In this document: positions 1 through 33,747 of the stretch, in pieces
Numbering within the stretch: position 1 is the first letter of the stretch
Layout of the letters: every line of letters begins with the position of its first letter
Translations under genes and position numbers: made by a program
The notes under the pieces: model-generated
Seen by the model: only the letters and a program-made list of their open reading frames with translations
The model's database searches: none
What the model was told of the DNA's origin: nothing
Assembly: GCA_015490315.1 (NCBI GenBank)
Contig: WFYB01000052.1
Coordinates: 1-33,747 of the forward strand
Source of the DNA: Sulfurovum sp.
Lineage (GTDB): Bacteria > Campylobacterota > Campylobacteria > Campylobacterales > Sulfurovaceae
Direction: 5' to 3'
DNA length: 33,747 bases

Positions 1-1021
1 CAATGACAGCCAGTGCCCAACCTGAACCTTGATTGTACATTTCTGTAGCTTTAAGATCTGCGACCCAATAGCGTCCACTCTGTTGAACATACTGTGTTAC
101 ATTAACAGCAGCACCGTAGTCAAAGATACTACCATCTACCATCCAATTAAACTTTTCATCTGCAGTTAGTGTAACATAGCCGCCTGTTGTAGGTGTTTTG
201 AATCTTATCGTAGCAGCTGATGCTCTTACAGTTTGGTTATCTGTATCTAATCTACCTATCCAATAAAGCCATGCTTCTATGACTTGGTCATTAGCATTAA
301 GTGTTAAATCTGCAGAGGTAGAATTGAGATAGCCGTTAGCAATGGCTTCCGGATCAAGATTGGCATATTCCTGATAGTAGCTATTGTTTGAAGCAGTGAA
401 ACCTGGATCTACACAACTTGAGGTACCGTTTTTCCAACATAATGACTGGTTACCAATCACTAATAAGTCACCATAAATATTGGTATTTTCAGCTCCAGCA
501 ACATTGACCTTTGTAAAGGGTCGAGGGTTGTTTGAGGTTAAAGATTTGGTTGTTGAAATTGAAAAATAGTCAATTCCAACCCATTCATCACTTGCAGTAG
601 AGTCGGGTACTACATCTAGTGTTACAAGACCATTATCATCTGTTGTAATTTCAAAGGATTCGATATAGTAATTACCAGCTCCTTGATATTGTTTGATGAG
701 TGAACCATTCATAAAAACGTTAAGGTAATCAACATAGCTTCCGGAAGTTTCCCATGTAGAAGGTACATAATAACGAAACGTAACATATAAGGTTTGATTG
801 GCATATGAAGTACCAAGATTATATGTCTTGGTTGCAATCTGGTCTCTATTGATATACATATACCCATTATTGTTCCATGTATAGGCATCACCTCCCCAAC
901 CGTCTAGACTGCCATTATTAAAGTCATCATAAGCTAATTGAGCACCAAAATTGATAGATGGGACTAGTATGAATAAGATTAAATATAAAAGTTGTTTGGG
1001 GTATCGAGTTAGATATGTCAC
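1..1021 (-). CDS. Large exported surface-type protein, N-terminal part (runs off left edge)
   Basis: I translated an uninterrupted frame of 340 codons from a GTG at 1021-1019 to the window edge. The GTG is preceded by AGAAGG with about 6 nt spacing. Residues 1-27 form a Sec-type signal peptide (basic MTYLTRYPKQ, hydrophobic LLYLILFILV, then INFGA). Residues ~28-155 are rich in Asn, Gly, Tyr and Ser and look like a beta-sandwich carbohydrate-binding or lectin-like module (starts LAYDDFNNGSLDGW). Residues ~170-340 contain NTNIYGDLLVIGNQSLC, AWLYWIGRL and GSGWALAVI, which I associate with the N-terminal regions of large DUF11-type or adhesin-like bacterial surface proteins. No catalytic motif is visible. 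The gene is clearly more AT-rich than the rest of the window, and a GEMM-I riboswitch lies in its leader. The coding call is firm; the product class is inference. The C-terminus is outside the window. Confidence 0.85.
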   Translation of the reverse strand, partial: MTYLTRYPKQLLYLILFILVPSINFGAQLAYDDFNNGSLDGWGGDAYTWNNNGYMYINRDQIATKTYNLGTSYANQTLYVTFRYYVPSTWETSGSYVDYLNVFMNGSLIKQYQGAGNYYIESFEITTDDNGLVTLDVVPDSTASDEWVGIDYFSISTTKSLTSNNPRPFTKVNVAGAENTNIYGDLLVIGNQSLCWKNGTSSCVDPGFTASNNSYYQEYANLDPEAIANGYLNSTSADLTLNANDQVIEAWLYWIGRLDTDNQTVRASAATIRFKTPTTGGYVTLTADEKFNWMVDGSIFDYGAAVNVTQYVQQSGRYWVADLKATEMYNQGSGWALAVI

Positions 1022-1036
1022 AATAGCACCTTCTTT

Positions 1037-1048
1037 GCTCAATTGAGC
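1037..1048 (-). promoter_or_regulatory. Palindrome beside the surface gene's Shine-Dalgarno
   Basis: GCTCAATTGAGC is perfectly self-complementary. On the transcript it can form a hairpin flanked by TTTGC and GCAAA, ending directly beside the AAAGAAGG ribosome binding site. It is a candidate part of the riboswitch expression platform. This is read from sequence only. Confidence 0.35.
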
Positions 1049-1104
1049 GCAAAATTTTTGTATGTATATTGAAAAGTGTTATCATTTAAAGAATATGCTT
1101 ATGG

Positions 1105-1170
1105 TCGGCAACCCGGCTGTCTCTACAGACCCGTGGCTTTCTGTCCTTCCTTCAAGAAGTTTAGCTTTTC
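1105..1170 (-). promoter_or_regulatory. Cyclic di-GMP-I (GEMM-I) riboswitch, copy 1
   Basis: Read on the minus strand, the RNA runs GAAAAGCUAAAC, then a short helix, GGACAGAAAGCC, ACGGGUCU, loop, AGACAGCC and GGGUUGCC. The GACxxAAAGCC core, the GGGUCU/AGAC helix and the GCCGGGUUGCC 3' strand are GEMM-I landmarks. A second copy at 10137-10206 keeps the same core while both helices change sequence and stay paired, as expected of a structured RNA. It sits about 84 nt upstream of the surface gene's GTG, with a candidate promoter just upstream. The 5' strand reads GCUAAAC rather than the commoner GGCAAAC, so ligand identity (c-di-GMP or 3',3'-cGAMP) is not settled by eye. Confidence 0.8.
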
Positions 1171-1189
1171 TCCATACATTACATCATTT

Positions 1190-1195
1190 AGTATA
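1190..1195 (-). promoter_or_regulatory. Candidate -10 box for riboswitch/surface-protein transcript
   Basis: TATACT on the minus strand, within the AT-rich stretch TATATTATGTTATACTAA. It lies about 20 nt upstream of the aptamer's first helix, so transcription would begin just before the riboswitch. No convincing -35 is visible, which is common in Campylobacterota. Confidence 0.45.
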
Positions 1196-1378
1196 ACATA
1201 ATATAGGATAAAAAAACAGATGTAGTCATTCTAATGGACAATCTGCATAAAATACATAGAAGTATTTGGGGATATGACACATTTTGCACCATGGCGAGAT
1301 CTGTATCTCTGTAGGGCATTAATACACTTTTTACACACTCTACGCTATGATAAAGCAATCAAAACGTGAAGGCAGTGT

Positions 1379-2029
1379 ATGGATATGAAAAAGAGTATTT
1401 TGGTGGCGATGGTCATGGCGGTAGTGTTGGGCGGATGCGGTGCGTCGAAGGATGGCGTGGCGGAGTTCAACAAGCCTGCACTCTACTGGTACAAAAAGAT
1501 CGCAGCAAGTATCAGCGACGGCAATATGGACAAAGCAGATGCCTACTATATCTCTCTCAAGAGCGAACATATGCGCTCTCCGCTGATGCTTACGGCGATC
1601 CTGATGCTTGCCCATGCCCACATGAGCAAAGAGGAGTATCTACTGGCAAACTACTATCTCGATGAGTACAACAAGCGTTTTGGAGATCCCAAAAGCAGAG
1701 AGTACATCGACTTCATGAAGCTAAAAGCCTCTTTCCTCGGGATCAAAGATGTCTACAAGGATCAGAAGCTGATCATGGACTCCATCAGGCAGGCACGTAC
1801 CTATCTGATGCGCTATCCCGGCTCCGAGTATACACCGCTGGTCAACACGATCCTGGTCAGACTATTGATGAGTCAGTATCTGCTCAATGAAAATATCGCA
1901 GCGCTATATGACCGTATCGGCAAGCCCGAAGCGGCGAAGATCTACAGAGAGAAAAACAGCAACTCCGTGGTCGAGATGTCCGATATCACCCCTCCGGAAA
2001 AAGGGATCATCGGTAAGATCTTCGATTAA
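1379..2029 (+). CDS. bamD: Outer membrane assembly lipoprotein BamD
   Basis: BamD is an outer-membrane lipoprotein with TPR-like helices that, with BamA, inserts beta-barrel proteins such as the LptD encoded later in this window. The 216-residue product begins with a lipoprotein signal peptide ending in the lipobox LGGC, so the lipidated cysteine is near residue 20. The mature part is alpha-helical and TPR-like (for example EEYLLANYYLDEYNKRFGD and YLMRYPGSEYTPLVNTIL, typical of BamD/YfiO). AAGG lies 6-7 nt before the ATG at 1379; a second in-frame ATG two codons later would also serve. It is followed after 118 bp by lon, an arrangement I know from other Campylobacterota. It is shorter than E. 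coli BamD (about 245 aa), which is usual for this group. Confidence 0.85.
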   Translation: MDMKKSILVAMVMAVVLGGCGASKDGVAEFNKPALYWYKKIAASISDGNMDKADAYYISLKSEHMRSPLMLTAILMLAHAHMSKEEYLLANYYLDEYNKRFGDPKSREYIDFMKLKASFLGIKDVYKDQKLIMDSIRQARTYLMRYPGSEYTPLVNTILVRLLMSQYLLNENIAALYDRIGKPEAAKIYREKNSNSVVEMSDITPPEKGIIGKIFD

Positions 2030-2037
2030 CCTAAATG

Positions 2038-2046
2038 TGCTATAAA
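2038..2046 (+). promoter_or_regulatory. Candidate extended -10 promoter for lon
   Basis: TGCTATAAA follows directly after the bamD stop. It would give lon its own transcript with a leader of roughly 95 nt. No heat-shock operator (CIRCE or HAIR-type) was recognised. Confidence 0.3.
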
Positions 2047-2147
2047 GTATCTTATAGTAATAACATACTTTGTAGCAGCTATTTCAAATATCTTTATCTG
2101 TTATCCGCTACATATTCATACAACTATTTTAAATAAAAGGAGTCAGA

Positions 2148-4568
2148 ATGCAACTCAGTGACTACGATGCATTTCCTACAACATTACCGATCGTGGTAGA
2201 AGATGAACTCTTCTTGTACCCCTTTATGATCAGCCCTATTTTTTTAAGCAATGAAAAAGATATCGCTGCTGTGAATGAGGCGATGGAGAACAATTCGCTG
2301 CTCTTTGTTACCTCTTCTATCCCCGGCAAAGAGGGGAGCCGTGACTTTGATGCGATGTATAGAGTGGGTGTGATCGGGACGATCATGCGCAAGGTACAGA
2401 TCCCTGACGGCAGAGTGAAGATACTCTTTCAGGGATTGACGCGAGGAAAGATACTCGAGCCTGTGGAAGGTGAGGTCAGCAAGGCGGTGATCGATGTGGT
2501 CGAGACGCAGCCCTATGATGAGGTGAGGGTCAATGCCCTGATGGAGGTGCTCAAAGACAAGATCAAGACCCTCTCATCACTAAGCAGCTCGCTACCTGGG
2601 GATCTGGTGCGTACGATAGAGGAGAATGACGAACCGCACCGTATCGCCGATCTCATCTCGTCGATGCTCAAGCTCGACAAAGAGGTGGCATACAGCCTCT
2701 ATATCGAGCCGGATATCGAAAAGAGAGTCCTTGGACTGATCGATGTGATCACTTCGGAGATCGAGGCAGCGAAGATCCAGCGTGAGATCCGTTCCAAAGT
2801 CCACAACAAGATAGAACAGACAAACAAAGAGTATTTCCTCAAAGAGCAGCTCAAAGAGATACAGCAGGAGCTGGGGATCGATACACACAGGGAAGAGGAG
2901 ATCGCCGCTTTTAGAGAGAAGATCGAAAAGCTCAAGCCCTATATGAGCGAGGATGCCTACAAAGAGGTCAGCAAACAGCTCGAACGCTTCGCAAGGATGC
3001 ATCCTGACAGTGCAGATGCCAACGTGATCCAGAGCTATCTGGAGTGGGTACTGGAGATCCCCTTTGGTGAATTCACCAAAAACAATCTGAGTATCATCAA
3101 AGTCTCTCAGGAGCTTGACAAAGACCACTATGGTCTCGAGAAGCCCAAAGAGCGCATCATCGAATACTTCTCTGTCAAAGAGCTTGCGGAACTCAGAGGG
3201 GTGAAAGATGCAGAGGCAGAGGGTGCGATCCTCTGTTTCGCGGGACCTCCGGGAGTGGGGAAAACCTCTTTGGCAAATTCCATCGCTACAGCGCTGGGGC
3301 GTCCGCTGGTACGTATAGCACTGGGCGGACTCGAGGATGTCAACGAACTGCGAGGGCATAGACGTACCTATGTCGGAGCGATGCCCGGACGTATCGTACA
3401 GGGCTTGATTGAAGCGAAGAAGATGGATCCTGTCATCGTCCTCGATGAGATCGACAAAGTAGGGCGAAGCATGCGCGGTGATCCTACTGCGGCACTGCTT
3501 GAGATACTTGATCCGGAGCAGAACAAGAAGTACAGAGACTACTATCTCAACTTTGATATCGATCTAAGCAAGGCGATCTTTATCGCAACTGCCAATGATG
3601 TCGGTCGTATCCCTGCACCGCTTAGAGACAGGATGGAGTTCATCGGACTTAACTCCTATACACCCAAAGAGAAGTTTGAGATCGCCAAGCGCTATCTCAT
3701 CCCGCAAGAGCTCAAGAAGCATGCACTCAAAGCCCGGGAGTTTTCCATATCTGACAAGGCGTTGAGGATCCTTATCGACGAATATACCCGTGAAGCGGGT
3801 GTGCGAAATCTGCGAAGAAAGATCGCTGCACTCATGCGTAAAGTAGCCCGTGAGCTTCTTGAGGATGCCAGCAAGCAGAAGGTACGCATCACCAAAAAGA
3901 ATCTCGCCAAATATGCTGACAAGAAGGTCTTTGAGTTTACTACCGTTGATGAGGCAACTCAGGTCGGTGTGGTCAACGGACTAGCTTGGACAGCTGTGGG
4001 TGGTGATGTACTGACGATCGAAGCGATCAAGATCAAGGGCAAAGGCGGACTGCAGCTGACAGGAAGTCTCGGTGACGTGATGAAAGAGTCTGCACGTATC
4101 GCCCATTCGGTCGTTAAGATACTCATCGATGAGGGCAAGCTCAAGATACCGCAGTCAGTTATCCCCAAAAGTGCTAAAGAGCGTGAAGAGGGTATCACAG
4201 TGGATCAGAGTGAGGTGTACAAAAGATACGATCTGCATATCCATGTACCCGAAGGTGCCACGCCAAAAGACGGTCCGAGTGCAGGTATCACGATGGTCAC
4301 AGCAATCGCTTCGATACTGAGTGAACGCAAGGTTGATAACAAAGTGGCGATGACCGGAGAGGTGACACTGATAGGGAAAGTACTGCCTATAGGCGGATTG
4401 AAAGAGAAGCTGATCGCCGCTTATAAGGCTGGCGTGACGAAAGCCTTGATCCCCAAAAAGAACTTTGAACGTGATATGGATGATATCCCAAGTGAGGTGA
4501 CCGAACATATCGAGATCATTCCGGTCGAGGATGTCAATGATGTCTTGAAAGAGGCTTTGGTAAAGTAG
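2148..4568 (+). CDS. lon: ATP-dependent protease LonA
   Basis: Cytoplasmic AAA+ protease that unfolds and degrades misfolded and regulatory proteins. It is 806 residues, standard for LonA. The N-terminal substrate-binding domain covers ~1-200, followed by a coiled-coil region (TNKEYFLKEQLKEIQQELG). Walker A is GPPGVGKT at 366-373 with K372; Walker B is VIVLDE at ~429-434. The C-terminal protease domain carries the Ser-Lys dyad, S711 in DGPSAG and K754 in GGLKEK, spaced 43 residues apart as in E. coli Lon (S679/K722). The ATG is preceded by AAAAGGAG at good spacing. All key residues are intact. It converges with the receiver gene on the opposite strand. Confidence 0.97.
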   Translation: MQLSDYDAFPTTLPIVVEDELFLYPFMISPIFLSNEKDIAAVNEAMENNSLLFVTSSIPGKEGSRDFDAMYRVGVIGTIMRKVQIPDGRVKILFQGLTRGKILEPVEGEVSKAVIDVVETQPYDEVRVNALMEVLKDKIKTLSSLSSSLPGDLVRTIEENDEPHRIADLISSMLKLDKEVAYSLYIEPDIEKRVLGLIDVITSEIEAAKIQREIRSKVHNKIEQTNKEYFLKEQLKEIQQELGIDTHREEEIAAFREKIEKLKPYMSEDAYKEVSKQLERFARMHPDSADANVIQSYLEWVLEIPFGEFTKNNLSIIKVSQELDKDHYGLEKPKERIIEYFSVKELAELRGVKDAEAEGAILCFAGPPGVGKTSLANSIATALGRPLVRIALGGLEDVNELRGHRRTYVGAMPGRIVQGLIEAKKMDPVIVLDEIDKVGRSMRGDPTAALLEILDPEQNKKYRDYYLNFDIDLSKAIFIATANDVGRIPAPLRDRMEFIGLNSYTPKEKFEIAKRYLIPQELKKHALKAREFSISDKALRILIDEYTREAGVRNLRRKIAALMRKVARELLEDASKQKVRITKKNLAKYADKKVFEFTTVDEATQVGVVNGLAWTAVGGDVLTIEAIKIKGKGGLQLTGSLGDVMKESARIAHSVVKILIDEGKLKIPQSVIPKSAKEREEGITVDQSEVYKRYDLHIHVPEGATPKDGPSAGITMVTAIASILSERKVDNKVAMTGEVTLIGKVLPIGGLKEKLIAAYKAGVTKALIPKKNFERDMDDIPSEVTEHIEIIPVEDVNDVLKEALVK

Positions 4569-4574
4569 ATGGAT

Positions 4575-4592
4575 GAGGCACTCATGTGCCTC
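4575..4592. terminator. Bidirectional terminator-like hairpin between lon and the receiver gene
   Basis: GAGGCAC-TCAT-GTGCCTC forms a perfect 7-bp stem with a 4-nt loop in the 51-bp gap between two convergent genes. The following T-tract is poor (TATCGTGT), so efficiency is uncertain. Confidence 0.5.
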
Positions 4593-4619
4593 TATCGTGT
4601 AGAGGAGAAGCGGGTCAGT

Positions 4620-4985
4620 CTATGACCACTGTGCGATCTTGCCGAAGAGTACTTCTTCTTTGATCGGCTTTCTTAGGAAGTCATTGGCACCGTTGTCAAA
4701 TACCTCCGTTTTACGTGTATCATCCGTAGAGAGTACAATGACAGGGATATGTGAGTTTGCCATATCCGATCTGAATATCTTCAAAAACTCTATCCCATCA
4801 ACGATCGGCATCATAACATCCAGAAGAATGATATTGACATCGGTCTCCTTTTTGAGCTTGTTCAGTGCATCGGAGCCGTTTTCGGCTTCGATGACTTCGG
4901 AAACCTCCGGATGCTTTTTCAGCAGTGTCTGTAACAGTTTTCGATTGATAAAGTCATCATCAACGATCAATACTTTTAGTGCCAT
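4620..4985 (-). CDS. Single-domain (CheY-like) response regulator
   Basis: A 121-residue stand-alone receiver with no output domain. The acidic pair is D9-D10, the phospho-acceptor is D56 (ILLDVMMP), the switch Thr/Ser region is VLSTDD and the conserved lysine is K106 (FLRKP). It is the last gene of the phosphorelay operon. Only 5 bp separate it from the hybrid kinase, and its ribosome binding site (AGAGGA) overlaps the kinase stop codon, so the two are probably translationally coupled. It most likely acts as terminal acceptor of the kinase/Hpt relay or as a protein-binding switch, for example on chemotaxis or a cyclase. That target is inferred; nothing in the sequence names it. Confidence 0.9.
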   Translation of the reverse strand: MALKVLIVDDDFINRKLLQTLLKKHPEVSEVIEAENGSDALNKLKKETDVNIILLDVMMPIVDGIEFLKIFRSDMANSHIPVIVLSTDDTRKTEVFDNGANDFLRKPIKEEVLFGKIAQWS

Positions 4986-4990
4986 ATCTC

Positions 4991-7900
4991 TTATCCTCTA
5001 TACTTTTTAATAATATTTTCTATCTCTTCTTTGGATTTGGAGCCTGTGATTATAGCGATATTCTCGACAGAAATGCTGATATTCCCGTTTGCAAGACCTT
5101 CATCGGCGAAGACAATATCGTATGCCCCGCTTGAGAGCATACTGTCGAGCCGGTTCAGCTCCTCTGCCAGGTCATATTCATAGCCCAGATTATCAAGCAC
5201 CTTGGCAAGTACTCTGCGCTCCAGGAGGAATTTTTTGGCGATGAGAATCTTTTTAGCTTGGCTCTCCTGTGGTGCTTCCTGGCTGCTTTCCACCTCGAGG
5301 GAGATCGTGTCATCTTCGTCGAGTGTAATCGTGTCAGTATCGCTTACAGGCGGCTTTTCTGCCGCCTTTGGTTCCTCTTTGGGAGCCGGGGCAGTTGTTT
5401 TGGCTTCAGCTGTTTGTGTCTGGGCTGTTTTCTCCTCTTTCTTCTCCCCTTTTCTGATCTTGTCACCAAGGAATTTATTGAGTACATAGAGCAGTTCTGC
5501 TGTTTCGATCGGTTTGGTGATATACTCATCCATACCTTCTCCAAGGAAACGCTCCCTGTCCCCTTTGAGGGCATTGGCTGTCAGTGCGACGATAGGGATA
5601 TGTGGTACCTCTTCATCCTCTTCATAGTCAAGGATCTCATGGGTCGCTTCGATCCCGTCCATCACAGGCATCTGAATATCCATAAAGAGCAGGTCATAGT
5701 CATTGGCTTTACGCTTTTCAAAGGCTTCGAGACCGTTGTTCGCAAGATCAACAGTGATACCGTGCTCTTCAAGGATACGCTTGATCAGTTTCTGGTTGAT
5801 GATATTGTCTTCCGTCACAAGGATCTTCGCATCGAACTTCGCAGCATGCAGCGGGATGGACTCCTCTTCAAGTTTCGGTGCCTCTGCAGAGGTAGCCTGA
5901 AGTGTATTTTTCATTTTGGTCAAAGTGACCGGTTTGAAGATGACATTATCAGGATTGACACCAAGCTCTTCGATCTTGCTTCTGCTGGTGACATTGGCAA
6001 TGACGATCAGTTTGGATTTGTCGATATTGGCGACTGCATCGATGATATTCTGCTTCGCTTTGTCGATATCGATCCAGTAGCTTCTGCAGACATCATTGTC
6101 ATTGAGCTCTTTGAGATCACCGACAGATTCGAAATGTTTTACGGATGGACCGAAATACTTGAAGTAGGCTTCAAGATAGTTATCGAGTTTGGTTGGGATC
6201 TCCTGCTCATATTTTCCGATCGTCATGTCGGTATAGGCATTCATATAGCTCGGCTCGGTCGATGCTACCTCTTCGAGAGGCAGGCTGAAATAGAATGTCG
6301 TACCGTGATCCTTGGCACTTTCGAGTTCAAGTTTGCCGCCCATGAGCTCCACAAACTGACTGGAGATTGTCAGACCGAGACCTGTACCTCCATATTTTCT
6401 TGTAACAGAGACATCAGCCTGCGAAAAGGCTTCAAAGATACGCGACTGCTGATCTTTGGTCATACCGATACCGTTATCCTGTACAGAGAAGTATATTTTC
6501 GGATTGAGATCTCCCTCTTCCTGTATTTTTTTGATTTCGAGATTGATCTCGCCGCCGTAGCTGGTAAACTTGATAGCATTGGAAAGGAGGTTGATCAGAA
6601 TCTCTTTGATCTTGGTAGGATCCCCTTTGAGCTTCGGACTGATCGTAGGATCCATATAGAAGTTGAGATCAATATTTTTCTCTGCAGCACCGACCGCATA
6701 GGTCTCGACCGCACTTTCAAATTCTGCTGCAGCGTCGAATACGACATTTTCGATCTCGATCTTGTTACTCTCGATCTTTGAGAGGTCAAGGATATTGTTG
6801 ATAATGCTCAGAAGGTTTTCGGAACTCTTATCGATAATAGAGAGGAACTCCTCCTGTTCCGGTGTCAAGTCGGTACTTCTGAGGATTTCTGTAAATCCGA
6901 CAATACCGTTGAGCGGAGTACGGATCTCATGTGACATATTGGCAAGGAAGAGTGACTTCGCCTCGTTTGCCTGCAGGGCGGTCATCTTATCCTCTTTGGC
7001 AGTCTCGACCAGTGATTCGAGGAATTTGTAGGCCTCTTTGGTACCATCGTGCGTATCCAGGTCGATGTTTTCGATCGCCATGGCATCGGAGGTAAGGTAC
7101 TGTTCAGAACTCTTCATCTCCTGAACCGCTTTGTTCAATACATCTTCAAGCTCTTTGATGTTTCTGGTAATATCTCTGGTCGTGGTATATCCCAAGTAGG
7201 CAAGGATAAAACTCAGAAGCCAGATAGCTGTCGCAATAGCAAGCAGCAGAAGCTGTTTCTGCAAGAAGACATTGGTCTTTTGCCAGAGCGCATTGGAGAC
7301 GATAAGCTCTGCTTTGGAGAGGAGTGCGATCTTCTGTGTCTGCAGAGAGAACCAGTCCATGACATCTTCTGCATAATCCCCGTTATCCACATCAGTCTGA
7401 ATCGCAGAGGAGGTTTCTGCAAGCTCTGTAAGCATCTCTTTTGTCTTGGGACTGTTCAGCAGTGCAGAGAGTTGATTTCTAAGTTCGATATCGGTCACCT
7501 GAGAAAGGTCAAAGGTATTCGCCTTGGTTTTAAATTGATCCCAAAGGGCGATCTCATCGAAGGACATAGAGGATTTTTTGGTCATGAAGTAGGCGACAAA
7601 GCCCCGCTCAAGACCTGTATTTTCTTTGGCGACATAGAGTTGGTCCAATGTACTGATGAGTGAAGCGATCTCTGTATTGATGGCAAAGTTGTTCGTCTGC
7701 AGGAGGTTGTCCAGCATCGGTGTCGCCAACTGTTTGGTATATCTGTCAAAAAAGACTTTTTTGAAGTCTGCACCGGGGGTCTGAGCCTCTTTACGGATCT
7801 TGTTTATCTGGGAGATGTTTCTCAGCATCTGCTGATATTTGTTGGTGTCTATTTCACTGTTTTTTGCCAATAGGTCGACCAGGAACGGTACATAACTTTT

Positions 7901-8200
7901 GTTCTCCATGATCAGCTGTGTACGCAACTGCTGATAGGATTTGTCTGTATTTTTGTACTGTTTTTTCAATGTATCGAGAAACGCTTTCTGGTCACTTCCG
8001 AGATACATCGCAGTGATGCCCCGTTCGGTTCCTGTGTTGTTGAGTGCGTCTGATATCTTGGCGTTATTTTTGAGGATCGTCTGGAGTGTATGTACCTTCT
8101 CAAAGTTCAGGTATGACGTGACAAAGAAATAACTTGAAAGCAATATAAGCAGGGTGATCGGTACCAGTCCGATCAGTTTAAGTCTGTTACGTATAGTCAT
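4991..8200 (-). CDS. Membrane hybrid histidine kinase with NIT sensor and tandem receivers
   Basis: A 1069-residue sensor kinase. Domain order: TM1 at ~8-30; a periplasmic helical NIT (nitrate/nitrite-sensing type) domain at ~45-305 with the repeated signatures [13 protein letters not shown] and [15 protein letters not shown]2 at ~315-338; HisKA with H424 ([12 protein letters not shown]); HATPase_c with N-box N541, DNGIGM and GGTGLGL; a degenerate receiver at ~690-770; a canonical receiver at ~791-912 with D841 (LLFMDIQMP); an Ala/Glu/Lys/Pro-rich linker at ~913-982; and a third, divergent receiver at ~983-1069 retaining D1032. No HAMP is obvious; a short coiled coil links TM2 to HisKA. The ATG has AAAGGAAA at correct spacing. 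Nitrate or nitrite as ligand is a family-based guess. Confidence 0.92.
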
Positions 8201-8213
8201 TGTCTATTTCCTT

Positions 8214-9623
8214 TTATTTTGAGATGAGATTCATTTGGTTTTCAAATGATATAAAATGTGCCCAATAGTTTTTGATGAGCGGTTCAAGCTGACTGCTGTC
8301 ATTGCAAAACTGAATTTCATAAAGCGTATCTGCGAGCGGTGTAATCCTCAGATTGCTCGCAGCACCTTTGAGCAGATGTCCGATCTTCTGGATCGTCTCC
8401 AATTCACCTTTTTCATAGGCTTCAAGCATCTTGGGAGTCTCGACTTTCGCCTGCGCAATGAAGTCATTGACAAACTCTTCGATCAGCTCAACAGGCAGAC
8501 TGAGATCGTTGGCAGCCTCTTCGAGCTGAAAGTCAAAATGGATCGGCTGCACATCGGAGAGGTCGATCGTACCGAAGCCTTCCGATGAAGGGGCAGTCGG
8601 TTCATGTCCTGGTTCACCGATGCTTAGCTCTTCTGTCTGAGGCGTTTTGGCAGTGCTCGCCGTGTCTTCCTGATGGGTCGTAAGTCTGGAGAGTGTCGCA
8701 TATAGTGTCGCGATATGTGACTGCTGGCTGGACGCGTCTGCGGTCTGGATCGCCTCCATGATCTCATTGACTTTCGGCAGATGGAGGACATCTGAGAGAT
8801 GGCTGAGCGTTTTGATCGCCGCTGTACGCTTCTCGGTCTCAGGACTCTGCAGCTCTTTTTCGAGGTTGATTGCCGTATCGATATACTCATTGAGAAAGAG
8901 ATTGTAATCTTCGGGAGTGATACCGATCATTGCACTGACTTTCTGTATATCGATAACGATAGGGGTATTATCTTCTTCTGTTTCTACGACATCCTGTTCG
9001 GGAGTATGGATCGCTTCAGGGATCTCATCGATGGTATCAGCCGCTTCATCAGGGAGGAGAAGTTCAAAGAGCTCATCTTCCTCGTCCGTTTCGGATGTAG
9101 GCTGTGCCTCCGGCTCTGCTGTATCTAAAGAGAGGAGTGTCTCTTCATCAGCAACGCTCTCATCTTCAGCCTCTTTGAGAAGCCGGTTGATATCGAGATC
9201 AATGCTCTCCTCTTCCAAAAGATCAGATGCTTCCGTAAGGCTCGCCGGCTCTTCCGGATGCTCGGATTCTACCGGGCTTTTCTCCTCTTCCAAGAGGGTA
9301 AAGAGTTCATCCTCCTGCTCGACATGAGGGGAAAGGATTGTAGCAACTTCTTCCTCTTCTTGCGTTTCAGGAGCCGTCTCATCAAGTATATGTATGATGG
9401 TCAGCTCGCCGAGTATACTTGAAAGTGTCGATTGTTCAACGGGATATTCGGTACTTTGCGCTTCTATAGATAAGAGCAGTTTGTTTGGAGATGAGAGTTG
9501 AAAGTCGATCTCCCCCAAAGCCACTCTTTTATAGAGATCCCTGACATCCTTTGCGTCAAGCAGCGTAAGCAGTGTATGATCTGCCGCAATGATCTCATCT
9601 GTTTGATTGGTAATATAGTACAT
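8214..9623 (-). CDS. Histidine phosphotransfer (Hpt) protein with acidic linker
   Basis: A 469-residue soluble protein between the PAS gene and the kinase, with 13-bp gaps on both sides. Residues 1-90 form a small folded N-terminal domain (MYYITNQTDEIIAADHTLL) that I do not recognise. Residues ~90-225 are extremely Glu/Asp-rich and probably disordered. Residues ~225-325 resemble a degenerate Hpt helical bundle without the HxxKG motif. Residues ~355-469 are a proper Hpt domain with GHLLKGAASNL, H416 being the likely phosphorylated residue. In a multistep relay it would accept phosphate from receiver D841 of the hybrid kinase and pass it to D56 of the stand-alone receiver. The ATG follows AAGGGGAAG. 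Domain identity is from motif; partner assignment is from operon context. Confidence 0.88.
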   Translation of the reverse strand: MYYITNQTDEIIAADHTLLTLLDAKDVRDLYKRVALGEIDFQLSSPNKLLLSIEAQSTEYPVEQSTLSSILGELTIIHILDETAPETQEEEEVATILSPHVEQEDELFTLLEEEKSPVESEHPEEPASLTEASDLLEEESIDLDINRLLKEAEDESVADEETLLSLDTAEPEAQPTSETDEEDELFELLLPDEAADTIDEIPEAIHTPEQDVVETEEDNTPIVIDIQKVSAMIGITPEDYNLFLNEYIDTAINLEKELQSPETEKRTAAIKTLSHLSDVLHLPKVNEIMEAIQTADASSQQSHIATLYATLSRLTTHQEDTASTAKTPQTEELSIGEPGHEPTAPSSEGFGTIDLSDVQPIHFDFQLEEAANDLSLPVELIEEFVNDFIAQAKVETPKMLEAYEKGELETIQKIGHLLKGAASNLRITPLADTLYEIQFCNDSSQLEPLIKNYWAHFISFENQMNLISK

Positions 9624-9636
9624 TCATCTTCCCCTT

Positions 9637-10053
9637 TTAGTCATTTTCTTTTTCCAACATCTCTTTGTAGAGTGCAGAAGATTCGGCGATTTCGGTCTCT
9701 GATGCAGGTCTGCGTGCCGCAGAGTATCCGATCGTTTCGCCATTGTCGTTTTTGATAGGTGTGATATGGGAGTAGACCCAGTAGTAGCGTCCGTCTTTGC
9801 GAAGGTTTTTGACGATGCCTGTCCACTCCTTGCCTGAGCGTATCGTATCCCAGAGATCCTGAAATGCCGCCTTTGGCATATCGGGATGCCGTACGATATT
9901 GTGATTCGATCCCTTCAATTCATCTTTGCTGTAACCCGATATCTCGCAGAATTTTCTGTTTGCATAGGTAATAATACCTCTAAGATCGGTAGAACTGATG
10001 ATCAATCCTTGCTCAAATCGGTACTCTTCGTCTATAGGGGTGGGTCTGACCAT
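9637..10053 (-). CDS. Aer-like single PAS-domain protein
   Basis: A 138-residue protein that is almost entirely one PAS domain (~18-120). It closely resembles the FAD-binding PAS of the aerotaxis sensor Aer (NIVRHPDMPKAAFQDLW, WTGIVKNLRKDGRYYWV). H56 and W77 sit where Aer uses His/Trp around FAD, so redox or oxygen sensing through flavin is likely. There is no membrane segment or signalling domain. The start is the ATG at 10053-10051, preceded by AAGGAG with a 6-nt spacer. The frame stays open upstream to 10191, but those 46 codons cover a riboswitch and read as non-PAS sequence, so they are rejected as coding. It is the first gene of the Hpt-kinase-receiver operon and may feed redox state into it. 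Confidence 0.9.
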   Translation of the reverse strand: MVRPTPIDEEYRFEQGLIISSTDLRGIITYANRKFCEISGYSKDELKGSNHNIVRHPDMPKAAFQDLWDTIRSGKEWTGIVKNLRKDGRYYWVYSHITPIKNDNGETIGYSAARRPASETEIAESSALYKEMLEKEND

Positions 10054-10059
10054 GCGATA

Positions 10060-10116
10060 CTCCTTGTCCTTGTCCAACACAGTTATAAAGTTATTATATC
10101 CCAAGGAAGCAAGGAG
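10060..10116 (-). promoter_or_regulatory. Shine-Dalgarno / anti-Shine-Dalgarno pair of the PAS gene
   Basis: On the minus strand the ribosome binding region CAAGGACAAGGAG (10072-10060) is complementary to an upstream segment CTCCTTGCTTCCTTG (10116-10102). They give 7 + 5 base pairs around a small internal loop. The upstream segment lies about 20 nt after the aptamer ends. This is the expected layout of a translational expression platform in which aptamer state decides whether AAGGAG is hidden. Confidence 0.65.
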
Positions 10117-10136
10117 ATAGAAAGGGAACCTCGTGA

Positions 10137-10206
10137 TAGGCAACCTGGCGATCTGCTTGAGACCCATGGGCTTTCTGTCCTCACTTCGCAATGAGTTTAG
10201 CTTTTC
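10137..10206 (-). promoter_or_regulatory. Cyclic di-GMP-I (GEMM-I) riboswitch, copy 2
   Basis: The minus-strand RNA reads GAAAAGCUAAAC, a hairpin CUCAUU-GCGA-AGUGAG with a GNRA tetraloop, GGACAGAAAGCC, CAUGGGUCU, loop, AGAUCGCC and AGGUUGCC. The GNRA-capped P2, the GACxxAAAGCC core, the P3 GGUCU/AGAUC helix and the 3' GGUUGCC strand match the GEMM-I plan. Compared with copy 1, the P2 helix sequence changes but stays paired. It lies about 85 nt upstream of the PAS gene start and should control the whole four-gene signalling operon. Ligand specificity needs alignment to the Vc2 reference. Confidence 0.82.
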
Positions 10207-10253
10207 ATAACAGTGTATTCAAGCGTATATAATAACTCTATTACTATAACATT

Positions 10254-10259
10254 AGTATA
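10254..10259 (-). promoter_or_regulatory. Candidate -10 box for the signalling operon
   Basis: TATACT on the minus strand in a strongly AT-rich region between uvrC and riboswitch copy 2. A second candidate, TTATTATAT, lies at about 10226-10234 and is closer to the aptamer. Which one is used cannot be decided from sequence. Confidence 0.35.
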
Positions 10260-10341
10260 AATTAACTAAGAACAGCTTGAAAGAGAACGCTTTTTAGTAA
10301 AAAATATTAAAAAATAGGAAATTCAGCAATACAGTTTTATT

Positions 10342-12156
10342 TTATGGCAGAGTATTACCTTTGATTATAGAAGCGACTTTTTTGTTTGTAACATTTTTTA
10401 TCTCTTCGAAGCTTGCTTTTTCTATCGCTTCAAAGGTGCCGAAATAGTCGATCAGCTTCCCTACTGTTGCTTTGCCGATTCCCTTTTTGTTGAGTAGGGA
10501 GATTTGGGAGTCCTCTTTGCGTTTTTTGTTTTGGTGGTAGGTGATCGCATAGCGGTGTGCTTCATCCCGTTGACGCTGTATCCAGTGGAGGCGCTTGTCT
10601 GAAGCTTTGAGCTCTATGATCCCCTCTGGCGTGTAGAGAATGTCGCGTGCTGCCCCTTTGGCACGGTGTGCTTTGGCATCGAGTTTCTCTTTTGCGATAG
10701 CGATCACATCGAGATTGATCTTCGCCTCTGAAAGCAGGGAGCGTGCCAGATTGAGATTGGCTTGCCCGCCGTCAAGTATCCAGAGATCAGGAGCAGGCTG
10801 CTCTTTGAACGCTTCGATACGCCGTGTAAGCATCTCTCGCATCTGCCCATACTCGTCACGGCTGTGAAGCATGTAGCGTCGATAGCCCGATTTGTCCCAT
10901 TTTCCTTCATCCCAGACGACCATCCCCCCTACGGTGGCTGAGCCCATCATATGGGAGTTGTCGAAGGTCTCGACCCGGTAGGGGATACGGGAGAGATCGA
11001 GCAGGTCGGCGATACGCTGCTCTATAATTGTATCATGGGTGTCGTCCTGCTTTGTACGGAGCAGCTCCTGGCAGTTTTGAAGTGCCAGCTCTACAAGTTT
11101 TGCTTTTGGTCCGCGCTTGGGGGTGCTGATCTCAACCTTTTTGCCGTAGCGCTGTGAGAGTGTGCTGGCTATCTGTGCGGCATCCTCAAAGGTGTGAGCA
11201 GTGAGTATCTGCTGTGTCAGTGTGGGGGTATCGACGGTGTAGAACTCAAGCAGCGCTTGCTTATAGGCTTCGTTGGGATCAAAGATGTGGGTATGTCGGA
11301 AGTAACTGTAGGATGATGAGATGATCTTGCCGTTGCGCATAAAGAGCTTGACGATGACACCACGTTCATCTCCGTTCATGATCGCAAAGATATCTAGATC
11401 AAGCCCGTTTGCAAGGTCGATATTGGAGCTGATATTGAGTGTTTTGATCGCATCGATACGATCACGAAGCGCTGCCGCCTCTTCGAAGCGCTCCTGCTGT
11501 GCCAGTGTCAGCATCTTCTCTTCAAGTTTTTCAGTCAGTATGTTACGCTGAAGGATCGCTCTTTTGGCATCCTGAACGATCTTGGCATAGGCTTGGGGGG
11601 GTACTTTACCTTCACAGGGGGCGAGACACTTGTTGATCTGGTGAAAGAGGCAGGCTTTCCCCTCTCTCAGACAGCTCTTTTTCTGTACGAGCGGAAAGAT
11701 CTCATAGAGTGAATCAAGCAGGGCTCTTCCGCCGTTGGGGAAAGGACCGTAGTAGCTGATCTCTTTGCCTTTGATCACCTTGCGGGTGATCTCAAAGCGT
11801 GGATAGGGCTGCGATTCATCTATATAGATATAGGGGTAGGTCTTGTCGTCCCGCAGGAGGATATTGTACTTGGGTTTGAGCTGTTTGATCAGTGAGTTTT
11901 CCAGGATCAGCGCATCCTCTTCACTCTCTACGAGGATATACTCCAGCTTTGTTGCTTCGGTGAGCATCATCAGGATGCGGGGGGAGAGTGTCGGATTGGG
12001 TCTGAACTGGGGTGTGAAACGCCAGTAGCTTTTGAGACGGTGTTTGAGCTGTTTTGCTTTGCCGACATAGAGCAGTTTACCGCTGCTGTCAAAATACTGG
12101 TATACCCCCGGAGAGGCGGGGAGATTCCGGATAGTCTCTTTCATTTCGGTTCTCAT
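10342..12156 (-). CDS. uvrC: Excinuclease ABC subunit C
   Basis: UvrC makes both incisions flanking a lesion in nucleotide excision repair after UvrA/UvrB recognition. It is 604 residues, normal length. The GIY-YIG nuclease at ~13-95 handles the 3' incision (SPGVYQYF, LLYVGKA). Four cysteines C162, C169, C177 and C181 match the spacing of the Fe-S cysteines of E. coli UvrC. A UVR motif for UvrB contact is at ~205-240 (QERFEEAAALRDRI). The RNase H-like 5' nuclease is around ETFDNSHMMG, and a C-terminal helix-hairpin-helix includes KKGIGKATVGKLIDYFG. The start overlaps the stop of the upstream DUF721 gene as ATGA, supporting 12156 and translational coupling. Confidence 0.95.
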   Translation of the reverse strand: MRTEMKETIRNLPASPGVYQYFDSSGKLLYVGKAKQLKHRLKSYWRFTPQFRPNPTLSPRILMMLTEATKLEYILVESEEDALILENSLIKQLKPKYNILLRDDKTYPYIYIDESQPYPRFEITRKVIKGKEISYYGPFPNGGRALLDSLYEIFPLVQKKSCLREGKACLFHQINKCLAPCEGKVPPQAYAKIVQDAKRAILQRNILTEKLEEKMLTLAQQERFEEAAALRDRIDAIKTLNISSNIDLANGLDLDIFAIMNGDERGVIVKLFMRNGKIISSSYSYFRHTHIFDPNEAYKQALLEFYTVDTPTLTQQILTAHTFEDAAQIASTLSQRYGKKVEISTPKRGPKAKLVELALQNCQELLRTKQDDTHDTIIEQRIADLLDLSRIPYRVETFDNSHMMGSATVGGMVVWDEGKWDKSGYRRYMLHSRDEYGQMREMLTRRIEAFKEQPAPDLWILDGGQANLNLARSLLSEAKINLDVIAIAKEKLDAKAHRAKGAARDILYTPEGIIELKASDKRLHWIQRQRDEAHRYAITYHQNKKRKEDSQISLLNKKGIGKATVGKLIDYFGTFEAIEKASFEEIKNVTNKKVASIIKGNTLP

Positions 12157-12614
12157 GATTGCTTTTGCTGACGGTTTTGTTTTATCACGGCTTTGAGCTG
12201 TTCAAAGCGTTTTTTGATCTCTTGGTCATCACTTAGCACCTGGAACTCCTGTGAAGCGAGCTCATGATAGTGTGGTACGGTGTCTAATGCAGGTTCCTTC
12301 TGAAGTACAGAGTGATACTTGGCGTGAAAGATCGCTACCTTGTCGGCTTTGAGACCGCTGCATGCTTTGTCAAGCGTGCCAAGCTGTGTTAATACGCTTT
12401 TTAATAAATCTCTATTATAATTGAGTTCCATTTTGAAGCCTGGATGCTTGACGGCGACAAAGAGCGTGTTGTCTCTGACATAGACAAAGGCGATCGCTTT
12501 TTGCCATTTGGCACCCAGCAATGAGATATATTTTTGATAGCACGCCTGTTTTTTGAGGGGTGTAAATTGAGGAAGGTTGCCAAGTTGAGACAAAATAAGA
12601 GAGGCTTTTTTCAT
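12153..12614 (-). CDS. DUF721 / DciA-like protein
   Basis: A 153-residue DUF721-family protein. Family members include DciA, the ancestral loader of replicative helicase DnaB in bacteria lacking DnaC/DnaI. The core at ~25-85 has the family pattern: a Trp-centred segment (LLGAKWQKAI), then a beta-hairpin (NTLFVAVKHPGFKMEL) and a helix ending LLKSVLTQL. The C-terminus is a basic, glutamine-rich tail. The frame is open further upstream, but MKKASLILSQL at 12614 is chosen because upstream codons look non-coding. An extended -10 (TGCTATAAT) ends only 6 nt before this ATG, so the message may be leaderless. It overlaps uvrC by 4 nt. A helicase-loading role is inferred from the family. Confidence 0.7.
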   Translation of the reverse strand: MKKASLILSQLGNLPQFTPLKKQACYQKYISLLGAKWQKAIAFVYVRDNTLFVAVKHPGFKMELNYNRDLLKSVLTQLGTLDKACSGLKADKVAIFHAKYHSVLQKEPALDTVPHYHELASQEFQVLSDDQEIKKRFEQLKAVIKQNRQQKQS

Positions 12615-12620
12615 GTGCTG

Positions 12621-12629
12621 ATTATAGCA
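12621..12629 (-). promoter_or_regulatory. Extended -10 promoter giving a possible leaderless transcript
   Basis: TGCTATAAT on the minus strand, then CAGCAC, then the ATG of the DUF721 gene. A start 6-8 nt after the -10 would fall on the initiation codon itself. No Shine-Dalgarno lies between. No -35 match is seen. Confidence 0.6.
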
Positions 12630-12710
12630 TCTGTTTGCTGTGGGATTCTCGTAGGGTGTGGTCACAAAATCAACCCTGTCTATGTGAAAAAAACAGAGCA
12701 AAGGAAATAG

Positions 12711-14159
12711 GTGCAAAAATATGATGTGCTAATCATCGGTGCAGGGATTGCGGGGCTCTATGCCGCTATGCAACTGCCGACATCCAAAAAGGTACTGGTG
12801 GTATGCAAGGATATCCCCTGGGAGTGCAACACCTTTTACGCACAGGGCGGGATGGTCACTGCACTTGATGAAGCAGATGTGCCCTTGCATGTAGCCGATA
12901 CGATGGCTGCGGGTGCCTACCATAATGACCGTGAAGCGGTTGAGATCCTCTCCAAGACATCGCTGGTGACTACTCCAGATATGATCGCCAGGGGGATGTC
13001 ATTTGACACGGATGCGCAGGGGCATATCCTCTATACCAAAGAGGCTGCCCATTCGGTACCCCGCATCGTCCACGCCGGAGGGGATGCCACCGGTCGCTAC
13101 ATGCACTACTTTATGATGGTGCAAAACAAACATCAACTTCAAAAGAACACACTTGTCTATGACCTGCTGATAGAAAACGGCAGATGCTACGGGGTCAAAG
13201 CGACGGTCAATTACGAGCCGACCACGATCTATGCCGATGATGTGATTATTGCCAGCGGCGGCATCGGTTCGCTCTATCAGTACAACACCAACTCAAGAAC
13301 GGTTTCGGCAGACATCCACGGCATCTGCGTCGAAAAGGGGATTGAGCTTGCCGATATGGAGTTCATGCAGTTTCACCCGACCGTTTTTGTCGATACACCC
13401 TATGCCCGGAAGCTGCTCCTGACTGAAGCGCTCAGAGGTGAGGGCGCGCATGTGGTCGATGATGAAGGCAGACGCTTTTTGTTCGACTATGATGAGCGCG
13501 GAGAGCTGGCAAGTAGAGATATCGTCTCCAGAGGGATTTTTGATTATAAACGCAAAACAGGCAAGCAGGCATATCTCGATTTTTCGATGTTTGAGCCGGA
13601 GTGGTTTCATGAGCGTTTCCCTAACATTACACGTACGTTTGAGGCACTGGGATACCACTTTCCCCAAGACAGGGTGCCGATCTCTCCGGCATTCCACTAT
13701 GCCAACGGAGGTATCAAGTGCGATACCAACGGCCGCATCCCGGGCATGGAAGGTCTCTATGTCATCGGTGAGGCGGCACGTACCGGAGTGCATGGTGCCA
13801 ACCGTCTCGCTTCCAACTCCCTGCTTGAGGGTGTTGTTTTTGCCAAGCGTGCGGTAGATCATCTGTTGGGCAAAGGACATCAGGCAGTCAAAACACCTGC
13901 ATTTGATAAGGATTATGGTAACATTCTACACAAGGAAAATGACAAAATCTACAAAGAAAAACTTCGCCACATTATGTGGGAAGATATAGGCATTATCCGT
14001 ACGACCGAAGGCTTGCATGAAGCAAAAAACCTTATCTACGATATGAAAAACAGGGAGATAGGGCGACTGCTTCAGCTTCGTCTCAATACTGCTTCGGCTA
14101 TCGTCGAGGCGGCATTGGCACGCAAAGAGTCTTTGGGCTCACACTATATTGAAAACTAA
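12711..14159 (+). CDS. nadB: L-aspartate oxidase
   Basis: A flavoprotein that oxidises L-aspartate to iminoaspartate, the first step of de novo NAD synthesis (NadA then makes quinolinate). It is 482 residues. The N-terminal dinucleotide-binding motif is IIGAGIAGLYAAMQL. Succinate dehydrogenase/fumarate reductase-family motifs follow in order: YAQGGM, RIVHAGGDATGRYMH, FMQFHPT, EALRGEGAHVV, and HGANRLASNSLLEG near the C-terminal FAD contact. A short helical C-terminal domain follows. The start is GTG with AAAGGAA 5-6 nt upstream. It is shorter than the E. coli enzyme (540 aa) because the C-terminal domain is reduced. nhaD follows after 9 bp and may be co-transcribed, although the two functions are unrelated. 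Confidence 0.93.
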   Translation: MQKYDVLIIGAGIAGLYAAMQLPTSKKVLVVCKDIPWECNTFYAQGGMVTALDEADVPLHVADTMAAGAYHNDREAVEILSKTSLVTTPDMIARGMSFDTDAQGHILYTKEAAHSVPRIVHAGGDATGRYMHYFMMVQNKHQLQKNTLVYDLLIENGRCYGVKATVNYEPTTIYADDVIIASGGIGSLYQYNTNSRTVSADIHGICVEKGIELADMEFMQFHPTVFVDTPYARKLLLTEALRGEGAHVVDDEGRRFLFDYDERGELASRDIVSRGIFDYKRKTGKQAYLDFSMFEPEWFHERFPNITRTFEALGYHFPQDRVPISPAFHYANGGIKCDTNGRIPGMEGLYVIGEAARTGVHGANRLASNSLLEGVVFAKRAVDHLLGKGHQAVKTPAFDKDYGNILHKENDKIYKEKLRHIMWEDIGIIRTTEGLHEAKNLIYDMKNREIGRLLQLRLNTASAIVEAALARKESLGSHYIEN

Positions 14160-14168
14160 AGGGAGACT

Positions 14169-15557
14169 ATGAGATATCTCATTACACTGCTGCTATTGAC
14201 TGCTGTCGGATTTGCATCTGCAGATGCAACTACAGCTGAACACATTGATCTTACCAAGACGTGGGTGGGTATTCTCTCACTGATTATCTTTGTTGCCGGA
14301 TACTATTTTATCGCTGCTGAGGATAAATACCATATCAACAAAGCCAAGCCTGCGCTTCTTGCGGGAACCAGTATTTTTATGCTGATCGGGCTCTATTTTG
14401 CGATCAATGGTATCGATGGGCATCCGCTTGAAGAGGAGGTCAAAAATCTGATCTATGAGATTGCCGGGATCTACTTCTTTCTGCTCGTTGCGATGACCTA
14501 TATCGAAGCGATGATCGACAGGGGTGTATTCTCCGCTTTGCGCTACCGTCTTGTCTCCCATGGTTATACCTATAAAAAGCTCTTCTGGGTGACCGGGCTG
14601 TTGGCATTTTTCATCTCTCCAGTTGCCGACAACTTGACAACAGCACTCATCCTTTCGACAGTGCTCTTGACGATCGACAAGATGAACAAGCAATTTCTTG
14701 TACCCGGTGCGATCAATATCGTCGTCGCTGCTAATGCCGGAGGTGCCTGGTCGCCTTTTGGGGATATCACGACTTTGATGGTATGGGTAGACGGCAAAGC
14801 GGACTTTACCGAGTTTCTCTTCCTCTTCCCTGCCGCGATTGTCGGATGGTTTGTGACAGCCTATCTTCTGTCACGTTTTGTCCCTGAAGGTGAGCCGCCG
14901 TTCAGCGCAGATGAGAAGCGTATAGAGATCGCAGAGGGAGGCAAGACGATTATTGGACTCTTTGCCTTTACGATTGCGATGGCGGTACTCTCGCATCAGG
15001 TGCTTCATCTCCCGGCAATGTGGGGGATGATGTTTGGTCTGGCACTCTTGAAGATGTATGTCTACTATATCAACAGAAACTCAGGGTCGACCCAGCTCAA
15101 TGCCTTCTCATGGATCGCCAAGATCGAGAATGACACACTGCTCTTCTTCTTTGGTATCCTTGCGGCAGTCGGCGGGCTGCACTTCCTTGGTTACCTGGAA
15201 TATTTTACAGCACTCTATGATCAATTTGGACCGACAGTGGTCAATATCGGTGTCGGGTTCCTCTCTGCAGTGGTCGACAATGTACCGGTGATGTCAGCGG
15301 TGCTCAAAGCAGATCCCAACATGGGTCCGGATGCACAGTCCCAATGGATGCTTGTGACGATGACAGCGGGTATCGGAGGAAGCTTGATCTCATTTGGTTC
15401 TGCCGCAGGTGTAGGCGTAATGGGAAAAATGCACGGTATCTACACCTTTGCATCCCATATGAAATATGCCTGGACGGTACTTGTGGGGTATATCATCTCG
15501 ATTATTATCTGGTATATCCAGTTTGAGGTGCTTCATATCGGTGCACACCATATATAG
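14169..15557 (+). CDS. nhaD: NhaD-type sodium/proton antiporter
   Basis: A 462-residue inner-membrane antiporter of the NhaD/ion transporter superfamily, expected to exchange cytoplasmic Na+ (or Li+) for H+. It has a cleavable signal-like N-terminus followed by about 11-12 hydrophobic segments. Family motifs include ISPVADNLTTALIL, NAGGAWSPFGDITTLMVW and LSAVVDNVPVMSAVL; these Asp/Asn/Thr-rich re-entrant motifs define the ion path. The ATG is preceded by GGGAG. It lies 9 bp after nadB. A Na+ exporter suits a marine or saline organism, which agrees with the Sulfurovum-like impression. Substrate preference is from the family, not shown by sequence. Confidence 0.88.
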   Translation: MRYLITLLLLTAVGFASADATTAEHIDLTKTWVGILSLIIFVAGYYFIAAEDKYHINKAKPALLAGTSIFMLIGLYFAINGIDGHPLEEEVKNLIYEIAGIYFFLLVAMTYIEAMIDRGVFSALRYRLVSHGYTYKKLFWVTGLLAFFISPVADNLTTALILSTVLLTIDKMNKQFLVPGAINIVVAANAGGAWSPFGDITTLMVWVDGKADFTEFLFLFPAAIVGWFVTAYLLSRFVPEGEPPFSADEKRIEIAEGGKTIIGLFAFTIAMAVLSHQVLHLPAMWGMMFGLALLKMYVYYINRNSGSTQLNAFSWIAKIENDTLLFFFGILAAVGGLHFLGYLEYFTALYDQFGPTVVNIGVGFLSAVVDNVPVMSAVLKADPNMGPDAQSQWMLVTMTAGIGGSLISFGSAAGVGVMGKMHGIYTFASHMKYAWTVLVGYIISIIIWYIQFEVLHIGAHHI

Positions 15558-15583
15558 GGTGCGGATTGCTATTATAAAGTAGC

Positions 15584-15597
15584 GGGTATATTTACCC
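15584..15597 (+). terminator. Short hairpin between nhaD and guaA
   Basis: GGGTA-TATT-TACCC, followed by TTAAATTATTTT. The stem is only 5 bp, so it may be a weak terminator for nhaD or a leader hairpin of guaA. A candidate -10 (TATTATAA, 15570-15577) lies just upstream. Confidence 0.3.
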
Positions 15598-15628
15598 TTA
15601 AATTATTTTAAACAGGATTGGATTGAAT

Positions 15629-17170
15629 ATGAAACAAGTTCCTATTTTGGTACTCGACTTCGGGTCACAGTATACACAGTTGATCGCACGTAAACTGAGA
15701 GAATCAGGTGTCTATACAGAAGTAGTGCCTTACAGAGAAAAGATAGAGGATATCAAAGCGAGAAAACCGCAGGGGATCATACTCTCCGGCGGTCCGGCAT
15801 CGGTTTATGCCGAAGATGCCTATAAACCGGATGAAGGTATCTGGGATCTTGGGCTGCCGATTCTCGGTATCTGCTATGGGATGCAGCTGATCACACAGCA
15901 CTTTGGCGGTGAAGTGATCCCTGCAGATCATCATGAGTACGGCAAAGCCAAATTGCATATCGAAAAAGAGGATTCACCTATTTTTAAGGATGTTAAACAG
16001 GATTCTATAGTATGGATGAGCCATGGCGACCGTGCAGAGCGGATTCCTGAAGGGTTTGAAGTGATCGGTACGAGTGAGAACTCTCCTTATGCAGCGATCG
16101 CGGATGAATCACGCAAGATCTATGCATTTCAGTTTCACCCGGAGGTACACCACTCCGAAGAGGGAACAGTAATGCTCAAGAACTTCGCCAAACATATCTG
16201 TGGCTGTGAGAGTACTTGGAATATGGGCAGCTTTGCCAAAGAGAAGATCGCAGAGATCCGTAAACAGGTTGGCGACAAAAAGGTACTCTGCGGCGTAAGC
16301 GGCGGGGTAGACTCCTCTGTCGTTGCCGCTATGCTCAATGAGGCACTGCCCAAAGAGCAGCTCGTCTGTGTCTTCGTCGATCAGGGGCTGTTGCGCAAAG
16401 ATGAAGCCCAGCAGGTACAGGATATGTTCAAGCTGCTGGATATCCCGCTCATTACGATCGATGCCAAAGAGGAGTTCATGAATGCGCTTAAAGGCGTGAC
16501 AGATCCGGAGCGTAAACGGAAGATCATTGGAGAGAAGTTCATCGAAGTCTTTGACAAAGAGGCGAGCAAACATACCGATGTGAGTTTCCTGGCACAGGGG
16601 ACACTCTATACCGATGTGATCGAATCTGTCTCTGTCAAAGGGCCTTCCAAAACGATCAAGTCCCACCACAATGTCGGCGGACTGCCAGACTGGATGACCT
16701 TTGAGCTGGTCGAGCCGCTTCGGGAGATCTTCAAAGATGAGGTACGTAAACTCGGACTTGAACTGGGGCTTCCTAAACACATGATCGGTCGCCACCCCTT
16801 CCCCGGACCGGGACTGGCGATCCGTGTCATGGGAGAGGTCAACGAAGAGGCGCTTAGACTCCTACGTGAGAGTGATGCGATCATGCAGGAAGAGCTGCGC
16901 GCCACAGGCTACTACGACCAAGTATGGCAGGCATTTACCGTTCTGCTCAATGTACAGTCCGTCGGCGTCATGGGTGACAACCGTACCTACGACAACACCG
17001 TCTGTGTCCGTATGGTAGAGTCCGTTGACGGGATGACCGCGACTTTCGCCCACGTGCCGCATGATGTGCTTGAGGGAATCAGCCGCAGGATTATCAATGA
17101 GATTGATGGGATTAACAGGGTAGTCTACGATATATCCTCCAAGCCCCCAGCCACCATCGAATGGGAATAA
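15629..17170 (+). CDS. guaA: GMP synthase (glutamine-hydrolysing)
   Basis: Converts XMP to GMP using ATP and glutamine-derived ammonia. The ATG at 15629 gives 513 residues; a TTG two codons earlier (15623) is possible, but ATG is preferred with TGGA just upstream. The N-terminal class I amidotransferase has the nucleophile C82 ([10 protein letters not shown]), the glycine-rich GGPAS and the FQFHPEVHH histidine/glutamate motif. The ATP-pyrophosphatase domain has [12 protein letters not shown] (PP-loop). The C-terminal dimerisation domain has [12 protein letters not shown] and ends in KPPATIEWE, the invariant GuaA terminus. All catalytic motifs are intact and length is standard. A 110-bp palindromic repeat begins immediately at its stop codon. 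Confidence 0.97.
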
Positions 17171-17278
17171 CTTGCTCCTTATTTCACGTCATCTTTGGAT
17201 GATGTGGCTCAGTCACTTACTTCTCAGTAAGCTCCTTCGCACAAACATCCAAATCTGACGCAAACTAAGGGCAAGTTG
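17169..17278. repeat. ~110-bp imperfect palindromic element after guaA
   Basis: The two halves are inverted copies. The left arm starts AACTTGCTCCTTA and includes ACGTCATCTTTGGATG. The right arm, read backwards, starts AACTTGCCCTTAG and includes GCGTCAGATTTGGATG. The ends carry the inverted motif AACTTGC/GCAAGTT. It would fold into one long hairpin and may serve as guaA's terminator. A further half copy lies at 17413-17457. Confidence 0.7.
17229..17273. repeat. 45-bp direct repeat, copy 1
   Basis: Begins AAGCTCCTTCGCACAAACAT and ends AAACTAAGGGCA. It matches 17413-17457 at 42 of 45 positions and forms the right arm of the palindrome after guaA. Confidence 0.85.
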
Positions 17279-17337
17279 TTTTTTATATTTCATTTGATCT
17301 GCAAGGGAGTTTGTTCGGTCACAGGAGGAGCGTTAAG

Positions 17338-17361
17338 CAAACAACAATAGTTTGTTGTTTG
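17338..17361. repeat. Perfect 10-bp stem hairpin
   Basis: CAAACAACAA-TAGT-TTGTTGTTTG, a perfect inverted repeat with a 4-nt loop. The strand and role are unknown. It lies between the two copies of the 45-bp repeat. Confidence 0.6.
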
Positions 17362-17412
17362 TAGCTTCGCACGGCGATCCGTTTATGCCTTGGCATAGGA
17401 TACGCCCCAGGC

Positions 17413-17457
17413 AAGCTCCTTCGCACAAACATCCAAATATGACGTAAACTAAGTGCA
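17413..17457. repeat. 45-bp direct repeat, copy 2
   Basis: Same orientation as copy 1, with three substitutions. Here it lacks the opposite arm, so it looks like a half or decayed copy of the palindromic element. Confidence 0.85.
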
Positions 17458-17483
17458 CGCGTTTTTCCATAGGTTCTTTCTTT

Positions 17484-17585
17484 ATTGTAGGGTGCTGTGC
17501 CCTCACGGCACCAATTATTCATTATGCAGACCTATCTGTTGTATCAAAAGACAAGGTGTTGTCAGGGGACAACTCCCCTACAATT
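17484..17585. repeat. ~100-bp element with ATTGTAGGG terminal inverted repeats
   Basis: The left end ATTGTAGGG is followed by a hairpin GGTGCTGTG-CCCT-CACGGCACC (17491-17512). The right end is the inverted, related sequence CAGGGGACAACTCCCCTACAAT. The two ends are divergent copies of one REP-like palindrome in opposite orientation, a layout typical of non-autonomous REP-pair or MITE-like repeats. Confidence 0.6.
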
Positions 17586-17610
17586 ATGAACAAAAAGAAT
17601 GATCATCCTA

Positions 17611-17619
17611 TGTTATAAT
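17611..17619 (+). promoter_or_regulatory. Extended -10 promoter of the zinc-ribbon/transglutaminase pair
   Basis: TGTTATAAT lies about 20 nt upstream of the 17640 start codon. No -35 is evident. Confidence 0.5.
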
Positions 17620-17639
17620 CCTACTAAAAAGGCAAGGTG

Positions 17640-17921
17640 ATGTGTTTTCCAAAGTATGTGCAGTATATGCTTCTGGCGGTGGTGGTTGGGACGTTGGTGA
17701 TTTTGGCGGTATTTTACCATCGGCCGTTCTACTATATCCCTGCATTGGTTTTTGCTGTGATCTGGAGCAGGGTGTGTTGTATCAAGTGTGGGAGCTCTCT
17801 GCTCAAAGAGCCTAACGGGTGGTATCTTTTTCGAATGCGTCCTGTTTGCAGACATTGCGGTCAGGATACGATGCTTTGTGAAGTTGAGCCCGATGACATC
17901 ACACAGGCAAGGTTGCGATGA
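17640..17921 (+). CDS. Small membrane protein with C-terminal zinc ribbon
   Basis: A 93-residue protein of unknown function. Two hydrophobic segments (residues ~8-26 and ~30-46) are followed by a cytosolic tail with two Cys pairs, CIKC and CRHC, about 27 residues apart, which should bind one zinc in a zinc-ribbon fold. The ATG at 17640 is preceded by AAGG about 7 nt upstream; a GTG one codon earlier is also possible. It overlaps the next gene by 4 nt (ATGA), so the two proteins are made together and may act together at the membrane. I do not recognise a named family. Confidence 0.7.
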   Translation: MCFPKYVQYMLLAVVVGTLVILAVFYHRPFYYIPALVFAVIWSRVCCIKCGSSLLKEPNGWYLFRMRPVCRHCGQDTMLCEVEPDDITQARLR

Positions 17922-18520
17922 GCTCGAAGTTTGCCAGAGGGATCGCACTGCTGATTATGGCAGTGGCGTTTGTCGCGTTTGTCTATGGCACCTACAAGGC
18001 GATAGGTATCGTACAGAAGCGGCAGATTGGTACGGATGAGGGGATATACAGCAACCATGTCACGACCAACCGGCAGATCGAAGCACAGGCACATCGGCTC
18101 ACAAAGGGGTGTGGGAGCCGGCTTTGTGAAGTACAGCGTCTTTTGGACTATGTGACACATATCCCCTACAGGATCAACAGATTTCAGGCACACTCGCCGC
18201 AGCGAACGATCCAGAACAACTTCGGTGACTGTGATGACAAGAGCAATCTGCTGATCTCTATGCTGCATGCTTTGGGGATAGAGGCCTATTTTGTCTTGGT
18301 ACCCAAGCATATCTTTGTGATCGTCCCGCTGGATGATGCCCGTCTCAACGGCATACCCGGTCTATGGATAGACAGCAGAAAATTCTATATCCTTGAGAGT
18401 ACGGCAGAGGGGAGCCGTGTCGGGTTTCCGTTTCGTTATCGGATAGATCAGATAGAGGCGATCGTGGAGCCGTTTAGCAATCAAAAAGTAGAATACAGAG
18501 AGATTATATACAAACCTTAG
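17918..18520 (+). CDS. Membrane-anchored transglutaminase-like protein
   Basis: A 200-residue protein with one N-terminal membrane anchor (~8-27), the remainder probably periplasmic. The transglutaminase/protease core is visible as FGDCDDKS with candidate nucleophile C105, then PKHIFVIV with H131, then an acidic residue (D152 in WIDSRKF or E160 in ILEST) completing the triad. A Cys pair (C65, C70) precedes the core. Such domains act as cysteine proteases or in cell-envelope processing; the substrate is not evident. It overlaps the zinc-ribbon gene by 4 nt and is followed by the htpG promoter after about 30 bp. Confidence 0.75.
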   Translation: MSSKFARGIALLIMAVAFVAFVYGTYKAIGIVQKRQIGTDEGIYSNHVTTNRQIEAQAHRLTKGCGSRLCEVQRLLDYVTHIPYRINRFQAHSPQRTIQNNFGDCDDKSNLLISMLHALGIEAYFVLVPKHIFVIVPLDDARLNGIPGLWIDSRKFYILESTAEGSRVGFPFRYRIDQIEAIVEPFSNQKVEYREIIYKP

Positions 18521-18551
18521 TCACTTATACTAAACTTATTTGAACAAAAAC

Positions 18552-18580
18552 TTGAAATATTTTTCAAATTAAGGTATACT
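18552..18580 (+). promoter_or_regulatory. Sigma-70-type promoter of htpG
   Basis: TTGAAA (18552-18557), a 17-bp spacer and TATACT (18575-18580). It predicts a start near 18587, downstream of an in-frame ATG at 18583, which rules that ATG out and favours 18607. The -35 region overlaps a small inverted repeat (TTGAA...TTCAA). Confidence 0.75.
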
Positions 18581-18606
18581 TCTTGCAAAAAATGCAGGAG
18601 TATGCT

Positions 18607-20469
18607 ATGTCAAAACATCAATTCCAAACGGAGATCGGGCAGCTGTTGCAGCTGATGACCCACTCACTCTATTCGAACAAAGAGATCTTTCTTAGAGAGC
18701 TTGTCTCCAACGCCAGTGATGCGCTGGACAAGTTCAACTACCTCAGACTGACAGATGAACGCTTCAAGGATGAAGATTGGTCAGGCAAGATCAATATCAA
18801 ACTGGACAAAGAGGATGGCTCTCTAACTGTTTCTGACAACGGTATCGGTATGAATGAAGAGGATCTGATGGAGAATCTCGGAACGATCGCCAAGTCAGGT
18901 ACCAAAGCCTTTATGGAGCAGCTCACCGGTGATGCGAAAAAGGACAGCAATCTCATAGGTCAGTTTGGTGTCGGGTTCTATTCGGTATTTATGGTCGCAG
19001 ATCATGTCGATGTCATCACTAAAAAAGCGGGAGAGGATCAGGCATACAAGTTCTCGACCGACGGGCAGGGTGAGTATGAGATCAAGCCGGTGGTCAAGGA
19101 GTCACACGGTACGGTGATCTATATCAAACTCAAAGAGGATGAGAAGGAGTTCCTCGATCCGTGGAGAGTCAAGGAGATCGTGCGCAAATACTCCAACCAT
19201 ATCGCCTATCCTATCATGCTGCACTACGAAGATGTGGAGTTTGAAGGTGAGGAGGAAGAGCGCAAAGAGAAGAAGGTACAGAAATCGGAGCAGATCAACG
19301 AAGCGACAGCACTCTGGACACTACCAAAAAGCGAGCTGAAAAAAGAGGACTACGTGGAGTTCTACAAGACCATCGCGCATGACAGTGAAGAGCCTCTGAC
19401 CTATATCCACAACAAAGTAGAGGGTGCGACAGAGTATACGACACTTTTCTATATCCCCCGCACCGCACCGATGGATATGTATAGAGCCGACTATCAGCCC
19501 GGAGTTAAGCTCTATGTCAAACGTGTCTTCATCACCGATGATGAGAAGGAGCTTCTGCCTGTCTATCTGAGATTTGTCAGAGGGATCATCGACAGCGAAG
19601 ATCTCCCGCTCAATGTCAGCCGTGAGATCCTGCAGGAGAACCGCATCCTTGCCAATATCAGACAGCATTCGGTCAAGAAGATCCTCGAAGCGATCAAAAA
19701 GCTCGAGGGTGAGGACCGTGACCGTTTCACAGAGCAGTACAACAAGGTAATGAAAGAGGGGATCTATATGGATCATCTCAACAAAGAGACACTGCTTGAG
19801 ATCGTCCGATACAAAAGCTCTCTTGAAGAGGGGATGATCTCGCTGGACGACTATATCTCACGCGCGGACAGTGAGAAGAAAGAGATCTACTACATTGTCG
19901 GTGAAGATGAGAAGATACTCAGAAACTCACCGTTGCTTGAAGCCTACAAGAAAGCAGGCATCGAAGTGCTGATCATGGATGACAAGGAGATCGATACGAT
20001 CGTAGCACCGACGATTGGTGAGTATAAAGGGTGGCAGTTCAAGGATATCACAACCATAGAGGCACCTGAGAGCAAGAGTGAAGAGGAGCGAGAGGAGATC
20101 GCCAAGGCATTCGAGCCTCTGACCAAGAAACTCAAAGAGGCATTGGGTGAGGAGGTCAAAGAGGTGAAAGTCTCTACCCGTCTGACAGAGTCACCTTCAT
20201 GTGTACTCAAAGATGCTTCCGATCCGATGGCCGGTATGGCAGAGATATTCGCTCAGATGGGACAGGAGGTACCGGAGATACCACTGATACTGGAGATCAA
20301 CCCTGAGCATGAGGTGATTAAAAAACTCGAGAAAGTCGAGGATGAAAAACTCTTTGGCGATATGGCGCATATCCTTTTGGACGGTGCCAAACTTGCCGAA
20401 GGCATGGAGCCCAAAGACAAAGTGTCATTTGCACACAGAGTAGCGGATATCGCTGCGAAAGTACTGTAG
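18607..20469 (+). CDS. htpG: Molecular chaperone HtpG (Hsp90)
   Basis: Bacterial Hsp90, an ATP-dependent homodimeric chaperone. The ATG at 18607 follows AGGAG with 7-nt spacing and gives 620 residues (E. coli HtpG is 624). The N-terminal GHKL ATPase has FLRELVSNASDALDKF, DNGIGM and GQFGVGFYSVFMV. The acidic charged region EGEEEERKEKK follows. The middle domain has VKLYVKRVFITDD, LPLNVSREILQ and the catalytic-loop region. The C-terminal dimerisation domain ends in AKVL. All nucleotide-binding motifs are intact. It stands alone with its own promoter and converges on the phosphodiesterase gene. Confidence 0.96.
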   Translation: MSKHQFQTEIGQLLQLMTHSLYSNKEIFLRELVSNASDALDKFNYLRLTDERFKDEDWSGKINIKLDKEDGSLTVSDNGIGMNEEDLMENLGTIAKSGTKAFMEQLTGDAKKDSNLIGQFGVGFYSVFMVADHVDVITKKAGEDQAYKFSTDGQGEYEIKPVVKESHGTVIYIKLKEDEKEFLDPWRVKEIVRKYSNHIAYPIMLHYEDVEFEGEEEERKEKKVQKSEQINEATALWTLPKSELKKEDYVEFYKTIAHDSEEPLTYIHNKVEGATEYTTLFYIPRTAPMDMYRADYQPGVKLYVKRVFITDDEKELLPVYLRFVRGIIDSEDLPLNVSREILQENRILANIRQHSVKKILEAIKKLEGEDRDRFTEQYNKVMKEGIYMDHLNKETLLEIVRYKSSLEEGMISLDDYISRADSEKKEIYYIVGEDEKILRNSPLLEAYKKAGIEVLIMDDKEIDTIVAPTIGEYKGWQFKDITTIEAPESKSEEEREEIAKAFEPLTKKLKEALGEEVKEVKVSTRLTESPSCVLKDASDPMAGMAEIFAQMGQEVPEIPLILEINPEHEVIKKLEKVEDEKLFGDMAHILLDGAKLAEGMEPKDKVSFAHRVADIAAKVL

Positions 20470-20479
20470 ATGTTATTGT

Positions 20480-20506
20480 CTCTGCCCGTTGCTTTTGCAA
20501 GCAGAG
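20480..20506. terminator. Terminator-like hairpin between htpG and the EAL gene
   Basis: CTCTGC, bulge CCG, TTGC-TTTT-GCAA, GCAGAG form a 10-bp stem with a 3-nt bulge, in the 43-bp gap between convergent genes. There is no clear T-run, so it is probably structural in both directions. Confidence 0.45.
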
Positions 20507-20512
20507 CAGAGG

Positions 20513-22822
20513 CTAAAGCATGGTTTTGAAAGTATCGAATACCAAGGGGTGAGAACCGTAATTGCCTTGGTAATAGTCACAGTCGATTTGTTTTAGATAG
20601 TCAAGCACTTCGGCATCTTCCACTCCTTCAGCGAGGACTTTCATATGGAACTTCTTGCCAATCGCCACAACAGATTCTACAATCATAGCATCCCCAATAT
20701 CTTTATGTATATTCATAACAAAGGACTGGTCGATTTTGATCATATCTACAGGAAGTTCTTTGAGATATGCCAGAGAGGAGTAGCCCGTACCAAAGTCATC
20801 GATAGAAAAAGTAAATCCAAATGCTTTGAGTTCATTGATCTTATGGATCGCCTCTTTGATATTCTGCATAATCCCGCTTTCTGTCAGTTCAAGCTCGATC
20901 CACTCGGGATTGATATGGTACTTTTGCATCAGAAGCATAAGCCTTTCTACAAAATAGGGTTGTAAAAAATGGATAGTACTGACATTGACTGCGATATGAT
21001 GCAGAGGGAAGCCTCCCTGCTCTTTAACAAGGAGATTGATCTCTTGAAATATCTTTTCAAAGATGGACTCTTCAAGTTTGATGATGACCCCGCTCTCTTC
21101 AGCGATCGGAATAAATTTGGAAGGAGAGATCATCCCTTTTTCGGGATGCTGCCAGCGTACTAGGGCTTCTGCACCGATGGTTTTGCCGGTTTTGATATCC
21201 ATCTGGGGCTGGTAGCAGATTGAGAGCTCATCGTTCTTGATCGCCTTGTGGATCTCATTTTCCAGCATCAACTGCTCTTTGGCGTAGATACTCATACTGC
21301 TTTGATAGAACTTGACAGTACCTCTGGCACTCTTTTTGGCTTCATACATGGCTGTCTCGGCACGTTTGAGGATATCGTAGGCACTGAGATCGTCATTGTT
21401 GAATAACACAGCCCCGATTGTAAAGGTGAGATGATACTCTTCATCGGCGATATTCAGCGGCTGGGAAAAGTGCCGGTTAATCGTTTCGATATATTTCTCC
21501 GTCATGATACGCGACTGCTGCTCATCCATATGCAGTGAGGGGATCAATATGACAAATTTATTGCCGCTGACTCTGGCGAAGATCTCTCTGCTTCCTACGA
21601 TACCTTCAATCCGATGTACAACCTGTTTGAGGAGATGGTCACCCACATGATGCCCGTAGGTCTCGTTGACTTTTTTGAAGTTGTCTATATCAAGAAAGAG
21701 CAGTGCCGCATACTCCTCATGCGGATTGCGTTCGGAGAGAAAGTGTTTGAGTTTGTCCATGAGGAGTGTACGGTTTGGAATCTTTGTTAGCATATCATAG
21801 TAGGCGTTGCGTATCATCTGCTCTTTGGCTGTGATCTCATTGGTAATATCATTGACGATCGTGATACCTCCGGCGACATTGCCTTCGGCATCCATCATAG
21901 GTACGGTAGAGAGGTTGACATAGAGATTGTTGTTGGTGTGCAGTACCTCAAAAGGACCTCTGTATTTTCCTGTTTTCCCCCCAAAGACATCCTCATGGGC
22001 TTTGATAACCTGAGGATTGCTAAGACCATGCAAGTTGATGCCGATAAGGTCATTTTTTCCCTTTGCTTTGTTCATCTGCAAAAAGTGGGTATTGATATCC
22101 TGAAGCTCGAGATCCTTGTTGTAATAGTAGATACCTACAGGGGCACGCTCAAAGAGAGAGAAGAAGCGCTCTTTGAGTTTTTCATGTGTTTGTTTGATCG
22201 TGATGAAATGTTGACGATTGTTGAGTGAATTGTTGATGATATTACCGTAATAGTTGGCGAAGATGATCATCATAAGCAGCAGGGCGAGAACTACATAGCC
22301 TATCGTAGTATAGATAGGCTCTTCCATGAAAAAGAGACGTGCGACCAAGGGTGTATAGGTGACCATGACATAGGTAAGCAGCAGATCTTTTTTGGAAGCC
22401 AGTACCCCCATGGATGAGAATCCGATAGCGAAAAGAAAGAGCATGACAACCATCTGATTCATCAAGTCGTGTTCGGGAAATAGCAAAAAGGCGGCACTGC
22501 CCCAGACGATACCGTTGAGCAGGATATTGGTGTAGTACTTATCCAGCCAGATATCGGCATCTCTGAGCTTGTTCTCTTCAGGCTCATTTTTGAACCGGTA
22601 GTAGTGGTAGAGCTGATAGAGGAAAAGTATCAGTGTGACAGAGAGCCAAATAATAATGGAGCGCAGATCAATGACATTGAACTGTATTGCGCTGAGCAGA
22701 AAAGCACCGAGCACATTCCCCAAAAGTATGATCGGCAGTGAGATATAGTAAAAGCTCAGTTTGTCATATAACAGACGCTCTTTGAAGGATGCTTCCAGCT
22801 CCTGATCGATACTCTTCTCCAA
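20513..22822 (-). CDS. Membrane PAS-GGDEF-EAL protein, probable cyclic di-GMP phosphodiesterase
   Basis: A 769-residue protein. Residues ~22-195 hold about six membrane segments resembling a MASE-type sensor. A PAS domain covers ~215-330. The GGDEF domain (~335-505) is degenerate: the signature at 419-423 reads SGNKF, so it should not make c-di-GMP, although LDIDNFKKVNETYGHHVGD is kept. The EAL domain (~515-769) is intact: E552 (EALVRW), N613 (VNVS), ELTES, D675-D676 (IDDFGTGYSSL), K696 (KIDQSF) and E732 (AEGVE), the residues that bind metals and c-di-GMP. It should therefore hydrolyse c-di-GMP, perhaps with the GGDEF domain as a GTP-sensing regulator. The start is TTG at 22822 with AAAGGA 6 nt upstream. 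It is monocistronic. Confidence 0.92.
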   Translation of the reverse strand: MEKSIDQELEASFKERLLYDKLSFYYISLPIILLGNVLGAFLLSAIQFNVIDLRSIIIWLSVTLILFLYQLYHYYRFKNEPEENKLRDADIWLDKYYTNILLNGIVWGSAAFLLFPEHDLMNQMVVMLFLFAIGFSSMGVLASKKDLLLTYVMVTYTPLVARLFFMEEPIYTTIGYVVLALLLMMIIFANYYGNIINNSLNNRQHFITIKQTHEKLKERFFSLFERAPVGIYYYNKDLELQDINTHFLQMNKAKGKNDLIGINLHGLSNPQVIKAHEDVFGGKTGKYRGPFEVLHTNNNLYVNLSTVPMMDAEGNVAGGITIVNDITNEITAKEQMIRNAYYDMLTKIPNRTLLMDKLKHFLSERNPHEEYAALLFLDIDNFKKVNETYGHHVGDHLLKQVVHRIEGIVGSREIFARVSGNKFVILIPSLHMDEQQSRIMTEKYIETINRHFSQPLNIADEEYHLTFTIGAVLFNNDDLSAYDILKRAETAMYEAKKSARGTVKFYQSSMSIYAKEQLMLENEIHKAIKNDELSICYQPQMDIKTGKTIGAEALVRWQHPEKGMISPSKFIPIAEESGVIIKLEESIFEKIFQEINLLVKEQGGFPLHHIAVNVSTIHFLQPYFVERLMLLMQKYHINPEWIELELTESGIMQNIKEAIHKINELKAFGFTFSIDDFGTGYSSLAYLKELPVDMIKIDQSFVMNIHKDIGDAMIVESVVAIGKKFHMKVLAEGVEDAEVLDYLKQIDCDYYQGNYGSHPLVFDTFKTML

Positions 22823-22919
22823 CGCTAATCCTTTGAGGTTATTTGCACGGGTTTTTTCCGACTACTATGCCGAAATGCTACTTAGATAGCAAAAGAAACA
22901 GTTTATGTTTTTGTACTAT

Positions 22920-22934
22920 ATCACAAGTGCAATT
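22920..22934. repeat. Sequence matching the IS30-type terminus at the right edge
   Basis: ATCACAAGTGCAATT here differs by one base from ATCATAAGTGCAATT in the insertion-sequence end at 33512-33526. It could be a relic of an excised element or chance. No transposase remnant is seen nearby. Confidence 0.2.
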
Positions 22935-23048
22935 AGAAAAGAGTGTGGTGAATCCGGACTAAGAAATCGGGTGTTGCAAAGTATTCCCGACAGTTCGGTA
23001 TGATCCTTCTCTTCTGTGTTGCAAATAGATTAAACAAAAGGATGAAAT

Positions 23049-23498
23049 ATGGCAGTAGTTGGATTTACAAAATTGGAATCGCTTTTTAGAAAAGCGGCAG
23101 GTTTGGATATCAAAAAAGGGCATGCAAAGGATATCACCGATATCGTAGAGCAGAAGCTTGTCGATCTTCTCATTGCAGGAGAGCGCAATGCAAATATGAA
23201 CGGACGTGACGTGATCTGGGAGGCAGACCTGCCTATCACCAAAGGGCTGCAGGAGACCATTATAGCGTTCAAAAAGCTGGAGGAGGAGATAGATCTGCAG
23301 GATGTATTGGATACGCTGACCACTTTCCCTCCGTTGAAGTATCCCTATTCGGCAGAACTGGAAGCGAAGTTGCCGGAGATTACTGGGGCTTTGCTGGTTG
23401 TTATGGCAAAGATCATGAAAGAGGTCGATGACAACGATAGAGCAGTCGATCACAAAACGATCGAGACAACAAAGAGAATCATGGATCTCACACTCTAA
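23049..23498 (+). CDS. DUF1931 histone-fold protein
   Basis: A 149-residue, all-alpha cytoplasmic protein of the DUF1931 family, whose known structures show two histone folds in one chain (a pseudodimer). The N-terminal half is AVVGFTKLESLFRKAAGLDI, then KKGHAKDITDIVEQKLVDLL, then GRDVIWEADLPITKGLQETI. The second, more divergent fold spans ~85-149. The conserved helix-strap-helix pattern and the RxxAxxNGRDVIWEADLP segment are the family hallmark. DNA binding is plausible but not demonstrated by the sequence. AAAAGGA precedes the ATG. It is followed after 20 bp by an HdeD-like gene, so the two are probably co-transcribed. Confidence 0.85.
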   Translation: MAVVGFTKLESLFRKAAGLDIKKGHAKDITDIVEQKLVDLLIAGERNANMNGRDVIWEADLPITKGLQETIIAFKKLEEEIDLQDVLDTLTTFPPLKYPYSAELEAKLPEITGALLVVMAKIMKEVDDNDRAVDHKTIETTKRIMDLTL

Positions 23499-23518
23499 AT
23501 TGAAAAGGAGAACAAACG

Positions 23519-24079
23519 ATGGTACGTTATAGCTTATTTACAAATAACAAAGAGATGCTGGATAAATTCAGTAAATATTCGAAGATCTATGGGGTGATTT
23601 TTCTCTTGATCGGATTGGCGGGAATATTCTATCCTGCCGTAATGTCATTAGCAACAGCAATTTTTTATGGTTGGCTACTGATGTTTAGTGCTATTATGAT
23701 GGCACTACATACTTGGCAGACCAATAAGAAAGATTGGCTTGGCTGGCTCAAGTCCTTTATCTTCTTTATCGTAGGTGCGATGATCGTGATCTATCCCACA
23801 GCGGGTGTAGCGGCATTGGGTCTTATGTTCGCAGTCTATTTCTTGATGGATGCTTTTGCGTCATTTACGCTGGCATTTGAGCTCAAGCCTGCATCAATGT
23901 GGTGGATTTCACTGCTCAACGGGATACTTTCAGTGGCGATAGGACTCTACTTTATTATAGGCTGGCCGATCAGCTCTATCTTCCTAGTTGGGTTCTTGGT
24001 GGGTGTAAGTCTCTTCTTTGACGGCATTGCATTGCTTACGATGAGTAAAGTTGCAAAAGAGGTTGAAAAAGAGAGATAA
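23519..24079 (+). CDS. HdeD family (DUF308) membrane protein
   Basis: A 186-residue inner-membrane protein with six hydrophobic helices in paired repeats (GVIFLLIGLAGIFYPAVMSL, FFIVGAMIVIYPTAGVAALG, LNGILSVAIGLYFIIGWPIS), the usual DUF308/HdeD architecture. E. coli HdeD is linked to acid resistance; the role here is unknown. The ATG follows AAAAGGAG. It sits 20 bp behind the DUF1931 gene and is followed by a strong hairpin, so the two form a small unit. Confidence 0.82.
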   Translation: MVRYSLFTNNKEMLDKFSKYSKIYGVIFLLIGLAGIFYPAVMSLATAIFYGWLLMFSAIMMALHTWQTNKKDWLGWLKSFIFFIVGAMIVIYPTAGVAALGLMFAVYFLMDAFASFTLAFELKPASMWWISLLNGILSVAIGLYFIIGWPISSIFLVGFLVGVSLFFDGIALLTMSKVAKEVEKER

Positions 24080-24086
24080 TCTCTTG

Positions 24087-24109
24087 ATCTGTTCCCTTTG
24101 GGGACAGAT
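24087..24109 (+). terminator. Hairpin after the HdeD-like gene
   Basis: ATCTGTTCCC-TTT-GGGGACAGAT forms a 10-bp stem with one G-U pair, 8 bp after the stop codon. The tract after it is ATATCTTC, so intrinsic termination may be partial. Confidence 0.6.
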
Positions 24110-24215
24110 ATCTTCAATATACAATCAAACTTTAGATATGATCTACTACGAAAATATCAATGAGATGAGATCATCAGTCAGATGATATCTCTTTCGCGAA
24201 CGAAAAAGGATTTTC

Positions 24216-25184
24216 TTGAATACATCTTCCCTCAAAACTAAACGTTCACCGCAACGCTTAGCCACGATTATCTCTACATCAGTAGCGACTTTTCTGGTAC
24301 TGGTCAAACTGGTCATAGGTATCATGAGCGGTTCTGTAGCAGTACTGGCATCTGCGATCGACTCTATCCTCGATACGATCGTTTCGATCTTCAACTATTT
24401 TGCGATTAAAAAAGCGGAAGAGTCTCCTGATGACAAGTACCCCTACGGCAAAGGAAAGATCCAGGCGATCGCCGGGGTGATCGAGGGGACGATCATTACG
24501 ATATCGGGGCTCTTTATCATCTATGAGGGTATCGATAAAATTCTTCACAAAAAAGAGACGGCACTGCTGACCCCCTCTATCATCGCGATGACTATCTCGA
24601 TCGTAGTGACCTTCTTTCTGGTGCGTTATCTGCTCAAGGTCGCCAAAGAGACAGGCAATATTGTCATCAAGGCGGATGCGGTACACTATCAGACCGACCT
24701 TTTGAGCAACGGGGCAGTGCTACTCTCTCTGGTACTGGTCAAGTTCACAGGTCTTGACTGGATCGATGCGATTTTCGGTATCGGTATCGGTATCTATATC
24801 ATCAAAGAGGCATACGGCATCATCTACGAAAGCATCGGTATCCTGCTCGATCGTGCTTTGGATGAAGAGATCGTAGAGAAGATCAAGGAGATCATCAGTT
24901 CGCATCCAGAGGTACAGGGGTACCACTGGCTCAAAACACGTACAGACGGCACGACCAACTTTGTTGAGTTCCATATGGTACTGCGCCCCAATATGCTGCT
25001 GCTTGAGGCACACCGTATCGCAGATGAGATCGAAGAGAAGATCGTCTGTCTGGAGCCCAAAAAGCGCTGGGTGATCACTCCGCACTTCGATCCCTACGAC
25101 GACGAAGATGTCAATGATGCACTGCTGAACGGACATCCGCCTTTTGCCGCATGCAAACAGATAATGGATCAAGAGGAGTCCTAA
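24216..25184 (+). CDS. Cation diffusion facilitator (CDF) metal exporter
   Basis: A 322-residue inner-membrane exporter of divalent metals (Zn2+, Fe2+ or similar) driven by proton exchange. Six membrane helices carry the transport site D49xxxD53 (ASAIDSILD) and H157xxxD161 (DAVHYQTD), equal to the DD-HD site of FieF/YiiP. The cytoplasmic C-terminal domain (~210-300) has the ferredoxin-like fold with EFHMVLRPN. The FieF segment with the extra zinc-binding histidines (site B) reads DDKYPYGKGK here, so that site is missing. The start is TTG at 24216 with AAGGA 5 nt upstream; the next ATG lies inside TM1. hemD follows after 1 bp. Confidence 0.88.
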   Translation: MNTSSLKTKRSPQRLATIISTSVATFLVLVKLVIGIMSGSVAVLASAIDSILDTIVSIFNYFAIKKAEESPDDKYPYGKGKIQAIAGVIEGTIITISGLFIIYEGIDKILHKKETALLTPSIIAMTISIVVTFFLVRYLLKVAKETGNIVIKADAVHYQTDLLSNGAVLLSLVLVKFTGLDWIDAIFGIGIGIYIIKEAYGIIYESIGILLDRALDEEIVEKIKEIISSHPEVQGYHWLKTRTDGTTNFVEFHMVLRPNMLLLEAHRIADEIEEKIVCLEPKKRWVITPHFDPYDDEDVNDALLNGHPPFAACKQIMDQEES

Positions 25185-25185
25185 G

Positions 25186-25842
25186 TTGCCCCGGTCTATA
25201 TATCTCCTCTCACCGATTGCCAAGGAGGGGGTATGCTCTCTGCCTATGATTTCGTTTGAGACGACAGCGAAGCAGATCGATTTTCAGGGGTGCGATACAC
25301 TGATGTTCACCTCCAAGCAGGCGGTTGTCACAGCAGAGGAGATAGACAAAAAGTGGCGCAACTATCCTTCGATCGCTATCGGCAAGGCAACAGCGGGGAT
25401 GATAGAAACGCTAGGCGGCACACTTCTCTATCAGCCGGAAAACTTTTACGGTAAAACCCTCAGTGAAGATATCGCCAAAATATTTCGAGACCGGAAGATT
25501 CTCTATCTGCGTCCCAAAGAGATATCGTTCGATGCCAAAAGTCATCTTGCTAAAGAGGGGATCACACTTTTTGAGCAGATCATCTACGAGACAAAGTGTG
25601 TCCGCTATGCATCATCGCAACGTCCGCCCAAAGATGCGGTGATCATCTTCACTTCACCCTCTACGATTCGCTGTTTTTTGGAGAACTTCGCATGGGAGAG
25701 CAGCTATACGGCGGTGGTGATCGGTCAGGCAACGCTGGAGCATCTTCCTCCGAGTGCGGATTATGTTGTAGCCGACAGACCCCTGATCGATGCCTGCATC
25801 GCAAAAGCAAGAGAGGTTTCACTCACCTCTAACCCCAAATAG
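25186..25842 (+). CDS. hemD: Uroporphyrinogen-III synthase
   Basis: Cyclises hydroxymethylbilane to uroporphyrinogen III, the precursor of haem and sirohaem. It is 218 residues, somewhat short but common for this group. Family features are sparse, as usual for HemD: DTLMFTSKQAVV, AIGKATAGMIETLG, ILYLRPKEIS, Y(E)T near LFEQIIYETK, and VIIFTSPSTIRCFLENF. Two Rossmann-like halves are apparent. The start is TTG at 25186 with AAGAGGAG 7 nt upstream and directly after the CDF stop, so the genes are co-transcribed. A promoter for the downstream RNA gene overlaps its stop. Confidence 0.83.
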   Translation: MPRSIYLLSPIAKEGVCSLPMISFETTAKQIDFQGCDTLMFTSKQAVVTAEEIDKKWRNYPSIAIGKATAGMIETLGGTLLYQPENFYGKTLSEDIAKIFRDRKILYLRPKEISFDAKSHLAKEGITLFEQIIYETKCVRYASSQRPPKDAVIIFTSPSTIRCFLENFAWESSYTAVVIGQATLEHLPPSADYVVADRPLIDACIAKAREVSLTSNPK

Positions 25843-25844
25843 GT

Positions 25845-25850
25845 TATAAT
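25845..25850 (+). promoter_or_regulatory. -10 box for the 6S-like RNA
   Basis: TATAAT straddling the last bases after hemD. It predicts a start near 25857, about 19 nt upstream of the RNA's closing stem. No -35 match is seen. Confidence 0.55.
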
Positions 25851-25856
25851 CTACCC

Positions 25857-25876
25857 AAGAGGCAATCGCCTCTTTT
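25857..25876 (+). terminator. Hairpin with T-run after hemD
   Basis: AAGAGGC-AATC-GCCTCTT followed by TT: a 7-bp stem and short T-tract, the form of an intrinsic terminator for hemD. Because a TATAAT lies just upstream, it could instead be the 5' hairpin of the downstream RNA precursor. Confidence 0.55.
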
Positions 25877-26064
25877 GCCTGAGTGGAGCGACCACTGTAT
25901 ATGGGGTCCAACATTAAATCTTAGTGGGACATGTAGCCTCTCGGTGTGCGGATGTCTTCGTTTGAGTTCCGGAAACGGAACGAGAAGATATCCCCTAAAG
26001 AGAGGCTCTCTCCTGCGCTGTTGGCTTATTAGGGCCGACTTTAAACAGAACGCCCACTCGGGTA
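25876..26064 (+). ncRNA. ssrS: Probable 6S RNA
   Basis: The ~189-nt RNA is closed by a 14-bp terminal helix (UGCCUGAGUGG-GCG with CGCCCACUCGGGUA, one bulged A). Inside are a large asymmetric central bubble with small side hairpins (GUUGGC/GCCGAC near 26018-26037) and a long apical arm. The arm is built of AGCCUCUC/GAGAGGCU, CUUCGUU/AACGAGAAG and a perfect GUUCCG-GAAA-CGGAAC cap. A long rod with a central bubble and this length are the hallmarks of 6S RNA, which sequesters sigma-70 RNA polymerase in stationary phase. I believe 6S RNA is also found near purD in other Campylobacterota, but I cannot verify that here. No tmRNA, RNase P or SRP RNA motif fits. Confidence 0.6.
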
Positions 26065-26070
26065 TTCATT

Positions 26071-26174
26071 AGTTACCGTCATTGCACGCATAGGCTTTCC
26101 AAAAGCTTTTCGACGTACATTTGAGTACGCCTTCAAACCTTTTGAAAACCCTCTGCGCACAAGCACGGCAACTA
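26071..26174. repeat. ~104-bp palindromic intergenic element
   Basis: Two ~48-bp arms are imperfect inverted copies. The outer ends are AGTTACCGTCATTG and, inverted, AGTTGCCGTGCTTG. The middle contains CCAAAAGC against CAAAAGG. The centre is the perfect CGTAC-ATTTGA-GTACG. It would form a long hairpin. There is no coding content, and it resembles a MITE or REP-like element. It lies between the RNA gene and purD. Confidence 0.65.
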
Positions 26175-26224
26175 CTGACACAATAAATATATGGTATTGT
26201 TTACTAAACGGGAGAATCACAAGC

Positions 26225-27493
26225 ATGAAGATATTGATCATAGGCAGCGGCGGTCGTGAGTATGCTATAGGTAGAGCACTCAAGCAGGATGAAAATGTAG
26301 AGAAGATATGGTTTGCACCGGGTAACGGAGCGACGGATGAGCTGGGAGAGAATCTCGATATCACCGATTTTGATGCACTGGCGGATTTCGCGGAGGCAAA
26401 CGGGGTGGATCTGACAATAGTCGGTCCTGAAGCACCTCTGGTTGAGGGGATTGTCAATGTGTTTAAAGCAAGAGGCTTGACGATCTTTGGACCTACTGCC
26501 AAAGCGGCACAGCTTGAGGGATCCAAGATCTTTATGAAGAACTTCCTGGCACGTCACAATGTCCCTACGGCAAGATATATCGAGACAGATTCTCTTGAGG
26601 ATGCCTACAGCTTTATCAACTCGCTTGAAGCACCTATCGTTGTCAAGGCAGATGGTCTTTGCGGTGGCAAAGGGGTGATCATCGCACAGAGCCACGATGA
26701 GGCGAAAAAAGCAGCAGGCGAAATGCTCTCGGGCAATGCTTTCGGCGAAGCGGGTACAAAGATCGTCGTCGAAGAGTTCCTTGACGGTTATGAGCTCTCC
26801 GTTTTTGCCATATGTGACGGGAAAGACTATGTGGTACTGCCTGCGGCACAGGATCACAAGCGACTGCTCAACAATGATGAAGGCCCCAATACCGGCGGTA
26901 TGGGAGCCTATGCGCCGACACCTCTGGTCAACGAGGATATCTACCGAAAACTCGACGAGCGTGTGATCAAGCCGACTCTTAAAGGGATGGAAGAGGAGGG
27001 GATGCCTTTTACCGGCGTGCTCTTCATTGGTGTAATGGTGGTCAAGGGTGAGCCTATTATTTTGGAGTACAATGTCCGTTTCGGTGACCCTGAGTGCGAA
27101 GAGTTGATGCCGCTGCTCAAATCCCCGGCAAGCGAGCTCTTCTACAAAGCGGCAACAGGTGATCTGAAAAATGCCAAGATCGAATTCCATGACAAGTATG
27201 CGGTAGGTGTAGTGATGGCAAGCAAAGACTACCCCTACAAAAGTTCTCCTCCGGCGGAGATCATCATCGATGAGATCCATCATGAGGATGTCAGAGAGAA
27301 TACCCATATCGCCTTTGCCGGTGTCAGCCGCGGAGAGGATGGCAAGCTTTATGCGACAGGTGGACGTGTCCTGGTCTGTGTAGGATTGGGTGAGAGCATC
27401 AAAGAGGCGCGTGACCGCGCTTATATGCTGGTGGGACAAGTCCACTTTGCCGGCAAACAGTGCCGTACCGATATCGCCTATCAGGCGCTATAG
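26225..27493 (+). CDS. purD: Phosphoribosylamine-glycine ligase
   Basis: GAR synthetase, joining phosphoribosylamine and glycine with ATP in purine synthesis. It is 422 residues, standard. The N-terminal domain begins MKILIIGSGGREYAIGRAL with VGPEAPLVEGIV. The ATP-grasp domain has GSKIFMKNFLARHNVPTA, VVKADGLCGGKGV, VVEEFLDGYELSVF and PNTGGMGAYAP. The metal and glycine-binding segment is ILEYNVRFGDPECE. The C-terminal domain includes ATGGRVLVCVG. GGGAG lies about 10 nt before the ATG, a slightly long spacing. It lies downstream of the palindromic element and is the first gene of the run to pnp. Confidence 0.96.
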   Translation: MKILIIGSGGREYAIGRALKQDENVEKIWFAPGNGATDELGENLDITDFDALADFAEANGVDLTIVGPEAPLVEGIVNVFKARGLTIFGPTAKAAQLEGSKIFMKNFLARHNVPTARYIETDSLEDAYSFINSLEAPIVVKADGLCGGKGVIIAQSHDEAKKAAGEMLSGNAFGEAGTKIVVEEFLDGYELSVFAICDGKDYVVLPAAQDHKRLLNNDEGPNTGGMGAYAPTPLVNEDIYRKLDERVIKPTLKGMEEEGMPFTGVLFIGVMVVKGEPIILEYNVRFGDPECEELMPLLKSPASELFYKAATGDLKNAKIEFHDKYAVGVVMASKDYPYKSSPPAEIIIDEIHHEDVRENTHIAFAGVSRGEDGKLYATGGRVLVCVGLGESIKEARDRAYMLVGQVHFAGKQCRTDIAYQAL

Positions 27494-27582
27494 CCGCAAA
27501 CGTTTTTTAACGAAGGATCCCCTGATGCACATGAGATTTTGTCTACATGAGATTGTTTTTATCTACTGGGCAAGGTAGACAA

Positions 27583-29658
27583 ATGTGTAGATTGTGCCTT
27601 GTTGCAGTATGGGTTTTCTATAGTTTATACAGTGTGGCATGGGCAGCCCAACCACAATCCAAAATAGAGATCTTGGCAAAAACGATCCATTCAACCAAAG
27701 AGAGAATGGAAGCAAAAGAGGGTGTCGTTGTCTATTATGATGATGCCGTGATCAAGGCGGAGCGTGCCTCTTTTGACAAAAACAAAAAACTGCTGGTACT
27801 TGAAGGCAATGTCGAGTTTATAGGATACAAAGGTACTAAAGAGCATACCAGACGGATGGAGATCCATACAGAGCACAACCGTGTCTCCTTTCAAAACCTC
27901 TTTCTTGCAAGTGACAATGATATCTGGCTCTATGCACAAAAGGCGGAGCGGAGCGAAGGAAACTATACGCTTGGAAAGACGATCCTTTCAAGTTGTGATA
28001 TCGATGATCCCCTGTGGGAACTGCGTTTTTCACACGCTTTTTATGATGCCAACCGAAAATATATGAAGATATACGGTGCCAAAGCCTATTTTCTGGAGAT
28101 GCCGATCTTCTATTTCCCCTATATGGCATTCTCCACCAACCGTGAGCGTACATCGGGTTTTCTTTTCCCTCTGCTTGGGTATTCCGGGACAGAGGGATTT
28201 GTCTATGAACAACCCTTTTTCTGGGCGATCGATCCCAGTATGGATCTCGAGATCAATCCGCAGATACGTACCAACCGTAGCGCGGGGGTCTATAGTACTT
28301 TCAGGTTTGTCGATACCCCAAACTCGGGAGGGATGCTACGCACAGGGTATTTCCGTGACAAAAAGAGCTATCTGATAGCGCAGCAGCAGACCCAAGATGA
28401 GCACTACGGCTTTGAGTTTAACTATCACTCGGCAGATTTTCTGCAGCAGTATAGACCCAAAGGGTACAGTGACGGGCTCTATGTCAATATGACCCTGCTC
28501 AATGATATTGACTATCTCAACCTCCAAAAGAGTACCTTGAGTCACTTTGGATTGACACCGCTTCAGGAGTCGCGTCTCAACTACTTTTTACACAACGAGA
28601 ACTACTACTACGGGATCAATGCTAAATATTTTATCGATACGCGAAAATCGGACAATGACGATACCCTTCAGATCCTTCCATCTATGCAGTTTCATAAATA
28701 TCTGAATCATTTTTTATGGAAGCAGCTTACCTACAGTTTTGATATGAAGTTCAACCACTATGATAGGAAAAAGGGTGCAACACTCAAACAGGTAGAGATG
28801 CGTCTGCCTCTGGAGTATACCTACGCATTGTTTGATGACTATCTTCGTTTCTCGTTGGGTGAAGAGTTCTATTACAGCAAATTCTACTTTGACAACGGGA
28901 ACTTTAACGAAAATATTTTTCAGTACTACAGCAATATCCATAAATTGAAACTCTTTACCGATTTGACGAAACACTATAGCGGTTTTACGCATGTGCTGCA
29001 GCCCTCTCTGACCTATCTCTATCCGGGCAATGAGATTGAACGCCCTGTCTCTTTCGCATCACTGGGTGATGCGCAAAAAGCATTGTTTACTGTGGGCTTA
29101 CCCAAAGAGCAGTATCAATTTGCGCTGAGTCACTATTTCTACAATGCAAAAACAGAATTGGTCTTCTACCAGCGGCTCTTTCAAAACTATTATGTCAACG
29201 GACCGATACATTTCTCCGATCTGGGCAATGAGATGCAGTACAACTGGAACGGATGGCGTTTTTACAATGATATGCTCTACTCTGTGGAGTATGGTAAAAT
29301 CCGAAGATCATCGATCCACATTTCGAGACAGCAGGAGGGGTACAACTTCACCATCGGACACTCTTACAAACAGGTATTGGCGGATCAGCCCGATGATGTG
29401 AGCGCCAATGACATTCTTTTCGACTTCTCGTATAGGTGGGACGACAAGATAGATCTCTACGGCGGCTTTTCCTACAGTCTCAATCGAACATCCGATACAC
29501 AATGGCATATCGGAGGTAAATATACAAGAAATTGTTGGAGTGCGGGAGTATCTATGCGCAAAGAGCTCGTTCCCAGACCAAGCGGATATACCAAAGAGAG
29601 CAATCTCTATGTGCAGTTGAACTTTATCCCGTTTGGCGGCATAGGAACGGGGGAGTGA
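27583..29658 (+). CDS. lptD: LPS-assembly outer membrane protein LptD
   Basis: Outer-membrane barrel that delivers lipopolysaccharide to the cell surface with LptE. The ATG at 27583 is chosen: AAGG precedes it and MCRLCLVAVWVFYSLYSVAWA is a clean signal peptide cut before AQP. An upstream in-frame ATG at 27547 would add 12 residues and spoil the signal. The product is 691 residues. The N-terminal OstA/LptA-like jellyroll (~25-110) has AKEGVVVYYDDAVIKAERASFD. The barrel follows, with GAKAYFLEMPIFYFPYMAF and GFLFPLLGYS typical of LptD. Single cysteines lie after the jellyroll (LSSCD) and near the C-terminus (RNCW), possible partners in a disulphide. BamD, encoded earlier, takes part in inserting it. 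Confidence 0.92.
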   Translation: MCRLCLVAVWVFYSLYSVAWAAQPQSKIEILAKTIHSTKERMEAKEGVVVYYDDAVIKAERASFDKNKKLLVLEGNVEFIGYKGTKEHTRRMEIHTEHNRVSFQNLFLASDNDIWLYAQKAERSEGNYTLGKTILSSCDIDDPLWELRFSHAFYDANRKYMKIYGAKAYFLEMPIFYFPYMAFSTNRERTSGFLFPLLGYSGTEGFVYEQPFFWAIDPSMDLEINPQIRTNRSAGVYSTFRFVDTPNSGGMLRTGYFRDKKSYLIAQQQTQDEHYGFEFNYHSADFLQQYRPKGYSDGLYVNMTLLNDIDYLNLQKSTLSHFGLTPLQESRLNYFLHNENYYYGINAKYFIDTRKSDNDDTLQILPSMQFHKYLNHFLWKQLTYSFDMKFNHYDRKKGATLKQVEMRLPLEYTYALFDDYLRFSLGEEFYYSKFYFDNGNFNENIFQYYSNIHKLKLFTDLTKHYSGFTHVLQPSLTYLYPGNEIERPVSFASLGDAQKALFTVGLPKEQYQFALSHYFYNAKTELVFYQRLFQNYYVNGPIHFSDLGNEMQYNWNGWRFYNDMLYSVEYGKIRRSSIHISRQQEGYNFTIGHSYKQVLADQPDDVSANDILFDFSYRWDDKIDLYGGFSYSLNRTSDTQWHIGGKYTRNCWSAGVSMRKELVPRPSGYTKESNLYVQLNFIPFGGIGTGE

Positions 29659-29662
29659 CTGT

Positions 29663-29932
29663 ATGAAAACGCCCGTTGAAGAGATAAGCGAAGCACTGGA
29701 GATACTGGAGCTCCCCAAGCTTATTACCAAAGAGGACATCAAGCGGCAGTACCATTTCCTGGCAAAGCGGTACCATCCTGATCTCGGCGGTGATCTGCAG
29801 CGGATGGAGCGTATCAATGATGCCTACCGGATTTTGATGAAGTATATAGAAGAGTTTCGTTATACTTTTGATGAAGAAGAGATAAGCAAACAGTTTCCAG
29901 AGGTAGATTATGTCAAACAGCACAGACCGTGA
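29663..29932 (+). CDS. Small J-domain (DnaJ-like) protein
   Basis: An 89-residue stand-alone J domain, a type III Hsp40 without Gly/Phe or zinc-finger regions. The J domain occupies ~12-65 with the HPD signature at H38-P39-D40 (AKRYHPDLGG), flanked by KEDIKRQYHFLAK and ERINDAYRILMKY. It should stimulate a DnaK ATPase; the client is unknown. It starts 4 bp after lptD and overlaps the next gene by 23 nt, so it is locked into the lptD-pnp transcription unit. A role tied to LptD or to the phosphoribosyltransferase is suggested by context only. Confidence 0.87.
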   Translation: MKTPVEEISEALEILELPKLITKEDIKRQYHFLAKRYHPDLGGDLQRMERINDAYRILMKYIEEFRYTFDEEEISKQFPEVDYVKQHRP

Positions 29933-30614
29933 TTACTATTTTGAAGATAGAGAAGATGCCGCAGCTAAGTTGATAGAGACCCTTCCGCTGGATATCCTCA
30001 GGAACAATGAGACAGTGGTGATCGGTGTAAGTGAGGGGGGTGTCTTTTTTGCCGACAAGATCGCGCAGGCGACACGGTCACAGATGGATATACTGCTTAC
30101 TGAACCGATCTGCGCCCCCAACAATCCCGAACTCTCTATCGCGATGATATCCGAGACCGAAGAGGTTGTGATGCACAAGGCACTGATCGATGCCTTTGAC
30201 ATCTCGGAGGATTTTGTCTACAGTGAAGCCCAGCGCAAATATGATGAAGAGGTGCTCAGCTATGTCTACAGATACCGAAAAGGCAAGGATCTGGTCTCTT
30301 TGGAGGGCAAGTATGTGGTACTGGCAGATGAGTGTATCGAGACGGGACTGACGATGATGGTCGCACTCAAGTCTGTCATTGCCAGAGGCGCAAAAAATAT
30401 CTATATCGCGACACCGATACTCGACCAAGCCGTTTATCAAAATCTGCTGAGTGTCTGTGACGGGGTATTTTGCCCTCATAAGATACAACACTATATTTCG
30501 ATAGAATACTATTATAAGAATTTTGAGAAGATGACATTTGAGGAGATCTCCCGGATCGTCGATCTCTATGAGAATAAAAAAGGAAAGCAAACAGATGCAA
30601 GCAAAGAGCGTTGA
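29910..30614 (+). CDS. Phosphoribosyltransferase-family protein
   Basis: A 234-residue protein with a type I phosphoribosyltransferase fold. VVIGVSEGGVFFADKIA is an early loop, and VVLADECIETGLTMM (~136-150) is the PRPP-binding motif, with D140-E141 in place of the usual acidic pair. YIATPILDQAVY and the rest complete the Rossmann-like core. It resembles the predicted PRTases near which no base specificity is assigned, so substrate is unknown. The ATG follows AGAGG, overlaps the J-domain gene by 23 nt, and the gene overlaps pnp by 20 nt. Association with pnp hints at RNA or nucleotide salvage, but that is inference. Confidence 0.8.
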   Translation: MSNSTDRDYYFEDREDAAAKLIETLPLDILRNNETVVIGVSEGGVFFADKIAQATRSQMDILLTEPICAPNNPELSIAMISETEEVVMHKALIDAFDISEDFVYSEAQRKYDEEVLSYVYRYRKGKDLVSLEGKYVVLADECIETGLTMMVALKSVIARGAKNIYIATPILDQAVYQNLLSVCDGVFCPHKIQHYISIEYYYKNFEKMTFEEISRIVDLYENKKGKQTDASKER

Positions 30615-32787
30615 AATCAATGTCAACAATTTGGACGAGATTTATGAGTTTAACAAGATAGCCAAACAGGCAAGCGGTGCAGTGATGTACCGACAGGGCA
30701 AAGCCGTTTTGATCGCGGCAGTAGCGATCGATGAAAAGGCGGTCGATGAGGATTTCCTTCCTCTGACGGTGCAGTATATCGAGAAATCCTATGCGGCGGC
30801 GAAGATCCCCGGAGGATTTATCAAGCGTGAGACCAAACCGGGTGATTTTGAGACATTGACTTCACGGATCGTTGACCGCTCACTCAGACCGCTCTTTCCT
30901 GACGGTTTTCACTACCCTGTGACGATCACAGTAATGGTTGTCAGCAGTGACAGCGAAGTCGATATGCAGGTAGCGGCACTCCATGCGGCTTCTGCAGCAC
31001 TGTATGTATCGGATATCCCGGTGACTCAGAGTATCGCTGCTGTGAGACTCGGGAAGATTGACGGAGAACTTGTGGTCAACCCTACATTGTCTCAGCAGGA
31101 TGAGAGTGTCCTCGATCTGTTGGTGGTCGGATCGGGCAGGGATGTGATCATGATCGAAATGCGCACGATCGCGTCTGAGGTGATCGATGATATCGAGATC
31201 GATCCCGTACTCGACCCTGTGGTGAGCAGCGTGCCTATGGTACTTGAACATCAGGAGTGCAATGAGCTTGATGAAGAGGCACTTGTAGAAGCCATTGCCT
31301 TGGCAAAGGAGAAGATCGACGCAGTATCCAAAGCGTATGAGAGTGCGTTTGCGGAGTTTGTGAGAGAACCGCTGGCGCTGGAAATCGCAGATGAGAAGAT
31401 CGATGAGGTACTCTATGACTATATCGCCAAACACTTTGCCGAAGATATCGAAAAAGCGATCTCTCACATGGCAAAGAGCGAACGTTCAACCGAGCTGAAA
31501 AAGGTACGTACCAAGATACTCGAACAGCTTGAAGCAGAGGGACTCGAAGCAGACAAAGAGCTGGTATCCAAAGTCCTCGAACGCTACAAGAAAACCGTGG
31601 TGCGCAGCCAGATACTGGACAAACATATCAGAGCTGACGGCAGAAAGCTCGATGAGGTACGCCCGATCTCGATCGAGACCAACCTGCTTCCGTCTGTACA
31701 CGGCTCCTGCCTCTTTACACGCGGACAGACGCAGGTGCTTGTCACCGCGACACTGGGCGACAAAAAGGATGCCCAGATGTTCGAGCTGATCACCGACAAG
31801 CAGAGCAGATCGGAGCACTTCATGGTGCATTACAATTTCCCGGGCTTCTCAGTAGGGGATGCGAAGTTTATCGGTGCGCCGGGTCGTAGAGAGCTGGGAC
31901 ACGGCAACCTCGCTAAGCGTGCGCTCGAGCCTGCAATCCCTCTGGACTTTGACGGTACGATCAGACTGGTATCGGAAGTGTTGGAGAGCAACGGCTCCTC
32001 CTCTATGGCGACGATCTGCGGCGGTTCACTCGCACTGCGCTCTGCTAATATTGAGATGGTAGACCTTGTTGCGGGTATCGCAATGGGACTGGTCACTGAC
32101 GGTGAACGCTATGCGGTACTGACCGATATCATGGGGCTCGAGGATCATGACGGCGACATGGACTTCAAGGTAGCGGGTACCTCCAAGGGGATCACGGCAC
32201 TGCAGATGGATATCAAGCTTGGCGGTATCGACCTTGGCATCCTCAAAGATGCACTGATTCAGGCAAACAAAGGCAAGCAGCATATCCTCTCGATCATGAA
32301 AGAGGCAGAGGCGAATATCCAGGAGAGTACCGCACTTCCAGCAACAGAGCACTTCTCTATTCATCCGAGCAAGATCGGTGAGATCATCGGCAAAGCGGGA
32401 GCAACGATCCGGGATATCATCGAGAAATTCGAAGTGAGTATCGATCTTGATCGAAGTGAAGGCAAAGTCAAAGTCTCCGGAGAGGACAAAGAGAAGGTAG
32501 CCGCCGCCAAAGCACATATCCAGAAGATCGCAGAAGCGCCGGTCAAGCAGCAAATGACCTATGAACCGGGCAAGATCTACAAAGGAAAGGTCAAACGCAT
32601 CGTTGATTTCGGTCTCTTTGTCGAGATGCCGGATGGCTACGATGCCCTGCTACACATCTCCAAGATCGCCAAAGGGCGCATCAACGATCTGCAAGAGCGT
32701 TACAAAGAGGGTGATGAGATCGATGTCGTCGTGCTGGAGCAAAAAGGTAAAAAAGTAGAGCTTGCAACACCGGAGTATTTAGCCTGA
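30595..32787 (+). CDS. pnp: Polyribonucleotide nucleotidyltransferase (PNPase)
   Basis: Phosphorolytic 3'-5' exoribonuclease of the degradosome. The ATG at 30595 (AAAGGAAA upstream) gives 730 residues; a longer frame from 30538 uses a TTG inside the previous gene and adds non-family sequence. Two RNase PH domains lie at ~1-210 (GKAVLIAAVAIDEK, SLRPLFPDG) and ~300-540 (GRKLDEVRPI, LFTRGQTQVLVTATLG, GAPGRRELGHGNLAKRALEP, DHDGDMDFKVAGT with its catalytic Asp residues). KH follows at ~550-615 (IHPSKIGEIIGKAGATIRDI) and S1 at ~625-700 (KGKVKRIVDFGLFVEM). Length and motifs are standard. Confidence 0.96.
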   Translation: MQAKSVEINVNNLDEIYEFNKIAKQASGAVMYRQGKAVLIAAVAIDEKAVDEDFLPLTVQYIEKSYAAAKIPGGFIKRETKPGDFETLTSRIVDRSLRPLFPDGFHYPVTITVMVVSSDSEVDMQVAALHAASAALYVSDIPVTQSIAAVRLGKIDGELVVNPTLSQQDESVLDLLVVGSGRDVIMIEMRTIASEVIDDIEIDPVLDPVVSSVPMVLEHQECNELDEEALVEAIALAKEKIDAVSKAYESAFAEFVREPLALEIADEKIDEVLYDYIAKHFAEDIEKAISHMAKSERSTELKKVRTKILEQLEAEGLEADKELVSKVLERYKKTVVRSQILDKHIRADGRKLDEVRPISIETNLLPSVHGSCLFTRGQTQVLVTATLGDKKDAQMFELITDKQSRSEHFMVHYNFPGFSVGDAKFIGAPGRRELGHGNLAKRALEPAIPLDFDGTIRLVSEVLESNGSSSMATICGGSLALRSANIEMVDLVAGIAMGLVTDGERYAVLTDIMGLEDHDGDMDFKVAGTSKGITALQMDIKLGGIDLGILKDALIQANKGKQHILSIMKEAEANIQESTALPATEHFSIHPSKIGEIIGKAGATIRDIIEKFEVSIDLDRSEGKVKVSGEDKEKVAAAKAHIQKIAEAPVKQQMTYEPGKIYKGKVKRIVDFGLFVEMPDGYDALLHISKIAKGRINDLQERYKEGDEIDVVVLEQKGKKVELATPEYLA

Positions 32788-32806
32788 TTTAACACAATAC
32801 CTGCTA

Positions 32807-32815
32807 TACTTTCGC
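32807..32815 (+). promoter_or_regulatory. Extended -10 promoter of atpE
   Basis: TGCTATACT shortly after the pnp stop predicts a transcript with a leader of about 130 nt before atpE. The leader can form several small hairpins, the clearest being CAGTG-GTGA-CACTG (32868-32881, GNRA loop) and AGTC-GAAGA-GACT (32911-32923). Confidence 0.5.
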
Positions 32816-32951
32816 CGTTTAATGAAGTGATAAGTAGGGAAATCGGTTGCATTTATGTGCCGGTTGGCAGTGGTGACACTGTTTACGCTATCCGAACGGA
32901 CTTCTAAAACAGTCGAAGAGACTTAAACTCTATTAATAAAAAGGATACAAA

Positions 32952-33257
32952 ATGAAAAAGTTTTTCTTACTTTTCTTGGCACTCGGTGCTGTTGCTTTCG
33001 CCGGTGAAGGTGAATCTATGATCAAAGCATACTCTGTAGTCGCTGCAGGTGTTGGTCTCGGTCTTGCTGCTCTTGGTGGAGCGATCGGTATGGGTCACAC
33101 TGCTGCTGCAACTATCGCTGGTACAGCGAGAAACCCAGGTCTTGGCGGTAAATTGATGACTACAATGTTCATTGCACTTGCTATGATCGAAGCGCAGGTT
33201 ATCTATACACTTGTTATCGCGCTTATCGCACTTTATGCAAATCCATTTATCGGATAA
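32952..33257 (+). CDS. atpE: F1Fo ATP synthase subunit c
   Basis: The rotor-ring proteolipid of the ATP synthase membrane sector. It is 101 residues, of which the first ~17 (MKKFFLLFLALGAVAFA) form a cleavable signal-like leader, characteristic of Campylobacterota. Two membrane helices flank the polar loop ARNPG (~59-63). The ion-binding carboxylate is E80 (AMIEAQVIY). The Na+-ring ligands known from Ilyobacter (Gln in helix 1, Ser-Thr after the Glu) are replaced here by M47 and Ala-Gln, so the ring is probably proton-coupled. The ATG follows AAAAGGA. It stands apart from the other atp genes, as in related genomes. Confidence 0.95.
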   Translation: MKKFFLLFLALGAVAFAGEGESMIKAYSVVAAGVGLGLAALGGAIGMGHTAAATIAGTARNPGLGGKLMTTMFIALAMIEAQVIYTLVIALIALYANPFIG

Positions 33258-33278
33258 GTTTTAAAGCTATTTTTTAAG

Positions 33279-33309
33279 GTTGTGCGGGTATAATCCCGTC
33301 ACAACTTTT
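33279..33309 (+). terminator. Intrinsic terminator of atpE, loop carrying TATAAT
   Basis: GTTGTGCGGG-TATAAT-CCCGTCACAAC followed by TTTTG forms a 10-bp stem with one bulged T. The loop TATAAT (33289-33294) is a perfect -10 box, so the element may also hold the promoter of the tRNA gene 64 bp downstream. Confidence 0.75.
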
Positions 33310-33357
33310 GTTCAAGTCCTGATCAGACTTTCAAAACGATCGCTACATTTCAGATAT

Positions 33358-33443
33358 GCGTCAGTGGTGGAACGGTAGACACGCCAGCTTGAGGGGCTGG
33401 TGGGCATTAGCCCGTGGAGGTTCAAATCCTCTCTGACGCACCA
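33358..33443 (+). tRNA. tRNA-Leu (anticodon GAG)
   Basis: An 86-nt class II tRNA. The acceptor GCGTCAG pairs with CTGACGC and is followed by encoded ACCA. The anticodon arm is CCAGC-TTGAGGG-GCTGG with anticodon GAG, reading CUC/CUU leucine codons. A long variable arm (TGGGCATTAGCCCG) and the T arm GGAGGTTCAAATCCTCT complete it. No intron or mismatch was seen. Confidence 0.96.
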
Positions 33444-33500
33444 TCATCATAAAATCCCCAAAATGACACAATTTCTTCTCTCAATGAGATAAAAAACCTT

Positions 33501-33632
33501 CGCCCATTCAAATCATAAGTGCAATTCACATCTAAATTAAGCAGCTACTTCTTTAGCGTATTCTTCCGCCCATTCAAATCATAAGTGCAATTCACATCTA
33601 AATTAAGCAGCTACTTCTTTAGCGTATTCTTC
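33501..33632. repeat. Perfect 66-bp tandem duplication at the insertion-sequence end
   Basis: Two identical 66-bp units (33501-33566 and 33567-33632). Each contains, on the minus strand, the last nine codons and stop of the transposase, a short tail, and the terminal inverted-repeat-like GTGAATTGCACTTATGATTT. The inner unit belongs to the intact gene; the outer one is an extra copy of the element's end. Confidence 0.92.
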
Positions 33633-33747
33633 GAAAAAGACCTCATAAGGTGTCCTGAATCCAAGTACCTTCCGTGGTCTGTGATTTAACTTTTCCTGTA
33701 TGGTAATGATTTCCTCCTTTGAAACTTTTGTAAAGTCAGTTTTTTTA
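33512..33747 (-). mobile_element. IS30-family insertion sequence, right end (truncated by window)
   Basis: The sequence contains the 3' end of an IS30-type transposase gene plus terminal sequence GTGAATTGCACTTATGATTTG, which resembles IS30-family inverted repeats. The other end lies outside the window, so integrity and target duplication cannot be judged. It is inserted about 60-120 bp downstream of tRNA-Leu. Confidence 0.75.
33603..33747 (-). CDS. IS30-family transposase, C-terminal 47 residues
   Basis: I translated this frame from the window edge to a TAA at 33605-33603. The product includes EKLNHRPRKVLGFRTPYEVF and ends EEYAKEVAA. The NHRPRK(V/C)LGFRTPYEVF block is the conserved C-terminus of IS30-family DDE transposases, just after the catalytic Glu region. 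The catalytic residues themselves lie outside the window. The reading frame is undamaged in the visible part, and the duplicated outer copy repeats only its last nine codons. Confidence 0.88.
   Translation of the reverse strand, partial: KKTDFTKVSKEEIITIQEKLNHRPRKVLGFRTPYEVFFEEYAKEVAA

Follow-up and report, generated by a model that had tools for sequence, protein, structure and literature searches.

Can c-di-GMP control a giant surface protein of the Campylobacterota through an RNA leader and, if so, would it turn the gene on or off? We examined this question in a 33,747-nucleotide stretch of DNA (here, the window), the entire contig C52 of a 1.80-Mb assembly (83.7% complete) from the genus Sulfurovum. 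An initial annotation, made from the letters of the sequence, had described a GEMM-I aptamer, a promoter and a palindrome next to the ribosome binding site upstream of an adhesin-like gene. We put at about 0.6 the probability that a class I c-di-GMP riboswitch here acts on the translation of a giant exported protein encoded in a type IV-like pilin operon.

Aptamer and leader of the giant-protein gene

The annotated aptamer was borne out by Rfam cmscan, which placed a full-length RF01051 match on the minus strand at positions 1175 to 1104 (55.3 bits, E value = 2.3e-8, gathering score 35) spanning all 87 positions of the model. In the written-out structure, the 5′ strand of P1 (UAUGG, 1176 to 1172) pairs with CCAUA (1104 to 1100), a 3′ strand that in homologues also serves as the 5′ arm of a hairpin, HP1. 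The bases aligned to Vc2 G20, A47 and C92, which we take to be the ligand contacts in Vc2 numbering, are G, A and C by their position in the Rfam alignment. The window aptamer is thus a genuine member of the c-di-GMP-I class, which is already known, and it resembles RF01051 and RF03167 members (Vc1, Vc2 and Cd1) in sequence, structure and leader position. Its ligand is probably c-di-GMP. Under another reading, that of a GEMM-Ib-type aptamer, the ligand would be cGAMP, which the initial annotation had also brought in; a type IV pilus gene, Geobacter pilM, lies under a cGAMP-sensing riboswitch of the same clan (PMC9262584). Since the G20A change is absent, with G and not A at the aligned position in the window, as in 81 of the 82 aptamers scored, we rejected this reading as extremely improbable.

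Docking of a P2 GNRA tetraloop to P3 is common, not universal, in c-di-GMP-I riboswitches. The P2 of the window has a shorter stem and a UGAA loop in place of the GNRA tetraloop, a state common to just one other aptamer examined; a GNRA loop was scored in 80 of 85 aptamers, and three of the other five are parse failures that visibly carry GUGA. The loss of this tetraloop is consistent with a decaying switch, in which the aptamer would still be recognizable and its response to ligand slight or nil, as are the lack of binding by a Cd1 tetraloop mutant (PMC9262584) and the loss of the aptamer in the closest homologue, L173. The score over the whole length of the model and the retained contact bases argue against decay, which we hold to be quite unlikely. 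At about positions 860 to 1024 of L173, an aptamer with deletions, giving no Rfam match even at an E value of 5, stands before an intact homologue, an apparent loss of the riboswitch.

The GTG start (1021 to 1019, inside a listed frame at 2 to 1042) comes 82 nt after the aptamer, and the Shine-Dalgarno (SD) sequence AAGAAGG (1035 to 1029) is 7 nt from that GTG. Directly 5′ of the SD, the palindrome GCTCAATTGAGC (GCUCAAUUGAGC, 1048 to 1037) noted in the initial annotation proved to be a structured hairpin, HP2, at a covarying position. The promoter fared less evenly: a probable −10 element, TATACT (1195 to 1190), can be read from the sequence and is retained in L173, and a sigma-70 scan found three sites where 1.8 were expected, no better than in shuffled sequences, without listing TATACT. 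No terminator-like site was found on the minus strand of the window, so that terminator control of the giant-protein gene was rejected. Another riboswitch of the same assembly, L010, has a terminator-like hairpin 3′ of its aptamer.

The gene itself (2 to 1021, minus strand) is clipped by the contig edge, leaving a 5′ part of 340 amino acids whose N terminus is signal-peptide-like by a simple hydropathy rule. Matches to its product occur in 10 of the 78 genomes of the genus, a count that takes in the window's own, and the homologues, at 1,136 to 1,941 amino acids, agree with the large exported protein that had been proposed. The adhesin-like character holds in part: Pfam found Ig-like (Big_9), cadherin-like, CUB, DUF11 and P-domain regions in some homologues, no adhesin-like domains in two (L179 and L178) and no match in the window fragment. 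Most homologues end in a WxGxGxTGHVV..RLxW-like C terminus, and a profile search against solved structures gave one weak match to an RTX protein (E value = 1.7e-4) and another at an E value of 0.24. In L223, early stops downstream of 1589 interrupt the frame from the platform ATG, possibly a pseudogene or a frameshift.

Type IV prepilin-like open reading frames follow the giant gene in Sulfurovum relatives where the sequence is long enough; L237 and L175 have too short a downstream sequence or no prepilin motif. By analogy with these relatives, pilin genes may also follow the window's own gene, and the protein may have an adhesive and pilus-related role. PilY1/minor-pilin operons likewise encode a large exported protein with several prepilin-like proteins. 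They differ in gene order, and PF05567 (PilC/PilY1) was not among the Pfam matches of six giant homologues (the window protein being a fragment with no match), so that the likeness is an analogy only.

Conserved expression platform 3′ of the aptamer

Next, we looked into the leader between the aptamer and the start codon (1104 to 1019, minus strand). Four leaders were aligned, and three of them, stripped of the aptamer and with the window left out, served to build a model (R1). R1 detected the window platform in the right place (22.4 bits, E value = 0.074) and matched 22 of 78 genus genomes at an E value of 0.1 or better. Several of the matches directly adjoin independently found RF01051 aptamers, and of 17 R1 loci checked with Rfam, 11 have a class I aptamer next to them. 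Because a model trained without aptamer or window found leaders beside independent aptamers, these results indicate that a conserved expression platform, coupled to the aptamer, follows it in the leader. A second model, R2, was built from 23 sequences; its 46.6 bits for the window are circular because the window was in the training set. R2 matched 26 of 175 family genomes, most of them also in the training set, at one place each except for two in G113.

The two hairpins of the platform, HP1 and HP2, covary strongly. In an alignment fitted to the structure (A5), double-change cells numbered 47 where shuffles gave 18.8 ± 3.8, and pairing reached 85%, with no slid control above 45%; a further alignment (A4) gave 33 double-change cells against 15.1 ± 3.5. 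Over 24 leaders, all seven pairs of HP2 changed on both sides and 81.9% of its cells were paired. The HP1 helix covaries across the leader set, and the window, whose HP1 3′ arm is degenerate, forms four of its seven pairs in the register adopted. R1 gave 22.4 bits for the window and 33 to 93 for the other copies, which makes the window platform the most diverged one in the set. This score, the lowest of the intact set, would fit the decay discussed above. Together with the degenerate HP1 arm, the altered P2 loop and the lost aptamer of L173, it weighs against the control proposed here.

Predicted switching and its direction

Anatomy and folding favor translational control of the giant-protein gene. 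The evidence bears on the class I aptamer, the conserved platform coupled to it, the two covarying hairpins and a coding strand on which no terminator was found. In the scheme that we propose, the 5′ strand of P1 is common to a helix H1 and its 3′ strand is common to HP1. Without ligand, the 5′ strand would pair with a downstream motif to form H1 and the 3′ strand would form HP1, which together would hold an anti-SD segment off the ribosome binding site and leave the gene on. In the presence of c-di-GMP, the aptamer and its P1 would form at the expense of H1 and HP1, and the anti-SD would pair with the SD and the spacer, turning the gene off. That c-di-GMP closes the ribosome site in this way has, from the modeled folds, a somewhat better than even chance. 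The initial annotation had implied that c-di-GMP turns the adhesin on; the predicted anatomy favors off.

In the window, the proposed 5′ strand of the anti-P1 helix H1 is AUGUAUG (1179 to 1173), complementary to positions 1068 to 1062, and pairing of this region appears both in the free minimum-energy fold and in the duplex output. By the leader alignment, the downstream partner is UAUACAUACA (1068 to 1059), the counterpart of the conserved motif GAUGUACAUAC. A swap test of H1 gave a P value of 0.039, with one row lacking the 5′ strand. The candidate anti-SD, AGCAUAUUCUUU (1099 to 1088), forms 11 of 12 possible pairs with AAAGAAGGUGCU (1036 to 1025) when the aptamer is enforced in folding. This match persists although both sides depart from the genus consensus, which argues against decay of the window copy.

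Energies for the window and for the leader set bear on the predicted closing of the SD. The window anti-SD:SD duplex has −10.9 kcal/mol (shuffle P value = 0.058), and across leaders the energies differ from those of shuffled linkers (Stouffer z = −3.5). The anti-SD:SD swap test was not significant (P value = 0.27), and about 7 of the 19 leaders show little complementarity. Opening the window SD is predicted to cost 2.5 kcal/mol in the free state and 6.7 kcal/mol once the aptamer is formed (shuffle P value = 0.008); the shuffle P values in the other three leaders were 0.108, 0.117 and 0.35. Opening is dearer with the aptamer formed in 15 of 19 leaders, with a Stouffer z of 4.1 against shuffled linkers that overstates independence because the leaders are related. 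The predicted difference between bound and free states is at most 1 kcal/mol or reversed in 8 of the 19. Leaders without a recognizable aptamer (L173 and L183, the latter from G064) have a mostly open SD when folded, and the H1 strands of L183 and L235 (both G064) match each other over 11 bp.

The opposite sign, which we regard as rather doubtful, would arise if the ligand broke H1 and so let GAUG pair with CAUC, whereupon an anti-SD of the form CAUCUUU would leave the SD and the gene would turn on. Segments of the form CAUC..GAUG can be read by eye in most leaders, CAUCUUU-type segments can pair with AAAGGUG, and there is a precedent in the positive control of gbpA by Vc1 in Vibrio cholerae (PMC4744006). 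The CAUC..GAUG hairpin is, however, not readable in the window, the SD is predicted to be more closed in the bound state in most leaders, as given above, and H1 is retained or strengthened in G064, in a leader without a recognizable aptamer. We keep closure by c-di-GMP as the preferred direction.

These features set the Sulfurovum leaders apart from the class I systems described. Class I members of C. difficile act by transcription termination (PMC6366702, PMC9262584), and neither a terminator nor an anti-SD is apparent for Vc1 (PMC4744006), whereas the platform in Sulfurovum is conserved, covaries and includes a candidate anti-SD. The platform thereby offers a concrete anti-SD hypothesis for a class I riboswitch, a mechanism left open for Vc1. 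Vc1-gbpA is similar in having a GEMM-I aptamer before a secreted colonization protein and no terminator. It differs in that Vc1 activates, whereas the Sulfurovum anatomy favors repression, and in that the Sulfurovum target sits in a pilin-containing gene cluster in relatives; the proposed switch would connect c-di-GMP with a giant, variable surface protein whose gene is accompanied by pilin genes.

Riboswitches and PilZ in the genome and the family

PilZ is the usual protein receptor of c-di-GMP. The window's assembly has 14 RF01051 matches over the cut-off and 15 GGDEF domains, and neither PilZ nor MshEN, the two receptors that the screen covered, was found in its 1.80 Mb at 83.7% completeness. 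Across the family, RF01051 matched 106 of 175 genomes in 8 of 11 genera, with up to 21 riboswitches per genome, and PilZ passed the cut-off in none of the 175. The same PilZ search passed it in 104 of 397 genomes sampled from the phylum and in 5 of 14 controls; RF01051 did so in 42 of the 397, other families included. With 14 riboswitches and no PilZ found in the assembly, RNA may carry much of its c-di-GMP signal. It is possible, if with the odds somewhat against it, that c-di-GMP acts mainly through RNA in the whole family, PilZ being absent and riboswitches having become the principal effectors. Just as tentatively, such an RNA-led regulon would comprise surface proteins and signaling, with up to 21 riboswitches in a genome of about 2 Mb.

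A first downstream gene was found for 66 of the 73 riboswitches examined. By a simple rule on hydropathy and lipobox, 46 of the 66 look exported (24 with a signal peptide or transmembrane segment and 22 lipoprotein-like), a raw count in which some genes appear twice because aptamers occur in tandem. The remaining 20 do not look exported, and several of these encode PAS proteins. Targets in the window's assembly include GEVED/SdrD_B, LysM-NlpC/P60, beta-helix and CZB proteins. Exported or surface proteins and PAS signaling are also targets of RF01051 and RF03167 riboswitches, in keeping with the GEMM name.

The 14-riboswitch set, the family without PilZ matches, the conserved platform and the downstream pilins in relatives go beyond the initial annotation. 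The sole metabolite-sensing riboswitch found in work on C. jejuni was one for TPP (PMC3847290). A limited open-access search returned no paper on c-di-GMP riboswitches in the Campylobacterota, for which Rfam may already list matches, and no earlier description of the platform and its PilZ-free setting. With up to 21 riboswitches per genome and no PilZ match over the cut-off in 175 genomes, it becomes possible to test, in Sulfurovum sp. AR among others, whether second-messenger signaling runs mostly through RNA.

Further RNA elements were seen in the window and its relatives. A second GEMM-I riboswitch of the window (10211 to 10136, minus strand, RF01051 50.4 bits) lies upstream of a PAS gene; the same strand from 10191 to 4620 holds this gene, then a 469-amino-acid frame, and also a hybrid histidine kinase-like frame (1,069 amino acids) and a response-regulator-like frame (121 amino acids). 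Tandem GEMM-I aptamers occur on G097:C1 at 1909477 to 1909556 and 1909625 to 1909704 and at 1209353 to 1209430 and 1209507 to 1209585 (L189, L193, L205 and L191). In two leaders from other genomes that are 95% identical over their alignment, L227 (1586 to 1828, minus strand) and L220 (about 1258 to 1500, plus strand), a near-perfect hairpin of about 170 nt extends P3 of the same riboswitch (−97.3 kcal/mol, z = −12.9). This insert gave no convincing family in a relaxed Rfam search, and a 41-base pattern from it had no exact match in viral contigs. On the plus strand of the window, an Rfam purD motif lies upstream of purD (25933 to 26063); the corresponding region in C. jejuni and H. pylori has been reported as 6S RNA (PMC3847290).
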